64,000 bases of DNA, taken from the NCBI RefSeq assembly GCF_004363305.1, contig NZ_SNZA01000002.1:310001-374000 (forward strand). The letters are read 5' to 3'. The stretch comes from Marinomonas communis (GTDB taxonomy: Bacteria; Pseudomonadota; Gammaproteobacteria; Pseudomonadales; Marinomonadaceae). The position numbers were made by a program, and so were the translations under genes. The notes below the pieces were generated by a model that was given only the letters and a program-made list of their open reading frames with translations, was not told the DNA's origin and made no database searches. Positions 1-64,000 of the stretch are shown piece after piece (positions within the stretch are counted from its first letter, which is position 1; each line of letters opens with the position of its first letter).

Positions 1-1070
<1,070 letters not shown>

Positions 1071-1085
1071 ACGGTTTGAAAGTTA

Positions 1086-2429
1086 TTACACGTTCAATAG
1101 CAGGTGCTCGCGTTCCCATGAGCTGATCACGCGGTTAAACGTTTCGAATTCGCTACGTTTAACGCCCATGTAAGCGGTGACAAAGTCCATGCCTAGGATT
1201 TCACACAATGGTTCGCAGTCTTCTAATAGACGAAGGCCTTCTTCCAAGGTGCGGGCAATTTCCACTTCTTGGTATTCAGAAGGCGGCTGGTTGCCTTTGG
1301 TGGGTTCGGTCGGACGCAGTTTTTGCTTCATACCCAAGTAACCACAGGCCAAGGTCGCGGCGATGGCTAAGTAAGGGTTACAGTCCGCGCCAGGGAAACG
1401 GTTTTCAATGCGTGTCGCTTGTGGCGGTGCATACGGAATACGTAGACCTGCTGTGCGGTTGTCAAAGCCCCATTGCATGTTGATCGGTGCTGCCATTTCA
1501 GGGGAGAAGCGGCGGTAAGAGTTAACGTTCGGCGCAAAGAAAGAAATCGCGTTCGGCGTGTATTTCTGCAAGCCACCTAGGTAGTGGTAGAACAACTCAC
1601 TCGGCTCGCCATTGTTATCGAAAACGTTTTGACCCGTTTCAGCGTCCACTAAGCTTTGGTGGATGTGCATCGCGCTGCCCGGTTCGTTTTTCATCGGCTT
1701 CGCCATGAAGGTCGCGTAGACACCGTGTTTCATCGCGGCTTCACGTAATGTGCGTTTGAACACAAACACCTGATCGGCAAGATCTAATGGATCACCGTGA
1801 ATAAAGTTGATTTCCATCTGTGCCGCACCAGATTCGTGGATCAAGGTGTCCACGTCCAGGTCTTGTGCTTCGCAGTAGGCATATAGGGTATCGATGATAG
1901 TGTTGAACTCGTTTACCGCATCAATGCTGTAGGAACGACGTGAGGTTTCACGCTTACCAGAACGGCCTGCAGCGGGTTTTAGTTCGTAGTCAGGGTCGGT
2001 ATTCGGTTGAATCAGGTAAAACTCAACTTCTGGAGCGATAATAGGTTTTAGACCTTCTTTCTCATAAAGAGACAGGATATGACGCAAGATCGTACGACTG
2101 GCCAATGGGTGTAATTCACCATCGGTAGTGTAACAATCGTTGATCACTTGTGCCGTCGGTTCATCCGCCCAAGGTACCATTCGCAAGGTGTTTGGATCAG
2201 GCTTGAGCACCATGTCGCGGTCGCTGGCGTCAACAATGTCGTAGTGGTTGTCTGCCCAATCACCTGTCACACTTTGCACCAGTACCGTCTCTGGGATACG
2301 GCCTGTTTTCTCAGCTAAGAACTTAAACGTCGGGTAGAACTTACCCCGCGCGTTACCTGTCATATCTGCTAACGTTGACTCGACTTCTGTAATTGCATGC
2401 TCTTTTAAAAAAGCTTCAAGCTCTGTCAT
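1086..2429 (-). CDS. puuA: Gamma-glutamylputrescine synthetase, glutamine synthetase family (PuuA copy 1)
   Basis: This glutamine synthetase-fold enzyme would join glutamate to putrescine using ATP, the first step of the Puu pathway in the cytoplasm. The protein has 447 residues, in the usual range. The N-terminal beta-grasp part carries MTGNARGKFYP (about 23-33). Metal and substrate motifs are EVEFYLI (about 134-140), ESGAAQMEINF (about 199-209), GSAMHIHQSL (251-260), APNVNSYRRF and NRTAGLRIP, followed by RIENRFPGADCNPYLA. It is divergent from puuB copy 1 and upstream of potF copy 1. The shared 213-base promoter carries two palindromes likely bound by the TetR protein at 3989. A second copy at 17081 is clearly diverged, so the two may differ in substrate amine. 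Exact substrate specificity cannot be read from sequence. Confidence 0.9.
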   Translation of the reverse strand: MTELEAFLKEHAITEVESTLADMTGNARGKFYPTFKFLAEKTGRIPETVLVQSVTGDWADNHYDIVDASDRDMVLKPDPNTLRMVPWADEPTAQVINDCYTTDGELHPLASRTILRHILSLYEKEGLKPIIAPEVEFYLIQPNTDPDYELKPAAGRSGKRETSRRSYSIDAVNEFNTIIDTLYAYCEAQDLDVDTLIHESGAAQMEINFIHGDPLDLADQVFVFKRTLREAAMKHGVYATFMAKPMKNEPGSAMHIHQSLVDAETGQNVFDNNGEPSELFYHYLGGLQKYTPNAISFFAPNVNSYRRFSPEMAAPINMQWGFDNRTAGLRIPYAPPQATRIENRFPGADCNPYLAIAATLACGYLGMKQKLRPTEPTKGNQPPSEYQEVEIARTLEEGLRLLEDCEPLCEILGMDFVTAYMGVKRSEFETFNRVISSWEREHLLLNV

Positions 2430-2500
2430 AACTCACCTTGGTTTGGATGGATCTTAAATTTCCTGTTGCGATCTTTTTTGTTTCGGTTATTCTTTGCGCT

Positions 2501-2522
2501 AAACCGAATAATGTTTCGGTTT
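2501..2522. promoter_or_regulatory. Palindromic operator 1, puuA1/puuB1 divergent promoter
   Basis: The arms AAACCGAA (2501-2508) and TTCGGTTT (2515-2522) are perfectly inverted. The core AACCGA-N8-TCGGTT (2502-2521) has the same layout as the site at 2599-2618. A further TTCGGTT half-site lies at 2482-2488. It is probably the operator of the TetR regulator encoded after puuB1; the protein-site pairing is inferred. Confidence 0.7.
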
Positions 2523-2598
2523 AAAAACATATTTCAGTTTGATTATTAAATCAACACTTTGTTAGAAATAGGTTTTCAAAAGATTCATTTTCAACAAA

Positions 2599-2618
2599 AA
2601 CCGACTGATCGTTCGGTT
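2599..2618. promoter_or_regulatory. Palindromic operator 2, upstream of puuB1
   Basis: AACCGA (2599-2604) and TCGGTT (2613-2618) are separated by 8 bases, identical in arms and spacing to the core of operator 1. The site ends 24 bases before the puuB1 start, where a bound TetR-type repressor would block transcription. Confidence 0.7.
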
Positions 2619-2642
2619 AACACTTGAAATAGGAGTGCCCCA

Positions 2643-3920
2643 TTGAGCACACATGAAGCGTCTTACTACGCCGCCACAGCCAAAGCCTTGGTCGATCGTC
2701 CACAGTTAGTGGGCGATCACGAAAGTGATATTTGTATCATTGGTGGAGGCTTTACTGGGACTTCTGCCGCGCTGCATTTGGCTGAGGCAGGGTATCAAGT
2801 CACGCTTCTGGAAGCTCATAAAATCGGTTGGGGGGCATCAGGACGCAACGGTGGACAAATTTGCCAAGGCCATAATATGGGCCATGAAGAGATGGTGAAG
2901 CAAGTTGGCAAAGAAGCGGCGGATCTGTTGTGGCAAACGTCAGTCGACTCGGTCACCTTAGTCAAAGACTTAGTGAAACAGTACCAAATCGATTGTGACT
3001 TGAGCGACGGGGTGCTGCATGTGGCGAATAAGCCAAAGCATGCACAAGAAATCCGTGACGCAGTCGCATACAAACGTGACGTGTTGGGCTATCAAGGTGT
3101 GTCCTTTCTGAACGCAGACGAAGTCACACAGAAGCTGGGGACGGATCGTTACCACGGCGGCGAATGGTACGCAGAAGGTGCCCATTTGCATCCCCTGAAT
3201 TTTGCCTTGGGCTTAGCCAAAGCGGCAGAGGGACATGGCGCGAAGCTTTATGAAAACTCGGCTGTGATTGACTATCAAGCGGGTGAAAAACCCGTAGTTA
3301 GAACCGCAAAAGGCCAAGTGACCTGCCGCTATATTCTGTTTGCCTGCAATGGTTACTTAGGTCATCTAAATCGCCCTGCGGCTCGTAAGATTATGCCGAT
3401 TAACAACTTTATTATTGCGACTGAGCCATTGCCACAAGAGGTGATCGGGCGCATTAACCCTGACAACATTGCCATCGCTGACTCGAAGTTTGTGGTGAAT
3501 TACTATCGCCTGTCAGCCGATGGTCGCATGCTGTGGGGTGGCGGCGAGAATTACAGTCCGCGCTTTCCAAAAGACATCGCAGGGTTTGTGAAGAAACACA
3601 TGATCGAGACGTATCCTGAGCTTGACCGTTATCGTATTGATTACGCGTGGGGCGGAACTCTAGCAATTACTTTGAATCGGATGCCGCATATCGCGCGCCA
3701 AGATGAGAATATTTTTGTCGCCCATGGCTATTCTGGGCACGGCGTGGCCTTAGCTACTTTTGCGGGTGCGGTGTTTGCGAAAGCGGTGCAAGGCTCGTTA
3801 GAAACGGTCGATGCGTTTGAAAAGCTGCCCATGCGCGACTTCCCTGGTGGCACCTTACTGCGTTGGCCCGGTCTGGTGGCAGGAATGCTGTACTATTCCA
3901 TGTTAGATCGGTTACCGTAG
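2643..3920 (+). CDS. puuB: FAD-dependent gamma-glutamylputrescine oxidoreductase (PuuB copy 1)
   Basis: A DAO-family flavoenzyme that would oxidise gamma-glutamylputrescine to gamma-glutamyl-gamma-aminobutyraldehyde. The protein has 425 residues, matching E. coli PuuB in size. The dinucleotide-binding motif GGGFTG is at residues 34-39, followed by the flavin-contact stretch GWGASGRNGGQ (about 62-72) and a C-terminal FVAHGYSGHGVALA segment that completes the FAD site. The start is TTG at 2643, preceded by an AGGAG ribosome site at about 2631; no better start is present. It is divergent from puuA1 and followed after 68 bases by a TetR gene. The paralogue at 21667 shares the same motifs but differs in sequence throughout. 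Confidence 0.9.
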   Translation: MSTHEASYYAATAKALVDRPQLVGDHESDICIIGGGFTGTSAALHLAEAGYQVTLLEAHKIGWGASGRNGGQICQGHNMGHEEMVKQVGKEAADLLWQTSVDSVTLVKDLVKQYQIDCDLSDGVLHVANKPKHAQEIRDAVAYKRDVLGYQGVSFLNADEVTQKLGTDRYHGGEWYAEGAHLHPLNFALGLAKAAEGHGAKLYENSAVIDYQAGEKPVVRTAKGQVTCRYILFACNGYLGHLNRPAARKIMPINNFIIATEPLPQEVIGRINPDNIAIADSKFVVNYYRLSADGRMLWGGGENYSPRFPKDIAGFVKKHMIETYPELDRYRIDYAWGGTLAITLNRMPHIARQDENIFVAHGYSGHGVALATFAGAVFAKAVQGSLETVDAFEKLPMRDFPGGTLLRWPGLVAGMLYYSMLDRLP

Positions 3921-3988
3921 CGATCTTAGCAACCGTTATCGCGACTTATATTGATGCCTTATTTGATAGAAGGACACCCTCACATATC

Positions 3989-4642
3989 ATGACCAAAAAA
4001 CCGACGACGATGAAAACCATGCAATCCGTTTCACCGCGCAGTGAGCCAGTGCAGTCACGCTCTATTAAGCGCACTCAGCAGATCTTAGAAGTCACCAGCA
4101 ACTTGCTAGAAACCGTTGGCTTGAACGATCTAAATACTGCCATCATCGCCAAGGAAGTCGGGATTTCAGTCGGCTCGCTTTATCACTACTTTCCCAATAA
4201 ACACGCCATTTTGTACGCCATGGGCAAAAGCTGGCTAGACAGCATTGAAGAAGTCTTAAACGACATCGAAGAGTGGCCTGTTGAAAGTCTGTCCCTAGAG
4301 GACTTTATTGACCAAGTTGTCGACATCAACTTACGTACTTATCGTCAGCAAAAGGCGGTGCTTCGCCTAGTACAAGCCATGTTCTCAGTGCCTGAACTAA
4401 GAGAGCTGGATGAACGTCATGATGATATGGTGATCTCACAAATGGCTAAAGTGTTTAAACGGCTGGGGATCAACAAGCATATTCGCGAACGCGAGCGCAT
4501 CGCACGTCATTATTTAGAAGTCACTCACAGTAGTTATCTGGTGATCGTTAACCAAAATGAACAACGCGCAACACGAACACTACAGGACTTGAAAATAATG
4601 TTACAAAGCCTGCTAGCACATCATTTAAAATCACCCGAATAG
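3989..4642 (+). CDS. TetR-family regulator linked to puuA1/puuB1
   Basis: The protein has 217 residues. Its N-terminal helix-turn-helix lies at about 48-70 (AIIAKEVGISVGSLYHYFPN), the classic TetR recognition helix ending. The C-terminal ligand domain is not of a type I can name. The ATG at 3989 is chosen because GAAGGAC lies just upstream; the reading frame stays open back into puuB1, but that extension has no ribosome site. Its position right after puuB1, with two matching palindromes in front of puuA1/puuB1, suggests a local repressor that senses a polyamine or a gamma-glutamyl intermediate. The ligand is inferred. Confidence 0.85.
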   Translation: MTKKPTTMKTMQSVSPRSEPVQSRSIKRTQQILEVTSNLLETVGLNDLNTAIIAKEVGISVGSLYHYFPNKHAILYAMGKSWLDSIEEVLNDIEEWPVESLSLEDFIDQVVDINLRTYRQQKAVLRLVQAMFSVPELRELDERHDDMVISQMAKVFKRLGINKHIRERERIARHYLEVTHSSYLVIVNQNEQRATRTLQDLKIMLQSLLAHHLKSPE

Positions 4643-4820
4643 GGGGGATTTCCTCTTTCTAAAGCGCTTGCGGAGACAATACATCCAACGGTATTGGCTG
4701 CTTGCGCGCTGAAGGTTTTCTCATAGCAAAATGAAAATGTCTTCTATACTGAAAAGTGTCGTATGACATGAGAAAATACTTTCCTCATAAAAATCAACGC
4801 CTTAAATTGGTGGGGTACAC

Positions 4821-6692
4821 ATGCGTTTTAGCCAAAAAATCGTTGCGATGTCATCGCTATTGTTAGCCTTGACCGTCGGTTTACTGAGTGTCCAACAGTT
4901 ATTTACTGTCCGCTCAGAAGTCGAAGGTCTAGTCAAAGTCAGCCTGAAGGAAATGGTTGTCGGGGTAGGGAATACAATCAGTGCAGAGCTATCCAACAAG
5001 AAAGCTATGGCGCAAAGTATGACCGAGAGCATAGAGCTCAATCCCGATGACAGAGGCTATGTTAAGCAGCTACTGGAGAAGCCTGCGATCAAAAACAGCT
5101 TTCTAGCCATCGGCCTAGGTTACGAGTCCGATGCGGTCGTGGTTGAAAATGACGACGGCTGGGAACCAGATGCGAGCTACGATCCACGCAAACGTCCTTG
5201 GTACGTAGATGCTAAGCGTGAACGCACACAAATCGTGACCGCACCTTATGTGGATGTATCCACCAAACAAACGATCATTTCTATCGGTAATCCCGTAATG
5301 AATGGCAACCGTTTTGTCGGTGCAATGTTCTACGATTTAGAGCTGGGTGGTTTGTCCGATTTGGTGAACTCCGTCAATATCTTTGATGCAGGCTACCTGT
5401 TCCTTGTCACCGATAAAGGCCAAGTGATCGCCCACCCTGAAACAGAAAGTAACGGTAAACCGTTTGCTGAAGTCTTACCTTCCGTCACGTTAAAAGAAGG
5501 TCTACAACAGGCTAAAGTTGACGGTGTCGACAGCCTGATTAGTGTGACCCGTGAAGCCAGCCAAGATTGGTTCGTCGTTGCTGTGGTTGATGAAGACAAA
5601 GCCTTTTCTGCCCTGGCAACATTACGCAGCAATGCAATTGTCTTTGGCCTATTAGGCATCTTGATCAGTGTCGTAGTGATGACGTTACTTATCCGTACAC
5701 TGTTGCGCCCTCTAGGGGAGTTGAATGCGGCCATCAAAGATGTTGCCACTGGTGAAGGTGATCTGACGAAACGCATTGCACCGAGCAATACACCAGAGTT
5801 TGCAGAGCTAGCTCAAGGTTTTAACCAGTTTGCGGCAAGCTTGCAGGAGCGCATTACGCACCTAAAACAATTAGGTGACGAAGTGGCAGCCAGTGGTAAG
5901 CAGACCGTTACTAGTTCGCGCCAATCTTCGCAAGCCATGCAAGATCAATTGAAAGAACTCGAAATGCTGGCCACGGCCATCCACCAAATGTCGTTGGCGT
6001 CCAACGAAGTGGCTGAAAACGCACAACGTGCCTCTGAATCTGCCAACGAAGTGGATCGTACCACCCTTGAAGGTTCTGCAGTGGTCAGTGACACCGCGAA
6101 ATCAATCGACGCATTGTCGGATCGAATCGATCAAGCGGTTGAACAGGTCAAAGGCTTGGAGCATGCAACCAGTAATATCGAAACCATTTTGGCCGTCATT
6201 AACGAGATCGCAGATCAAACCAACTTGCTTGCTTTGAACGCCGCCATTGAGGCAGCCCGAGCAGGGGAGTCCGGTCGTGGCTTTGCCGTGGTTGCTGATG
6301 AAGTCCGTACACTAGCTCAGCGCACTCAGGAATCGACCACTGAGATTCGTGGCATGATTGAGCAATTGCAAAATGGCTCAGCAGCGGTTTCCCATGCGAT
6401 GACCGAGAGCCGAAATACTGCTGTAAAAGCCGTAGAAAATGCCAAACTGGCGGACACCGCGCTCGTACGCATTCGCCAATCCATTGAGCAAATTCGAGAT
6501 ATGAACACTCAAATCGCCTCTGCGGCACAAGAGCAAAGTCATGTAGCGGAAGAGATCAACCAAAATGCAGTGAAAATTAAAACACTGTCCACCTCTGTGG
6601 TAGATCTTGCTCAAGACTCCAGTAACGCCATGGAACAACAGCGTTCACATACCGAGTCACAGAAATCGATTTTGGACCGTTTCAAAGTCTAA
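4821..6692 (+). CDS. Methyl-accepting chemotaxis protein with a dCache sensor
   Basis: A membrane chemoreceptor of 623 residues. Transmembrane segment 1 is at about 7-28, a periplasmic double-Cache domain at about 35-270, transmembrane segment 2 at about 275-297, then HAMP and a long signalling domain. The conserved hairpin tip, with [21 protein letters not shown], is near residues 462-482. The sensor has RKRPWY (ending near residue 128), then APYVDV, and a conserved Asp in GAMFYDLE. These resemble the ligand residues of amino-acid and amine dCache receptors, so an amine attractant is plausible beside polyamine genes. There is no C-terminal CheR pentapeptide. The gene appears monocistronic and ends at a strong terminator. 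Confidence 0.92.
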
Positions 6693-6709
6693 TCATCACT
6701 TCCTTTAAC

Positions 6710-6738
6710 AAAAGCCAGCTGCTTAGCTGGCTTTTTTT
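6710..6738 (+). terminator. Rho-independent terminator after the chemoreceptor gene
   Basis: AAAAGCCAGCT (6710-6720) pairs with AGCTGGCTTTT (6725-6735) across a GCTT loop, and a run of seven T follows. Confidence 0.92.
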
Positions 6739-6753
6739 ATACCTCCTATGGGC

Positions 6754-6769
6754 TAACCCCTTGGGGATA
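6754..6769. promoter_or_regulatory. Palindrome related to the polyamine TATCCCC motif
   Basis: TAACCCC (6754-6760), TT, GGGGATA (6763-6769) lies 71 bases before the antiporter start. The right half read in reverse is TATCCCC, the half-site found at 18568 and 24634. The centre spacing is two bases shorter than in those sites, so membership in the set is tentative. Confidence 0.4.
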
Positions 6770-6840
6770 TATGTTTCCGTATTTGTTTCAGAGTATTTTA
6801 AATGCTTATAAGAATTATGCTTTAAAATCGGGAACACTCT

Positions 6841-8328
6841 ATGGAACAAGTTATAAGAGCGTTGAATACTATTCGCCCTAAACGCTCCCTTTTGCTGTCG
6901 GTCATGGTGACTCTTGGCGCCATTGCTTTCTTCTGGTCATTGTCTTACGCACATCAACCTGGTGAAGACTGGGGCTTCAAATCGCTACTGCCCACGTTGT
7001 TTGTCCTCTCCATTGCTCTCATTTCTCGTGCCCCTTTTGAATCCTTATTAACCGGTGTGGTCGCCGGCCTGATCATGCTTGATCACACTTCGGTGGTCAC
7101 GTCTCTTGCCGACACACTGTCTGCGGTGATGGGCAATGAAACCATTATTTGGATCGTGTTGGTCTGTGGTTTGATGGGCGGCTTGATCGTATTACTGGAG
7201 AAAAGCGGCTGTCTAAACAGTTTCAGCGATTGGTTAAAAGGCCGTATTAAGTCCCGCCGCCAATCATTGTTAACAACCTTTTTTATTGGCTTAGTCGTAT
7301 TTATCGATGACTATCTAAACTGTTTGGCGGTGTCCTCTTCGGTTAAACAAGTGACCGATCATTACAAAGTTTCCCGTGAGAAATTGGCGTATATCATCGA
7401 CTCAACGGCCGCACCGATGTGTATCTTAGTACCCGTTTCCACATGGGCAGTGTTCTTTGCAGGCTTGCTCGAGGAGAACGAATTGGCAGCCGACGGCCAA
7501 GGTCTCGCAACGTATATTTCTGCAATCCCATTTATGGTCTATGGCTGGGTCGCGTTGATCCTAGTGTTTTTGGTGGCATTAGGTGTGGTCGGCAACCTAG
7601 GGGCAATGAAAAAGGCGGAAGCTCGCGCCGCAAGCGGACAGCCTAAGCCTTTAGACTATACTGGCGATACCATGGAAGCGGCCGCAACCAGCCATCGCAA
7701 GACCAGCAGCCTAGTGGGCATGTTGAACTTTATCGTACCGATGTTGATCTTGATTGCGGCAACGGTTTACTACGATATCGACCTGTTAAAAGGCGTTTTG
7801 GTGACCCTAGCGATTACCGTGGCAATGTATTACTTACAAGGGCTGTTATCGCTAGAAGAGCAGTTCAAAGGCGTCTTTGAAGGCTTCAAGGTGATGCTCT
7901 ACCCACTGTCCACAGTGATTGCCGGTTTTATGTTGAAAAGTGTCAACGACGAACTGGGTATGACCAGCTATATCGTCAGTGTGGTCGCTCCTATCATGAC
8001 CGCTGAACTGATGCCGGCTTTGGTATTTGTCGTCATGGCGGCCATTGTGTTCGGTACGGCATCGAGCTGGGGATCATTTATTATCGCTATTCCCATTGTT
8101 GTGCCGATTGCCTTAGGTGTGGATGCCAATATGGCATTAGTAATTGGTGCACTACTGTCTGCGTCATCGTTTGGTAGTCATGCTTGTTTCTTCAGTGACT
8201 CTACCGTGCTGGCCGCACAAGGAGCAGGGTGCTCGCCCATGGCACACGCGATGACCCAGCTACCTTACACCGCATTGGGCGCGACTCTGAGCTTTGTCCT
8301 TTTCATTATCCTAGGGTACAGCGTCTAA
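6841..8328 (+). CDS. Na+/H+ antiporter NhaC-family membrane transporter
   Basis: A polytopic inner-membrane protein of 495 residues, about 11-12 hydrophobic segments, of the NhaC family (COG1757). Conserved polar stretches inside membrane segments are FIDDYLNCLAVSSS, IDSTAAPMCILVPVSTW, GTASSWGSFIIAIPIV and SASSFGSHACFFSDSTVLA. The first and last are typical of this family's ion-binding region. Family members exchange Na+ for H+ or for organic solutes such as amino acids. The location next to polyamine genes and a TATCCCC-like palindrome in its promoter make an amine or amino acid substrate possible, but that is inference. It ends facing the Gate-domain gene on the other strand. Confidence 0.85.
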   Translation: MEQVIRALNTIRPKRSLLLSVMVTLGAIAFFWSLSYAHQPGEDWGFKSLLPTLFVLSIALISRAPFESLLTGVVAGLIMLDHTSVVTSLADTLSAVMGNETIIWIVLVCGLMGGLIVLLEKSGCLNSFSDWLKGRIKSRRQSLLTTFFIGLVVFIDDYLNCLAVSSSVKQVTDHYKVSREKLAYIIDSTAAPMCILVPVSTWAVFFAGLLEENELAADGQGLATYISAIPFMVYGWVALILVFLVALGVVGNLGAMKKAEARAASGQPKPLDYTGDTMEAAATSHRKTSSLVGMLNFIVPMLILIAATVYYDIDLLKGVLVTLAITVAMYYLQGLLSLEEQFKGVFEGFKVMLYPLSTVIAGFMLKSVNDELGMTSYIVSVVAPIMTAELMPALVFVVMAAIVFGTASSWGSFIIAIPIVVPIALGVDANMALVIGALLSASSFGSHACFFSDSTVLAAQGAGCSPMAHAMTQLPYTALGATLSFVLFIILGYSV

Positions 8329-8360
8329 TTATTTAGCAACTCATTAGACAGTAGATCTAT

Positions 8361-8387
8361 ACAAAGGGCCGTTTAACGGTCCTTTGT
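8361..8387. terminator. Hairpin between convergent genes
   Basis: ACAAAGGGCCG (8361-8371) pairs with CGGTCCTTTGT (8377-8387) with one G-T wobble. There is no long T-tract on either strand, so it may be a weak two-way terminator. Confidence 0.5.
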
Positions 8388-8409
8388 ATATTCAAGCAAC
8401 ATGTTTTTA

Positions 8410-9369
8410 TTACGTCTGCGGTGTTTCTTGGCGATCGTTTAATTTTCGCGTCACATATGACCAACGAGCCAAGGCTCCAATGACGACTAACGCAAACACC
8501 AGTCTCGCCCAAAGAATTCCTGAAAGATCCGCCCCCATCAGGAGAATCAGCATAGTGTCCTCGATGACACTGTGAAACAGCCCCAAAAAGCCAATCGTTA
8601 AGAAAATATCTCGCTGACTCAGACGGCCAGATTGCGCTTCTTTAATCAGTAGCCCCGCTCCAAACGTCAGACCAAGCACCACGCCGATCACCGCCACGTT
8701 TGCAGCGTCTTTGCCGATACCCAACCAGCGCAGCACAGGGTAAAGCAAGGTATGCATCATGCGCTCAATACCAATCGCTCTAAGGACTCTTAGCAACACC
8801 ATCAAGGCAAAGATAATCACATAAATCCAAGCAAGAGTTTCGATCTGGCCTAATGCCCATGACACTAAGCTGTCATCCACAGGTGCGTCGGGACGCCACA
8901 AAGAGCTGGCCGGTTGCTGCAACCAGTTCATTGAGCTGTACAGGAAATGTAGGGCACCGCCTAAGATCACCGCACCACCAAAACGAAGTGCTAGGGTAAC
9001 GCGCCAGCTGACGCCCATATTCTTCGCCACAGCCCCTTCTACGGGTAGAGAGTGCGATAACAATGCCAGCACGCCCAATACAGTGACTTGCGCAACGCTC
9101 AAGGTTTGCGTCAGCTCCAAGTTAAAGTAAACAATCAAACCGGTATAAATGTTCGTGAGCATCAAGGTCGCCCAGACCAACCCCAACTCATTTGGCAATC
9201 CGACCCATTGCATCATAGGCGACAGAATGTCACCGAGCAGCGCCACACCACCGATCATTTCCAGCCCCTTGACGATGACTAAGGCGGGCACCATGACTTT
9301 TAACAGTACCCAATACACCTTGGCCGCTTCTTTTAACAAAGTCAGAACAACGCTTAATACCGATTTCAT
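8410..9369 (-). CDS. Nucleoside-recognition (Gate) domain membrane protein
   Basis: A 319-residue integral membrane protein with two related hydrophobic halves of the Gate/nucleoside-recognition type, also seen in spore maturation SpmA/SpmB and YjiG/YjiH proteins. The features are LLSHSLPVEGAVAKNMG in the first half and GFLGLFHSVIEDTMLILLMG in the second; both place a Ser-His-x-x-x-Glu-type cluster at a re-entrant position. The exact solute is unknown for most of this family. I chose the ATG at 9369, preceded by TGTGGA, over an upstream TTG at 9381 that would overlap that site. It is divergent from an Lrp-family gene 128 bases away, which suggests that regulator controls it, and so perhaps amino acid or peptide export. 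Confidence 0.8.
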   Translation of the reverse strand: MKSVLSVVLTLLKEAAKVYWVLLKVMVPALVIVKGLEMIGGVALLGDILSPMMQWVGLPNELGLVWATLMLTNIYTGLIVYFNLELTQTLSVAQVTVLGVLALLSHSLPVEGAVAKNMGVSWRVTLALRFGGAVILGGALHFLYSSMNWLQQPASSLWRPDAPVDDSLVSWALGQIETLAWIYVIIFALMVLLRVLRAIGIERMMHTLLYPVLRWLGIGKDAANVAVIGVVLGLTFGAGLLIKEAQSGRLSQRDIFLTIGFLGLFHSVIEDTMLILLMGADLSGILWARLVFALVVIGALARWSYVTRKLNDRQETPQT

Positions 9370-9497
9370 AACGTTCCACAAAGATCATTTAACATAGACA
9401 GTCATTGTAAAGACGCCAAGAAAAATAATGTCACGCTTTACTTATAAAACATTTCATTTAATTTGTTTGTTAGGCAATTAACAAAATATTATTAACC

Positions 9498-9962
9498 ATG
9501 AACGCTTTAGATCGAATCGACCGTAATATCTTGATGCAACTACAACAAGACAGCCGCCTGACAAATGTACAGTTAGCGGCGCAAGTAGGGCTGTCACCGC
9601 CGGCGTGTTTAAAGCGGGTGAAACGTCTCACTGAAGAGGGATATATCAGTCGCCAAGTCGCACTGGTCGCGCCACATAAGCTCGGTCCCATGCTGCACAT
9701 GGTAGTGGAAGTGTTTATGGAAAGGGATCATAAGCAGCTGTTTCAGGAATTTGTGAAAAGCATCCAAGCCACACCTGAAATCAAGCAGTGCTATCAAGTC
9801 ACCGGCGAAGTCGATTTCGTTCTAATCGTCATGGTGCGTGATATGGAAGCTTATGAAAAGCTATGTGATCGTCTGCTGTACAGCAATCCTAACGTGAGGA
9901 AGTTTCGCACGCTGATTTCGATGAAGCGGGATAAGTTTGAAACCGCTATTGAACTCGAATGA
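9498..9962 (+). CDS. Lrp/AsnC-family transcriptional regulator
   Basis: The protein has 154 residues, the standard length. The N-terminal winged helix-turn-helix (about 1-60) includes LDRIDRNILMQLQQDSRLTN and QVGLSPPACLKRVKRL. The C-terminal RAM ligand domain (about 68-145) contains IKQCYQVTGEVDFVLIV, the usual effector and oligomer interface. Such proteins form octamer-like rings and respond to amino acids. It is divergent from the Gate-domain membrane protein and is most likely its regulator. The start ATG at 9498 lacks a strong ribosome site but gives the canonical N-terminus. Confidence 0.9.
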   Translation: MNALDRIDRNILMQLQQDSRLTNVQLAAQVGLSPPACLKRVKRLTEEGYISRQVALVAPHKLGPMLHMVVEVFMERDHKQLFQEFVKSIQATPEIKQCYQVTGEVDFVLIVMVRDMEAYEKLCDRLLYSNPNVRKFRTLISMKRDKFETAIELE

Positions 9963-9977
9963 TACTGGCACGTCGCG

Positions 9978-10193
9978 TTAGTCATCATCCTGCATTGGAA
10001 TGCTGGACTGCCCTGTCATGAGCTGAGCTAACTTAGCGGCAATACTCGATTGTTCGGCTTCCGTTAACAGCACCGATTGGGCGGCAGCAAAGCTGTATTC
10101 GTCCTGACCGCCCTGAAAAACGATTTGTCCAAGTACTTGGCCGCTGTCACTAATACAGTCCAACGCTTGTTGATTAGGAAAAAACAACACCAT
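9978..10193 (-). CDS. Hypothetical 71-residue protein
   Basis: I do not recognise this protein. It is 71 residues, with a mixed N-terminal half (hydrophobic strands around VLFFPNQQALDCISDSGQVLGQIVFQ read as short beta strands) and a helical C-terminal half rich in Ala, Gln and Ser, ending in an acidic DDD. It has no signal peptide and no membrane segment. It fills the gap between the converging Lrp gene and the SDR gene. It may follow the SDR gene in one transcript, 74 bases downstream. Moderate confidence rests only on its length for the gap and plausible composition. Confidence 0.45.
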   Translation of the reverse strand: MVLFFPNQQALDCISDSGQVLGQIVFQGGQDEYSFAAAQSVLLTEAEQSSIAAKLAQLMTGQSSIPMQDDD

Positions 10194-10267
10194 TTATACA
10201 CATCTCATTAAGGCTGCAGAAACTCCATCATAGCACCTCTGATGTTGAAGTAAGTGGCTTTGTTGAC

Positions 10268-11017
10268 TCAAAGTCCACCAGCCAGATCGATAAAATTGCC
10301 GGTAGCAAAGGAAGATTTATCCGACGCCAACCAATAAATCGCCTCTGCAACCTCAGACGCTTGTCCACCTCGTTGCATCGGCAGCTTACAGGCCAAACGG
10401 TCCACACGATTTGGTTCACCGCCGTCGCGATGCATATCGGTATAAATCAATCCCGGACGCACGCTGTTCACACGAATCCCTTCCGCTGCAACTTCCATCG
10501 CTAGACCTTTTGTTAGGGTATCCAAGGCTCCTTTTGAAGCAGCATAGTCAATGTATTCATTCGGCGAGCCCGTTCTGGCAGCCACCGAAGAAACATTCAC
10601 AATCACTCCACCTTGGCCTCCCATTTGCGTAGACATTCTTTTTACGGCCTCACGAGCACAGATAAAAGCACTGGTCACATTCGTACAGAGCATCTGATTC
10701 ACTCGTTCTGCCGACATATCCTTTAATCGTGCCTGTGGCTTCAATATCGCCGCATTGTTCACCAGTACCGAAATGGGCCCAAGAGAGTGATCCACAGCTT
10801 CGAACAAACTAACCACTTGTGCTTCATCGGCCACATCAGCCGCCACACATAAACACTTTACTCCTAGGCTTCGGATCTCGCTCTGCAACGATTCAGCGGC
10901 CTGCTGGTTTGATTTGTAGTTTAAACATACATCATAACCATGCTGTGCAAATAACTTTGCGGTGGCGGCACCAATGCCACGGCTTGCTCCTGTAATCAGC
11001 ACGACTTTCTTACTCAT
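10268..11017 (-). CDS. ygfF: YgfF-like short-chain dehydrogenase/reductase
   Basis: A cytoplasmic SDR of 249 residues. The cofactor motif TGASRGIG is near the N-terminus, NNAAIL is the NNAG-type motif, and Ser...Tyr-x-x-x-Lys appears as VNVSSVAARTGSPNEYIDYAASK. The sequence resembles E. coli YgfF closely, for example in REAVKRM, ASKGALDTLT and PMQRGGQ, and the C-terminal FIDLAGG. The substrate of YgfF is not firmly known; the group is often annotated as glucose dehydrogenase-like. The ATG at 11017 is preferred to the GTG at 11023, which lies within the AGGGGGAG ribosome site. A small hypothetical gene follows. Confidence 0.88.
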   Translation of the reverse strand: MSKKVVLITGASRGIGAATAKLFAQHGYDVCLNYKSNQQAAESLQSEIRSLGVKCLCVAADVADEAQVVSLFEAVDHSLGPISVLVNNAAILKPQARLKDMSAERVNQMLCTNVTSAFICAREAVKRMSTQMGGQGGVIVNVSSVAARTGSPNEYIDYAASKGALDTLTKGLAMEVAAEGIRVNSVRPGLIYTDMHRDGGEPNRVDRLACKLPMQRGGQASEVAEAIYWLASDKSSFATGNFIDLAGGL

Positions 11018-11481
11018 ATCCACTCCCCCTGAATCGGTTCATTCCCCATAAATAGCGCAATCTATCGATGAATTCGATCATAGGAGATCGATTTAATCGA
11101 TTTCAATTAAGCATATGTCAGTGGCTAAAAACAAAAGTTTTCCTGAAGTGTGCTTTCAATGTGCATGCTGCAACGTAGTTTTTCTGCATAGTCGCTCGTT
11201 TGCTGTACTAAATTGGCCTGAACACGATGCATAGCGTCATTAATATTTGCCAATTTTTATTGATTAAGAATAAACCATCAGAGTTGTCCTTGATTGGTTC
11301 TTTTAATGGCGATTTAGGCTGTTTTTTCATTTTGAGGGAAGAACTTTGGAACAGAATTTTGCGCTCTTTTTTTATTTTTTTTCATGGCTAATATTAACTC
11401 CATCGAAACGCGAAACACTTTTCGCAAAACAATTTAAACGCTTTATTAAATTTAAAAGAGACCCTTTAAAGGAGGCTCAAC
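11018..11481. other. 464-base intergenic stretch between ygfF and the small secreted protein pair
   Basis: No convincing gene. It is AT-rich, with ATCGAT repeats near 11064-11102, and must hold the divergent promoters. A strong AAAGGAGG ribosome site at about 11468 serves the gene at 11482. The long leader could carry regulatory RNA, but I see no clear structure. Confidence 0.5.
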
Positions 11482-11742
11482 ATGAAAAAACTAATCGCAC
11501 TTACATCTGCTGTTCTAGCCACTTCTGCACTGTCTACTGCAGCATTCGCAGACAACATTAACGACGATCTTCGCACAGCTGAATCTCGCTACAACGCACT
11601 GGCTGCCGAAGCTTCAGCAGAAGGTTACCAAGTCGGCGATCTATACGGTCAGCCAATGACGACTTCTCAAAAGCTTGATGTTATCAGCGAGAAAAGCGCT
11701 GAATTGAAAGGCCTGCTGAACACTCAATATTCAGCTAACTAA
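11482..11742 (+). CDS. Small secreted protein A of a tandem pair, unknown function
   Basis: An 86-residue protein of no family I recognise. A clear signal peptide spans residues 1-23 with AFA just before the cleavage site, giving a mature periplasmic chain of about 63 residues. The mature part starts NINDDLRTAESRYNALAAEA and ends with a helical segment carrying TTSQKLDVISEKSAELKG. It has no cysteine. It is clearly related to the next gene: both have an N-I-x-D-D start, A-L-A/S repeats, QPxT-SQKL, and an E-L-x-G near the end. The AAAGGAGG ribosome site suggests strong translation. Helical character and small size hint at a periplasmic binding or chaperone-like role, which is speculation. Confidence 0.85.
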   Translation: MKKLIALTSAVLATSALSTAAFADNINDDLRTAESRYNALAAEASAEGYQVGDLYGQPMTTSQKLDVISEKSAELKGLLNTQYSAN

Positions 11743-11799
11743 TTTAGTGAAGTTTTCAGAAAGAATTGAATCGAATTTAAAAGTTTAAAGGTGAATATT

Positions 11800-12069
11800 A
11801 TGAACGTTAAAACATCAGCACTTATTGCAGCATTAACTCTAACTGCGTCAGCTTCTTTTGCAGCAAGCAGTAATAACATCCAAGATGATTACTACGATGC
11901 AAAAGCGCAAGCAAAAGCACTTTCAGCTCAACTAGAAACAATGGGCGTTGAATCTAACCCTAACGTTGAGTTCGCACAGCCAACAACGCTTTCTCAAAAG
12001 CTAAATGCTTACGAAGCGAAAATTGACGAGCTACAAGGTCAGTTTGACGCAGTTCGCGCATCGAACTAA
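11800..12069 (+). CDS. Small secreted protein B of a tandem pair, unknown function
   Basis: An 89-residue paralogue of the upstream gene. The signal peptide covers about residues 1-20 (SFA at the cleavage site). The mature part begins with NNIQDDYYDAKAQAKALSAQ and has QPTTLSQKLNAYEAKIDELQ, matching the first protein's pattern. It has no cysteine. The ATG at 11800 follows AAAGGTG at 11786; an upstream in-frame GTG at 11791 overlaps that site and is rejected. The gap of 57 bases and the single strong terminator downstream point to one bicistronic transcript. The pair looks like a tandem duplication that has diverged. Confidence 0.85.
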   Translation: MNVKTSALIAALTLTASASFAASSNNIQDDYYDAKAQAKALSAQLETMGVESNPNVEFAQPTTLSQKLNAYEAKIDELQGQFDAVRASN

Positions 12070-12111
12070 TCCAGCAAAACCCGGATTCCCCTCCAGTTTT
12101 GTTATGTTTTG

Positions 12112-12145
12112 GCCCGATCACAAGTCATTGTGATCGGGCTTTTTT
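12112..12145 (+). terminator. Rho-independent terminator after the small secreted pair
   Basis: GCCCGATCACAA (12112-12123) pairs perfectly with TTGTGATCGGGC (12128-12139), followed by six T. Confidence 0.95.
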
Positions 12146-12160
12146 ATTGCTTATCAGCGG

Positions 12161-12871
12161 CTAAGCCTTCGCTTTTAAGAACTGTCCAATCCAAGCCATT
12201 AGTTGTTGGTTCTGGATCGTGTCTTGCTCCACCGTTTGACGCGCCTTATCGGCCACCTCTTGCGTTAACGTCACCCCGTCATACATATTGATGAGTTCAT
12301 TCTCATAGGCTTTAGAGAACTCTGGGTGCCCCTGGAACGTCAGAATTTGATCCTTGTAGATCAATCCAGCGTGCTCACAAAAGTCACTGGTTAGAAACGT
12401 GGTCATTTTGGCTGGCTTTTCCAACACCTGATCTTGATGGAAAGCACAAAAAGCCACTTGCTCCATCGCTGGCAACGTCGGGATCTCTTCCACCACTTGG
12501 TAGTGATGAACGCCCACACCCCAACCACCGTCGAATTTCGCCACACGACCACCTAACGCACGGGCAATCACTTGATGCCCAAAGCAAATACCCACTAGGA
12601 CTTGGCCTTTAGTATCCACTTCACGGATGAACTCACACAGTTTGAGAATCCAAGGATCATCACCGTATGCATCTGACTTAGAGCCAGTGATTAACCAGCC
12701 ATCACAGCTGTCCGTGCTCTCTGGGAACTCATCTAGGCGCACGTCGAAAATTTCAAACGTTAGCGAAGGCTCCAAAGCCGAGATTTGCTGAGCGAACATC
12801 TCAGCATAAGTCGGATACTCAGAAAGCAATGCATCTGGCGTAATACCCGCCGCAAGAACACCTATTTTCAT
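12161..12871 (-). CDS. Class I glutamine amidotransferase-like hydrolase in the pot operon
   Basis: A 236-residue class I glutamine amidotransferase-fold protein resembling the GMP synthase amidotransferase group (COG0518). The nucleophile Cys96 lies in GICFGHQ, and the triad partners His182 and Glu184 in QGHPEF. It is the last gene of the puuA2-potF-potG-potH-potI series, 26 bases after potI. The classical Puu pathway ends with hydrolysis of gamma-glutamyl-GABA by PuuD, a different class I relative (peptidase C26). No puuD is visible in the window, so this protein could fill that step. That role is inferred from context; an unrelated glutamine hydrolase role is also possible. Confidence 0.85.
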   Translation of the reverse strand: MKIGVLAAGITPDALLSEYPTYAEMFAQQISALEPSLTFEIFDVRLDEFPESTDSCDGWLITGSKSDAYGDDPWILKLCEFIREVDTKGQVLVGICFGHQVIARALGGRVAKFDGGWGVGVHHYQVVEEIPTLPAMEQVAFCAFHQDQVLEKPAKMTTFLTSDFCEHAGLIYKDQILTFQGHPEFSKAYENELINMYDGVTLTQEVADKARQTVEQDTIQNQQLMAWIGQFLKAKA

Positions 12872-12897
12872 TTATTACTTACCTCAAACATACAGCG

Positions 12898-13707
12898 TTA
12901 CGGTCCCTGAAAGCGATTTTGGCGACGCATAATGACGATCGCTGCAATCACTGCAATAGATACCGCTAAGATCATCAAGGTCGCTAGGGCGTTGATCTCT
13001 GGGGTTACACCCAAGCGAACTTTGGAAAAGATCACCATCGGCAGTGTCGAATTCCCTGGCCCTGACACAAAGCTCGCAATCACCAAGTCATCTAGGGATA
13101 AAGTAAACGACAGCAACCAGCCAGACAATATCGCTGGCGCAATCAGTGGTAATGTGACGAGGAAGAACAACGACACAGGCTTCGCACCCAAGTCCATCGC
13201 GGCCTCTTCCAAAGTGTCATCCATGGATGCCAAGCGGGATTGAACCACCACCGCCACATAGGCTAAACAGAACGTCGTATGAGCAATGACGATGGTCGTC
13301 GTGCCACGACCAGCGGGCCAACCGAACATGCTTTCCATCGCCACAAACAACAGTAACAACGACAACCCCGTGATGACTTCAGGCATCACCAGCGGCGCAG
13401 TTACCCAGCCTGCCATGATGGTTTTGCCGGTGAATTTGCCCATACGGCTTAAAACAAATCCTGCCAGCGTCCCCAAGACCGCCGCAAGGGTGGCACTGAT
13501 AAAGGCAATTTTTAAGCTGACCCAAGCAGCATTCATAATCTGCTCATTTTGGAACAGCTCGACATACCATTTAATCGACCAGCCACCCCACACAGTCACC
13601 AGCTTGGATTCGTTAAAGCTGTAGACAATTAGGGCTATGATTGGCGCGTAAAGGAATAAGAAGCCAAAGCCCGCGCTTAATTTAAGCGCCCAAGAGTTGC
13701 CTTTCAT
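12898..13707 (-). CDS. potI: Putrescine ABC transporter permease PotI
   Basis: Inner-membrane permease of 269 residues with six expected transmembrane helices. The conserved cytoplasmic EAA loop appears as DTLEEAAMDLGAKPVSLFFL, with the usual Gly after it (ILSGWLLSFTLSLDDLVIASF). The length matches PotI/PotC. It abuts potH (one-base overlap at 13707), so the two are probably translationally coupled and form the heterodimeric channel with PotG as ATPase. Confidence 0.93.
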   Translation of the reverse strand: MKGNSWALKLSAGFGFLFLYAPIIALIVYSFNESKLVTVWGGWSIKWYVELFQNEQIMNAAWVSLKIAFISATLAAVLGTLAGFVLSRMGKFTGKTIMAGWVTAPLVMPEVITGLSLLLLFVAMESMFGWPAGRGTTTIVIAHTTFCLAYVAVVVQSRLASMDDTLEEAAMDLGAKPVSLFFLVTLPLIAPAILSGWLLSFTLSLDDLVIASFVSGPGNSTLPMVIFSKVRLGVTPEINALATLMILAVSIAVIAAIVIMRRQNRFQGP

Positions 13708-14645
13708 TACATGGCCTCCTTATTGCCGTTACGCATAAACATAATCGGTCCAACCAGTACAATCAGCATGATGATCGCCACCGCCGACGCTAATGGCCAA
13801 TCTCGGTTCAAGAAGAACTCATCCCATAACACGCGGCCAATCATCAAGGTGTCCGATCCGCCTAGCAATGCAGGGATAACGAATTCCCCTACGGCTGGGA
13901 TAAAGACCAGCAAACAACCGGCAATGATGCCTGGCTTCGCCAATGGCAGCGTCACCAGACAAAACGCTCGCCAAGGCTTGGCACCTAAATCTTGCGCCGC
14001 CTCGATAAGGCTCATGTCCATTTTTTCTAGGGTGGTATAAAGGGGCAAAATCATAAAGGGTAGGTAGGTGTAGACGATGCCCAGATACACCGCGAAATCT
14101 GTCTGTAAGATTTGCAGCGGCTGATCAATCAGGCCAATCGCCATCAAGGTTTCGTTCACCAAACCATTCTTTTTCAGTAAGGCCATCCATGCGTAAACAC
14201 GCAGTAAAAACGAAGTCCAGAACGGCAAAATCACCAGTGCTAATAAAATCGTACGCTGAGTCGGCCCACTGCGTGCAATCAAATAGGCAATCGGAAAACC
14301 AATCAACAAGGTGAAAAAGGTCGATACCGCAGCAATACGCAGAGAGCTTAAATACGCATCTAGGTAAAAACGGGACTCAAACAAAAACAAGTAATTGCCA
14401 AAGGTCACTTTTAGGGTGGCGTAAGCATTACTCGGATCCCATTCAATAAGCGGGGAGTAAGGCGGCACAGCAATCATGGCTTCCGCTAGGGAGATCTTAA
14501 ACACCACCAAAAATGGGATGAAAAAGAACGCCGCCAACCAAAGCATGGGAATCAAAATGACACACCAGCGTCCTAGACGAATCTGGCGCAGGCGTTGAAT
14601 CACACTTAAGCGAGTCGAATCGGAGGAAGCGGTTGTGGTCATCAT
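13707..14645 (-). CDS. potH: Putrescine ABC transporter permease PotH
   Basis: Inner-membrane permease of 312 residues, close to E. coli PotH. It has an N-terminal membrane anchor with WCVILIPMLWLAAFFFIPF, a large first periplasmic loop and the EAA loop MSLIEAAQDLGAKPWRAF. The start is the ATG at 14645, because it overlaps the potG stop in an ATGA arrangement; a longer open frame upstream lies inside potG and has no ribosome site. It pairs with PotI. Confidence 0.93.
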   Translation of the reverse strand: MMTTTASSDSTRLSVIQRLRQIRLGRWCVILIPMLWLAAFFFIPFLVVFKISLAEAMIAVPPYSPLIEWDPSNAYATLKVTFGNYLFLFESRFYLDAYLSSLRIAAVSTFFTLLIGFPIAYLIARSGPTQRTILLALVILPFWTSFLLRVYAWMALLKKNGLVNETLMAIGLIDQPLQILQTDFAVYLGIVYTYLPFMILPLYTTLEKMDMSLIEAAQDLGAKPWRAFCLVTLPLAKPGIIAGCLLVFIPAVGEFVIPALLGGSDTLMIGRVLWDEFFLNRDWPLASAVAIIMLIVLVGPIMFMRNGNKEAM

Positions 14646-15796
14646 GATGTCAGTACCACGCTGCTGTCCGCATCCCATGCAAGGTAGACATGATCATCCC
14701 ACGTAAAACGATCGTCTGCATCACGCTGAACGTTTGGCTGAGTAATACGCACTTCTTTGCCGGAAGGTAAGCGCACTTTGTAGATCGATTGGCTACCCAT
14801 GTAGGCCACTTCCGTGACGATACCTTGGGTGGTGTTTACCAAAGACGCAGGCGCTTCGCGGGTAATACGGAATTTCTCTGGACGAATGGCCACGCTCACT
14901 TGCTGGTTAGGCGCACAGCTGATGCCATGGTCCACATGAATCAAGTTTTCCGTGTCGGCACAATGAATGGAGGCGCTGTCGCGCTCATCGCCGACCACTG
15001 TCCCTTCGAACAAATTCACGTTACCGATAAATTCCGCGACAAAGCGATTGTTCGGGTACTCGTATACTTCATGAGGCTCCGCTGTTTGAACAATGACCCC
15101 ATTGTTCATCACGCCAATGCGCGTGGCGAGAGTCATGGCTTCCTCTTGGTCGTGGGTGACCACGACAAAAGTAATACCCAACTCTTCTTGTAAACGCATC
15201 AATTCAAACTGCGTTTCTTCACGCAATTTCTTATCCAATGCGCCTAATGGCTCATCCAGTAACAACAGCTTAGGACGCTTCACTAATGAGCGCGCCAGCG
15301 CCACACGTTGGCGTTGACCACCGGATAGCATATGCGGTTTGCGCTTGGCCAAATGCCCCAGCTGCACCATATCCAAAATGTCTGCGACACGCTTTTGAAC
15401 TTCACCACTGGGCAGGCCTTCTCGTTTCAAGCCAAATGCCACGTTAGCAGCCACGCTCAGATGTGGGAACAAGGCATAAGATTGGAACATCATGTTGACT
15501 GGACGCTCCCAAGGGGGCGTATTCGACATGTCGACGCCATCAATCAGAATGCGACCCGAGGTTGGTTTTTCAAATCCAGCCAGCATACGTAGCAAGGTAC
15601 TCTTACCAGAGCCTGAACCACCCAGTAGACAGAACAATTCATTTTTGTAGATATCCAGCGACACGTTGTTCACCGCTGTGAAATCGCCAAACTGCTTATT
15701 GATTTGCTCAATGCGAACAAACGGTTCCGAAGTGCTTTGACGCCACGTTGGTGCCGCTTTTGGCACGATTTGAGGCGCAACAGAAGATACAGACAT
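14642..15796 (-). CDS. potG: Putrescine ABC transporter ATPase PotG
   Basis: ATPase subunit of 384 residues, matching PotG. The Walker A motif GGSGSGKST is at about 59-67, the signature LSGGQRQRVALARS follows, the Walker B is LLLLDEPLGALD, and the His switch is in VVTHDQEEA. A C-terminal TOBE-type beta-barrel (about 290-384) would sense or stabilise. The ATG at 15796 follows AGGTGG and gives the expected length; the open frame extends upstream another 34 codons without a site. It is the third gene of the puuA2-potFGHI series. Confidence 0.95.
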   Translation of the reverse strand: MSVSSVAPQIVPKAAPTWRQSTSEPFVRIEQINKQFGDFTAVNNVSLDIYKNELFCLLGGSGSGKSTLLRMLAGFEKPTSGRILIDGVDMSNTPPWERPVNMMFQSYALFPHLSVAANVAFGLKREGLPSGEVQKRVADILDMVQLGHLAKRKPHMLSGGQRQRVALARSLVKRPKLLLLDEPLGALDKKLREETQFELMRLQEELGITFVVVTHDQEEAMTLATRIGVMNNGVIVQTAEPHEVYEYPNNRFVAEFIGNVNLFEGTVVGDERDSASIHCADTENLIHVDHGISCAPNQQVSVAIRPEKFRITREAPASLVNTTQGIVTEVAYMGSQSIYKVRLPSGKEVRITQPNVQRDADDRFTWDDHVYLAWDADSSVVLTS

Positions 15797-15866
15797 AACC
15801 CACCTGTCAGTCAATAAAAGAGAAGGTAGCGGAGCCAAATGGCTCCGCAGGGCAGAAACGCAGGGT

Positions 15867-16958
15867 TTAGCGACCGGTTTTGATGTTGGTCCAAGCACGC
15901 GTCAACGAGCGATCAAAACGCGCAGTGTGCGCAACTTGAACGTACAGTTTTTCTTTGACCGCTTGCGTTGGGTAAACACCTTTATTGTTGGCCACTTCTG
16001 GATCAAGCAATGGCTCTGCAGCAGTATTCGGTACTGCGTAGTAAACGTAGTTCGAAATCGCAGAGGCAATCTCAGGCTTCAGAATAAAGTCGATGAACTT
16101 ATGCGCTGCTTCTGGGTGTGGTGCGTCCGCAGGCACGGCCATTAGGTCAAACCATACCAAGGTGCCCTCTTTTGGAATCACGAAATTGATATCAACGCCT
16201 TGGCCAGCTTCTTCCGCGCGGCTTTGCGATTGCAAAATGTCTCCGTTGTAACCAATCGCGACACACACGTCACCGTTAGCCAGGTCTGAAATGTATTTGC
16301 TTGAGTGGAAGTATTTGATGTTATCGCGGGTACCAGACATCAGTTTAGTAGACGCTTCCAGCTCCGCTTTGTCTTCAGAGTTCGGATCCACGCCGCGGTA
16401 GTTATTGACCACAGACATGATTTCAGCAGGTGAGTCGAGCACTGCAATGCCACAGTCTGACAACTTAGCCGCTACGGCAGGGTCAAACAGTACATCCCAA
16501 GAATCGATGTCGGCTGTTCCTAGGCGCTCTTCAATCAGCTTGGTGTTGTAACCAATACCAATCGTGCCCCAAGCATAAGGAATATTGCGCTGGTTGCCCG
16601 CATCATGCTTTTCGATTTGCTTAGCAAGGGTCTGGTCTAGGTTGCCGTAGTTGCTCAGTTTGCTCTTATCGATGGTTTGGTAAACGCCCGCTTTCACTTG
16701 GCGTTCAAAGAATGAGTTAGAAGGCATCACAACATCGTAGCCGGAGCCACCCGCCATCAGCTTGGCTTCCAGCACTTCGTTGCTGTCGTACACATCGTAG
16801 TTAACCTTAATACCGGTTTCTTTGGTGAATTGCTCTAGGGCACCCGGCGCCATGTAGTCAGACCAGTTGTAGATGTTGATCACATCTTCTGCAAAGCTGC
16901 TGCCAGCAAACACTGACGCACTACCAGCAATTAACACACTCAATGCATTACGTTTCAT
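15867..16958 (-). CDS. potF: Putrescine-binding periplasmic protein PotF, copy 2
   Basis: A periplasmic binding protein of 363 residues, close to E. coli PotF. The signal peptide is about 1-23 (SFA before the cleavage). The mature chain begins DVINIYNWSDYMAPG and shows [52 protein letters not shown] and [21 protein letters not shown]. The ATG at 16958 has AGGAGAG upstream; a longer frame upstream is ruled out because it lacks a ribosome site. It precedes potG by 70 bases. The copy at 1-1002 is a paralogue with the same layout. Confidence 0.95.
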   Translation of the reverse strand: MKRNALSVLIAGSASVFAGSSFAEDVINIYNWSDYMAPGALEQFTKETGIKVNYDVYDSNEVLEAKLMAGGSGYDVVMPSNSFFERQVKAGVYQTIDKSKLSNYGNLDQTLAKQIEKHDAGNQRNIPYAWGTIGIGYNTKLIEERLGTADIDSWDVLFDPAVAAKLSDCGIAVLDSPAEIMSVVNNYRGVDPNSEDKAELEASTKLMSGTRDNIKYFHSSKYISDLANGDVCVAIGYNGDILQSQSRAEEAGQGVDINFVIPKEGTLVWFDLMAVPADAPHPEAAHKFIDFILKPEIASAISNYVYYAVPNTAAEPLLDPEVANNKGVYPTQAVKEKLYVQVAHTARFDRSLTRAWTNIKTGR

Positions 16959-17065
16959 GTAGAGCTCTCCTATTTGGCCCAGGTCGGCCATTGTTCCAGT
17001 TGTGAGGTGATTGAAGTCGTTGAATGAAGCCCTTTTTAGCGGGCTTTCTTATCTTTTATTCCCAT

Positions 17066-17101
17066 GAGTACGACGCCTATCTATAAGTAGGCTTCGTACT
17101 C
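17066..17101 (-). promoter_or_regulatory. Long hairpin across the puuA2 stop codon
   Basis: GAGTACGACGCCTA (17066-17079) pairs with TAGGCTTCGTACTC (17088-17101) with one mismatch across an 8-base loop. The 5' arm on the transcript is the last puuA2 codons, and the stop codon sits at the loop edge. It has no T-tract, so it is not a classic terminator. It may protect or process the mRNA end before potF2. Confidence 0.5.
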
Positions 17102-18478
17102 CACGTTTGAAATTCGGCTGTGAATCTTTTGCTGTTCTTGCTCTTTGGCTGCGCCAAACACTCGAACGAACTCTTCGCCTAAATAGTCACGTAAGAAGCT
17201 GCTGTCGTTGAAAGCTTCTGTGGCCAGTTCCCAGCGATTTGGCAGTGGCTCAAAGCGCTCAGACATAGCGTAAGCATCCCCTTCAATTGGCTGTGGCGGA
17301 GACATTTTCGCTTCAATGCCGTGCAGTGCTGCGCCTAGCACCGCGGCCAGCACTAAGTATGGGTTGGCATCCGCACCGGCGACGCGATGTTCAATGCGGC
17401 GCGCGATGTTTTCACTTTCTGGGATACGTACCGCGACGGTACGGTTTTCATAGCCCCAGCTTGCAAATGTTGGCGCGTGGGCCCCCGTTTGGAAACGACG
17501 GTAAGAGTTCATATGTGGCGCGAAGACCAGCATCGAATCCGACATGTGGTTCAGTAGGCCAGCGACCGCTTGTTGCAACAAACCAGAGCCTTCATCTGTG
17601 CCGTTGTCGAAAATGTTGTTGCCTTGCTCATCAAGCAAGCTGAAGTGAACGTGGAAGCCGTTGCCGCTCTTGTCTGCGTAAGGTTTCGCCATAAAGGTCG
17701 CACCGAAGTCATGCTGGCGCGCCACGCCTTTGATCAGACGCTTGAACATGATCGCGTGATCCGCCGCCTGCACCGCATCGTTGGTGTGCTTCATATTGAT
17801 TTCGAACTGACCAGGGCCTAATTCTGAAATGATGGTGTCTGCAGGAATCCCTTGGGCTTCACAGGCTTGGCGTACTTCTGCGAAGAAGCTTTCTAAGCCA
17901 TCCATTTCTTCGATGGAGTAACAGTCGGTTTTATTCAAACGCACACCATTACCTTCCACAATGATCGGTGGAGAAGGACGACGTTGGGCTTCGGAAGTGC
18001 CGTCTAGCAAGTAGAATTCAAGCTCTGTCGCTACTACGGGTGTGTAACCAAGCTCTTTGAAGCGATTGACGATGCGCGTCAGTACTTGGCGTGGATCTGG
18101 GTAGAATGGTGTGCCATCGGCGTTGTACATCATGGCAAGAATTTGATCACGAGCGGTTTCCGCCCATGGCACAGGAATCGGCTCAGGATGGACGGCTAAA
18201 CAGATACCATCGCTGTCACCAGTTTCGAACACCATGCCGTTGTCGAGTACGTCGTCACCCCAGTGGTCAAAGCCAATCACAGAGTGAGGCAACTTCACCC
18301 CCTGTGTCATGACACTCTTTAACCCACTGGCTGGGATACGCTTACCGCGCAAGTTACCGTTTAAATCCGTAATAAACAGATCAAATTCGTTATTCCCTTC
18401 ATACATATCCGACATAGAAAGTTCTCTCATGAAATTAGTCTTACCGCTGGAGAACTTGAACTCTGTAATAGCCGACAC
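17081..18478 (-). CDS. puuA: Gamma-glutamylputrescine synthetase, glutamine synthetase family (PuuA copy 2)
   Basis: A glutamine synthetase-fold ligase of up to 465 residues that would glutamylate putrescine. It has ITDLNGNLRGKRIP near the N-terminus, ELEFYLLDG, SELGPGQFEINMKH, NGFHVHFSL, APHMNSYRRF, NRTVAVRIPES and RRIEHRVAGADANPYLV, the full glutamine synthetase motif order. It resembles E. coli PuuA more closely than the copy at 1086 does. The start is uncertain: a GTG at 18478 is the longest, and ATG codons at 18430 and 18415 are alternatives. The 18415 one has GAGAGAA upstream and would give a short N-terminus. It leads the potFGHI series, so uptake and the first catabolic step are probably co-expressed. 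A TATCCCC palindrome lies in the promoter. Confidence 0.88.
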   Translation of the reverse strand: MSAITEFKFSSGKTNFMRELSMSDMYEGNNEFDLFITDLNGNLRGKRIPASGLKSVMTQGVKLPHSVIGFDHWGDDVLDNGMVFETGDSDGICLAVHPEPIPVPWAETARDQILAMMYNADGTPFYPDPRQVLTRIVNRFKELGYTPVVATELEFYLLDGTSEAQRRPSPPIIVEGNGVRLNKTDCYSIEEMDGLESFFAEVRQACEAQGIPADTIISELGPGQFEINMKHTNDAVQAADHAIMFKRLIKGVARQHDFGATFMAKPYADKSGNGFHVHFSLLDEQGNNIFDNGTDEGSGLLQQAVAGLLNHMSDSMLVFAPHMNSYRRFQTGAHAPTFASWGYENRTVAVRIPESENIARRIEHRVAGADANPYLVLAAVLGAALHGIEAKMSPPQPIEGDAYAMSERFEPLPNRWELATEAFNDSSFLRDYLGEEFVRVFGAAKEQEQQKIHSRISNVEYEAYL

Positions 18479-18984
18479 TTCATTCGCTTTTTCAGTTTGG
18501 AAGCGTTGCTCTAGATCAAGTTCTCTCTATGAAAATCACCTTAACCCGAGCAAACGATGCGAGTAACTATCCCCGAGTGGGTATATGCAAACAAAGAGAA
18601 AATTGGATAAATATTCTTCTAAGGCAATCCACAAACTATCTGAGAGAAAACCTATCTTGCTGATAAATAATGGCTAAATGATTGATTTATGCATTCTAGG
18701 TGTTATCTGGCAACTCATAAGCCGAAGCATTATTCGGGTTATTAAGCACAGTTTTACACTATCTAGGATCTTAAAGTCGACGAAATTTTTTAGGTAATGA
18801 GAGAAAAAACAGCCAGCGGATTGAACAATTAAAACCGATAAAAGCGTCGAATTAGTGTATGTTTCATTAAGACGTTTTTTGGCCTAGTAATTGCTTTTAA
18901 CGTAACCATTTGTTTTAAAGTAATGGCTAGCGCCCCAAGATAGCGCACGATAAGAACAACGCGCACAGGAGAGGATACAAAACG
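18479..18984. other. 506-base divergent promoter region between puuA2 and the LuxR-type regulator
   Basis: No gene is visible. It holds the TATCCCC palindrome at 18568 and otherwise AT-rich sequence. It must drive puuA2 on the minus strand and the regulator on the plus strand. Confidence 0.5.
18568..18585. promoter_or_regulatory. TATCCCC-N4-GGGTATA palindrome upstream of puuA2
   Basis: TATCCCC (18568-18574), four bases, then GGGTATA (18579-18585). The same arms and spacing occur at 24634-24651, before puuC. It is probably the operator of a shared polyamine regulator, for which the divergent LuxR-type gene at 18985 is a candidate. Confidence 0.6.
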
Positions 18985-19803
18985 ATGCACAGTTCCACTT
19001 TACGAGGGCAATTGGCCTTACCCGAGTTGATGAAAGACTTAGGGCAATTAACCAGCCATGTTCGCGTTCCCAGTTTCCCAACTGTGCTAGAAGATTTCCT
19101 GCGCCAGCTCTGCTACTTCGACACCATCATCATGGTGACCTATAAGAAAGCGCTGAAACCGCTGTTGATTCATCCGAGCGACCTGTCTGAGCAGAGCAAC
19201 ACCCTGCGCATGTACCTCAATCAAGCCTATTTACTCGACCCATTGTTTAACTCGCTTCAGCATGGCATTGCCCCAGGCGTTTACCGTCTAGTCGATATGG
19301 CTCCTGATTCGTTCGAAGAAACCGAGTACTACCAAACCTGCTATCGCGATTTTGACCTGGTGGATGAAATCAATATTTTGGTGGATTTGGATAAGACCAC
19401 GACTTTTGCTGTATCACTGGGCCGTCAAAAGGCCGTCGGTTCGATTCGACGCACCGAACTGAATAATTTAAAAACGGTTTTCCCAATGATAGAAGCCTTG
19501 ATTAGCCAGTTCTGGTTGGCTCAATCCGGCGGTTTTGTGGATCGTGCACCGAGCTCAGGTCCATTGAAGCAAGCGCTGAAGACATTTGCCCATGGAGTAC
19601 TGACGACACGCGAGCAGGAAATTTTGGGATTATTGCTGAAAGGTCACTCATCTAAGTCCATTGCCAATGAGCTAGGCATCAGTGCCGGTACTGTTAAAGT
19701 ACACCGTAAGAACATCCACGCACGCTTGGATACTTCTACCCAATCTGAGATTTTTACCTTATTCCTCAGCCACTTGGATGCACTCGACAGAGAAGCGCAT
19801 TAG
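18985..19803 (+). CDS. LuxR-type helix-turn-helix regulator of the polyamine cluster
   Basis: The protein has 272 residues. The C-terminal GerE/LuxR DNA-binding domain is at about 203-268 (LTTREQEILGLLLKGHSSKS, then IANELGISAGTVKVHRKNIH). The N-terminal 200 residues do not look like a response-regulator receiver: there is no phospho-acceptor Asp pattern. They resemble the uncharacterised N-terminal sensors of stand-alone LuxR proteins, with aromatic-rich stretches such as YRDFDLVDEINILVD. The gene is divergent from puuA2, with a TATCCCC palindrome in between, and the same palindrome recurs before puuC. It is likely the activator of copy 2; the ligand, possibly a polyamine or gamma-glutamyl derivative, is inferred. 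Confidence 0.85.
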   Translation: MHSSTLRGQLALPELMKDLGQLTSHVRVPSFPTVLEDFLRQLCYFDTIIMVTYKKALKPLLIHPSDLSEQSNTLRMYLNQAYLLDPLFNSLQHGIAPGVYRLVDMAPDSFEETEYYQTCYRDFDLVDEINILVDLDKTTTFAVSLGRQKAVGSIRRTELNNLKTVFPMIEALISQFWLAQSGGFVDRAPSSGPLKQALKTFAHGVLTTREQEILGLLLKGHSSKSIANELGISAGTVKVHRKNIHARLDTSTQSEIFTLFLSHLDALDREAH

Positions 19804-19838
19804 CCTCTCTGTCCGTACAATTTGTCCTAACGAAACGC

Positions 19839-20495
19839 TTATAGAACGGTAATCACTTGCTCGCGACTCAGGCGTGACTTAGTCAATGGCGCATTGTAAT
19901 CCTCTTCTTCGCTACGGTAGCCCATCGCTAGCGCCACATCACACTGATAGCCAGCTAATTCATCCGCAAACAACTCACCAATTAGCTCAGGATCAACACC
20001 TTCCATCGGCGTTGAATCAATGCCTAGGCGTGCAAGGGTATGCATAGTGTTCCCTAGTGCCAAATAGGTTTGCGCTTTCGTCCATGCCGCTGTGTTGCCT
20101 TGCTCATCGGTGTTTAACTCGGCAAAGGCAAACGCGCCAAATGCCTGCTCGCGTTGCTCAGGAGTCGTTCTGCCATCCGCAATCCCTTGATCTACAACTT
20201 GTGCGTAATCATCGCGGTTGTAGTGTGTTTTGTGGGCAAACAAGATGATATGCGACGCTGCTTTGGCGTGCTTTTGGTTGAACTGAAACTTATTTGCAAA
20301 GGTATCATGGAAACGCTGTTTGGCTTCCTCGCTCTCGATCACAACGAACTTCCATGGCTGGGAGTTAATGGACGACGCAGACAAGCGTAAGGCTTCATAA
20401 ATCACCTCCAGCTCTGCCGCAGGGATTCGCTTGCTCGCGTCGTAGTGTTTGGTTGTGTAGCGTTTGCTTAAATCTTCAATAATAGAGTGCGACAT
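19839..20495 (-). CDS. nfsB: Oxygen-insensitive NAD(P)H nitroreductase NfsB-like
   Basis: An FMN-dependent nitroreductase of 218 residues, matching E. coli NfsB in size and sequence landmarks (STKAFDASK-like TTKHYDASKRIP, then SSINSQPWKFVV, the SxxxxQPWxF flavin motif, and NAPLTKSRL near the end). Such enzymes reduce quinones and nitro compounds with NAD(P)H. The gene is divergent from a LysR-type gene 160 bases away, which probably controls it. It interrupts the polyamine genes and shows no obvious link to them. Confidence 0.92.
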   Translation of the reverse strand: MSHSIIEDLSKRYTTKHYDASKRIPAAELEVIYEALRLSASSINSQPWKFVVIESEEAKQRFHDTFANKFQFNQKHAKAASHIILFAHKTHYNRDDYAQVVDQGIADGRTTPEQREQAFGAFAFAELNTDEQGNTAAWTKAQTYLALGNTMHTLARLGIDSTPMEGVDPELIGELFADELAGYQCDVALAMGYRSEEEDYNAPLTKSRLSREQVITVL

Positions 20496-20655
20496 AATTT
20501 ATCCTCATAATCAGTAACAGGCTCAAAGAGCCTTGGAATAACCGAGATACTAGCGCCCCGAATAAGAGAGAAAAACACGCTTTAGATTGAATCATTATCA
20601 AAAAATATTTGATAATAAACATTGCATTCACAATCTATTAGATAGGTAAAAGTCT

Positions 20656-21603
20656 GTGCAAATTGAAGATTTGGAAGTGGTTCTCAAGATTTCAGAGTTG
20701 GGGAGTATCACCGCCGCGGCCACCCATTTGGATATGCAATCAGCAACCGCCAGCGCTGCGCTAAAACGTGTTGAAGCAGCCCTTGGTGCCGAGCTGTTCA
20801 TCCGCTCAACTCGGCAACTGCGCGTCTCCAGTGCTGGCGAGCGCTTTTTGCCTTTATGCGCTCAATCCTTAGAACAATGGCAACACGCCAAACAAGCCGT
20901 TACCAAGGACAATCAGACCATCTCTGGAGAAATGCGCATTGCAGTGTCTTCCGACCTTGGGCGTAACGTCATCGCCCCTTGGCTCGATGCTTTTATGGCG
21001 GAGCACCCTGATATCACCCTTAGAATGCACCTGAGCGACAGCAACATCGACTTTTACCGAGACGCAATGGACATGGCCTTACGCTATGGCGCTCCCAATG
21101 ATGCGTCGCTATACGGCTTTAAAATTTGTAATGTACCGAGATTATTGTGTGCCAGTCCTGCATACCTTGACGAGCATGACATGCCACATCATCCGAACGA
21201 CCTGATGCAGCACAACGCGTTGTTCTATCAGCTGCGTGACATACTCAACGATGCTTGGGACTTTCAAGATGAGCAGCGCCGCTACAAAATCAAACCCAAA
21301 GCCAATCGGGCCGCCAACGATGGTGATATGGTGCGACGCTGGTGCGTGGCAGGGCATGGCATCGCCATGAAATCCGCATTAGACGTAGCAGATGACATTC
21401 TAAGCGGGCGGCTTATCTCGCTATTGCCAGACTACACCGTCCCTTGCGGCGAACTTTGGTTAATCTGCCCAAGCCGCCAATCCATCACTCCGAGCATGCG
21501 CCTACTAAGAGACGCACTGCGAAGACATACCCAGCAAAGCCTACAACGTCTAGTGGAAGCGGGCATCCTGCCACAGTCACTGGTCGAGCGAACTGAAGCC
21601 TAA
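20656..21603 (+). CDS. LysR-family regulator next to nfsB
   Basis: The protein has 315 residues. The winged helix-turn-helix (about 1-60) reads LEVVLKISELGSITAAATHL then QSATASAALKRVEAALGAEL; the C-terminal periplasmic-binding-like domain carries SGRLISLLPDYTVPCGELWL. The start is GTG at 20656 with TAGGT upstream. It is divergent from nfsB, the classic LysR arrangement, so it probably regulates the nitroreductase in response to a redox-active compound. The co-inducer is not known. Confidence 0.9.
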   Translation: MQIEDLEVVLKISELGSITAAATHLDMQSATASAALKRVEAALGAELFIRSTRQLRVSSAGERFLPLCAQSLEQWQHAKQAVTKDNQTISGEMRIAVSSDLGRNVIAPWLDAFMAEHPDITLRMHLSDSNIDFYRDAMDMALRYGAPNDASLYGFKICNVPRLLCASPAYLDEHDMPHHPNDLMQHNALFYQLRDILNDAWDFQDEQRRYKIKPKANRAANDGDMVRRWCVAGHGIAMKSALDVADDILSGRLISLLPDYTVPCGELWLICPSRQSITPSMRLLRDALRRHTQQSLQRLVEAGILPQSLVERTEA

Positions 21604-21615
21604 GCGATAGACAAC

Positions 21616-21638
21616 AAAAAGCCGCTCGAAAGCGGCTT
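21616..21638 (-). terminator. Rho-independent terminator after puuB2
   Basis: Reading on the minus strand, AAGCCGCT pairs with AGCGGCTT across TTCG (21619-21638), followed by TTTTT at 21620-21616. It also lies just after the LysR gene on the plus strand and may work weakly there. Confidence 0.85.
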
Positions 21639-21666
21639 CTATGTAGACCTTAACGCTCAGTCTGCA

Positions 21667-22950
21667 TTAAATACCTAGCTGGTCACGCATGTTGTAGTAC
21701 GCTGCACCAATCGCTGTGTACGGTACTCGTAGCATACGACCACCCGGGAACTGGTACTGTGGCATGCTGGCGAATACGTCGAAGCGCTCTGTGTCGCCAT
21801 CAATGGCATCGGACAAGATCTCACCCATTAAGTGGGAGTTGGTCACACCATGGCCTGAGTAGCCTTGTGCGTAGTATAGGTTTTCGCCGATTTTACCTAC
21901 CTGAGGCATACGCATCATGGTCAGCAGGAAGTTACCGGTCCATGCAAAGTCGATTTTCACGTCTTTTAGCATCGGGTAAGTTTTCAGCATTTTCGGCACG
22001 ATGATCGATTCGATCTTACCTGGATCACGGGCACCGTAAGTCGTTCCGCCGCCGTAGATCAGTCGACCATCGCCCGATAAACGGTAGTAATCCAAAAGAT
22101 AGTTACAGTCTTCTACGCAGCGATCTGTTGGTAACAGTTGCTTTTGTAGATCTTCTGGAAGCGGCTCTGTCGCGATCACTTGCGTGCCACATGGCATGGC
22201 TTTTTTCTCAACTTCTGGAAGCAATCCAAACACATAGGCGTTACCCGCCACCACGATTTTATCGGCAATCACGGTACCTTGCTTGGTGACCACCTTACCA
22301 GGAACGCCTTTCTCTAAACGCACCACTTCAGAGTCTTCAAAGATCTGGCCGCCTAACTCTTCAAACGCACGCGCTTGGCCAAGTACCAAGTTCAACGGCT
22401 GGATGTGGCCGCCTTTGCGATCCAGCAGACCGCCTGCGTAGCGATCCGTACCAATGTGATCTTGAATCGATGAGGCAGTCAGTAGCTCAAGTTCATTATG
22501 GCCATGGGATTCCCATAGGGCTTTTTTGGCTTTTAGCTCTTCGAATTGCTTCTTATTGCAGGCCGCAAATACGTTGCCATGCTTAAGATCACAGTCGATA
22601 TTGTACTTTTCAATACGGTGACGAATCAGTTCTGAGCCAGCAAAGGCCATTTTCGCCATTTTCTGACCAATGTCGTCCCCGTAGTTTTTGAATATGTAAT
22701 CAATGTCTCGGTTAAAGCTGTTAACAATCTGACCACCGTTGCGCCCAGAAGCACCAAAGCCAATACGGCTGCCTTCTACAACGATCACACGTTTCCCTTT
22801 TTCGGCCAAACTTAAAGCCGTGGATATGCCAGTAAAACCCGCCCCCACAACACAAACATCGCAACGATGTTCGCCGGTAAGCTGTGGACGTAACGCCTTG
22901 TCGTTGGCAGACGCTGCGTAGTATGAATTTGCATGAGTAGGGGATGACAT
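21667..22950 (-). CDS. puuB: FAD-dependent gamma-glutamylputrescine oxidoreductase (PuuB copy 2)
   Basis: A DAO-family flavoenzyme of 427 residues that would oxidise gamma-glutamylputrescine. The dinucleotide motif reads VGAGFTG, preceded by DVCV; the flavin-contact segment is FGASGRNGGQIV, and the C-terminal FAD closure is YAQGYSGHGVTNSH. It ends in a typical small helical tail. It follows puuC with a 107-base gap that contains a hairpin. The paralogue at 2643 has the same architecture. Assignment to the pathway is from family resemblance and context. Confidence 0.92.
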   Translation of the reverse strand: MSSPTHANSYYAASANDKALRPQLTGEHRCDVCVVGAGFTGISTALSLAEKGKRVIVVEGSRIGFGASGRNGGQIVNSFNRDIDYIFKNYGDDIGQKMAKMAFAGSELIRHRIEKYNIDCDLKHGNVFAACNKKQFEELKAKKALWESHGHNELELLTASSIQDHIGTDRYAGGLLDRKGGHIQPLNLVLGQARAFEELGGQIFEDSEVVRLEKGVPGKVVTKQGTVIADKIVVAGNAYVFGLLPEVEKKAMPCGTQVIATEPLPEDLQKQLLPTDRCVEDCNYLLDYYRLSGDGRLIYGGGTTYGARDPGKIESIIVPKMLKTYPMLKDVKIDFAWTGNFLLTMMRMPQVGKIGENLYYAQGYSGHGVTNSHLMGEILSDAIDGDTERFDVFASMPQYQFPGGRMLRVPYTAIGAAYYNMRDQLGI

Positions 22951-23005
22951 ATAAAACCTCTCCTATACACGTAGGCGACCCTATTGGTACGCGAACTTTG
23001 TGTGA

Positions 23006-23031
23006 ACAGGGCGGTCCTGTGACGGCCCTGT
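23006..23031 (-). promoter_or_regulatory. Hairpin in the puuC-puuB2 gap
   Basis: ACAGGGC (23006-23012) pairs with GCCCTGT (23025-23031), with an inner GTC/GAC stem and symmetrical G-G mismatch. There is no T-tract. It probably tunes downstream expression or marks a processing point. Confidence 0.45.
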
Positions 23032-23057
23032 ATGGTAATCAATGAAAGTGGGGCTTG

Positions 23058-24548
23058 TTACTTCAAGCTAATCCAAGTGTTTTTAATCTCGGTGTATTTT
23101 TCCAAGGCATGCCAAGATTTATCACGGCCATTACCAGACGCTTTAACACCACCAAAAGGAACCGTGGTATCACCATCACCCCAGGTGTTAACCCACACCA
23201 TGCCCGACTCAAGACGTCGACTAACACGGTGAGCGCGGCCCAAGTCATTGGTCCAAACCGATGCACCTAAGCCATATTTGGAATCATTGGCTAGGGCAAT
23301 GGCTTCTTCTTCAGTGTCAAAGCCCATCACCGCCAATACTGGACCAAAGATTTCTTCGCGAACGAATTCCATTTCGTGGTTGGCATCCGTAAAGATAGTG
23401 GGTTTCGCGTAGTAACCTTTACCCGCTTGGTAATCTGGCACGCCACCCAGCGCAAGGGTTGCGCCATCAGCTATGGCGCTCTCGATAAAGCGGGTCACCG
23501 TATCCAGTTGTGCTTTATCAACCATTGGCCCCATTTTGGTCGCAGGATCCAAAGGATCACCTGGCACATAGGCTTTAGCGGCTTCTAATAGCGCGGCCAT
23601 AAACTCGTCTTTGATGCTGTTTTGCACATACAAGCGTGAGCACGCGATACACACTTCACCTTGGTTGGTGAAGATCGCCGTTGCCGCGCCTTGCGCTGCT
23701 GCTTGCACGTCTTTGCAATCTGCAAACACTAGGCAAGGGGATTTACCACCCGCCTCAAGCCAGACCCGTTTCATATTCGACTGCCCAGCGTATTCCATCA
23801 GCATGCCTGCTACACGGCTTGATCCCGTGAAAGCAAGCGTGCCGATGTTGTGGTGCAACGCAAGGGCTTTACCAGCTGTGTGACCAAAACCGGGGAGGAC
23901 ATTGAAGACACCATCTGGGACCCCCGCTTGCGTTGCTAACTCGGCTATTCTTAACGCACTTAAAGGCGATTTTTCCGATGGTTTTAAAATCACGCTATTG
24001 CCCGCAGCCAAAGCTGGCGCAATCTTCCACATCACCATCATCAGTGGGTAGTTCCAAGGAGTAATAATCGCCACCACGCCCAGTGGTTCACGGCTAATCA
24101 GCGCCAAATTATCTGGGTTCGTCGGTGCGATTTCGCCATAAAGCTTATCGATGCATTCTGCTGACCAACGTAGGCAATCAATCGAGTCTGGCACATCAAT
24201 ATTGACCATCTCTGAAATCGATTTACCCATGTCTAAGGTATCAATAAGCGCTAGCTCGTCTTGGTGAGCTTCTAATAAATCTGCCCACTTTTGCAGAATG
24301 CGCTTGCGCTTACCTGGCGCCATTTCAGACCAAACACCGCTTTTAAACGCTGCTTTGGCAGCCTCGGTGGCAAGGTTCACATCGGCTTCATCACAGCTGG
24401 CCACTTTGGCAAGCAGCGACTCATCGGTCGGGTTGATACAATCAAATGTTTCCCCACTCTGTGCCGCGGTAAACGCACCATTAATGTAGGCGTCTGAGTG
24501 CAAACGAATGTCTGAACGCAGGGCTTGCCATTCTTGATAGGTTTTCAT
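23058..24548 (-). CDS. puuC: Gamma-glutamyl-gamma-aminobutyraldehyde dehydrogenase (PuuC)
   Basis: An NAD(P)-dependent aldehyde dehydrogenase of 496 residues, matching E. coli PuuC (495). It has the cofactor stretch TPWNYPLMMVMWKIAPALAA, the general base Glu in LEAGGKSP (about 265) and the catalytic Cys in NQGEVCIA (about 300). Sequence landmarks close to PuuC are DSIDCLRWSAECIDKLYGE and NQGEVCIACSRLYVQ. The ATG at 24548 follows AGGAAGGAA and is preferred to the longer open frame. It precedes puuB2. The promoter carries the TATCCCC palindrome shared with puuA2. It probably oxidises the aldehyde produced by PuuB. Confidence 0.92.
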   Translation of the reverse strand: MKTYQEWQALRSDIRLHSDAYINGAFTAAQSGETFDCINPTDESLLAKVASCDEADVNLATEAAKAAFKSGVWSEMAPGKRKRILQKWADLLEAHQDELALIDTLDMGKSISEMVNIDVPDSIDCLRWSAECIDKLYGEIAPTNPDNLALISREPLGVVAIITPWNYPLMMVMWKIAPALAAGNSVILKPSEKSPLSALRIAELATQAGVPDGVFNVLPGFGHTAGKALALHHNIGTLAFTGSSRVAGMLMEYAGQSNMKRVWLEAGGKSPCLVFADCKDVQAAAQGAATAIFTNQGEVCIACSRLYVQNSIKDEFMAALLEAAKAYVPGDPLDPATKMGPMVDKAQLDTVTRFIESAIADGATLALGGVPDYQAGKGYYAKPTIFTDANHEMEFVREEIFGPVLAVMGFDTEEEAIALANDSKYGLGASVWTNDLGRAHRVSRRLESGMVWVNTWGDGDTTVPFGGVKASGNGRDKSWHALEKYTEIKNTWISLK

Positions 24549-24633
24549 AGGTAATTCCTTCCTCTGGCGTTTATCAAAACGCGTCATGAGTTGTGATCAA
24601 TCTAAACTAACTGAGCGTCATCCTATCGCACCA

Positions 24634-24651
24634 TATCCCCGTGGGGGTATA
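24634..24651. promoter_or_regulatory. TATCCCC-N4-GGGTATA palindrome upstream of puuC
   Basis: TATCCCC (24634-24640), four bases, GGGTATA (24645-24651). It matches the site at 18568-18585 in arms and spacing. It lies 86 bases before the puuC start, in the divergent puuC/aguB region. Confidence 0.65.
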
Positions 24652-24728
24652 TCGTTTTTTTCATGGGGAACTAAGATGAAGCGCTCACATGACACATCCT
24701 GTACTTCTGTGACTTGATAACGATAACG

Positions 24729-24742
24729 TACCCACAAGGGTA
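24729..24742. promoter_or_regulatory. TACCC-N4-GGGTA palindrome upstream of aguB
   Basis: TACCC (24729-24733), ACAA, GGGTA (24738-24742) has the same CCC-N4-GGG-TA core as the TATCCCC sites. It ends 19 bases before the aguB start, so a bound protein there would more likely repress than activate aguB. Confidence 0.5.
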
Positions 24743-24761
24743 GCTAATTGGAGAACACACC

Positions 24762-25649
24762 ATGTCAAAAATTACGGTGGCAGCCACGCAAATGCACTGC
24801 ACGTGGAACCAACAGGAAAACGTTGACCGAGCAGAAAAGCTAATTCGTCAAGCGGCGGCTCAAGGCGCACAAGTCATTCTTATCCAAGAGTTATTTGAAA
24901 CGCCGTATTTTTGTATCGAAATCCATGAGTCATACCACGATCTCGCCACTACTTTAGAAGAGAACGAGGCCTTTAAACGCTTCCAAGCCCTCGCTAAAGA
25001 ATTAGACGTTGTACTGCCATTCAGCTGGTACGAACGTGCCGGACAAGTACGTTTTAACTCACTGGCGATGATTGATGCAGGCGGTGAACTATTAGGTGTT
25101 TACCGTAAAACGCACATCCCTGATAGCGACGGCTACCTTGAGAAGTACTACTTCAGCCCAGGGGATACTGGCTTTAAAGTGTGGCACACCAAGTTTGGCT
25201 GTGTGGGAGTTGGTATTTGTTGGGATCAATGGTTCCCAGAAACAGCTCGCGCCATGGCACTGATGGGCGCGGATATTCTATTGTTCCCGACGGCAATAGG
25301 CTCCGAACCAAGTCAACCTGAGATGGACAGCATGCCACACTGGACTAACACCATGCGTGGTCACGCGGCTGCCAACCAAGTGCCTGTCATTGCCTCCAAC
25401 CGAATTGGTACAGAAGCGGCGCAACACCGCGATCTTGAGTTAACCTTCTTCGGTTCATCATTTATCTGTGATGAACGTGGTGAGCTTATCGAGCAAGCGG
25501 ACCGCAGCTCAGAAAGCATCTTGGTTCATACCTTTGACCTTGACCATGTGCGCACCATGCGTAAAGCGTGGGGCTTGTTCCGTGACCGTCGTCCAGAACA
25601 CTACGACGTGCTGAAAACCCTAGACGGCCAAGTAAAGACCGCCCATTAA
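24762..25649 (+). CDS. aguB: N-carbamoylputrescine amidase AguB
   Basis: A nitrilase-superfamily enzyme of 295 residues that would hydrolyse N-carbamoylputrescine to putrescine, CO2 and ammonia. The catalytic triad is visible: Glu43 in IQELFETPYF, Lys116 in YRKTHIPD and Cys153 in GVGICWDQWFPE. The length and the motif WDQWFPETARAMALMGA match AguB. It is followed after 13 bases by aguA, which makes its substrate. The pair faces puuC divergently, so agmatine-derived putrescine feeds the Puu pathway encoded nearby. Confidence 0.95.
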   Translation: MSKITVAATQMHCTWNQQENVDRAEKLIRQAAAQGAQVILIQELFETPYFCIEIHESYHDLATTLEENEAFKRFQALAKELDVVLPFSWYERAGQVRFNSLAMIDAGGELLGVYRKTHIPDSDGYLEKYYFSPGDTGFKVWHTKFGCVGVGICWDQWFPETARAMALMGADILLFPTAIGSEPSQPEMDSMPHWTNTMRGHAAANQVPVIASNRIGTEAAQHRDLELTFFGSSFICDERGELIEQADRSSESILVHTFDLDHVRTMRKAWGLFRDRRPEHYDVLKTLDGQVKTAH

Positions 25650-25662
25650 TACAGGAGGCACT

Positions 25663-26736
25663 ATGACAACGCCACAGCAGGACGGCTTTTGGATGCCAGG
25701 TGAGCATGAGCCACAGGAAAGCGTTTGGCTAGCTTGGCCCACTCGCCCAGACAACTGGCGCGAGCAGGCACTGCCCGCACAAGCAACCTTTGCCCACTTT
25801 ATTGAGCGTTTAAGCGGTTATGTCACAGTAAAAGTCGCAGTATTACCAGAATATGAGGCACAGGCGAGAGCCATGCTACCGTCTCAGGTACAGCTTTTCC
25901 CAATGCAGTATAACGATGCTTGGATGCGCGATATCGGCCCAACCATGGTGATCAATGGCCAAGGCGAAAAACGCGCCATCAACTGGGGCTTTAATGCTTG
26001 GGGTGGCGAGCTAGACGGTCTATACGACGACTGGTCAGATGATGAAACCGTTGCCACTCGAATCGCTGAATTAGAAGACGTTCAGCGCTACGATGCGCCG
26101 TTTATTCTAGAAGGTGGCTCCATCCACAGTGATGGGGAAGGTACGGTTTACACCACGGAAGAATGCTTGCTACATCCAAGTCGTAACCCAGATCTTAGCC
26201 GTGCCGACATTGAAGCGCAGCTGCAGGCGTACTTAGGTATTGAGAAAGTTATTTGGCTTCCCCTTGGACTGTTTAACGACGAAACCAATGGTCACATCGA
26301 CAACATCTTGCATGTGGTCAAACCAGGTGAAGTCATCTTAACCGTCTGTGACGACCCAAGTGACCCGCAATACAACATCAGCCAAGCGGCATTAAAGGTA
26401 TTGTCCGAAACCACCGATGCCAAAGGACGCTCGCTAATCGTTCACAGCATCCCCATGCCGGGACCACTGTTTATGGGTGAGGAAGAAGCCAACGGCCTGG
26501 TACAACCGGACCGCATGGCCCGCGAAGCAGGGGAGCGCCTAGGCGCATCCTACGCGAACTTCCTGATTACCAATGGCGCCGTTTTCTACCCGCAATTGGA
26601 TGCAGGAAAAGACAGCGAAGCGGAGCAAGTACTGCAAACAGCCTTCCCGTCTCATACCATCGTTGGTATTCCAGCACGAGAAGTCCTGCTAGGCGGCGGC
26701 AACCTGCACTGCATTACACAACAGATACCGGTTTAG
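25663..26736 (+). CDS. aguA: Agmatine deiminase AguA
   Basis: A PPAD-family (beta/alpha propeller) enzyme of 357 residues that would convert agmatine to N-carbamoylputrescine and ammonia. Family landmarks are MPGEHEPQESVWLAWP, DAWMRDIGPT, LEGGSIHSDGEGT, and the C-terminal GGGNLHCITQQ with catalytic Cys350. The size matches known agmatine deiminases. It is the second gene of the aguBA pair, and a strong terminator follows. Confidence 0.96.
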   Translation: MTTPQQDGFWMPGEHEPQESVWLAWPTRPDNWREQALPAQATFAHFIERLSGYVTVKVAVLPEYEAQARAMLPSQVQLFPMQYNDAWMRDIGPTMVINGQGEKRAINWGFNAWGGELDGLYDDWSDDETVATRIAELEDVQRYDAPFILEGGSIHSDGEGTVYTTEECLLHPSRNPDLSRADIEAQLQAYLGIEKVIWLPLGLFNDETNGHIDNILHVVKPGEVILTVCDDPSDPQYNISQAALKVLSETTDAKGRSLIVHSIPMPGPLFMGEEEANGLVQPDRMAREAGERLGASYANFLITNGAVFYPQLDAGKDSEAEQVLQTAFPSHTIVGIPAREVLLGGGNLHCITQQIPV

Positions 26737-26760
26737 TTGCTCAATCGGAAGAAGTGTTAA

Positions 26761-26796
26761 AAAAACCACGTCAGGGGCAACCCGACGTGGTTTTTT
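26761..26796 (+). terminator. Rho-independent terminator after aguA
   Basis: AAAAACCACGTC pairs with GACGTGGTTTTT across a loop, ending with a run of six T (26791-26796). Confidence 0.95.
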
Positions 26797-26827
26797 GTTG
26801 GTTGTTGAATTCGAAAATGAAGCATAT

Positions 26828-26898
26828 AAGGGGTCAGATTCCTTTAATGATTTATCTCTCGCAAAACGATAAATTTTTTATAAGGAATCTGCCCCCTT
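26828..26898. repeat. Inverted-repeat element with GGGGTCAGATTCC ends
   Basis: AAGGGGTCAGATTCCTT (26828-26844) and AAGGAATCTGCCCCCTT (26882-26898) are inverted with one mismatch; inside, GATTTATC and GATAAATT form a second stem. GGGGTCAGAxTCC sequences of this kind are often found around REP-associated transposase genes, though none is present here. It is a small non-coding mobile-type repeat in that sense. Confidence 0.6.
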
Positions 26899-26917
26899 GT
26901 TACTTAAGACAAGTCGT

Positions 26918-26952
26918 ACAAGGGCTTTTCCTGCGCGCAGCGCGGTCCTACT
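26918..26952. repeat. Degenerate copy of the REP-like repeat
   Basis: The stretch around CTTTTCC...GCGCAGCGCGGTCCTAC closely resembles the right half of the 73-base units at 39544-39774. Its last bases supply the stop codon of the minus-strand gene at 26948. Confidence 0.6.
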
Positions 26953-27160
26953 TGGTTGCTAGTTTGGTAGCAAGCTGGTGTAAGTAGGGGCCAAAGATAA
27001 ACGAGATGGTGCCTGCTGCGGGCCATGCAAGTACCCAAGATTTCATCCAGAATGAGGCAAAATCAGGGTGCATACCTAAATTCACAAAGGTCACCCAAGC
27101 TGTCATAAGTAGGGATAAAACGAATGACATCAATGCCGCGAATATAATGCGATGTTTCAT
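26948..27160 (-). CDS. DUF2798-family small membrane protein
   Basis: A 70-residue inner-membrane protein that resembles the DUF2798 family. Two hydrophobic helices (about 4-24 and 43-62) are separated by NLGMHPDFASFWMKSW, and the second helix region reads AWPAAGTISFIFGP, which matches the family pattern. The function is unknown. The ATG at 27160 has AGAGGT upstream; a longer open frame upstream has no site. Its stop codon and end (LATKLATK) lie inside the REP-like remnant, so a repeat insertion seems to have changed the C-terminus. It is divergent from a LysR gene that may control it. Confidence 0.8.
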   Translation of the reverse strand: MKHRIIFAALMSFVLSLLMTAWVTFVNLGMHPDFASFWMKSWVLAWPAAGTISFIFGPYLHQLATKLATK

Positions 27161-27276
27161 GTGGAAAACCTCTTTGCTCAACCACTTAATGCTATACAGT
27201 AAGCTTACCAAACCGCTATATTGGTAAAAATAGACAGTTTCAATAACCTTTTTTACAAATATGCAAAAATGCAAAA

Positions 27277-28161
27277 ATGCTCGATGATCTCAAAATTTTC
27301 ATAGCCGCTGCAGACACTAAGAGCCTGACAGCAGCCGCAGATAAACTGGGTATGACCATCGCCACGGTGTCACGACGGATTGCGGCCTTGGAAGCCAAGT
27401 TGGGCTCGGTGTTACTTCATCGCTCCACTAAAGGTTTAACCCTAACAACGGTGGGAGAGCGTTATTACCGTGAATGTGCGGAGTTTATCGATGCTTTGGA
27501 TCAACGGATTTCCAATCTGGATCACACATTAAATAGCTTGGAAGGGGACGTGAAGATCCTCGCGCCAACCAACCTAGGATCAGGGCCACTTGATGAATTT
27601 TGGGTACATTTCGCAGCACAATACCCTCAAATTAGCCTAAGAATAGAGTTAAGCAATCAATACGAAAGCCTACAAGACACTCAAGCGGATTTGGCCTTGC
27701 GTTCAGGGCAATCCTCAAACTTATCACTGATTCAGCGTAAAGTCGGAGAGATTCAAGGCGTGTTGGTGGCATCTCCGGAGTTTTCACCACGACCAAACAC
27801 CCTTAGTGAGTTAGAGCAAACTGAAAGTGTTGCGGGGCAATTATTTACTGATTGGCATATCATTCATGAATCCGGCCAAGAACATGCCGTTTATAAGACG
27901 CACCGCCATACAGGTAATGATATGCGAATCGCCGCTAATCTGGCCAAACATGGCCATGGCGTAACACTGTTACCAGAAAGCATTGTCTATGAGGATGTGC
28001 AGCAGGGGCGATTAATACGAGTGATGCCCGAGTGGCATGGCCGTCGCCGTGAGATTTATCTAGTCTGGCCCTACCGACGTAGCCTTTCAGTCAGAGCCAA
28101 ACTTCTACGGGATGAATTAACCAAGTTTCTCCATAGCCAAGCCTGGTTTATCCCCTCATAA
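27277..28161 (+). CDS. LysR-family transcriptional regulator
   Basis: The protein has 294 residues. The N-terminal winged helix-turn-helix reads LKIFIAAADTKSLTAAADKL and TIATVSRRIAALEAKLGSVL; the C-terminal effector domain is LTLLPESIVYEDVQQGRLIRV. It is divergent from the DUF2798 gene and 43 bases upstream of a TauE/SafE gene on the same strand, so either could be its target. No ligand can be predicted. Confidence 0.9.
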   Translation: MLDDLKIFIAAADTKSLTAAADKLGMTIATVSRRIAALEAKLGSVLLHRSTKGLTLTTVGERYYRECAEFIDALDQRISNLDHTLNSLEGDVKILAPTNLGSGPLDEFWVHFAAQYPQISLRIELSNQYESLQDTQADLALRSGQSSNLSLIQRKVGEIQGVLVASPEFSPRPNTLSELEQTESVAGQLFTDWHIIHESGQEHAVYKTHRHTGNDMRIAANLAKHGHGVTLLPESIVYEDVQQGRLIRVMPEWHGRRREIYLVWPYRRSLSVRAKLLRDELTKFLHSQAWFIPS

Positions 28162-28204
28162 TTTAGGCTTATCACCCAAACCTAACCAATAAGGATCACA
28201 TTCT

Positions 28205-29014
28205 ATGGAACAGTTACTTTGGTGGCAGTACGCCGCCATCGCAGGGATTTTCATTTGGAGTGGTTTTGTTCGCACGGGGTTAGGCTTTGGCGGTGCAGTA
28301 TTGGCGTTGCCGTTTTTACTCTTGGTTCACAACGATCCTCTGGTGTTCCTACCAATCATTTCCATTCATCTGCTGATCTTTTCCAGCTGGATCGCTTGGC
28401 GAGGTGCGCGAAAAGCCAAAGCAGAAAACAAAGCCACGATTAGCGAACATTCAGAACAACCCGTTACAGAGCAGGGTAATATTTCTTGGGGCTATTTGCG
28501 CAAAGCATTGGGCATCATGATCGTGCCCAAACTGATTGGCGTGTTCGGCTTATTAACCCTGCCCAATGACATTGTCACTGGTGTGATTTTCGTAATCGTT
28601 GCTGTATTTGCTGTGTCGTACATCATCAATAAACCGTTCTACAGCAAGAACCCCATCGTCAGCACGGGGCTACTTATGATGGGCGGTTATGTTAGCGGCA
28701 CGTCTTTGATCGGTGCACCACTGATCGTTTCAGTATTCGCCACCAAAGTACCACGCCATCAGCTGCGCGATACCTTATTCGTACTCTGGTTTATCTTGGT
28801 ATGCATCAAGATGGCATCTTTCCTAATCGCGGGAGTCGATTTACAGCTCATTCATCAACTTTGGTTGCTACCTTGTGCCTTTGTCGGCCACTTGATGGGA
28901 CAGCATTTCCATGAGCGCATCCAAAAAGCTGAAACGCCCACCTTCTTTAAATTTATCGGCTGGGCGTTGTTACTGGTCTGTGCCTTCGGCATGTACTCGA
29001 CGTTTTGGTTGTGA
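28205..29014 (+). CDS. TauE/SafE-family anion exporter-like membrane protein
   Basis: A polytopic membrane protein of 269 residues with about eight hydrophobic segments. The N-terminal motif SGFVRTGLGFGGAVLALPFLL and the second-half motif MGGYVSGTSLIGAPLIVSVF are the two pseudo-repeats of TauE/SafE (COG0730). Members export sulfite, sulfoacetate or other small anions. No neighbour indicates the substrate. It follows a LysR gene, probably its regulator. Confidence 0.88.
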   Translation: MEQLLWWQYAAIAGIFIWSGFVRTGLGFGGAVLALPFLLLVHNDPLVFLPIISIHLLIFSSWIAWRGARKAKAENKATISEHSEQPVTEQGNISWGYLRKALGIMIVPKLIGVFGLLTLPNDIVTGVIFVIVAVFAVSYIINKPFYSKNPIVSTGLLMMGGYVSGTSLIGAPLIVSVFATKVPRHQLRDTLFVLWFILVCIKMASFLIAGVDLQLIHQLWLLPCAFVGHLMGQHFHERIQKAETPTFFKFIGWALLLVCAFGMYSTFWL

Positions 29015-29028
29015 TGGTGGCTACATAA

Positions 29029-30246
29029 CTATGTTTCATCTGCTTGGCTCATCATAGCAAGTGTGGATTCAGAATCGTTCTTGGAGCATTGGAACGATTT
29101 TAGGTCGGTAAGGACAGCATAGTAAGTCAATCCATTCTTACTCTTATCGTAATCAACTTCAGTCGCTATTAAGCTGCCTTTTGAGGAAAGATCCGAGGTA
29201 CTGGCTAATGTCGCGTTCACTTCTACTATAACATCATCTAGTTTTACAATGTCTTTAAGTGCTTTGAGCTCGCTTAGGGTAAAAGACGCGTTTGTATTGA
29301 AGGCCGTAGCCTTGTATTCACGAGCATCATAATAAAGCTCATCTGCACTTAGCGTCATAGTCACGACTTTTAAACGATTGCTATCACCATACTCTTTTAA
29401 TTTTTTAAGGTCGCCACAGGTGAGCTGAAAGCGCTGTATATGAAGGCCGTTTACTACGGTGTAACCACTAGCCTGCTTTTCTCGATTGCCAGAAATAGAA
29501 TTCGATGTCTCTTTTACTACAACGCCACCATCAAATTTCAGAGCCTCAGCCCAGTTATACACGACTCGATTTGGCATCATGGATTGTTTACGTACTTCGT
29601 TTTGCGCTATGCGGAGTGTTTTGAGTGCTCCGTCACGCTTATCTCTTTCGCTTTTGCATGAAGATGATTTTTCGCTAATTTCTTGCTTTGTACCCAACAC
29701 ATCATCCTGCTTCACTACTGTATTTTTCGCTTTATCAGCCTCTCTCTCAGCTACTTCAGCCTCTTTCTTAATTGCTTCAGTCTTTTCATGGGCTAAACAA
29801 ACATAGTAATCCGTGACGGCTCCAACGTACTCAATCTGAGCATCGTTCTCGCTATAAACTGCATCTAAGAAGCCCTGTAAGCGTTGAGTTTTAGCCGTAA
29901 TATCTGATTTATTTTTATCTTGCTGTCCAGAAGTCTTTGAGTTTTGAGCTTCACTGTAGTACTCGTGATAATATTTCCCAGTGCCCTCAATTTCTCGACA
30001 ATTATTAGTAAAAGGCGAGCGATAGCGGCTTGCAGTACAGACCTGCCCAACCTGAAGACCAAGCTGGCCATTTAGAGAAACATAAGTTGTTTGCAAAGGA
30101 TGGTCCCAAATAATCCAACGACTCGGATTCAATACAACCCCATCGTTTGCCGCAACAAGCGTTAACCCATCTACAACATTTAATTGTGAATTAGTGGAAC
30201 AAGCAGAAAGTAGTAAAGCAGCAGGAAATATAAGAGAGCGTTTCAT
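29029..30246 (-). CDS. Unrecognised lipoprotein, 405 residues
   Basis: I do not recognise this protein. It begins with a lipoprotein signal, MKRSLIFPAALLLSAC, giving an acylated Cys16. The mature chain has a folded-looking N-terminal part with CTASRYRSPFTNNC, a charged, probably coiled-coil middle (about 150-200, rich in Lys, Glu and Ala), and a C-terminal half with regularly spaced beta-type stretches such as RFQLTCGDLK and VDDVIVEVNA-like segments. Six or more cysteines follow the lipid-bearing one, suggesting disulphides in the periplasm. It appears more AT-rich in codon use than its neighbours, so it may be a recent acquisition. It stands alone between convergent TauE and an upstream dld gene. 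Confidence 0.75.
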   Translation of the reverse strand: MKRSLIFPAALLLSACSTNSQLNVVDGLTLVAANDGVVLNPSRWIIWDHPLQTTYVSLNGQLGLQVGQVCTASRYRSPFTNNCREIEGTGKYYHEYYSEAQNSKTSGQQDKNKSDITAKTQRLQGFLDAVYSENDAQIEYVGAVTDYYVCLAHEKTEAIKKEAEVAEREADKAKNTVVKQDDVLGTKQEISEKSSSCKSERDKRDGALKTLRIAQNEVRKQSMMPNRVVYNWAEALKFDGGVVVKETSNSISGNREKQASGYTVVNGLHIQRFQLTCGDLKKLKEYGDSNRLKVVTMTLSADELYYDAREYKATAFNTNASFTLSELKALKDIVKLDDVIVEVNATLASTSDLSSKGSLIATEVDYDKSKNGLTYYAVLTDLKSFQCSKNDSESTLAMMSQADET

Positions 30247-30342
30247 AGGCCCTTCCTTGGTTTTGATGACGAAGTTTTAAATAAAGCAAAGAGTCATGAA
30301 AACGCAAGAAATAAGGCCAAGATACACTTTATTTATATCAAC

Positions 30343-33156
30343 CTAAGCTGTTGCCAGCTGATCCACTAGATACACTATCGATTGATATTCAATCCCCGAA
30401 TGTTCGGTTAGGCCTATCTCGCAGGTACGGGAGTTGGAGTAACCGACTTCGCAGTCTTGTACGGCGCTTTTCAGGGTTTTCAGGGCGCTTTGGTTTAACT
30501 CTGGTGTGCTGAAGCCTTTGTCGCCAGCAAAGCCACAGCAGGTGATATCTGGTGGGATAACCACTTCGTCAGCCAGTTGCTGTGCTAAGTTCACAAAGGT
30601 TTGCCCAAGTCCCATGCGAGTGGTGCTACAGGTGATGTGCAGCGCCATTTTCGGGATCTTGCTTTCGATATTTAGATTCACCATGGCGAATTCAGAAAGG
30701 AACTGCACTTGTTCGTAAAGCTTCAATGCTGGATCTAACGATTCCTTCATACGTAATAAACATGGACTGGTGTCACAGACCACTGGCAGTTCACCTTGTT
30801 GGCTGGCTTGCATCAGTAAGGTGTTGAGATCGTTGGCTTTTTGCTCCGCTGCAGCGAATTGCCCTTTGGATTGGAAAGCCATGCCACAGCATTGGCTTTC
30901 AATCCCATTAGGTACAATCACGTTATAGCCCGCTTTTTCCAGTACAGACAGCATAACGTCCATGACAGGACGTTTGTCCTCGGCATTTGGCCCAGCACCC
31001 ATCACACGGGTGGCGCAGCTTGGTACGTAGACCACGCTTGGACGACCAGCTTGTGCGACCCCAATGCGTTGTTTAGGCATGGATGCAGCCGTTGGCATTT
31101 GTGGGTGCCATTTTGGAACCACACCGCCCGTTACACTATTGGCAACGCCAGTTACGGCTTTCATACCACCGTTACCCAAGATATTGCGCATACCGCCTGC
31201 CACCGCTAGGCCAGCACGGGCAGTCTTAGTGACACCTTCAAAGTGATCCGCCACCCAGTAGCCGACCTTAGTGTCATCGTATCGATCATGGCGCAGTTCA
31301 CGGGTCAGATCACCGGTATTGATACCGACGGGACATTGCATCGAACACAGGCCGCAAGCAGCACAGGTATCCACTCCTTGGTAAGCGTATTCTTCGCGTA
31401 ACTCTGTCAGACGTTCTGGTGATTCACCCGAGCGCTCTAAACGCTGAATTTCTCGCCACAATACAATACGCTGACGCGGCGTTAAGGTCAGTGCTCGAGA
31501 AGGACATGCATGCTCACAGAAGCCACATTCGATACAAGTATCCACTTTATCGTTTGCCTGAGGCATTGGCTTAAGGTTCTCAACGTGAATGTTGGCGTTG
31601 TGCGTCAAGATGACATCAGGGTTGAGTAAACCCTTGGGATCAAAGGCTTTTTTCAATTGCCACATGATGTCGTAGGCTTGTTGCCCCCACTCAAGCAGCA
31701 CATAGGGCGCCATATTGCGACCGGTACCGTGTTCCGCTTTCAAAGAGCCGTTGTATTTCACCGCGACCAACTGTGCGACTTCGTCCATTAGGGCTTCGTA
31801 GCGTTTTACTTCCGCAGGATCGTCAAACCCTTGAGTAAAGACAAAATGCAAGTTGCCTTCTAAGGCATGGCCAAACAAGATCGCTTCGCTGTAGCCGTAT
31901 TTTTGGAACACGCCCTGAAGCTCCAATACGCCTTCCGCCAATTGTTCCACGGGAAACGCCACGTCTTCGATAATCACCGTAGTGCCGACTTTACGTACCG
32001 CACCGACCGCTGGGAACATGCCTTTGCGGATCTTCCAATAGGTGTCGTATAAGCCTTTTTCTTGAGTGAATTCAATCTCATACAGTGCATTCATCCCCTG
32101 TAGAGACTGTGTAATCTTAGCCACTTTTTGCTCTAGCTCTGCCGCGGTTGAGCCGCGCACATCCACTAGTAAGCCCGCTACCTCATCGCCAAGGTCTTTG
32201 AGCATTTCTGGCATGCCAGGTTTGCCTTCTACGGTACGAAGGCCAGCACGGTCTATCAGCTCCACTGCGGAAACGGGTGTGCTTTTCAGCACGGTCACCG
32301 CACGACACGTGGTTTCCATATCGGGGAAGTAGATTAGGGCTGCGGCTTTGATCGGGTGCTCTTCGACCGTGTGGTAAGTCACTTCACTGATAAAACCTAA
32401 GGTTCCCTCTGAGCCGATCATTAAGTGCATCAGGATCTCAAATGGGTCGGTAAAATCCACCAAACTGTTCAAACTGTACCCGGTGGTGTTTTTTAGCCTG
32501 TATTTGTGTCTGATTTTGTCTGCTAAATCGCTGTTATTTTGTACACCATAAGCAAGTGTTTCCAATGTAGATAGCAAATCTGAGTGGCTTTCTCGAAATG
32601 CTGTACGACTGTTCTCATCCGCCGTATCGAGCAATGTGCCATCTTCAAAGATAATGCGCATGCTTTTCACAGTGTGATAGCTATTTTGCGCCGTACCGCA
32701 ACACATGCCACTGGCATTATTCGCGGCAATCCCACCGATCATACAGGCGTTAATCGACGCTGGATCAGGGCCGATCTTGCGCTGATAAGGTGCGAGCAAT
32801 TGATTGGCACGAGCGCCGATGATGCCTGGCTGTAACGACACGGCATGACCATGATCGTGAATGCGGTAGCCTTTCCATTGGTCTGACAATTGAATCAGCA
32901 CCGAATCCGTCACCGCTTGCCCAGACAAGCTAGTTCCTCCTGCACGAAACGTGACAGGGATGTCCAGCGCTCGGGTACATTGCAGTACGAAGCGAACCTC
33001 ATCTTCGTTGTGCACACGCACCACCAATTGCGGCACCATACGATAGAAGCTGGCATCGGTTCCGTAGGCAAGGGTACGCAAAGGGTCATGGATAAGTCGT
33101 TCGTCATCGATACGCTCAACGAGCTGGGTGTACAGAGCTTGATAGGGCAGTTTCAT
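30343..33156 (-). CDS. dld: NAD-independent D-lactate dehydrogenase (FAD and Fe-S), Dld/LldE type
   Basis: A flavin and iron-sulfur enzyme of 937 residues that would oxidise D-lactate and pass electrons to the quinone pool. The N-terminal FAD-binding PCMH domain (about 30-260) includes TFRAGGTSLSGQAV and GGIAANNASGMCCG; a FAD-linked oxidase C-terminal domain follows. Two 4Fe-4S motifs are CIECGFCEHACPSR (about 544) and CAACGLCSMQCP (about 595). A C-terminal CCG-type domain (about 710-930) carries SQCCGMAFQSKG and TCCGFAGDKG. Length and architecture match the 938-residue Pseudomonas enzyme. The gene is divergent from an LldR-like regulator, with two operators between, so lactate induction is likely. 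Confidence 0.92.
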   Translation of the reverse strand: MKLPYQALYTQLVERIDDERLIHDPLRTLAYGTDASFYRMVPQLVVRVHNEDEVRFVLQCTRALDIPVTFRAGGTSLSGQAVTDSVLIQLSDQWKGYRIHDHGHAVSLQPGIIGARANQLLAPYQRKIGPDPASINACMIGGIAANNASGMCCGTAQNSYHTVKSMRIIFEDGTLLDTADENSRTAFRESHSDLLSTLETLAYGVQNNSDLADKIRHKYRLKNTTGYSLNSLVDFTDPFEILMHLMIGSEGTLGFISEVTYHTVEEHPIKAAALIYFPDMETTCRAVTVLKSTPVSAVELIDRAGLRTVEGKPGMPEMLKDLGDEVAGLLVDVRGSTAAELEQKVAKITQSLQGMNALYEIEFTQEKGLYDTYWKIRKGMFPAVGAVRKVGTTVIIEDVAFPVEQLAEGVLELQGVFQKYGYSEAILFGHALEGNLHFVFTQGFDDPAEVKRYEALMDEVAQLVAVKYNGSLKAEHGTGRNMAPYVLLEWGQQAYDIMWQLKKAFDPKGLLNPDVILTHNANIHVENLKPMPQANDKVDTCIECGFCEHACPSRALTLTPRQRIVLWREIQRLERSGESPERLTELREEYAYQGVDTCAACGLCSMQCPVGINTGDLTRELRHDRYDDTKVGYWVADHFEGVTKTARAGLAVAGGMRNILGNGGMKAVTGVANSVTGGVVPKWHPQMPTAASMPKQRIGVAQAGRPSVVYVPSCATRVMGAGPNAEDKRPVMDVMLSVLEKAGYNVIVPNGIESQCCGMAFQSKGQFAAAEQKANDLNTLLMQASQQGELPVVCDTSPCLLRMKESLDPALKLYEQVQFLSEFAMVNLNIESKIPKMALHITCSTTRMGLGQTFVNLAQQLADEVVIPPDITCCGFAGDKGFSTPELNQSALKTLKSAVQDCEVGYSNSRTCEIGLTEHSGIEYQSIVYLVDQLATA

Positions 33157-33226
33157 AAGGGCATCCAGTTTTTATGATGAGGACTGGCAATCACTCATCA
33201 CGTAACTTATTAAATTCTTTTAATAT

Positions 33227-33245
33227 AAATTGGTAATACCAATTT
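33227..33245. promoter_or_regulatory. LldR/PdhR-type operator 1
   Basis: AAATTGGTAATACCAATTT is a perfect 19-base palindrome. TTGGT-N3-ACCAA is the core recognised by FadR-subfamily GntR proteins such as LldR and PdhR. It lies 71 bases before the dld start. Confidence 0.9.
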
Positions 33246-33397
33246 ACCTTTGTTATTTTTCATGACAATAGAAACCTTTTTGTAAATTGTCAAACTGTAC
33301 ATTTATAAGAAATTAGCGACTTTTAGGCTATATTTTTACTTGTTTTACCAATTTTATGGTTATTAACAAAATTCTATTTCCCTGTTGATAAACTTAA

Positions 33398-33414
33398 TAT
33401 TGGTCATACCAATA
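33398..33414. promoter_or_regulatory. LldR/PdhR-type operator 2
   Basis: TATTGGTCATACCAATA has one mismatch from perfect symmetry. It lies 44 bases before the regulator's own start, so it probably gives autoregulation. Confidence 0.9.
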
Positions 33415-33457
33415 ATGATTTTATCTTTTAAAACAATACGTCTAGTAAGAGAAAAAT

Positions 33458-34231
33458 ATGACTCAGCGCCCCTTTCAGCGAGCAAAACAGACCAAAATAT
33501 CCGATCTCATCATGCAAGAGCTAGAAAGTATGATTTTGGACGGTACGTTTAAAGCAGGGCAAAAATTACCGCCAGAACGAGAATTAGCAGAACGCTTTGA
33601 AGTGTCACGCCCATCATTAAGAGAAGCGATACAAAAACTGGCTGCTCGCGGCGTGGTGGCCACCAAGCACGGTGGAGGGACTTACGTATCCGACCAGATC
33701 GGTTCTTCGTTTACCGACCCGCTGCAAGCCCTGTTAAGTTCACATGATGAGTTTTTGTATGATCAATTAGAGTTTCGCGATGCTTTGGAAGGGTTATCGG
33801 CTTACTATGCAGCGCTGCGTGCGACCGATGCGGACAAGGCGATGCTCACTCAGCGTTATGAAGCCTTATTAGAAGCAAACCGCCAGCAGGATGCTCAGCA
33901 AGAATCCAAGCTAGACGCTGAATTTCATATGGCCATTGCAGAATGCGCTCACAATGTCGTGTTATTGCACACCCTACGTAGCTTATTCGCGATTTTAGAG
34001 AACAGTATTTCTGCCAATTTAAGCAATTTGTTTGAGAAGAAAGCGGCTCGCGGGCAAGTCATGACACAACACAAAGCGCTTTATGAAGCGATCATGGCAG
34101 GCAAACCGGAAGAAGCCCGTGCTGCCGTACACTCGCATTTAGTCTTTGTCGAAGACCACTTATTGAAGATGCGCCGCGAGGAATCGCGAATACAACGCTC
34201 CCTGCGACGCAGTGAAAACGCTAACCGCTGA
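33458..34231 (+). CDS. lldR: FadR-subfamily GntR regulator, LldR-like
   Basis: The protein has 257 residues. The winged helix-turn-helix (about 8-75) reads LPPERELAERFEVSRPSLREAIQ and GVVATKHGGGTYVSD; the C-terminal FCD ligand domain (about 90-245) includes the metal-site pattern of FCD proteins, with Asp in ESKLDAEFHMAIAECAHN and His in MTQHKALYEAIM. It resembles LldR and PdhR. It is divergent from the D-lactate dehydrogenase, and two matching palindromes lie between, so lactate-responsive repression is likely. Its end overlaps the MATE gene by 11 bases on the opposite strand. Confidence 0.92.
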   Translation: MTQRPFQRAKQTKISDLIMQELESMILDGTFKAGQKLPPERELAERFEVSRPSLREAIQKLAARGVVATKHGGGTYVSDQIGSSFTDPLQALLSSHDEFLYDQLEFRDALEGLSAYYAALRATDADKAMLTQRYEALLEANRQQDAQQESKLDAEFHMAIAECAHNVVLLHTLRSLFAILENSISANLSNLFEKKAARGQVMTQHKALYEAIMAGKPEEARAAVHSHLVFVEDHLLKMRREESRIQRSLRRSENANR

Positions 34232-35573
34232 ACCACACACCTTTTATAAGGTTACGGCGATAACACCACCACAGTGTCACGGCACGGGCGATAAAGAACA
34301 GCGCCATGCTGAGCCATAAGCCATGATTGCCCAGCCCTTGGGTGATAAACCATAATGGGAAGAAGATCCCTAACACGCTGATAATCATGGTGTTTTGCAT
34401 CTGCTTTACACTGGTGGTGCCGATGAAAATGCCATCGAGCATGTAGGACCAAATACCCAACAGAGGAAAAGCAATCAACCACGGTAGGTACAGTTTGGCT
34501 TGCGCTCGAACCGACTCAACGCTGGTCAGCAAATCAATGATTAAGCCGCCAAAGGCAGTGAAAATCAGCATCAGAAGCACGGCTGCGACGACAGCCCAAT
34601 AGGTTGATAAGCGGATAACTTTTTGGAACAGCTCGCGGTTTTTACGGCCCAGATATTCGCCACATAGGGCTTCCACGGAAAAGGCAAAACCGTCCAAGGC
34701 ATTGGAGATAATCATTAGAAAGGTCATCAGCACCGCGTTGGCCGCAAGTATGGCATCCCCTTGACGTGCGCCTTGAGCGGTAAAGAAGGTCATTACTGTC
34801 AGTAGCAAGATCGTTCTCACAAACAAGTAACGATTTACCTGTACCAATTCGATGTAAGTACGCCATTTCGAAAGATCAACTAGCGGTACATGACCATCAA
34901 AACGCTGTAACTGCTTCGCAGCCAATACCAGCGCAAACACCACGCCCAAATAGTGCGATGCGACAGTCGCCCAAGCCACACCAACACTGGCCATCTCCCA
35001 TTGGTACACTGCGATATAGTCGAGCACCATATTGGCAAGGTTAATCACCAATAGCATCCAAAGAGGGCCTTTGGAGTATTGCACACCAAAGAACCAGCCC
35101 ATCAAGGCATAATCCGCCAGCACTGCAGGAGCACTGTAAATCCGTGCTTCGCAATAAGCGCGTGCCCAAGGCTCTAATTCTGCACTTGGCGCCATAAAGT
35201 AGATCGCCAATTCGATAATGGGTGCTTGGAACACAATCAGCAGCAAACCAATCCCAATCCCCATCGCAAGAGACTGCAATAACAAGGCACGCACTTGTCG
35301 GCCATCTTCACGGCCCAGCGCTTGAGCCGTTAGTCCTGTAGAGCCCATACGCAAAAAACCAAATGCCCAAAACAAGAAACTATAGATGCTGGCACCAATC
35401 GCGACCGCACCAAGGTGAATAGCAGTGCCTAAATGTCCCACCACCGCAGTGTCGACTAAGCCCAATAAAGGCGTAGTGATGTTAGACACCATGGGTGGCC
35501 ACGCCATATGCCAGATCTTGCGGTTCAATTCACCGTCTCGTTTAAAGCGTTTTACAAGCTGTTGAAAACTCAA
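34221..35573 (-). CDS. dinF: DinF-like MATE-family efflux transporter
   Basis: A multidrug/oxidant efflux transporter of 450 residues with 12 expected membrane helices. Landmarks are WPPMVSNITTPLLGLVDTAVVGHLG (read as separate segments PPMVSNITTP and LLGLVDTAVVGHLG), TGLTAQALG, and the second half segment ALDGFAFSVEALCGEYLGRK. These match DinF. The start is TTG at 35573 with GAGG upstream; there is no better ATG. It stands just downstream of a DnaA-box cluster and may be SOS-linked as in E. coli, but I see no LexA box here. Confidence 0.88.
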   Translation of the reverse strand: MSFQQLVKRFKRDGELNRKIWHMAWPPMVSNITTPLLGLVDTAVVGHLGTAIHLGAVAIGASIYSFLFWAFGFLRMGSTGLTAQALGREDGRQVRALLLQSLAMGIGIGLLLIVFQAPIIELAIYFMAPSAELEPWARAYCEARIYSAPAVLADYALMGWFFGVQYSKGPLWMLLVINLANMVLDYIAVYQWEMASVGVAWATVASHYLGVVFALVLAAKQLQRFDGHVPLVDLSKWRTYIELVQVNRYLFVRTILLLTVMTFFTAQGARQGDAILAANAVLMTFLMIISNALDGFAFSVEALCGEYLGRKNRELFQKVIRLSTYWAVVAAVLLMLIFTAFGGLIIDLLTSVESVRAQAKLYLPWLIAFPLLGIWSYMLDGIFIGTTSVKQMQNTMIISVLGIFFPLWFITQGLGNHGLWLSMALFFIARAVTLWWCYRRNLIKGVWFSG

Positions 35574-35899
35574 GCTAAGCCTCGGAAATTGCTAATCTGT
35601 GAACATCCACTAATTGTGGATAACTAATTTTCTCTATTCGCCACTCACACAACAATCAGCCTGTGGACATTATCGCCTGTTATACACAAAACCGCTTATA
35701 TTAGACAGTTTTCAACTGCTGATAGAATAAAATCGTGTTTTTATATCCACAAAAGCATCGTTATCCACAGACTAGCAGGGAAGGTTACGTCTTTATCAAA
35801 ATGTATTGACATCTGGATAACTGAGCGTTTTTTCCACAATTTGCTTTAAAATGGTCGGTATTTTGCTAAACTCGGCGGCGAAAATTTTGGGGAATGGTT
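35574..35899. promoter_or_regulatory. DnaA-box cluster in the dinF upstream gap
   Basis: Six DnaA-box-like 9-mers lie in 224 bases. Perfect TTATCCACA: 35761-35769 (plus) and 35615-35623 (minus). Fits TTWTNCACA: TTATACACA at 35680-35688 and TTTTCCACA at 35830-35838. One mismatch: ATATCCACA at 35743-35751 and TTATCCAGA (minus) at 35812-35820. The region is AT-rich and has no gene. It may be a DnaA-titration, DARS-like or origin-like site. Confidence 0.55.
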
Positions 35900-36097
35900 A
35901 TGAAAAAAACATTAAAACCGATTTTAGAAGGCCTTGCAGTAGGCTGTGTCTTTATCAGTATTACCATGCTGTTTGAGATTCCATTTTACATGAGCTTAAT
36001 CATCGGTGCATTGGCAGCGCTCGGTGGCTACCGTAACTCGATTAAAATGGACAAAGAAAAGTCAGAAAAAGCAGCGGCGAACAAACAAGATGACTGA
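35900..36097 (+). CDS. Small membrane protein upstream of truncated haemoglobin
   Basis: A 65-residue protein I do not recognise. It has two hydrophobic helices (about 10-29 and 31-48) with a charged C-terminal tail rich in Lys and Glu ending NKQDD. The ATG at 35900 has GGGGA six bases upstream. The stop overlaps the start of the truncated haemoglobin gene (ATGACTGA), so the two are translationally coupled. A membrane anchor or partner for the haemoglobin is an attractive guess without direct evidence. Confidence 0.75.
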   Translation: MKKTLKPILEGLAVGCVFISITMLFEIPFYMSLIIGALAALGGYRNSIKMDKEKSEKAAANKQDD

Positions 36098-36530
36098 GGC
36101 TTCAACTCGGCCAGCATTCGGTGAGGGCGATGCGACTCTGCAAGCAGTAGGGGGCATGGAAGGCTTAACGAAGCTGGTGCATAACTTTTACCGTATCATG
36201 GCGGAAACATCAGACTACCGTCCGTTATTTGAGATGCACCCACAGCCCATCGACACCTCTATTGATAAATTGGTGTTGTTCCTGCACGGCTGGATGGGCG
36301 GTGAGCGAATGTACGCTAAAAAATACGGTCAAATCGCTTTGCCACGGGCCCACGCACACTTACAAGTGAACGATAAAGAGCGCCTGATGTGGCTTAACTG
36401 CATGTCCGATGCCATCCGTGATCTAGGCTATCCGGAAGAGTTACGAGCTTATTTGGTCTCAGCGTTTAGCGTTCCAGCAGGTCGTATTCAGCAGGTGAGC
36501 CAAGCCACACACGGCCAAGGATCTGAATAA
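36090..36530 (+). CDS. Group II truncated haemoglobin
   Basis: A haem protein of 146 residues, resembling group II truncated globins of gammaproteobacteria. The B10 Tyr is in LVHNFYRIM; the proximal His is in LPRAHAHLQV (about 86-88); group II features follow with MWLNCMSDAIRDLG, whose Trp is the G8 residue. Such proteins bind oxygen or nitric oxide. The gene overlaps the small membrane protein by eight bases and faces norR convergently; hmp follows beyond norR. A nitric oxide detoxification role is likely from context. Confidence 0.9.
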   Translation: MTEASTRPAFGEGDATLQAVGGMEGLTKLVHNFYRIMAETSDYRPLFEMHPQPIDTSIDKLVLFLHGWMGGERMYAKKYGQIALPRAHAHLQVNDKERLMWLNCMSDAIRDLGYPEELRAYLVSAFSVPAGRIQQVSQATHGQGSE

Positions 36531-36541
36531 GCACGCTAGCG

Positions 36542-38116
36542 CTAAGAGTTACGTTGTTTCGTGACTTCAATGCCTAAACGTTTAGCCAAACGAACCAAGT
36601 TCGCACGATCCATCGCCAATGATCGTGCGGCTTGCGCCCAATTCAGCCCCGCCTGATCCAACGCCTGTTGGATAGTTTGACGTTGAAAATCTTCTGTTGC
36701 CTGTTTTAGATCTTGGATCTCAGCTGTATCTAACCCTATCTTGTTTGGTTGCTCTTTGAGTGATTCTTTTGGCACTGAAAACGCGTCCACTAGCCCTGTT
36801 AAGTGCATGGGCTCAATTCTCGTAATCCCTTGATTAGTATTACTTTTTGCCAATAGCGCCGCACGAGACAAGACGTGCTCTAGCTCGCGAACATTGCCCG
36901 GCCAACGATACGCTTTCAGCCACTCACTGGCTTTAGGGGAAAGGGTTAACTGCTGCAGGCCGAACTTACGACGCAATTGTTCTGCGAAAAATCCCGCCAA
37001 TAGCAGTACATCACCATTACGTTCGCGCAAAGGCGGCACAGCAATCGGAAACACACTCAAGCGATGGTATAAATCGGCGCGAAAGCGCTTTTCCACCACT
37101 TCTTGTTTAAGATCTCGGTTAGTGGCTGCGATGATGCGCACGTCTACGTATTCGATCTTATCTTTGCCTACGGCTTGGATTTCTTGGTTTTGAATCGCCC
37201 TTAACAGGCTACCTTGGGCTTCCAAAGGCAGCTCACCAATTTCATCAAGAAACAAAGTGCCACCGTGAGCCAAGGTAAACTTACCAACACGGTCACGATC
37301 CGCGCCTGTAAATGCCCCTTTAACATGACCAAACAGCTCACTCTCAATCAGATTTTCCGGAATCGCGGCGCAGTTTACGTACACCATGGGGGCTTGAGCC
37401 CGTTTCGAAGCACGATGCAAAGTACGCGCGACTAACTCTTTACCTACGCCGGTTTCGCCTTCGATCAATACTGCCAAATCCGCAGGAGCGACCAGCTCCA
37501 AGTGCTGCTTCAAAGTCAGCATGGCTTGGCTTTGGCCGATCATTTCCGTGGCTTCTTTGTTCAAGGCATCTTCGCTGAGCTCGACAAGCAATTCTTCGGC
37601 ATGTTTCGATTTGCGCTCCAAACGCGCCAGCAACATGGCGGTATTTAAGCTCATCGCGGCCATGGTGCCGACGATTTCCAACGCTCGGGCATCAATCGAA
37701 TCAAACGCTCCAGGCGTCATACTGTCGAGCGTCACCACCCCAAGCATATTGCCTTGCACGTACAAAGGAATGCCCATGCAGGCATGCACAGGCAGGCCAT
37801 CATCAAAACCAGACACCATGCCATCGTAAGGATCGGGAAGGGAGCAGCCAGTCGGAAAGCGTACCGGCTGGTACGCATCGCAGATCTCGGTAAAGCGTGG
37901 ATGCTCGCTAATGTTAAAGCGACGTCCCATGACATCATCCATCAAGCCCTGCTGGGCCAGTGGCAATAGCAAATCACCTTTACGCTCTAACAAAACCACC
38001 GCATCACAATCAACGGCTGCACGTATAGCGCGAATCAGTCGTTCAAAGCGATCTTCTAGGGTAACAGCGCTGGCCAAATCCAGGGCAAAACGCAGCAAAG
38101 CATCCGTGGAAATCAT
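36542..38116 (-). CDS. norR: NorR nitric oxide-responsive sigma-54 activator
   Basis: A bacterial enhancer-binding protein of 524 residues. The N-terminal GAF domain (about 1-170) would hold the mononuclear iron that senses NO. The AAA+ domain carries Walker A GETGVGKE (about 217-224) and the sigma-54 contact loop GAFTGA (about 266-271); the C-terminal Fis-type helix-turn-helix (about 480-520) has LNWAQAARSLAMDRANL. It resembles E. coli NorR. It is divergent from hmp, whose promoter shows a sigma-54 -24/-12 element and NorR-type sites. Confidence 0.92.
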   Translation of the reverse strand: MISTDALLRFALDLASAVTLEDRFERLIRAIRAAVDCDAVVLLERKGDLLLPLAQQGLMDDVMGRRFNISEHPRFTEICDAYQPVRFPTGCSLPDPYDGMVSGFDDGLPVHACMGIPLYVQGNMLGVVTLDSMTPGAFDSIDARALEIVGTMAAMSLNTAMLLARLERKSKHAEELLVELSEDALNKEATEMIGQSQAMLTLKQHLELVAPADLAVLIEGETGVGKELVARTLHRASKRAQAPMVYVNCAAIPENLIESELFGHVKGAFTGADRDRVGKFTLAHGGTLFLDEIGELPLEAQGSLLRAIQNQEIQAVGKDKIEYVDVRIIAATNRDLKQEVVEKRFRADLYHRLSVFPIAVPPLRERNGDVLLLAGFFAEQLRRKFGLQQLTLSPKASEWLKAYRWPGNVRELEHVLSRAALLAKSNTNQGITRIEPMHLTGLVDAFSVPKESLKEQPNKIGLDTAEIQDLKQATEDFQRQTIQQALDQAGLNWAQAARSLAMDRANLVRLAKRLGIEVTKQRNS

Positions 38117-38141
38117 GACATTACTCGTATTTATCAGATAA

Positions 38142-38156
38142 GAGTCATTATGACTC
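38142..38156. promoter_or_regulatory. NorR-type site 1
   Basis: GAGTCATTATGACTC is a perfect 15-base palindrome that contains GT-N7-AC, the NorR core. Confidence 0.75.
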
Positions 38157-38187
38157 GAAAGGATTAAAATGACACTTGATAAAACGT

Positions 38188-38198
38188 GTCACTTTGAC
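38188..38198. promoter_or_regulatory. NorR-type site 2
   Basis: GTCACTTTGAC fits GT-N7-AC. It lies 46 bases from site 1, in the upstream-activator position for the sigma-54 promoter. Confidence 0.65.
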
Positions 38199-38252
38199 AT
38201 AAATCAGATTTATAAAAAACAGTAAGCATATGATTTATATAGGTTTTATTTT

Positions 38253-38270
38253 TTGGCATTAAATTCGCTA
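38253..38270 (+). promoter_or_regulatory. Sigma-54 promoter of hmp
   Basis: TTGGCATTAAATTCGCTA has GG at 38255-38256 and GC at 38267-38268, with the required ten bases between. It is 66 bases before the hmp start. Confidence 0.8.
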
Positions 38271-38335
38271 TAAGTAAATCAAATAGCTCATGTTTAGAGC
38301 CCTTGAAACACCTACTTATAGTGGAGACGTTAAAA

Positions 38336-39529
38336 ATGCTTTCTCAAACTCATATCGATACCGTTAAGGCAACCATTCCTGTTCTAGCATCCGCTGGCAC
38401 CGCCATTACTGAACACTTTTACAACCGTATGTTTACTCATAACCCTGAGCTAAAAGACGTGTTCAACATGTCACACCAAGCCACAGGTCGCCAGCCAGCC
38501 GCGCTGTTTAATGCTATTGCCGCTTACGCTACTCATATCGATAACCTAGAAGTGCTAACGGGTGCGGTGATGCGCATTGCTCATAAACACACCAGCTTTA
38601 ACATTCAAGCGGATCAATACGCTATCGTCGGCCACCATCTGATTGAAACCCTACGTGAGCTACTCGGTGACGCTTTCACAGCAGATATTGAAGAAGCATG
38701 GGACGCAGCCTACCAGCAACTGGCTGATATCTTTATCCAAATCGAAGGTGACCTGTACAAAGCCAATGCAGCGAAAAACGGCGGTTGGGAAGGTTTCCGA
38801 AAATTCCGCGTTGCCAAAAAGCAAACTGAATCTGAATTGGTCACAAGCTTTACTTTTGTACCCGTTGACGGTGGTAATGTGGTGGACTTCCAGCCTGGTC
38901 AGTACCTAGGTATCAAAGTTCACCCGAACAACCATGAGTTTGATGAGATCCGCCAGTATAGTCTTTCTACCGCAGCGAACGGTCAAAGCTACCGCATCAG
39001 CGTCAAACGTGAGCTAGGAGACGTAAAAAATGGTGTGGTTTCCAACTACCTACACGACAGTATCGAAGAGGGCGACGAAGTAGAGCTCATGCCACCTGCA
39101 GGCGACTTCCATTACCAAGAACGCCAACGTCCAGTGGTCTTGATCTCCGCAGGCGTTGGTTTAACACCAATGAACGCCATGCTTGATACCTTAGCAAGCC
39201 AAGGCAGCCAAAACCCCATTTTCTACCTACACGCTTGCCGCAACCCACAGCAACACTCGTTTGCAGAACATGTTGAGGGTCTAGCTCAAACACTCAACCT
39301 GACTCACTACACTTGGCTAGAAAACGGCGCACCAGAGAACACTGAGCGTGTCTTGGCGGGCCAAATGCAGCTAGGGCAGATCTCTGAAATCCTGCCGCTG
39401 GCGGATGGTGATTTCTACTTGTGTGGCCCAGTAGGCTTTATGATGTTTATCAAAGAACAACTGCTCAGCCTAGGCGTCAGCGATGATCGCATTCACTACG
39501 AAGTCTTTGGCCCACATCAGAGTTTTTAA
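38336..39529 (+). CDS. hmp: Flavohaemoglobin (nitric oxide dioxygenase)
   Basis: A flavohaemoglobin of 397 residues, close to E. coli Hmp (396). The globin domain (1-135) has Tyr29 at B10 and proximal His85 in IAHKHTSFN. The FAD-binding domain follows with RQYSLS, the RxYS motif, and the NAD domain with GVGLTPM and the final FYLCGPVGFM, ending YEVFGP. It would convert NO and O2 to nitrate using NADH. The start ATG at 38336 has GTGGAG upstream. It is divergent from norR with a sigma-54 promoter between. REP-like units follow the gene. Confidence 0.95.
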   Translation: MLSQTHIDTVKATIPVLASAGTAITEHFYNRMFTHNPELKDVFNMSHQATGRQPAALFNAIAAYATHIDNLEVLTGAVMRIAHKHTSFNIQADQYAIVGHHLIETLRELLGDAFTADIEEAWDAAYQQLADIFIQIEGDLYKANAAKNGGWEGFRKFRVAKKQTESELVTSFTFVPVDGGNVVDFQPGQYLGIKVHPNNHEFDEIRQYSLSTAANGQSYRISVKRELGDVKNGVVSNYLHDSIEEGDEVELMPPAGDFHYQERQRPVVLISAGVGLTPMNAMLDTLASQGSQNPIFYLHACRNPQQHSFAEHVEGLAQTLNLTHYTWLENGAPENTERVLAGQMQLGQISEILPLADGDFYLCGPVGFMMFIKEQLLSLGVSDDRIHYEVFGPHQSF

Positions 39530-39543
39530 AGCAAAAGACTCAA

Positions 39544-39616
39544 TGTAGGACCGCGGTTTCCGCGGGAAAGAAACTCTGATTCGCGAGGCTTTTCCCTCGC
39601 ACAGCGAGGTCCTACA
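39544..39616. repeat. REP-like unit 1
   Basis: A 73-base unit starting TGTAGGACCGCGG and ending GCGAGGTCCTACA. Inside are a CCGCGG-TTT-CCGCGG stem and a CTCGC-ACAG-CGAG stem, and the ends are inverted, so each unit folds as a small cruciform. Confidence 0.85.
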
Positions 39617-39622
39617 ACCTAC

Positions 39623-39695
39623 TGTAGGACCGCGGTTTCCGCGGGAATGGAGCTATGATTCGCAGGCTTTTTCCCTCGCACTGCGAGGTCCTACA
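39623..39695. repeat. REP-like unit 2
   Basis: Second 73-base unit, 79 bases downstream of the first, with the same ends and stems; the spacer is ACCTAC. Confidence 0.85.
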
Positions 39696-39701
39696 ACCTA
39701 C

Positions 39702-39774
39702 TGTAGGACCGCGGTTTCCGCGGGAATGGAGCTATGACTCGCAGGCTTTTTCCCTCGCACAGCGAGCTCCTACA
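39702..39774. repeat. REP-like unit 3
   Basis: Third unit with the same 79-base period. It ends AGCGAGCTCCTACA, with one change from the others, and lies just before the minus-strand stop at 39781. Confidence 0.8.
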
Positions 39775-39780
39775 AAATAT

Positions 39781-40938
39781 TCAGCCCTGCTTAAACGGCA
39801 ATAGTGCGTGGGTATCTTGATGGTACTCACGTACGGCTTTGGCTTCTTCTTGGCAGAAGTTGCCAATCGCTTCACGAAAGCCGGGGTTATCGATGTAATG
39901 TACGCTGTGGCTAAACACCGGCTCGAAGCCACGGGCGATTTTGTGTTCCCCTTGAGTGCCTGGATCAAAATGCTGTAACCCTTTTTCGATACAGAACTCG
40001 ATGCCTTGGTAGTAACAGGCTTCAAAGTGCAGGCAGTCAAATTCCTCGATACAACCCCAATAACGGCCATAAAGTGAGTGATCGTCGAAGAAACACCAAG
40101 AAGCGCCTACCGGCTGATCACCTTTGTAGGCCAGCACCAGCAGAATCTGCTCGGCCATGCTTTTCACCAGCTGTTGAAAGAAAGCTTCGCTGAGATACCC
40201 CGTCTGACCACGTTTAGCGTAGGTGCTTTGGTAGCAAACATAGAAGAATTGCACTTCTTCTGGGGTTAACTCAGGACCCAGCTTGCGCTCTAAACGAAGG
40301 CCCTGCTGAGCGATCTTGTCACGCTCTTTACGGGCACTTTTGCGCTTACGGCTGGAGAAGTGGCTAAAGTAGTCCTCCATGGACTGATAGCCTTTGTTAA
40401 ACCAATGGAACTGGCAGGAAATACGGTGCAGATACTCATCGGATTGCCCTAAATGCTCGGCCAAGTGCTCGCGGCAAAACAGCAGATGCCAGCTGGAAAA
40501 CTCACGCTCTTGGTTAGCTTGGGTAATAACAGGTGCAAGCGCCGCGTACAAAGACACGTATTCTTCCGAATGCCCCGTTGGATCAAGATGAGTAAATAAA
40601 CGCGGCCCCGTGACAGGGGAGTAAGGCACCGCCCAAACGCGCTTTGGGTAATACTGATAACCATAGCGTTGGTAAGCATCGGCCCAAGACCAATCGAACA
40701 CAAATTCCCCATGGGAATGGGTTTTCAAGAAGGTGGGAGCAATGGCTAATGGCGCGTCATCGTCTTCCATCACCAGCAAATACTCTGGATACCAGCCTGT
40801 GCCATCGCCTAGACAGCCATGTTCCTCTAAAGCTTGGTAAAACGCATATTGCGCAAAAGGATAGGAGGTCTCGCCAATAGCTTGTTGCCAGCGCTCGTAG
40901 CCAATATCCGCTACCGATGCAAACCATTGAGCTTTCAT
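39781..40938 (-). CDS. COG3146/DUF482 GNAT-like protein
   Basis: A cytoplasmic protein of 385 residues that resembles COG3146 (PF04339), often annotated as peptidoglycan recognition or FemAB/GNAT-like. Landmarks are FDWSWADAYQRYGYQYYPK near the N-terminal third, and SHFSSRKRKSARKERDKI, GRYWGCIEEFDCLHFEACYYQGIE and FDPGTQGEHKIARGFEP, which are family-typical. Its substrate is not known. The gene lies after aroE beyond a structured repeat region on the same strand, and it may share a transcript with aroE. Confidence 0.85.
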   Translation of the reverse strand: MKAQWFASVADIGYERWQQAIGETSYPFAQYAFYQALEEHGCLGDGTGWYPEYLLVMEDDDAPLAIAPTFLKTHSHGEFVFDWSWADAYQRYGYQYYPKRVWAVPYSPVTGPRLFTHLDPTGHSEEYVSLYAALAPVITQANQEREFSSWHLLFCREHLAEHLGQSDEYLHRISCQFHWFNKGYQSMEDYFSHFSSRKRKSARKERDKIAQQGLRLERKLGPELTPEEVQFFYVCYQSTYAKRGQTGYLSEAFFQQLVKSMAEQILLVLAYKGDQPVGASWCFFDDHSLYGRYWGCIEEFDCLHFEACYYQGIEFCIEKGLQHFDPGTQGEHKIARGFEPVFSHSVHYIDNPGFREAIGNFCQEEAKAVREYHQDTHALLPFKQG

Positions 40939-40971
40939 GGAACCTCCCTAGAACAAGAATGTTAAAAGGCA

Positions 40972-41064
40972 TAAGTTATCGTCTTCGAGTCGGCTCAACA
41001 GCACATCCCTGTGCTGGTTAGCCGATGCCGTCATCCTGACGGCAGCTCTCAGACTGATAACTCA
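40972..41064 (-). repeat. Structured repeat element, copy A
   Basis: A 93-base element with inverted ends TAAGTTATC and GATAACTCA (one mismatch). Read on the minus strand it has the hairpins GCCGTCA-GGA-TGACGGC (41027-41043) and CAGCACA-GGGA-TGTGCTG (40999-41016). The latter contains ACAGGGATGT, which fits the CsrA SELEX core ACARGGAUGU. Confidence 0.7.
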
Positions 41065-41152
41065 TACCTAAAAAGTATGCTGATCTCTTACAAAGATCAT
41101 GAACTCATCTGAGTAAAGTCGTTTGGTTCAAGCTACGCTGATGTGAGCATCG

Positions 41153-41247
41153 ATAAGAATCGAACGAAGGTCAGCCATCAGGATGATGGCGAAGGCTCAA
41201 TCGGCACAAGGATGTGCCGTCTGAGCCTGACCGAAGACGATTCTTAT
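41153..41247 (+). repeat. Structured repeat element, copy B
   Basis: A 95-base element in inverted orientation to copy A. The ends ATAAGAATCG and CGATTCTTAT pair perfectly. Inside are GGTCAG/CTGACC, the hairpin GCCATC-AGGAT-GATGGC (41174-41190), and GGCTCA/TGAGCC capped by GGCACA-AGGA-TGTGCC (41203-41218), which includes ACAAGGATGT. Confidence 0.75.
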
Positions 41248-41260
41248 TGAGTGGAATGAC

Positions 41261-42061
41261 CTACATCTCAGCTCGAAGCTTTTCAATCACTGGTGCTTGA
41301 GCTGGGCGCTGGTGCAGCCACATAAAGAAGGCTTCCGCCGCTTGGCCAACCAACATTCCTAAACCGTCGGCACCTTGTGCACCACGGGCAAAGGCCCACT
41401 GCATAAATACGGTTGGTTCCGCGCCATAGACCATGTCGTAGACCCATGTTTTATCGTTCACGAGACTATCTTTCAAAGGAGGAAGCTCGCCGCCAAGGCT
41501 GGCAGAGGAACCATTGATAATAATATCGAAAGGTCCTTTTAGGTCATCAAAGCTTGAATAGTCGCAGTTGAAAAGCTGTGCCAGTTCTTCGGCTTTCGCG
41601 ACCGTTCGGTTCGCAATCACCACGATATCAGGGTTTTGTGCCATCACCGGACCTAACACACCGCGCACAGCACCACCGGCACCGATTACCAAAATACGTT
41701 TGTCTTTAAGTGGTTGCTCAAGTACTTTGACGATGTCGCGCACCATGCCTGCACCATCAGTGTTATCACCATAGAGTTCGCCATTTTTGCCCATCATCAG
41801 GGTATTCACGGCACCCGCTTGCTCAGCACGTTTGCTTAGCTTGTCGCACATATCGAAGGCACGCTGCTTGAAAGGAACAGTGACGTTCATGCCTACTCCA
41901 CCGTCAGCAAAGAAGTCTCGCACTTGCTGCTCAAAGCCTTCTAAATCGCCCAAGATTTTACGATAGTTCACCGCCAGCCCCAGCTGCTCAGCAAACGCAT
42001 GATGGATTTCTGGGGATTTACTGTGTTCGATTGGATTACCGATAACCGCAAGCTGTTGCAC
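41261..42061 (-). CDS. aroE: Shikimate dehydrogenase AroE
   Basis: A cytoplasmic enzyme of 266 residues that reduces 3-dehydroshikimate to shikimate with NADPH. Motifs are IGNPIEHSKSPEIH near the N-terminus, NVTVPFKQRAF with the catalytic Lys, NTDGAGMVRD, the cofactor-binding GAGGAVRGV, and the C-terminal GLGMLVGQAAEAF. Its length is standard. It follows hemF by 43 bases, the common hemF-aroE arrangement in gammaproteobacteria. Confidence 0.97.
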   Translation of the reverse strand: MQQLAVIGNPIEHSKSPEIHHAFAEQLGLAVNYRKILGDLEGFEQQVRDFFADGGVGMNVTVPFKQRAFDMCDKLSKRAEQAGAVNTLMMGKNGELYGDNTDGAGMVRDIVKVLEQPLKDKRILVIGAGGAVRGVLGPVMAQNPDIVVIANRTVAKAEELAQLFNCDYSSFDDLKGPFDIIINGSSASLGGELPPLKDSLVNDKTWVYDMVYGAEPTVFMQWAFARGAQGADGLGMLVGQAAEAFFMWLHQRPAQAPVIEKLRAEM

Positions 42062-42104
42062 TTTAGAACCTCTAACTCAGAAAAATATTACTTAGTAGAA
42101 CCCA

Positions 42105-43121
<1,017 letters not shown>

Positions 43122-43724
43122 TTAAATGCGATCTACCAAAGTACGCCAAGGCGCAACCGCTAATTCAAACTCTTCTGCCTTGCCCGTTGCAGAGGCCACA
43201 ACCGTCGCACCATGTAGGCTAGCAAGAATTTGACTAGCGTAGGCACGTGCTTCTTCGGTCGGCATCCAGTCTTTTTTCATGTACGACACCACGGTCGACA
43301 ACCAATCCATTTTCAACTCGTAAAAAGCGGTAAGCTCTGCTTGGGTTGCCTCATCTAGCAGACTTTTCTCTGCTGTCAGGACAGTTGATAAGCCCAACAC
43401 ATCCTGCTTGACCGTTTCTTTTGCCATAGCATCAATAAACTTATTCAGTGCTTTCTGCGCTGCTTGTCGTTTTTTCTTAGGCAGTTTTAAGCCTTGCTCA
43501 AAGGTTTCTCGATGACGTCGCATCACAGCTGTAGCCAGATCCCCTTTGGTCGGAAAATGGTAGTGAACACTTGCACTTTTGATCCCCACTGCTGCCGCCA
43601 CATCGCGAAAACTCATCGACTTATAGCCATGTTCAATAATCGCCTGCTCGGCCACATCCAGAATCTTCACCTTAGTTGGGTTTTCTGGTTTTGTGGGGGC
43701 ATCTAAGGTGGACTGCATATCCAT
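43122..43724 (-). CDS. TetR-family transcriptional regulator
   Basis: The protein has 200 residues. The helix-turn-helix is at about 30-60, with YKSMSFRDVAAAVGIKSASVHYHFPTKGDL, in segments of TetR type. The C-terminal domain does not reveal a ligand. It lies 84 bases upstream of hemF on the same strand. A small palindrome CTATC-AGAA-GATAG at 43774-43787, in front of the gene, is a possible operator. Targets are unknown. Confidence 0.88.
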   Translation of the reverse strand: MDMQSTLDAPTKPENPTKVKILDVAEQAIIEHGYKSMSFRDVAAAVGIKSASVHYHFPTKGDLATAVMRRHRETFEQGLKLPKKKRQAAQKALNKFIDAMAKETVKQDVLGLSTVLTAEKSLLDEATQAELTAFYELKMDWLSTVVSYMKKDWMPTEEARAYASQILASLHGATVVASATGKAEEFELAVAPWRTLVDRI

Positions 43725-43936
43725 TTCGCTCGCTCCTTATGCTGTGCTTGATCGTATTTTCACCACTAAAACCCTATCAGAAGATAGAGACATAGTCCTA
43801 CTTTATAAGCTAAATGATTAATTTTTCTGACTTTCCTACAAAAAAATTACCTCTTTTATAAAAAATCACTTCTAGTAGCCCTTACTGATTTTGAATTTTT
43901 TTTGAACAACATTATTGACGCTCACATACCTCACAT

Positions 43937-43956
43937 GTATTTTGGATACAAAATAC
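43937..43956. promoter_or_regulatory. GntR-type operator upstream of the amino acid ABC transporter
   Basis: GTATTTTG (43937-43944), GATA, CAAAATAC (43949-43956) is symmetrical in its 8-base arms. On the minus strand it reads TTTTGTATCCA, as found at 50177 and 52912. It lies 33 bases before the start of the transporter's first gene. Confidence 0.75.
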
Positions 43957-43989
43957 AGATCAATAAAAACCGATAGAGGAACAAGTACG

Positions 43990-44796
43990 ATGAAACGTCA
44001 ATTAACGGCTTTACTCGCAACAACGGCCATGATGGTGACCGCAAACGTTCAAGCTGACACGCTCGATAATGTGGTGGATCGCGGCACACTTCGTTGCGGT
44101 GTGGTGCTGGATTTCCCGCCCATTGGCTACCGTGATGCGAACAATGAGCCTGCTGGCTTTGATGTGGAATACTGCCAAGATTTGGCGAAGTCATTGGAAG
44201 TCGAAGCGGAGATCATGCCGGTAACCTGGTCCGAGCGTTTACCAGTGATTGCGACAGGTCGCGCAGATGTAGTATTCGGAGCGACGTCTGACACCTTGGC
44301 CCGTGCTCGTACTGTTGGTTTTAGTATCCCTTACGCAATTTACTTCTCTCAAGGCGTCGTCAATGCCGAAAGTGGCATCAGCTCTTTTGAAGATATTCAC
44401 GGTAAACGTGTTGCGGCAGCGTTGGGCACCATGCCAGAACAAGAATGGTTGAAAATCGCCGAACAATGGGGCGAAACCAATCTGTACCAAAGCTACCAGT
44501 CAGAAAACGAAGTGTTCCTAGCAGTAGCACAAGGTAAAGCAGACATTGGCTTAACCACAAACACTGCTGTGAAAGCCATCACTCAGCAATACGACAGCCT
44601 AGACCCAGGTCCACGTATGCCTTGGACTCCGGACTACACCTCGATTGTTGGCAAACGCCAAGACGTCACTTGGCTTAACTACCTCAACTTGTTTGTGACG
44701 CATCAAGTACGTTCTGGCCGTTACGACGAGCTTTGGAGCAAGTACGTAGGCGCTGATCAAGCACCTGAGTTACGTATCCCAGGTGTTCTTTACTAA
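43990..44796 (+). CDS. Polar amino acid ABC transporter substrate-binding protein
   Basis: A family 3 periplasmic binding protein of 268 residues. The signal peptide covers about 1-22 (VQA before the cleavage). The mature chain begins DTLDNVVDRGTLRCGV, with PAGFDVEYCQDLAK and GRADVVFGATSDTLAR, which is usual for this family. It is followed by two permeases and an ATPase, and the cluster ends in hydroxyproline catabolic genes, so hydroxyproline or a related imino acid is the likely substrate. The ATG at 43990 gives the signal peptide; a longer frame lacks a site. Confidence 0.92.
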   Translation: MKRQLTALLATTAMMVTANVQADTLDNVVDRGTLRCGVVLDFPPIGYRDANNEPAGFDVEYCQDLAKSLEVEAEIMPVTWSERLPVIATGRADVVFGATSDTLARARTVGFSIPYAIYFSQGVVNAESGISSFEDIHGKRVAAALGTMPEQEWLKIAEQWGETNLYQSYQSENEVFLAVAQGKADIGLTTNTAVKAITQQYDSLDPGPRMPWTPDYTSIVGKRQDVTWLNYLNLFVTHQVRSGRYDELWSKYVGADQAPELRIPGVLY

Positions 44797-44851
44797 GCAC
44801 TCAGTGGCGATGCGCCTTATGTCTTCATAAGGCGCTGTATGAGGTAGAACT

Positions 44852-45514
44852 ATGTTTGAATACAACTTCCACTGGCGACCAGTGCTGAAGACTTTGCCTG
44901 ACTTAATTCAGGCAGGGTTGACCACTTTAGAGGTCGCAACGCTGTCAATGGTCATCGGCATTCTATTGGGGCTGTGCTTGGCCTTAATTCGAATGAACAT
45001 GAACGGCCCTTTAAAATGGTTTGCCGTGTCATGGATTGAAATGGCCCGCAACACACCTGCGCTGTTCCAATTGTTCTTTTTTGGCTTCGGCCTAGGTGCG
45101 ATTGGTATTAACTTGACGCCTTACACCATTATCTTGGCAGGTCTGAGTTTTAACTGTGCGGGTTATCTTGCTGAAAACTTTCGTGGTGGCTTCCAAGCCG
45201 TGCCGGACACTCAGCTAAAAGCGGCGCGCTGTTTGGGGATGAACGCTTGGCAAGCCTACACTCGCATTGTGATTCCACAAGTCTTTAAGGTGATTTACCA
45301 CCCGATTACAAACCAAATGGTTTGGGCAGTATTGATGTCTTCATTGGGCATGCTGATCGGCTTTCGTGAGCTCAGTGGTGAAACGCAATTCTTCGCCAGC
45401 CGCACGTTCCGTATTTTCGAGTACTTTGCCGTCACCGCGGTGCTGTATTACGTCATCGTCAAAATCATCTTAGCAGCCAGTCGTTTATTGGCCATGCGCC
45501 TGTTCCGTTACTAG
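44852..45514 (+). CDS. Polar amino acid ABC transporter permease 1
   Basis: An inner-membrane permease of 220 residues with about five membrane helices. The cytoplasmic coupling loop is FRGGFQAVPDTQLKAARCLGM followed by NAWQAYTRIVIPQ, in family 3 style. It lies 55 bases after the binding-protein gene and nine bases before the second permease. Confidence 0.92.
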   Translation: MFEYNFHWRPVLKTLPDLIQAGLTTLEVATLSMVIGILLGLCLALIRMNMNGPLKWFAVSWIEMARNTPALFQLFFFGFGLGAIGINLTPYTIILAGLSFNCAGYLAENFRGGFQAVPDTQLKAARCLGMNAWQAYTRIVIPQVFKVIYHPITNQMVWAVLMSSLGMLIGFRELSGETQFFASRTFRIFEYFAVTAVLYYVIVKIILAASRLLAMRLFRY

Positions 45515-45523
45515 GAGAATACC

Positions 45524-46186
45524 ATGCAAGATTCCATCAGTTTCTTCACAGGTTTTGGCGTCAATGATCTATGGTTCTTAGGTGAAGCGGCCTTAAAAAC
45601 CCTATGGATTTCAGTGCTTTCCATTTCCATTGGCACCTTGCTAGGTACTTTCTTTGGTTGGGTTCTGCACGAAGGTAAGCTCGCGGCAACCTTAACCATT
45701 GCGCCTGTACTAGACGTTTTTCGCTCGGTTCCACTGATTATTCAGTTAGTACTGTTCTATAACTTCGCGCCCATCATTGGCTTGAACTTTGATCCGTTTG
45801 TATCAGGCGTGGTGATCTTGACGTTCTACACCGCCGCACTGGTCGCTAACGTTGCTCGAGGTGGCATCGAGGCCGTGCCTCCTTCTATGCGCCGTGCATC
45901 TCGCTCCTTGGGCATGAGCTACTGGCAAGACCTGTTCCACGTGGTGCTTCCTATTGGTGGTCGTGCCGTATTCCCTGCATGGATTGGCGTTGTACTAGGG
46001 GTGATGAAAGACAGTGCTTTGGTATCGGTATTGGGTTATGTGGAGCTTTTAAAAGCCAGCCAAGTATTGATCACTCGTACCCAAGAACCTCTTCTTATTC
46101 TGGCAATCGCAGGGGCATTTTACTTCGCTCTGTCCTATCCGATTTCGCGTTACGCACACAAGTTTGAACAAAGGTGGTCAAAATGA
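45524..46186 (+). CDS. Polar amino acid ABC transporter permease 2
   Basis: A second 220-residue permease. The coupling loop is [21 protein letters not shown] followed by [12 protein letters not shown] (each read as separate parts). It overlaps the ATPase start by four bases (ATGA), indicating translational coupling. With the upstream permease it probably forms the heterodimeric channel. Confidence 0.92.
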
Positions 46187-46905
46187 TTCAAGTTCGCGAC
46201 CTACATAAGCACTTTGGCGATTTACACGTCCTCAAAGGCATTAATCTAGACGTTAATAAAGGTGAGGTGCTATCGGTCATCGGTTCCTCAGGTTCCGGAA
46301 AATCCACCTTGTTGTACTGCCTAAACAGCCTAGAGCAAATTCAGCAAGGCTCTGTTCATGTGGATGGTATCGACGTTCATGCCAAAAGCACGGACGTCAA
46401 TAAGCTGCGCCAAAAGCTAGGTATGGTGTTTCAACAATGGAACAGCTTTCCGCACCTAACGGTGCTAGAAAACGTGGCCTTAGCACCGCGTATTGTGAAG
46501 GGGAAATCCAAAGAAGAAGCCATCGCGATGGCAGAAAAGCAGCTTAAGCACGTGGGCTTGGGCGATAAGTTTAAACACTATCCCAACTCATTATCTGGTG
46601 GGCAACAACAGCGTCTTGCCATTGCTCGTGCATTAGCGATGGAACCAGAATACATGCTGTTTGATGAAGCGACCTCCGCTCTAGACCCTGAAAAAGTGGG
46701 GGAAGTGCTCGATACCATGCGTCTCTTAGCAGAAGAAGGAATGACCATGATTTGCGTCACCCATGAAATGGGGTTTGCCAAAGAAGTTTCCGATCGTGTG
46801 GCTTATTTTCATCACGGCATTATGGAAGAGATTGGCCCACCAGAACAAATTTTTGGAGCGCCACAATCCGAACATACCCGCAAGTTCTTAGCGAACGTGC
46901 GTTAA
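46183..46905 (+). CDS. Polar amino acid ABC transporter ATPase
   Basis: An ATPase of 240 residues, the usual length for GlnQ-type subunits. Walker [10 protein letters not shown] is at 34-42, the Q-loop is [11 protein letters not shown], the signature is [15 protein letters not shown] and the Walker B is [12 protein letters not shown]. The ATG at 46183 follows AAAGGTGG, which excludes the upstream GTG at 46174. The catabolic genes begin 70 bases later, on the same strand. Confidence 0.95.
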
Positions 46906-46975
46906 CACTTAAAACACTATATGTTGAGAGCAGGACACTGCGCTCATCGAGATATTTTTCACAAGGTAAATAATC

Positions 46976-47935
46976 ATGAACAAAGACGTATTCAACGGCG
47001 TTATGCCAGCTCTAATGACACCATGCAAAGCCGACCGTACTCCGGATTACGATGCATTGGTTAAGAAAGGCCACGAAATGATCGCAGCGGGTATGTCTGC
47101 AGTGGTCTACTGTGGCTCTATGGGTGACTGGCCATTGTTAACAGATGAAGAGCGTATGGAAGGTGTGGAGCGCCTTGTGAAAGCGGGTATCCCTGTTGTG
47201 GTGGGTACGGGCGCGATCAATACGAAGTCCGCTGTGGCGCATGCGGCGCACGCACAAAAAGTAGGGGCAGCAGGTTTGATGGTCATTCCTCGCGTGCTGT
47301 CACGCGGTACTGTGATTGAGGCTCAACGTAATCATTTCAAAGCGATCCTAGAAGCGGCTCCAGATGTACCAGCGATCATTTACAACAGCCCAGTGTACGG
47401 CTTTGCAACACGTGCAGATTTGTTCTTCAACCTGCGTTCTGAGCATCCAAACCTTATCGGTTTCAAAGAATTTGGTGGCGATGCAGACCTACGTTACGCA
47501 GCAGAAAACATTACCTCTAAAGACGATGAAGTCTTGTTGATGGTGGGTGTGGATACAGCAGTGTTCCACGGTTTCGTTAACTGTGGTGCGGTAGGTGCGA
47601 TCACGGGTATCGGTACCGCGTTACCTAAAGAAGTGTTGTTGCTTGCCAATCTTTCTCGCATGGCAGCGCAAGGCAATGCGGAAGCGCGCGTTCGTGCCAA
47701 AGAGTTGGAAGAAGCGTTCAGCGTCTTGGCAAGTTTTGACGAAGGCCCAGAATTGGTACTGTTCTTCAAATATCTGCTTGTCCTAAACGGTGAAGAAGAG
47801 TATCGCTTACACTTCAACGAAACGGATGAACTGAACGATGCTCAGCGCCATTACTGTGAACAACAGTACTCGCTGTTCAAAGCTTGGTTTGCGGACTGGT
47901 CTAAACAAGGTGGAGTGATTGCTCAATGCTTGTAG
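46976..47935 (+). CDS. DHDPS-family enzyme, probable 1-pyrroline-4-hydroxy-2-carboxylate deaminase
   Basis: An aldolase-type TIM-barrel protein of 319 residues in the dihydrodipicolinate synthase family. The Schiff-base Lys is in LIGFKEFGG (about 164), and the conserved Tyr in IIYNSPVYG (about 140); MPALMTPCKADRTPDYDAL and YCGSMGDWPLLT also match. Next to a hydroxyproline epimerase, a D-amino acid dehydrogenase and a ketoglutarate semialdehyde dehydrogenase, it fits the hydroxypyrroline carboxylate deaminase of the trans-4-hydroxyproline route (as LhpC in Pseudomonas). It overlaps the epimerase by ten bases. Confidence 0.85.
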   Translation: MNKDVFNGVMPALMTPCKADRTPDYDALVKKGHEMIAAGMSAVVYCGSMGDWPLLTDEERMEGVERLVKAGIPVVVGTGAINTKSAVAHAAHAQKVGAAGLMVIPRVLSRGTVIEAQRNHFKAILEAAPDVPAIIYNSPVYGFATRADLFFNLRSEHPNLIGFKEFGGDADLRYAAENITSKDDEVLLMVGVDTAVFHGFVNCGAVGAITGIGTALPKEVLLLANLSRMAAQGNAEARVRAKELEEAFSVLASFDEGPELVLFFKYLLVLNGEEEYRLHFNETDELNDAQRHYCEQQYSLFKAWFADWSKQGGVIAQCL

Positions 47936-48870
47936 TTGTCGATAGCCATACTGAAGGCGAACCGACCCGAGTGATTTTAGAAGGAGGCCCTGATCTTGGA
48001 TCAGGGCCTTTGTCTGATCGGGCGAAACGTCTTGCAACAGAACATAAGGATTTTTACCGCTCCTTAGTAGTAGAACCTTACGGACAAGAAGCCATGGTCG
48101 GCGCGCTATTGGTAGAGCCTACCGATCCGAGCTGTGTCACCGGCGTGATTTACTTTGATGCCGCGGCCGTTATTGGTATGTGTGGTCACGGCACCATTGG
48201 CCTAGCCGCCACGCTGGCTCATATTGGCAAGATCGGTGTCGGCACCCACAAGATCGAGACACCAGTGGGCATTGTCGAAGTCACGTTAAGCGACAAAAAC
48301 ACCGTTACCGTGCAAAACATCGAAAGTTACCGCTTTAAGAAAGGCGTCGAGCTGGATGTAGAAGGCGTGGGTAAAGTGGTAGGGGACATTGCCTACGGCG
48401 GTAACTGGTTCTTTATTGTGGATGACAGCCCAACCCCAGTTCTACCAAACAATATTCGCACTCTCACCGAGGTGGGTATTAAGGTTCGTGAAACCATCTA
48501 TGCCAACGGCATCGAAGGAGAACATGGCGGCATCATTGACCATATTGTGTTCTATGGACCGGCGTTAACCGATAAGGGTCACACCCGTAACTTCGTATTG
48601 TGTCCAGATGATGCCTACGACCGCTCCCCTTGTGGTACGGGTAGTTCAGCGCGCTTGTCCTGTTTGGCGGCCGATAACCGTTTAGCGCCAGGCGAGGAAA
48701 TTTACCAAGAAAGCACCATTGGTAGCGGCTACACCTTAAGTTACCAAACAGGTAGCCAAGCAGGCGGTATTATCCCTTCTATTACTGGGCAAGCATTTAT
48801 TACTCGTGAAGCAAAAATGGTCGTGAATCCCACAGACCCTCTGCGCCATGGAGTGACATTAACCGTGTGA
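47926..48870 (+). CDS. 4-hydroxyproline 2-epimerase, proline racemase family
   Basis: A PLP-independent two-cysteine epimerase of 314 residues. Both catalytic cysteines are present: Cys86 in GMCGHGTIG and Cys236 in SPCGTGSSA, which rules out the dehydratase subgroup that has Thr in place of one of these. DSHTEGEPTRV and NFVLCPDDAYDRSPCGTG match the hydroxyproline epimerase subgroup. It would convert trans-4-hydroxy-L-proline to the D-cis isomer. It overlaps the upstream deaminase gene by ten bases, so the two are coupled. Confidence 0.92.
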   Translation: MLVVVDSHTEGEPTRVILEGGPDLGSGPLSDRAKRLATEHKDFYRSLVVEPYGQEAMVGALLVEPTDPSCVTGVIYFDAAAVIGMCGHGTIGLAATLAHIGKIGVGTHKIETPVGIVEVTLSDKNTVTVQNIESYRFKKGVELDVEGVGKVVGDIAYGGNWFFIVDDSPTPVLPNNIRTLTEVGIKVRETIYANGIEGEHGGIIDHIVFYGPALTDKGHTRNFVLCPDDAYDRSPCGTGSSARLSCLAADNRLAPGEEIYQESTIGSGYTLSYQTGSQAGGIIPSITGQAFITREAKMVVNPTDPLRHGVTLTV

Positions 48871-48921
48871 TGGCACGCGGTTAATCGTTTTTATATCGGA
48901 TTTTTCTCGTTGAGGTGGGCT

Positions 48922-50175
48922 GTGAGTGATTCTCCTATGTATGACGTGATCGTCATTGGTGCCGGCATTATCGGCATTAGTAGTGCGTTAAAGTTACAAC
49001 AAGAAGGCAAGCGGGTTCTGGTGTTAGACAGCAAAGGCGTCGCCGCTGAAACCTCCGCAGGCAATGCGGGTGCATTTGCCTTTGCCGATGTCATTCCGTT
49101 GGCAACGCCTGGAATTATGCGCAAAGCCCCCAAATGGTTGCTCGATCCACTGGGCCCTTTGTCGATTCGCCCAGCCTATGCTTTTAAAATCTTACCTTGG
49201 ATGCTGCACTTTTGGCGTGCTAGCTGGAAGGACCGTTATGCGGCGGCGCTCAAAGCCCAAGCCGACTTGATGGAACTGTCAAAAGCCGCCTTAGAACGTC
49301 AAATTAAAGCAGTTGATGGGGAACACCTCATTCGCAGAGAAGGCCAGCTACAGCTATATGAAGGCGCAGCCGAATTTCAAGCCGCTTGGCCAAGCTGGCA
49401 AACGCGTAAAGCTCATGGTGTCAAATTTGAGCTACTCGAGAGCACTGAAGCCATCGCCAAGATTCAACCCGGTATTGATCCGCGCTTTACTCATGCGGGT
49501 TTTACCCCAGAGTGGAAAAACGTTGTCCATCCAAAAACTTGGACCGAGCATCTTGCTAACGTTTTCACAGAAATGGGAGGTGAAATTGAGTGCCATCAGG
49601 TTGACTCCATCGCTCCTCAAACGGATCACGTAGTGGTATTTACCGAAGGCCACTGCTTCCAAGGGCGCCAACTGGTGGTCGCTGCGGGCGCTTGGTCTAA
49701 GCAACTCGCTTCGCAATTAGGTGACAATGTACCTCTTGATACAGAAAGAGGGTACAACACGACCCTGCCTGCCGGTGCTTTTGAGCTGAAGACCCACATT
49801 ACCTTTAGTAATCATGGCTTTGTGGTGACCAAAGCGGGAGACGGTGTCCGTATTGGCGGGGCAGTGGAGTTAGGCGGACTGTCCCTTGCGCCCAATTACC
49901 AGCGCTCTAAGATCCTGTTAGATAAAGCAGCGAAATTTTTGCCAGGGCTCAAAACAGAGCATGGTGAGCAATGGATGGGGTTTCGCCCTTCTATGCCAGA
50001 CAGCTTGCCAGTTATCGGCTTCGCCAAAGACTGTTCGAGAGTTATTTATGCCTTTGGCCATGGGCATTTGGGACTTACCCAAGCAGCCGGTACCGCAGAG
50101 TTGGTGCATGACTTAGTTATGGGGCAAAACCCGAGTATTTCGATGTCTGCGTACTCTGCACAACGCTTTTCTTAA
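48922..50175 (+). CDS. FAD-dependent D-amino acid (probable D-hydroxyproline) dehydrogenase
   Basis: A DAO-family flavoenzyme of 417 residues, DadA-like. The dinucleotide motif is VIGAGIIGIS near the N-terminus, with a flavin segment ETSAGNAGAFAFAD and the C-terminal GHGHLGLTQAAGTAELV. Context makes cis-4-hydroxy-D-proline the likely substrate, giving the pyrroline carboxylate used by the upstream deaminase gene. The start is uncertain: GTG at 48922 has GAGGTGG upstream, while ATG at 48937 begins just before the first strand; a TTG at 48910 is less likely. It is 51 bases after the epimerase. Confidence 0.85.
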   Translation: MSDSPMYDVIVIGAGIIGISSALKLQQEGKRVLVLDSKGVAAETSAGNAGAFAFADVIPLATPGIMRKAPKWLLDPLGPLSIRPAYAFKILPWMLHFWRASWKDRYAAALKAQADLMELSKAALERQIKAVDGEHLIRREGQLQLYEGAAEFQAAWPSWQTRKAHGVKFELLESTEAIAKIQPGIDPRFTHAGFTPEWKNVVHPKTWTEHLANVFTEMGGEIECHQVDSIAPQTDHVVVFTEGHCFQGRQLVVAAGAWSKQLASQLGDNVPLDTERGYNTTLPAGAFELKTHITFSNHGFVVTKAGDGVRIGGAVELGGLSLAPNYQRSKILLDKAAKFLPGLKTEHGEQWMGFRPSMPDSLPVIGFAKDCSRVIYAFGHGHLGLTQAAGTAELVHDLVMGQNPSISMSAYSAQRFS

Positions 50176-50176
50176 A

Positions 50177-50193
50177 TTTTGTATCCAGTATAC
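50177..50193. promoter_or_regulatory. GntR-type operator upstream of the Ldh-type reductase
   Basis: TTTTGTATCCAGTATAC (50177-50193) carries the shared TTTTGTATCCA sequence, followed by a GTATAC core. It lies 49 bases before the start at 50243. Confidence 0.6.
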
Positions 50194-50242
50194 GTAGTAT
50201 GCTTTAATCCTATAACAACATCCTGTGACGGACGGAGATTCC

Positions 50243-51259
50243 ATGAGCGAGAACATTACCCTTAGCTTGGCGGAAGTACGCGAGCTAAGTGAGTCTGTAC
50301 TAACCAGTAATGGCTTCAATGAAGCTCATGCTCAAGCCATTACCGATATCATCTACACGAACCAACTTGGCGATTGTCAGTCGCACGGTTTATACCGCCT
50401 ATTTATGTGTACCGAGAGCATTCGTTCTGGACGCGTCAGCGGTACGGCTGAACCCACCATTACCGATGCAGGCCCAGCGGTGGTTCGAGCCGACGCCAAT
50501 GACGGCATTTCATTACTCGCAATGAAAGCCGCGATGCCTATGTTAATTGAAAAAGCGAAGAAGAATGGCGTCGCAGCTCTGGCCATCAACCGCTGCTTTC
50601 ACTTTTCTGCGCTTTGGCCTGAAGTGGAAATGCTCTCCGAAGCAGGCTTAGCCGGCATGGCCATGCTGCCAAGTCACGCTTGGGTGGCTCCAGCTGGCGG
50701 CACACGAGGCTTATTGGGTACAAATCCATTTGCGTTCAGTTGGCCACGTCAGGGTAAAGCACCCTTTACGTTCGACTTTGCCACCAGTCAGTTCGCACGA
50801 GGTGAGATTGAGTTATACCGCCGCGCCGGCAAGCCATTACCAGAAGGTGTCGCAATAGATAAAGACGGTCAACCAACCACCGACGCTGAGGCTGCAATGG
50901 ACGGTGCTATGTTGACCTTTGGTGGCCATAAAGGCTCTGCACTTTCACTGATGATTGAGCTGATGGCAGGCCCATTAATCGACGACCTAACCAGTAAAGA
51001 AAGTATGGAAGCCGCTGGCGACAAACCAGAAGCACCTTATCATGGTGAAATCATCCTTGCCTTCGATCCATATTTATTGAGTGGCGGTCGAGTGGCCGAA
51101 AACAATGACCGAGCGGAACGCTTATTTGCGGACGTCATCGACCAAGGTGCGCGCTTGCCATCCCAGCGTCGCCAAGCCGCACAGGCGTTTAACTCGGAGC
51201 GTGACGCAGTGGAAATACCCAAAGCGCTTTACGATGAATTAGTCGCACTCAAGGCTTAA
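50243..51259 (+). CDS. Ldh/MDH-family oxidoreductase, probable 1-pyrroline-2-carboxylate reductase
   Basis: An NAD(P)H-dependent enzyme of 338 residues of the malate/L-lactate dehydrogenase type 2 family (pfam02615). Conserved parts are QLGDCQSHGLYRL, NRCFHFSALWPEVE, and FGGHKGSALSLMIELM. Pseudomonas relatives (DpkA, LhpD) reduce 1-piperideine- or 1-pyrroline-2-carboxylate, and this position beside hydroxyproline genes supports such a role, for example in 3-hydroxyproline use. The ATG at 50243 has ACGGAG upstream; an in-frame GTG at 50225 is less likely. A shared operator suggests common control. Confidence 0.85.
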   Translation: MSENITLSLAEVRELSESVLTSNGFNEAHAQAITDIIYTNQLGDCQSHGLYRLFMCTESIRSGRVSGTAEPTITDAGPAVVRADANDGISLLAMKAAMPMLIEKAKKNGVAALAINRCFHFSALWPEVEMLSEAGLAGMAMLPSHAWVAPAGGTRGLLGTNPFAFSWPRQGKAPFTFDFATSQFARGEIELYRRAGKPLPEGVAIDKDGQPTTDAEAAMDGAMLTFGGHKGSALSLMIELMAGPLIDDLTSKESMEAAGDKPEAPYHGEIILAFDPYLLSGGRVAENNDRAERLFADVIDQGARLPSQRRQAAQAFNSERDAVEIPKALYDELVALKA

Positions 51260-51324
51260 ATCCATCGACTTAAGCTGGATAACAGGTTCGTTGCTCCGAC
51301 AGGTAGGAATGGAAGGGGCAACCA

Positions 51325-51360
51325 AAAAGCGGTGTAGGACATCCCACACCGCTTTTCTTT
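51325..51360. terminator. Two-way terminator between the reductase and dehydrogenase genes
   Basis: AAAAGCGGTGT (51325-51335) pairs with ACACCGCTTTT (51346-51356), with A-rich and T-rich flanks so it can work on both strands. It separates convergent genes. Confidence 0.9.
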
Positions 51361-51366
51361 TATACG

Positions 51367-52881
51367 CTAAACCAAGTCTTGCGGTAACAGTGCCGCGGGA
51401 ATGTCTTGGAAACATACGGGACGAAGGAAGCGGCGAATCGCCATGGTGCCAACGGAGGTCGCTCCAAAGTTTGTGGAAGCAGGATATGGGCCACCGTGAA
51501 CCATGCTGTCACAGACTTCTACGCCGGTAGGGAACGCATTCGCTAGGACACGGCCAGCCTTACGCTCTAGGATTGGCATAAAGCGTTTTGCGCTATCGAT
51601 GTCGGCATCATCTAAGTGCAACGTACAAGTTAGCTGTCCTTCTAAGCTTGACGCGATGGCCAGCATTTCTGCTTGGTCTTCGGCGATGACGATCACTCCC
51701 AATGGGCCAAACACTTCTTCCGCTAAGGCTTCATTTGCGAGCCATTCTTTGGCAGTGGTTTGATACAAGTAGGGCGTTGCATCACGCAAATCACAGCTGG
51801 TAGCCAGTACTTCACGCACACCAGCGCTTTCGGCAATGCGCTTTTGGCCAGAGCGGTAAGCGTCGGCGATACCATCTGTTAGCATGGTTTGAGCAGGTAC
51901 AGATGCTAGTGCCTCTTTTGCAGTGGTCACAAACTTTTCTGCGGCTTCGCCTTTAACCAGCACTGCAATACCTGGATTGGTACAGAACTGACCTGCGCCC
52001 ATGGTTAATGAACCTGCCCAGCCTTTGGCCAGAGCTTCACCTCGATTTGAGATGGCATTTTCGAACAAAAACATAGGGTTAACGGAGCCCAGCTCACCAA
52101 AGAATGGAATCGGTTCAGGTCGTGCAGCACACAAGTCAAACAATGCTCGGCCACCTGCTAGAGAGCCAGTGAACCCTACAGCTTTAATAAGCGGGTGCTG
52201 CACCAGAGCTGAACCTACCTCACGATTACCACCTTGGATCAAGCTGAACACACCAGCTGGCATGTCACATTTCTGAATGGCGGCATGAATCGCTTCGGCG
52301 ATGATTTCTCCCGTACCAGGGTGGGCACTGTGACCTTTCACCACAACGGGACAGCCTGCAGCCAAAGCAGAAGCGGTATCCCCACCTGCTGTAGAGAAAG
52401 CCAACGGGAAGTTAGAAGCACCGAACACCGCCACCGGGCCGATCGGGCGTTGCATTAGACGAAGGTCCGCTCGCGGTAAAGGTTGACGCTCAGGTAAGGC
52501 TTGATCATGACGACGGTCCAAGTACTCACCATCAAGAATATGCTGAGCAAACAATCGCAGCTGGCCACAGGTACGACCACGCTCGCCTTCTAGACGTGCC
52601 GCAGGTAAACCGGTTTCCGATGTGCCGATTTCAGTCACGGCTTCCGCACGGGCTTCGATTTCCTCTGCAATGGTATTTAAGAACGCGGCACGCTCTGCTC
52701 TAGAGGTGGCACTGAACTTATAAAAAGCGCTCTCTGCTGCTTGCACCGCCTGATCAACGAGGTCAACCGACCCTACGGAGAATGAGAAGTCATCTCCATG
52801 AGCAGGACTTGAACTAAATTGTTGTGCTGAGCTGACCCATTGGCCGGCAATCAAATGTTTTCCGTGGGGCGTGAACGTCAT
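51367..52881 (-). CDS. Alpha-ketoglutarate semialdehyde dehydrogenase
   Basis: An NAD(P)-dependent aldehyde dehydrogenase of 504 residues, close to the ketoglutarate semialdehyde dehydrogenase III type of hydroxyproline clusters. The general base Glu is in FFGELGSVNP, the catalytic Cys in GAGQFCTNPG, and VAVFGASNFPLAF is the cofactor segment. GELGSVNPMF and GQFCTNPGI are diagnostic. It would convert the semialdehyde from the deaminase to alpha-ketoglutarate for the citric acid cycle. The gene has the TTTTGTATCCA operator just upstream and converges with the reductase gene. Confidence 0.92.
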   Translation of the reverse strand: MTFTPHGKHLIAGQWVSSAQQFSSSPAHGDDFSFSVGSVDLVDQAVQAAESAFYKFSATSRAERAAFLNTIAEEIEARAEAVTEIGTSETGLPAARLEGERGRTCGQLRLFAQHILDGEYLDRRHDQALPERQPLPRADLRLMQRPIGPVAVFGASNFPLAFSTAGGDTASALAAGCPVVVKGHSAHPGTGEIIAEAIHAAIQKCDMPAGVFSLIQGGNREVGSALVQHPLIKAVGFTGSLAGGRALFDLCAARPEPIPFFGELGSVNPMFLFENAISNRGEALAKGWAGSLTMGAGQFCTNPGIAVLVKGEAAEKFVTTAKEALASVPAQTMLTDGIADAYRSGQKRIAESAGVREVLATSCDLRDATPYLYQTTAKEWLANEALAEEVFGPLGVIVIAEDQAEMLAIASSLEGQLTCTLHLDDADIDSAKRFMPILERKAGRVLANAFPTGVEVCDSMVHGGPYPASTNFGATSVGTMAIRRFLRPVCFQDIPAALLPQDLV

Positions 52882-52908
52882 GGGGTTTCACTCCAATTAG
52901 ATTAAAAT

Positions 52909-52928
52909 GTATTTTGTATCCAATTTAA
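52909..52928. promoter_or_regulatory. GntR-type operator upstream of the semialdehyde dehydrogenase
   Basis: GTATTTTG-TATC-CAATTTAA (52909-52928) has the same arms start as the site at 43937 and the shared TTTTGTATCCA. It is 28 bases before the start at 52881. Confidence 0.7.
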
Positions 52929-53047
52929 TTGTTCACTATTTTTACTAGGCTGGCAAGGGGGCAAGACAGATTGCTAAGAGCTATAAAGAAAAAGACCCAC
53001 GGATGAAATCATCGGTGGGTCTTTTAAGAAATAGAACAGTGCTAAAG

Positions 53048-53722
53048 TCAGTCGTTTAAGCGATTCTGCTTCACCAGTTCAATAACTTGGTTTTTAGTAT
53101 TCACCAAGTGCGTTCGCAGCAGCGCCGTTGCTCCTAAAATATCTCGCTCGCGCGCCAATTTAAGTAAATCGTGGTGATCGTGGCTAGCGTTATCGCGTTT
53201 ATCGAGCTTGCCGATGTGCATGCTGACATAACGGTTTGCTTGTAATGTCACGCGTTCTAGTAATTGCTCGGTTAAATGGCGTCCCGCAGCTTCATAAAGT
53301 TTACCGTGGTACTCCGCATTCAACGGCCCCCAGTCTGCGACATTGCCCGTTTGATAGGAGTCATCCATTTCTTTTAGGATGGCTTCACAAGCTTCAAAGT
53401 GGGTGTCGGTCATATTGGGGATGGAGCGAGCAAACAGATCCACTTCGAGCAGTGTTCGAACATCAAAGATTTCCGCAATTTCTTCAATCGTATGCTTCGT
53501 TACCGTTGCGCCGCGGTTGTTTTTAAAGACCAGCAAGCCTTCCGCATCGAGGCGTTTCAATGCTTCATGCACAGGCATACGCGAGACATCGTACTCTTCA
53601 GCAAGTAACTCCTGTCGAATCAAAGCGCCTTCTTCCAACTCGCCAGAGAGAATACGTTTGCGTAAATCCGCAACGATCACATCAGGTAAACTTTGACGAA
53701 CTACAGCTCTCTTTTGGGCCAA
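53048..53722 (-). CDS. GntR/FCD-family regulator of the hydroxyproline cluster
   Basis: The protein has 224 residues. The winged helix-turn-helix (about 10-75) includes SGELEEGALIRQELLAEEYD and RMPVHEALKRLDAEGLL; the FCD ligand domain (about 85-215) includes the metal-binding pattern Asp...His...His, with TRHLTEQLLER-like helices and LNAEYHGKLYEAAGRH. It lies beside the semialdehyde dehydrogenase on the same strand. Three related operators lie before the transporter, the reductase and the dehydrogenase, so it is the probable common repressor. The ligand is likely a pathway intermediate (inferred). Confidence 0.9.
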   Translation of the reverse strand: MAQKRAVVRQSLPDVIVADLRKRILSGELEEGALIRQELLAEEYDVSRMPVHEALKRLDAEGLLVFKNNRGATVTKHTIEEIAEIFDVRTLLEVDLFARSIPNMTDTHFEACEAILKEMDDSYQTGNVADWGPLNAEYHGKLYEAAGRHLTEQLLERVTLQANRYVSMHIGKLDKRDNASHDHHDLLKLARERDILGATALLRTHLVNTKNQVIELVKQNRLND

Positions 53723-53993
53723 CTTAACTCACCTCTTTGCTTGAACTCAGTACGATATCGCTTTCCGGCTTCCACTCCTTCACAGCCCATCGCACAGCAT
53801 TATTAGTGGGGCAGTATACCAAAATCCATGCCAGATAACTCCAACCTTGAAAAATCTGTGCAAAAGTTTGAGCCACACCAAACAAAGCATTGATAGCTTC
53901 ACATTTTCCAACCAAGGTGGATCTCCTACTATCAATCTATTGCGGACTGTAAAGGTTCGAACACTGACATCTCATTATGAGTCTGGAGTTATT

Positions 53994-55460
53994 ATGCAAG
54001 TAACATTAGCTCAACCAAACCTACTGAAAAACCAATCTTACGTGAACGGTGAGTGGGTAGCGGCTGATTCTGGTAAAACGTTCGCGGTGATCAACCCTGC
54101 TACAGGTGAGCACATTGTTGACGTTGCTGATATCGCAGCGGACGAAACAACTCGCGCTGTCGAAGCTGCCAATGCAGCACAGAAAGCTTGGCAGGGCAAA
54201 ACTGCGAAAGAGCGTGCCACGCTTCTACGTAAGTGGAACCAGCTGATTCTTGATAACCAAGAAGATCTTGCGAAGCTAATGACTCTAGAACAAGGTAAAC
54301 CGTTCGCAGAAGCGAAAGGCGAAGTGCTATACGGCGCGTCTTTCATCGACTGGTTTGCTGACGAAGCACGCCGTTTGTACGGAGATGTGATCCCAACGTT
54401 CGCAAACGACAAGCGCGTTTTGACTGTTAAACAAGCTGTGGGCGTTGTTGCAGCGATCACACCTTGGAACTTCCCAATTGCCATGATCACTCGTAAAGCC
54501 GGTCCAGCGCTCGCTGCAGGCTGTACGATCGTTATCAAGCCATCTGAAGAAACACCACTATGTGCGCTTGCACTGGCTGAGCTTGCGCACCAAGCAGGTA
54601 TCCCAGCAGGTGTTCTAAACGTCGTGGTAGGTACTGATGCGAAGTCAATTGGCGGTGTACTAACCGGCAACCCAATCGTGCGTAAGTTGAGCTTCACTGG
54701 TTCAACGCCAGTGGGCAAATTGTTGCTATCTCAGTGTGCGCAAACGGTTAAACGTACGTCAATGGAATTGGGCGGTAACGCACCTTTCATCGTATTCGAC
54801 GACGCAGATCTTGATGCAGCAGTAGAAGGTGCTATCGCATCGAAATACCGCAACGCAGGCCAAACCTGTGTTTGTGCGAACCGCATCCTTGTACAAGACG
54901 GCGTTTACGATGCCTTTGCTGAGAAATTGGCGAAGCGCGTAGCCGAATTCAAAACAGGTAACGGTTTCACTGAAGGCGTAAACATCGGTCCTTTGATCAA
55001 CAAAGCTGCGGTTAACAAGGTTGAAGAGCTTGTGAACGATGCCGTGAGCAAAGGTGCGAAAGCATTGATCGGTGGCGCGAAAGCAGAACAAGCGGGCGAG
55101 CAATTCTTCGAGCCAACGATCCTAACGGGTGTAACACCAGACATGACGATCTTCTCTAGTGAGATCTTTGGTCCTGTGGCTCCGTTGTTCCGCTTTAGCA
55201 CAGAAGAAGAAGCGGTAGAGATGGCAAACAATACCCCATTTGGTTTGGCATCTTACTTCTATTCCCAAAATATCGGCCGTATCTGGCGTGTTTCTGAAGG
55301 TTTGGAATACGGCATGGTCGGTATTAACGAAGGCATTATTTCCAGCGAAGTTGCGCCGTTTGGTGGTGTGAAAGAGTCTGGCAGTGGCCGTGAAGGTTCC
55401 AAGTACGGTATCGACGAGTACGTGGAAGTGAAATATCTATGCATGGGCGGCATTAACTAA
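53994..55460 (+). CDS. gabD: Succinate-semialdehyde dehydrogenase GabD
   Basis: An NAD(P)-dependent aldehyde dehydrogenase of 488 residues, near E. coli GabD (482). Motifs are TPWNFPIAMITRKAGPALAA, MELGGNAPFIVFDDADLDAA with the general base Glu, and NAGQTCVCANRILVQ with the catalytic Cys. These match GabD. It would oxidise succinate semialdehyde from GabT to succinate. The ATG at 53994 has TGGAG upstream; a longer open frame has no site. gabT follows after 87 bases. Confidence 0.95.
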   Translation: MQVTLAQPNLLKNQSYVNGEWVAADSGKTFAVINPATGEHIVDVADIAADETTRAVEAANAAQKAWQGKTAKERATLLRKWNQLILDNQEDLAKLMTLEQGKPFAEAKGEVLYGASFIDWFADEARRLYGDVIPTFANDKRVLTVKQAVGVVAAITPWNFPIAMITRKAGPALAAGCTIVIKPSEETPLCALALAELAHQAGIPAGVLNVVVGTDAKSIGGVLTGNPIVRKLSFTGSTPVGKLLLSQCAQTVKRTSMELGGNAPFIVFDDADLDAAVEGAIASKYRNAGQTCVCANRILVQDGVYDAFAEKLAKRVAEFKTGNGFTEGVNIGPLINKAAVNKVEELVNDAVSKGAKALIGGAKAEQAGEQFFEPTILTGVTPDMTIFSSEIFGPVAPLFRFSTEEEAVEMANNTPFGLASYFYSQNIGRIWRVSEGLEYGMVGINEGIISSEVAPFGGVKESGSGREGSKYGIDEYVEVKYLCMGGIN

Positions 55461-55547
55461 GCCGACTTTTTCGCAACAGAAGACACATCTAAAGGCCAGT
55501 TGAACTGAAAGATGTGTCTGCTTTCTAATGTAGAGAGAACAAGACAA

Positions 55548-56825
55548 ATGAACAACGCTAGCTTACAAGAACGCAAAGTAAACGCCATTGCACGTGGCCA
55601 AGGTAACATGGCTCCTGTGTACGTAGACCGTGCTCAGAACGCTGAGATTTGGGACGTTGAAGGCAACCGTCACATTGACTTCGGTGCAGGTATTGCCGTA
55701 GTGAACACGGGCCACAACCACCCAAAAGTTAAAGCGGCTGTACAAGCACAACTTGAGCGTTTCACACACACTTGTGTCATGGTTAGCCCTTATGAGTCTG
55801 CTGTTGCACTAGCGGAAAAACTAAACGCTGCAGCGCCTGGTAACACGCCGAAGAAATCTATCTTCGTCACAACCGGTGCCGAAGCGGTTGAGAACTGTGT
55901 GAAAATCGCACGTGCTTACACTGGCCGCCCAGGCATCATCGCATTCAACGGTGGCTTCCACGGTCGTACGAACATGACCATGGGTCTAACGGGTAAAGTA
56001 AACCCTTACAAGATCGGCTTTGGTCCGTTCCCAAGCGACATCTTCCACGTGCCATACCCAAATGAATACCTAGGTATCACTGAAGAGCAAGCGCTTGCTG
56101 ACCTTCAAATGCGCTTCACTTGCGACATCGAGCCATCTCGTGTTGCGGCAATCATCATCGAGCCAGTACAAGGTGAAGGTGGTTTCTACATGGCTTCAGC
56201 AAGCTTCATGCAGAAACTACGCGCACTATGTGACGAGCACGGCATCCTATTGATCGCTGACGAAATCCAAGCAGGTTTCGCACGTACAGGTACCATGTTC
56301 TGCCACGAGCAAGCTGGTATCGAAGCTGACCTTATGACAGCAGCAAAAGGTATCGCGGGTGGTTTCCCAATCGCGGCAGTGGTTGGTAAAGCAGAGATCA
56401 TGGACGCACCAATCCCTGGTGGTCTAGGCGGTACTTACGGTGGTTCTCCAGTAGGTTGTGCAGCCGGTCTTGCAGTATTCGACGTGATCGAAGAAGAAAA
56501 CCTATGCGAACGTGCTAAGCAAGTTGGCGCGCGTTTCGTTGAGCACCTAAAAGGCCTACAAGCTGAATACCCACAAATCATTGGCGACGTGCGTAACGCT
56601 GGCGCAATGATCGCAGTGGAATTCGTACACGACGGTGACGTAAGCAAGCCATACCCAGAGCTAGCGAAAAACCTATCTGCTAAAGCGGCAGAAAATGGTC
56701 TAGTACTACTGTCTTGTGGTATCCGCGGTAACGTTATCCGCTTCCTACCTGCATTGACGATTGAAATGGAAATCATCGATGAAGGCATGGAAATCTTCAA
56801 GCGTATCTTCAAAGAGCTTGTTTAA
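55548..56825 (+). CDS. gabT: 4-aminobutyrate aminotransferase GabT
   Basis: A PLP-dependent class III aminotransferase of 425 residues that converts GABA and 2-oxoglutarate to succinate semialdehyde and glutamate. Landmarks are FGAGIAVVNTGHNHP, VTTGAEAVENCVKIARAYTG, NGGFHGRT, and the cofactor Lys in LMTAAKGIAGGFP (about 268). The conserved Asp is in LLIADEIQAGFARTG. The codon use is unusually regular, suggesting high expression. It follows gabD and ends before a strong terminator. Together they take up the product of the Puu pathway. Confidence 0.96.
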   Translation: MNNASLQERKVNAIARGQGNMAPVYVDRAQNAEIWDVEGNRHIDFGAGIAVVNTGHNHPKVKAAVQAQLERFTHTCVMVSPYESAVALAEKLNAAAPGNTPKKSIFVTTGAEAVENCVKIARAYTGRPGIIAFNGGFHGRTNMTMGLTGKVNPYKIGFGPFPSDIFHVPYPNEYLGITEEQALADLQMRFTCDIEPSRVAAIIIEPVQGEGGFYMASASFMQKLRALCDEHGILLIADEIQAGFARTGTMFCHEQAGIEADLMTAAKGIAGGFPIAAVVGKAEIMDAPIPGGLGGTYGGSPVGCAAGLAVFDVIEEENLCERAKQVGARFVEHLKGLQAEYPQIIGDVRNAGAMIAVEFVHDGDVSKPYPELAKNLSAKAAENGLVLLSCGIRGNVIRFLPALTIEMEIIDEGMEIFKRIFKELV

Positions 56826-56903
56826 GATTTCAGTTTTAACGGTTTAGTCCACCTAGACTTCCGTTCACAAGACACACCCTCCAGGTCCTTGTCTTGTATT
56901 TTT

Positions 56904-56934
56904 AGCCCCCATCCTAGCGGATGGGGGCTTTTTT
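56904..56934 (+). terminator. Rho-independent terminator after gabT
   Basis: AGCCCCCATCC (56904-56914) pairs with GGATGGGGGCT (56919-56929), followed by a T-tract. Confidence 0.95.
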
Positions 56935-56978
56935 ATTTGGATGATTTTAAGAACGATGGAAGGGCGTCTAGAAAACAC

Positions 56979-57929
56979 TTAATAGGGTGCAGCTTCAGCT
57001 TTGTCATGGGCGACAGCAAGCTGCTCACGCAATACCTGTAGGAACAGTTCACGAGGCTTATTCGGCTGGGCGGTTTTCTTGTAGATAACGGCCATGCCCA
57101 ATGTGTAATGGCGCTGCTTGGTTGCCACGGCGACGATTTCACCTCGATTAACGTACTCTGATGCGTATTCTTCCGGTAAAAAGCCAATGTAACGACCAGA
57201 TAAAATCAAGGCTAAGCGGGTATCGTAGAAGTACGAGATTGCAGACAAATTCATATTAGAAATCTGTTCACTGACGCCTTCGTGTGGCTTCAAGCCTGCA
57301 TGAGATGCAGGATAGCTGTCCACCTCCGCCACTTGCTCAGCTTCGCTTAGTTTGGCAATTGGGTGATCTTTGGCGACGTAGATGTAGCAATTATCACTGT
57401 ATAGGTGAATGTACTCTAAGCCATCCAATTTACGGTGATAGGGGATAAAGCCCACATCGGCCTCATCGTTGAGAATGGTGCGCTCTATTTTGGCCATAGA
57501 CGCCACATTGGTATAGAGAGTGACTTCAGGCGCACGATCGGTGAAGTGCCTAATCAGTTCAGGCATACGACAGCGTGGATCCAAGCTCACCGAATCCGAC
57601 AGAGCAATGCGCAGTCGACCTGTCAAGCTGGCGTTTAAGTTGTTGACGGTAATACGAAAAGCGTCCAATGACTCCAACAAGGTCTCGGTCATTTGATAGA
57701 TGATTTCCCCTTCTTCCGTCAGAGAAAAACCGCCACGGCCACGCTTACACAACGTCAGGTTGAGACGAGACTCCAAATTGGAGATATGCAAACTGATGGT
57801 CGAACGCCCGATATTCAACATGGTTTCAGCAGCTGAGAAGCCACCACAATCCACCACGGTTTTAAATACTTTTAGCTGTTTGATCTCATAATCGCCGACT
57901 TGGCCCAGCGAATAATTGTTTGCACTCAT
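56979..57929 (-). CDS. LysR-family transcriptional regulator
   Basis: The protein has 316 residues. The helix-turn-helix includes LKVFKTVVDCGGFSAAETML and GRSTISLHISNLESRL; the C-terminal effector domain carries LSGRYIGFLPEEYASEYVNRGEI. It converges with gabT but is not divergent from an obvious target; an orphan small transcription unit and a chemoreceptor lie upstream. The ATG at 57929 follows AGGAGG. The target is not evident from context. Confidence 0.9.
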   Translation of the reverse strand: MSANNYSLGQVGDYEIKQLKVFKTVVDCGGFSAAETMLNIGRSTISLHISNLESRLNLTLCKRGRGGFSLTEEGEIIYQMTETLLESLDAFRITVNNLNASLTGRLRIALSDSVSLDPRCRMPELIRHFTDRAPEVTLYTNVASMAKIERTILNDEADVGFIPYHRKLDGLEYIHLYSDNCYIYVAKDHPIAKLSEAEQVAEVDSYPASHAGLKPHEGVSEQISNMNLSAISYFYDTRLALILSGRYIGFLPEEYASEYVNRGEIVAVATKQRHYTLGMAVIYKKTAQPNKPRELFLQVLREQLAVAHDKAEAAPY

Positions 57930-58160
57930 CACACCTCCTAACTGCAGCGTCAGATGTTTTGACCAGTATATCCGATACCAACCCTTACGACATGGCTATA
58001 TTAAGCTTCCTGAATCTATCCATTGTGCCTAAGTGCATTGTTTGGTCAACGCCTAACTTTAGATTTAGACAATGGCGTTTCAATCGTTGCCAAGCTTCTC
58101 TAAGGTGGAGTGACTGACTTTGATGAATTAAATCACCCTTATTGATCGAGTCGGTGGCTC

Positions 58161-58242
58161 TTAAGAAGACCCTTTCATGCTTCTTAAATTGAGAATCTTC
58201 GTACTTACTTCTTAGCCCGCGCACCCGCTCGGGCTTTTTTTT
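58161..58242 (+). ncRNA. Candidate small RNA 3' end with terminator
   Basis: The hairpin TTAAGAAG...CTTCTTAA (58161-58187) is followed by a canonical terminator AGCCCG...CGGGCT with eight T (58214-58242). No plus-strand gene precedes it, so a small RNA that ends here, or a leader attenuator of the chemoreceptor gene, is implied. The 5' end cannot be set from sequence. Confidence 0.4.
58214..58242 (+). terminator. Orphan Rho-independent terminator upstream of a chemoreceptor
   Basis: AGCCCG (58214-58219) pairs with CGGGCT (58230-58235), then a run of T to 58242. It ends 63 bases before the chemoreceptor start. Confidence 0.85.
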
Positions 58243-58305
58243 AGAAAGCGCTGAGCCTGTCGTTTAGCCCTACGCTCACAGCATTGCACTGATTTAGGAG
58301 TTATT

Positions 58306-60192
58306 GTGTCGATATCACTTTCTGTGCGACAAAAATTGATCGCTACCTTGGTTTTAGTTTGCTTAGGGTTTGCTGGCTTTGGCTTTTACGCCGTCATCAA
58401 CTTCCAGCAAATGCAACAAGCTGGCTTAAAAGCTAACCGTATCGCGGACAGCTACGCCAATTTAAGCAATCTGGAAATTACATTGCTTAAATTTGAACGT
58501 CATGCGGCGAATCCATCGGTCTCAAGTCTGCCCAGTTTATATGAAGAACTGGATCGCTTAGCACAGCAAACAGCACTGCAAGAGGCTCAAGCTAATCCAT
58601 ATTTAGATGCTCAAGCAAAGCAAGGTATTACAGCACTGGGTAAAACTTTGCCGGAATACTTATCAAGCCTAAAACAAGCCCTAGATATGAAGCAGAAATT
58701 GGGTACAGATAACCAAAGCGGAGCATTATTGAGCTTAAATGAACAAGCCAGCCAGGCAGAGCAAAAACTGGCGATGTTGGCTCAATTTGCCGCGACGTTT
58801 AAAGAAGTGCGTGCTAAAGAGAAAGATTTTTTAGCGTATTCCACACCTGATAATCTGTCGGTATGGCAAGACAGTATTGCGCGCTTGATGAAACAGGTGA
58901 ACGATATTGGCTTTGGTGATGACTTTAACCCTTTGATTGAGTCTTACCAAACGGCTGGTCAGCAAGTGGCAGACTTAGCAATGTCGCTAAAATCGTTAAC
59001 ACAGCGCTTAGATACCGTGCGTGAGCAGAACTCAGCAGCTCTTGGTCGCACCACTGAATACCTAAAAAGCCCTTTGCTTGTAAATGCCCAACAGCAAGCT
59101 CAAACAACTGCCAACGAGGCGCGCCGTGACTTAATTATTGGTAGTGTCATTTTGACACTGCTAATTGGCGCTTTGATCGCGACCGTGATTTTTACTCTTA
59201 ATCGTAAAATCCAGTTGATCCTAAAGCGCTTACAAGACGTCGCCGCCGGGAAGCTGAAACGTCATCCTTCTAGTTCTCTCAATCAACATGACGAGCTCGA
59301 CCAGATCCTAATCACATCCAACGTGATGACAGATAACTTAAGCCAATTGGTACAACAGCTTCAGCAAAGTAACCAAGCGTTAGTGCTCACCGCCGATCAT
59401 CTAAGCGATAATGCCTTTACTATTGTGTCTAGCAGCGAGCAAATCCGTGACCGTAGTAATACGCTGGCCACTGCTACTGAAGAGATTTCTCAGACAGCAG
59501 CGAACGTCGGTGATATGACACGTCAGGTAAACGATGCAGCGAATCATGCTCATCAGTCGGCACAAACTGGCGCACAGGTCATTGGTGATGCCATCCATTC
59601 GATTCAATCTGTGGCCGGCTCCATCGAACACACCCACAGCATCGTCGCGAAACTAGGCGAGCGCTCAAAAGAAATCGATTCAGTTATTGATCTAATCGTC
59701 GGGGTTGCCGAGCAAACTAACTTACTTGCCCTTAACGCTGCCATAGAAGCCGCACGAGCAGGGGAAGCTGGCCGAGGTTTTGCGGTGGTGGCCGATGAAG
59801 TACGCACCCTAGCAGAACAAACCGTTCAAGCGACGACTAATATCACTGGCAAGATTGAAGGGATTCAACAAGAAACACAGCAAGTTATCCAAGCAATGCA
59901 AACCAGCTTGCAGCAGGTAGCCGTAGGTCGAGAAAAAGGCGAAAGCGCAGTGATGACGATCAAAGAAGTCGAGTCTTTAACCATGGATGCGGCACAACAG
60001 ACGCACACCATTTCTTCTGCCATTCAGGAGGTCGTTTTGACCACACAAACCATGGCCAAAGATATGGATGATATTGCCCAAAGCATCGAACATAACTATC
60101 AAGCGACGCAAAATATCAATGCTTCTGGCAAAGAAATCAATCAGCACGTGACGAATTTAACAGGGCAGATGGAGCGCTTTGAGCTAAATTAG
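58306..60192 (+). CDS. Methyl-accepting chemotaxis protein with a helical periplasmic sensor
   Basis: A chemoreceptor of 628 residues. Transmembrane segment 1 is at about 14-33, a periplasmic region of mainly helical type spans about 34-275 with no Cache pattern, transmembrane segment 2 is at about 277-298, then HAMP and the signalling domain. The conserved tip includes [20 protein letters not shown] (about 467-486). The periplasmic domain may be of the helical-bundle type, such as HBM or 4HB, judging from length and high Gln/Leu content. The start is GTG at 58306, with AGGAG upstream. Its neighbour downstream is the TRAP transporter. Confidence 0.92.
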
Positions 60193-60222
60193 CCATTCAT
60201 TTTTTAGAATGCTTAAAATTTC

Positions 60223-60249
60223 AAAGGAGAGCCTAGCTCTCCTTTTTTT
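60223..60249 (+). terminator. Rho-independent terminator after the chemoreceptor gene
   Basis: AAAGGAGAGC (60223-60232) pairs with GCTCTCCTTT (60236-60245) across CTA, followed by T. Confidence 0.93.
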
Positions 60250-60270
60250 AATCTGGAAAAACACAAAAGC

Positions 60271-60285
60271 GCACCATTATGGTGC
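60271..60285. promoter_or_regulatory. GCACCAT palindrome in the dctP upstream region
   Basis: GCACCAT-T-ATGGTGC is a perfect 15-base palindrome; GCACCA recurs at 60411 and 60432. It is a candidate operator for an unidentified regulator. Confidence 0.45.
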
Positions 60286-60621
60286 CAAATTATGACAAAA
60301 TAATGTCGTACAAAGTTTCAACAGATTATCCGCACAAGCCGTGCTGAAAATGCTTTAATTATCAAATCACTAGATCATTCAACAACAGTCAGTCGTGCCT
60401 CATTAAAATGGCACCATTTTGGGGCATTTATGCACCACTAAAAAGACTATACAACTGATTTATAAAGACTTTTAAAAACATACCTATTGTTTGGTCAAAA
60501 CAAAACTTTAGGGTGATTTTGCATGGTTTAATTTGTGCAAGCTTTTTGAAAGTATCGATTTAAGCCGCCATCGTCGGGGAGGACATGGCTAAATTAGCAA
60601 CTCTCATTCAAGAGGTTACTC

Positions 60622-61644
60622 ATGTTAAAGACACTACAAAAAGTAAAAAAACAGTTAGTTGCGAGTTCTCTTGCTGTCGCTTTGGGCGCTGGCGCAGTAG
60701 CAACTTCTGCTCACGCAGCTGACCAAAACTGGCGATTTGCAAACCTTTACGGTCGTGGTACCGCTTTCGGTGAAATCTACGAAAACCTAGCGAAGAACAT
60801 CGAAGCAAACACTGACGGTGCAGTAAAAGTACAAGTACTTTACTCAGGTGAAGGTGTTGGTACGACAGGTATCCTAGGCGCAGTAAAATCTGGTCTAGTA
60901 ACAATGGGTGCACCATTCCAATCTATGCACGCTGGTGAGCTTCCAGCAGGCGTTGTTGAGATCGGTCTACCAGGCGGCACAGACAACACTGATGAACTAC
61001 ATGAGTTGTTCTACGACAAAGGCTGGGGTGAGATCCTAAAAGAAGCTTACGGCTCTCAAGGTCTAGTATGGCTTGACCCATACATCCAACCACCTGTTTA
61101 CATCATCACAAAAGAGCCAATCAACTCTGTTGAAGACTTCAAAGGCTTGAAGATCCGTGCGCCAGGTGCATACGGTAAGTTCCTACGTAACCTAGGTGCT
61201 TCACCAGTATCTCTTGCTTGGTCTGAGATCTACACGTCTCTATCAACTGGCGTAATCGACGGTTCTATCGGTTCTAACATGATCGACCACCGTGACGGTA
61301 ACCACGTTGAAGTTGCGAAATACATGTACAAACTGCCTCTAGCTGGCGCTCAAGTACTACCAATCGTTGTTAACCGTAACGCTTGGAACAAACTGACTGA
61401 CGAGCAGAAAGAAGAAGTTCGTGCAGCAACGAAAACTCACGCAGAAGAACAGCTAACTAAGTCTAAGAAATGGGAAGCTGAAGCGGTTGCAGAAATGGAA
61501 GCTAAAGGTCTGAAATGGTCTCCAGAGCCATCTGAAGCTGACAAGAAAGCTTGGGCTGCTGCTGGTGCTGGTCTTTGGGACGAATACGCTGCATCTGATG
61601 AATACAGCAAACGTCTAATCGACGTACTTCGCGCTGAGAAGTAA
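60622..61644 (+). CDS. dctP: TRAP transporter substrate-binding protein DctP-like
   Basis: A periplasmic binding protein of 340 residues. The signal peptide is about 1-32 (AHA before the cleavage). The mature part has the family pattern, for example SMHAGELPAGVVEIGLPGG, DFKGLKIRAPGAYGKFL with the conserved Arg that pairs with a carboxylate ligand, and SLSTGVIDGSIG. It binds an organic acid that cannot be named from sequence. Codon use is highly regular, suggesting strong expression. A terminator between this gene and dctQ fits its greater need for the binding protein. Confidence 0.93.
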   Translation: MLKTLQKVKKQLVASSLAVALGAGAVATSAHAADQNWRFANLYGRGTAFGEIYENLAKNIEANTDGAVKVQVLYSGEGVGTTGILGAVKSGLVTMGAPFQSMHAGELPAGVVEIGLPGGTDNTDELHELFYDKGWGEILKEAYGSQGLVWLDPYIQPPVYIITKEPINSVEDFKGLKIRAPGAYGKFLRNLGASPVSLAWSEIYTSLSTGVIDGSIGSNMIDHRDGNHVEVAKYMYKLPLAGAQVLPIVVNRNAWNKLTDEQKEEVRAATKTHAEEQLTKSKKWEAEAVAEMEAKGLKWSPEPSEADKKAWAAAGAGLWDEYAASDEYSKRLIDVLRAEK

Positions 61645-61661
61645 TCGATACCCCCTCTAGA

Positions 61662-61688
61662 GGCGAGCGCTTATGCGCTCGCCTTTTT
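61662..61688 (+). terminator. Internal terminator between dctP and dctQ
   Basis: GGCGAGCGC (61662-61670) pairs with GCGCTCGCC (61675-61683) across TTAT, followed by five T. As an attenuator it would allow partial read-through into dctQM. Confidence 0.88.
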
Positions 61689-61712
61689 CGTTTCTAATCG
61701 AGGTACATTTCC

Positions 61713-62264
61713 ATGTTATTGACTGCGATGAGGCTATATTGCGCCGTGGTTCACCGAGTGGTGGAATTCGTCGGCAAATCTGTTTCTTATGTCATGCCAG
61801 CCTTGGCGTTTGTCGTAGCTTTCGAAGTATTTTCTCGCTACTTCCTAAATAAGCCAACTATTTGGGCTTATGACTTATCGTTGTTTATGTTCGGCTACAT
61901 TGCCGCACTAGGCGGTGCCTACGCACAGCAGCGCCGCGGCCATATCAACGTAGATATTCTTTATAACAAAGTGTCACCACGCGTACGTAGCTTGTTCAAC
62001 ATGTTCTCGTTTGCGCTGGGGATTTTCTTCTTGGTGATCGTTTGTAAAATGAGCATCGGCAAGTTCGAAGAAGCACTTGAATTTAACTACCGCCGTCAAA
62101 GCGAATGGGCACCACACATGCACCACTTCTGGGTCATGATTGCCATCGCCAGCACACTACTCATCGCTCAGTTATCTAGCGACTGGTTAGATGATGCGGT
62201 GCATTTATTTACTGGTAAACGTCTATTACCAGAGCGTAATTTTGACGACGAGGACGACGCGTAA
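61713..62264 (+). CDS. dctQ: TRAP transporter small permease DctQ-like
   Basis: A small integral membrane subunit of 183 residues with four expected helices and the FSRYFLNKPTIWAYDLS pattern of DctQ family proteins (SRYxxNxPxxWxxE-like). The ATG at 61713 has GAGGT upstream. It ends with a stop that overlaps the start of dctM by one base, so the two are translationally coupled. Confidence 0.9.
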   Translation: MLLTAMRLYCAVVHRVVEFVGKSVSYVMPALAFVVAFEVFSRYFLNKPTIWAYDLSLFMFGYIAALGGAYAQQRRGHINVDILYNKVSPRVRSLFNMFSFALGIFFLVIVCKMSIGKFEEALEFNYRRQSEWAPHMHHFWVMIAIASTLLIAQLSSDWLDDAVHLFTGKRLLPERNFDDEDDA

Positions 62265-63583
62265 TGATGAGTATCGAAGTGTTAACCGGCGTTTTGCTGG
62301 TCTGTATTTTAGTAAGCTTCGCACTTGGCGCTCCAGTGGGTCTTGCGCTAGGCGGCATTGCCATGGGTGTAGGTTACATCACATGGGGTGATGCACTGTT
62401 TAACGTGATTCCAACCACGTTAGAAGGCACTTACTTCAGCTTTATCCTATTGGCCATCCCATTGTACATCTACATGGGGCAATTACTGACACGTTCTGGT
62501 ATCGGTGATGCCATGTTCAGTGCCAGCCAGTTGATCATCGGTAAAGTGCGTGGTTCCCTAGCCATTAGCGTTATCATCGTTTGTTCAATGATCGGTGCCA
62601 TGGTCGGTATCATCGGTGCCGGTATCATGACTTCAGGTAGTATCGCGCTGCGTCCAATGCTTGAACGTGGTTACGATAAGCGCCTGGCCCTAGGTGTCAT
62701 CATGGCCGGTGGTGGTCTAGGTATCTTGATCCCACCAAGTATCCCAATGATCATGTTCGCATCGTCTACGCAAAACTCTGTAGGTCGTATGTTCATTGGT
62801 GCTTTGGTACCAGCTTTGATCACAATTATCCTACTGATCGCATACGTAGTGATTTCTTGTAAGCTCAACCCGAAGAAAGCACCGCTTGATAAAGTACCAG
62901 AAGTACCTCAAACACCGAAGCAGAAATTGCTAACGCTGCGTGACGGCGGTTTGTCTCTGCTACTGATCGTTGCGGTACTTGGCAGTATCATCATGGGTAT
63001 CGCCACACCAACAGAATCCGGTGCGATCGGGGTTGTGGGTGCGATCATCCTAGCGATCTTCTTCAAACGCTTTAAGCCAAAAATGGTACAAAGCGCTGGC
63101 CTTCGCGCTGCCGTCCTTGTGAGTGTGGCAATGTGGATCATCTTCGGTGCTACAGTGTTCAGTAACTTCCACCTATTGATGGGCGTTCAGAACATGGTGG
63201 CAGGCTTTACTGAAGACCTAGGCCTACCACCAATGATGGTCATCGTGCTGTTCCAGATCATCATGCTATTGCTGGGTTTCATCATCGATGAGTTCATCAT
63301 CGTTTTGATGTGTGCACCGATCTTCACACCGATTGCTGTGTCACTTGGTTTTGACCCAATTTGGTTTGGTATCTTGATGATTCTGAACATCGAAATCGCG
63401 GTACAAACACCGCCATACGGTTTCGCTTTGTTCTACCTAAAAGGTATCGCGCCTCCAGGCATCACTATGTTGGACATCTATCGTTCGGTGACACCGTTCG
63501 TATTGATCAAACTTTTGGTATTGATCATCGTAATGTTCAACCCAGAACTCGTAACTTGGTTGCCTGACAAGCTAATGAATTAG
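62264..63583 (+). CDS. dctM: TRAP transporter large permease DctM-like
   Basis: A polytopic membrane protein of 439 residues with 12 or more hydrophobic helices. Family landmarks are ATPTESGAIGVVGAI, GGLGILIPPSIPMIMFA and LLLGFIIDEFIIVLMCAPIF, which match DctM/SiaT. It would use the sodium gradient with DctP and DctQ. The start may be ATG 62264 or ATG 62267. A strong terminator follows. Confidence 0.92.
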   Translation: MMSIEVLTGVLLVCILVSFALGAPVGLALGGIAMGVGYITWGDALFNVIPTTLEGTYFSFILLAIPLYIYMGQLLTRSGIGDAMFSASQLIIGKVRGSLAISVIIVCSMIGAMVGIIGAGIMTSGSIALRPMLERGYDKRLALGVIMAGGGLGILIPPSIPMIMFASSTQNSVGRMFIGALVPALITIILLIAYVVISCKLNPKKAPLDKVPEVPQTPKQKLLTLRDGGLSLLLIVAVLGSIIMGIATPTESGAIGVVGAIILAIFFKRFKPKMVQSAGLRAAVLVSVAMWIIFGATVFSNFHLLMGVQNMVAGFTEDLGLPPMMVIVLFQIIMLLLGFIIDEFIIVLMCAPIFTPIAVSLGFDPIWFGILMILNIEIAVQTPPYGFALFYLKGIAPPGITMLDIYRSVTPFVLIKLLVLIIVMFNPELVTWLPDKLMN

Positions 63584-63613
63584 CGACTCTCAGAACAGCT
63601 GCCAACATTGAAG

Positions 63614-63644
63614 ACCGCCTAAGGGCTACCTTAGGCGGTTTTTT
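63614..63644 (+). terminator. Rho-independent terminator after dctM
   Basis: ACCGCCTAAGG (63614-63624) pairs with CCTTAGGCGGT (63629-63639) across GCTA, followed by T. Confidence 0.94.
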
Positions 63645-63653
63645 GTTTTGAGT

Positions 63654-64000
63654 TTAGGCTTGATAGCGTTTCAACAAGAGTGCAGCGTTAACACCACCGA
63701 AACCAAAGCCGTTACACAGCACATAGTCGACTGATTGTTGGCGAGCATGCTTAGGGATAAGGTCAAGGTCTCTCATGCTTTCATCCGGTTGCTCTAGGTT
63801 CAAGGTCGCCGGTAGGGTAGACGTACGTAACGCTTGCGCACTGAAGATCGTTTCTACACCGCCAGCGGCTCCTAGCAAATGACCTGTCGAAGACTTCGTC
63901 GAGGAAATCGCAACGGTGTTGATCGCCTCACCAAACACTGAGCGTAGGGCGTTAATTTCCCCTCGATCGCCAACAGGCGTCGACGTTGCGTGGGCATTCA
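63654..64000 (-). CDS. Beta-ketoacyl-ACP synthase (FabF-like), C-terminal part
   Basis: The last 115 codons of a thiolase-fold ketosynthase. NAHATSTPVGD carries one catalytic His, and STKSSTGHLLGAAGGVE has the conserved Lys and second His of FabF-type enzymes; NGFGFGGVNA closes the active site. The N-terminal three quarters, including the nucleophile Cys, lie beyond the window. NAHATSTP rather than NAHGTSTP is a small variation. It is likely part of fatty acid synthesis, or a specialised secondary-lipid cluster outside the window. Confidence 0.88.
   Translation of the reverse strand, partial: NAHATSTPVGDRGEINALRSVFGEAINTVAISSTKSSTGHLLGAAGGVETIFSAQALRTSTLPATLNLEQPDESMRDLDLIPKHARQQSVDYVLCNGFGFGGVNAALLLKRYQA

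What the first reader, a model, noticed from the sequence alone, without database searches (positions are those of the whole stretch)
35574..35899. Cluster of six DnaA boxes in a gene-free AT-rich gap
The sequence shows two perfect TTATCCACA boxes, two that fit the relaxed TTWTNCACA consensus and two with one mismatch within 224 bases. The gap lies between a dinF-like transporter and a small membrane protein plus truncated haemoglobin, not in a familiar oriC neighbourhood. In E. coli, similar clusters titrate DnaA (datA) or reactivate it (DARS). A cluster this dense is unlikely by chance and may be a DnaA-control site, a second origin-like element, or an unusual oriC position.
Basis: partly seen in the sequence, partly recalled or inferred. 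Interest (0 to 1): 0.72.

Follow-up and report, generated by a model that had tools for sequence, protein, structure and literature searches.

The report
Conserved DnaA-box cluster near oriC
Beside the replication origin of Marinomonas bacteria lies a short non-coding stretch packed with likely binding sites for the replication starter protein DnaA, kept in nearly every genome examined and sharing a paired-site layout with the origin, so it probably soaks up or senses DnaA to help time the copying of the chromosome.

Summary
In detail: six boxes lie at 35615-35838 as described, beyond chance (0 of 5000 simulated gaps had three perfect boxes). A weaker but conserved seventh box (35662-35670) was missed.

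The locus is not oriC: dnaA and its box array lie 53-54 kb away and the regional GC-skew minimum 60 kb away. It is origin-proximal.

It is conserved. All 45 Marinomonas genomes with the neighbouring small gene carry a cluster there; two more keep it without that gene; in one 77%-complete genome it was not found. Box columns are 85% conserved, columns between boxes 51%.

New here: a diverging pair of boxes with a 9-bp gap is the commonest of 204 pair layouts both in the cluster (43 of 45) and in the dnaA-side oriC (40 of 41); E. coli oriC has none better than 4 mismatches.

DARS geometry was tested and not met; a conserved strict IHF site was not found. Closest in kind are the oriC-proximal DnaA-box clusters of Bacillus subtilis. 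Most likely it is a DnaA titration/timing site that may also control the adjacent promoter. No Hda reached the cut-off in 48 genomes. Function is inferred.

The parts
35574..35893 (.). Intergenic DnaA-box cluster between divergent MATE and small-membrane-protein genes
   Evidence: Boxes by search; 38.1% GC; present at the same place in 45 of 45 genomes with the small gene and in 2 of 3 without it
35615..35623 (-). DnaA box TTATCCACA, perfect
   Evidence: columns 87-100% conserved over 45 genomes
35662..35670 (-).
   Evidence: columns 69-100% conserved
35680..35688 (+). DnaA box TTATACACA, right half of the upstream dyad
   Evidence: columns 93-100% conserved apart from the degenerate fifth position at 58%
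35662..35688 (.). Divergent DnaA-box dyad with 9-bp gap (boxes point away from each other, starts 18 bp apart)
   Evidence: a div18 pair at <=2 mismatches in 43 of 45 clusters, <=3 in 45 of 45 (in some genomes the best-scoring pair is at another place in the cluster)
35743..35751 (+). DnaA-box-like ATATCCACA, one mismatch, poorly conserved
   Evidence: columns 38-73% conserved
35761..35769 (+). DnaA box TTATCCACA, perfect
   Evidence: columns 51-98% conserved
35812..35838 (.). Second divergent dyad with 9-bp gap: TTATCCAGA (-) 35812-35820 and TTTTCCACA (+) 35830-35838
   Evidence: 35830 box columns 91-100% conserved, 35812 box columns 53-98%
35867..35872 (+). Candidate -10 element TAAACT (inside TTTGCTAAA), whose motif starts 23-24 bp beyond the last box in 33 of 45 genomes
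   Evidence: inferred from conservation only, since the sigma-70 consensus scan found no promoter in 35400-36100
35894..36097 (+). Small protein, 67 aa, hydrophobic by eye, found only in this genus
   Evidence: 45 of 48 genus genomes; 18 of 390 order genomes, all 18 of the same genus; no Pfam or NCBIfam match
36090..36530 (+). Truncated haemoglobin (Bac_globin)
   Evidence: PF01152, E 2.5e-18
34221..35573 (-). MATE transporter, DinF-like, divergent from the cluster
   Evidence: PF01554; best NCBIfam NF007690 at 353 bits, below its 409 cut-off; divergent neighbour in 45 of 45

Best explanation
This is an oriC-proximal DnaA-binding cluster that Marinomonas keeps a few tens of kilobases downstream of dnaA (the dnaN side). 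It carries one well-conserved oriC-type pair of boxes (diverging, 9-bp gap), a second weaker pair, and single high-affinity boxes. The most likely mechanism: DnaA binds here as it does at oriC; because the locus is copied in the first few percent of replication, its duplication soon after initiation adds high-affinity sites that draw free DnaA away from oriC and delay re-initiation (titration). The promoter-side pair probably also makes the globin-operon promoter respond to DnaA. Shown by sequence: boxes, conservation, spacing, location. Inferred: DnaA binding, titration, effect on initiation and on the promoter.
For: Density above chance. 45 of 45 genomes with the small gene have 4-9 boxes of <=1 mismatch in the upstream 420 bp, a stretch that includes the MATE start; G043 and G044, in which the small gene is not detectable, keep 7 and 8 boxes between MATE and globin. 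Box columns 0.846 conserved against 0.51 between boxes. Location 24.0-89.1 kb from dnaA, median 57.7 kb, in 39 of 45 genomes (the other 6 have the two on different contigs); downstream of dnaA in 38 of 39. The top pair layout (diverging, 18 bp start to start) is the same as in the dnaA-side oriC, 40 of 41, and is in excess in the own genome, 15 against 1 in the reversed-pattern control at <=2 mismatches. Precedents: oriC-proximal clusters in B. subtilis titrate DnaA and work less well when moved to terC (PMC5010248, passages); in E. coli and Salmonella boxes accumulate near oriC (PMC12371093, passages). No Hda reached the family cut-off in 48 genus genomes, so another brake on DnaA is plausible.
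Against: No binding or phenotype data. In 45 of 45 the cluster sits in a divergent gap, and the last box is phased to a candidate -10 (23-24 bp, 33 of 45 genomes), as expected of plain transcription control. Six or seven boxes are few against 106 perfect sites genome-wide, so its share of titration could be small. In B. [quoted passage not shown] The tandem 2- or 3-bp double box preferred by E. coli DnaA (PMC11317965, passages) is nearly absent here: at <=2 mismatches the 2-bp layout fits 0 of 45 on either strand, the 3-bp layout 1 of 45 on one strand and 0 on the other.
Confidence: 0.52

Rival explanations
1. The cluster is mainly a DnaA-regulated divergent promoter: DnaA activates or represses the small-protein/globin operon and perhaps the MATE gene, tying a globin function to the cell cycle. 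Location near oriC would be incidental synteny.
For: Divergent gene pair in 45 of 45. Last box strongly conserved (columns 91-100%) and at a fixed 23-24 bp from a candidate -10 motif in 33 of 45. In G043, where the small gene is not detectable, a TTTGCTAAA motif still lies between cluster and globin (read by eye).
Against: The upstream dyad and the 35615 box lie about 205-280 bp from the small gene and are about as conserved as the promoter-side boxes. The cluster remains in 2 genomes without the small gene. No sigma-70 consensus promoter found (0 found, 1.3 expected by chance). Two diverging pairs plus single boxes exceed what a simple operator needs (judgement).
Confidence: 0.32
2. It is a DnaA-reactivating (DARS) or DnaA-ATP-hydrolysing (datA) site of E. 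coli type.
For: Non-coding box cluster at a conserved distance from oriC, as for datA and DARS (PMC5742627 and PMC4585315, passages).
Against: DARS core layout (boxes I and II converging, starts 14 bp apart; II and III tandem, 12 bp; the same in E. coli DARS1, and DARS2) fits 1 of 45 and 0-1 of 45 clusters at <=2 mismatches. Strict IHF consensus in 6 of 45 clusters against 30 of 41 oriC stretches (the oriC stretches are three to four times longer). Different gene neighbourhood, no tRNA within 30000-42000.
Confidence: 0.1
3. It is a second, working replication origin or a displaced copy of oriC.
For: Shares the diverging 9-bp-gap pair with oriC; AT-rich gap.
Against: Cumulative GC skew keeps falling through the locus and is lowest at 406.0 kb. 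The most AT-rich 50-bp stretch (76%) is below the 95th percentile of window pieces (78%), against 78% in dnaA-rpmH and 86% on the mnmG side. No dnaA, rpmH or mnmG beside it.
Confidence: 0.03
4. The motif is bound by another palindrome-recognising regulator whose site happens to resemble DnaA boxes.
For: The diverging pair is a 27-bp inverted repeat, like a dimer operator; a near-identical pair recurs elsewhere in the genus.
Against: The same pair lies in the dnaA-side oriC stretch in 40 of 41 genomes, and single boxes of the cluster match TTATCCACA exactly.
Confidence: 0.03

Closest known systems
oriC-proximal DnaA-box clusters (DBCs) of Bacillus subtilis (Okumura et al. 2012; cited through passages of PMC5010248 and PMC5295017, the paper itself not held)
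   Same: Groups of DnaA boxes outside oriC, close to oriC; reported to titrate DnaA; position matters
   Different: Other phylum; here one conserved cluster found, with paired boxes of oriC layout; no functional data
datA of Escherichia coli
   Same: Intergenic DnaA-box cluster, oriC-proximal
   Different: No conserved strict IHF site, no tRNA operon or queG beside it, other box layout
DARS1/DARS2 of Escherichia coli
   Same: Intergenic box cluster at a conserved distance from oriC
   Different: Core of converging then tandem boxes not found; DARS sites lie between oriC and terC at 0.81 and 2.97 Mb (PMC5742627), this lies 24-89 kb from dnaA
Marinomonas oriC (dnaA-rpmH box array)
   Same: Same diverging pair with 9-bp gap
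   Different: Fewer boxes, no origin genes beside it, no skew turn
Double DnaA boxes at E. coli DnaA targets (PMC11317965, passages)
   Same: Paired boxes at fixed spacing
   Different: There 2-3 bp apart in tandem; here diverging with a 9-bp gap

Membership tests
DnaA-box cluster outside oriC (DBC-like) | Several consensus DnaA boxes within a few hundred bases, beyond chance | tested here: met
DnaA-box cluster outside oriC (DBC-like) | Conserved, near oriC but not at it | tested here: met
   47 of 48 genus genomes; 24-89 kb from dnaA in 39 genomes
DnaA-box cluster outside oriC (DBC-like) | Binds DnaA and delays initiation; deletion gives early initiation | not testable with these tools
   needs ChIP and a deletion strain
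datA | Functional IHF site between boxes | tested here: inconclusive
   strict consensus WATCAANNNNTTR (recalled) in 6 of 45 clusters and not in this one; a degenerate site is not excluded
datA | Stimulates DnaA-ATP hydrolysis | not testable with these tools
   biochemical
DARS | Core of three boxes, box I opposed to II and III, with fixed spacing | tested here: not met
   spacing 14 and 12 bp read from E. coli DARS1 and DARS2; fits 1 of 45 and 0-1 of 45 clusters at <=2 mismatches, 6 and 2-6 of 45 at <=3
DARS | Releases ADP from DnaA | not testable with these tools
   biochemical
oriC | Box array with skew minimum and origin genes | tested here: not met
   skew minimum of the 310-430 kb stretch at 406.0 kb, 60 kb away; dnaA, rpmH, mnmG elsewhere
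DnaA-regulated promoter | DnaA box at fixed distance from a promoter | tested here: inconclusive
   box phased to a conserved TTTGCTAAA/TTTGCTAGA motif in 33 of 45; no sigma-70 consensus promoter found

The most novel reading that the evidence does not exclude
Marinomonas has lost Hda, so replisome-linked inactivation of DnaA in its known form is missing. Early-duplicated, oriC-mimicking clusters like this one would then be a main brake on re-initiation: a natural gammaproteobacterium run largely by DnaA titration, using a diverging 9-bp-gap box pair as its basic DnaA-binding unit at oriC and at the sink.
Probability: 0.2. Interest if true: 0.78.

Novelty: new variant of a known kind. Interest (0 to 1): 0.55.

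Why it matters
How far bacteria time replication by titrating DnaA and how far by switching its nucleotide state is debated, mostly in E. coli, where models combine both (PMC12371093, abstract and passages; PMC9640692, start of abstract in a listing). A relative in which no Hda reaches the family cut-off, and which keeps one compact, genus-wide DnaA-box cluster next to oriC, offers a simpler case: deleting a few hundred bases would test titration directly. The shared diverging pair with 9-bp gap, found within about 10 kb of dnaA in 10 of 15 chosen genomes of the order, points to a DnaA-binding unit not seen in the E. coli oriC.

Tried and rejected
Second origin: rejected on skew and gene context. 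DARS: rejected on geometry. RNA element: Rfam at gathering scores found none in L002, which covers the cluster. tRNA-linked datA analogue: no tRNA in 30000-42000. Role tied to the small protein alone: weakened by G043 and G044. Tracing the cluster outside the genus through the small protein failed, because that protein was found in 18 of 390 order genomes, all of the same genus; a cluster elsewhere in the order without that gene is not excluded. Genes beside other own-genome dyads (10 proteins scanned) showed no clear DnaA regulon, and several dyads lie inside coding sequence. Two weak Hda candidates (G045, G046) turned out to be nucleoside-kinase-like: G045 by NCBIfam, G046 by its similar sequence. 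In G041 one dyad locus was looked at (L176): no MATE, globin, small protein or mnmG there, so the cluster of that incomplete genome stays unresolved. My first look for the E. coli DARS2 core used the wrong side of mutH; one search corrected this and gave the same spacing as DARS1.

Full report
What is there. A seventh at 35662-35670 completes a diverging pair with the box at 35680-35688. The gap 35574-35893 is 38.1% GC and lies between a MATE gene and a 67-aa hydrophobic protein followed by a truncated haemoglobin. Chance does not explain it: 0 of 5000 simulated gaps had three perfect boxes, and 106 random sites in 3.85 Mb gave a triple this tight in 0.075% of 20,000 trials. Over the whole window boxes are not in excess (45 against 58.9 expected).

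Where it lies. The window is positions 310001-374000 of contig C2 of an 11-contig, 3.85-Mb genome. The genus is Marinomonas: of 36 named loci found with the small protein, 35 are labelled Marinomonas and one Maribrevibacterium. The nearest genome, G021, is 94% identical over the 332-bp query, and its contig has the same length as one of M. ostreistagni USM7. The dnaA domain lies at 398.7-399.2 kb. Two box arrays lie nearby: dnaA-rpmH at 399.8-400.1 kb and upstream of mnmG at 405.8-406.3 kb (rpmH read by eye). Cumulative GC skew over 310-430 kb falls through 345.7 kb, runs flat at about 352-382 kb and is lowest at 406.0 kb; the rest of the genome was not examined. So the locus is a neighbour of oriC, 54-60 kb away, and not an origin.

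Conservation. The small protein was found in 45 of 48 genomes of the genus. In all 45 the 420 bp upstream (which include the MATE start) hold 4-9 boxes with at most one mismatch. The common order is boxes at about -295 (-), -249 (-), -231 (+), -139 (+) and -70 (+); several genomes, among them G003, G022, G035 and G042, have shifted or lost single boxes. Of the three genomes without the protein, G043 and G044 keep MATE, globin and 7 and 8 boxes between them; in G041, 77% complete, no such locus was found. That makes 47 of 48. Between boxes the alignment has decayed (mean column identity 0.51, 178 columns) while box columns stay at 0.846 (63 columns), even counting the unconserved 35743 box. In the 39 of 45 genomes with both on one contig the distance to dnaA is 24.0-89.1 kb, median 57.7 (G039 counted across the end of its single contig, taken as circular). 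In 38 of 39 the cluster lies downstream of dnaA, which in G000 is the dnaN side; G035 is the exception.

The paired-box rule. For four orientation classes and every start-to-start distance from 9 to 59 bp (204 classes), I counted sequences with a pair at <=2 mismatches. The diverging pair 18 bp apart (9-bp gap) came first in the clusters, 43 of 45 (45 of 45 at <=3), and first in the dnaA-side oriC stretches, 40 of 41 (41 of 48 genomes fetched); the class median was 1 in both; in a 360-bp control stretch downstream it was 0 of 45. Neighbouring distances 17 and 19 gave 0 of 45. The rows are related genomes, so these counts are not independent. The best such pair in E. coli oriC has 4 mismatches. 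In the own genome the pattern at <=3 mismatches occurs 36 times against 12 for the reversed control, and at <=2 mismatches 15 against 1. In 140 genomes of other genera of the order the totals are 203 against 88, so the excess there is modest (summed, row count checked). In 15 of them that I chose from a capped listing for strong or multiple pairs (a biased choice), 10 had a listed pair within about 10 kb of dnaA; one had it 25 kb away, the others further off or on another contig. The pair therefore looks like an old origin element that this cluster shares.

How it may work. Best reading: DnaA binds the cluster; doubled soon after initiation, it lowers free DnaA near oriC. Precedents are the B. 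subtilis clusters (PMC5010248 passages; PMC5295017 passages, which also say that the effect is strong only when all six are removed and elsewhere play their role down) and the accumulation of boxes near oriC in E. coli and Salmonella (PMC12371093 passages). The chief rival is promoter control: the last box is 23-24 bp from a conserved TTTGCTAAA/TTTGCTAGA in 33 of 45 genomes, though no consensus promoter was found. Both may be true. The E. coli types were tested: the DARS core (14 and 12 bp in DARS1 and DARS2) fits 0-1 of 45 at <=2 mismatches, and a strict IHF site is in 6 of 45.

Hda. The Hda model TIGR03420 reached its cut-off in 0 of 48 Marinomonas genomes; the best match in each lies at dnaA. 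One of 14 control genomes exceeded the cut-off (the output does not say which). Hda proteins of two other genera of the order score 269 and 284 bits against a cut-off of 194.8. With the DnaA domain, 11 of 15 other-order genomes show a second match of 236-262 aa covering at least 120 of 162 positions; none of the 48 Marinomonas does. A highly diverged Hda is not excluded, and in 46 of 48 genomes only 47 candidates were scored. If Hda is truly absent, titration gains weight. This link is inference.

Literature. Ten searches were made; only two named Marinomonas. One search (Marinomonas with DnaA box) listed 2 papers, by title on a Pseudomonas island and on Kangiella, neither read. One search listed 8 of 132 papers, none holding the word Marinomonas. 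The library holds open-licence papers only, so absence from print is not shown. Papers were read as passages; PMC9640692 was seen only in listings.

Noticed in passing
whole genus, G000-G047: No Hda over the curated cut-off in 48 of 48 Marinomonas genomes, though two other genera of the order have clear Hda, beside a gene that looks PerM-like by eye.
   Followed up: partly
G000:C2:405802-406272 (L045): A second dense DnaA-box array upstream of mnmG coincides with the GC-skew minimum of 310-430 kb; the working oriC may be there and not at dnaA-rpmH.
   Followed up: partly
G000:C2:82660; G019, G028, G032, G041, G043, G044: A near-identical diverging box pair (AGTGGATAAGTGCCTAAGTTATTAACA type) recurs across the genus, three copies in G041 and two in G028; in G000 it overlaps the 3' end of an FBPase gene. 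No Rfam match in L159.
   Followed up: partly
35894-36097: 67-aa protein found only in this genus, not detectable in G043 and G044 while the flanking genes stay.
   Followed up: partly
L179 (G043:C24:192500-196500): In G043 mnmG with its own box array lies about 31 kb from dnaA, against about 6 kb in G000: the origin region differs between species.
   Followed up: no
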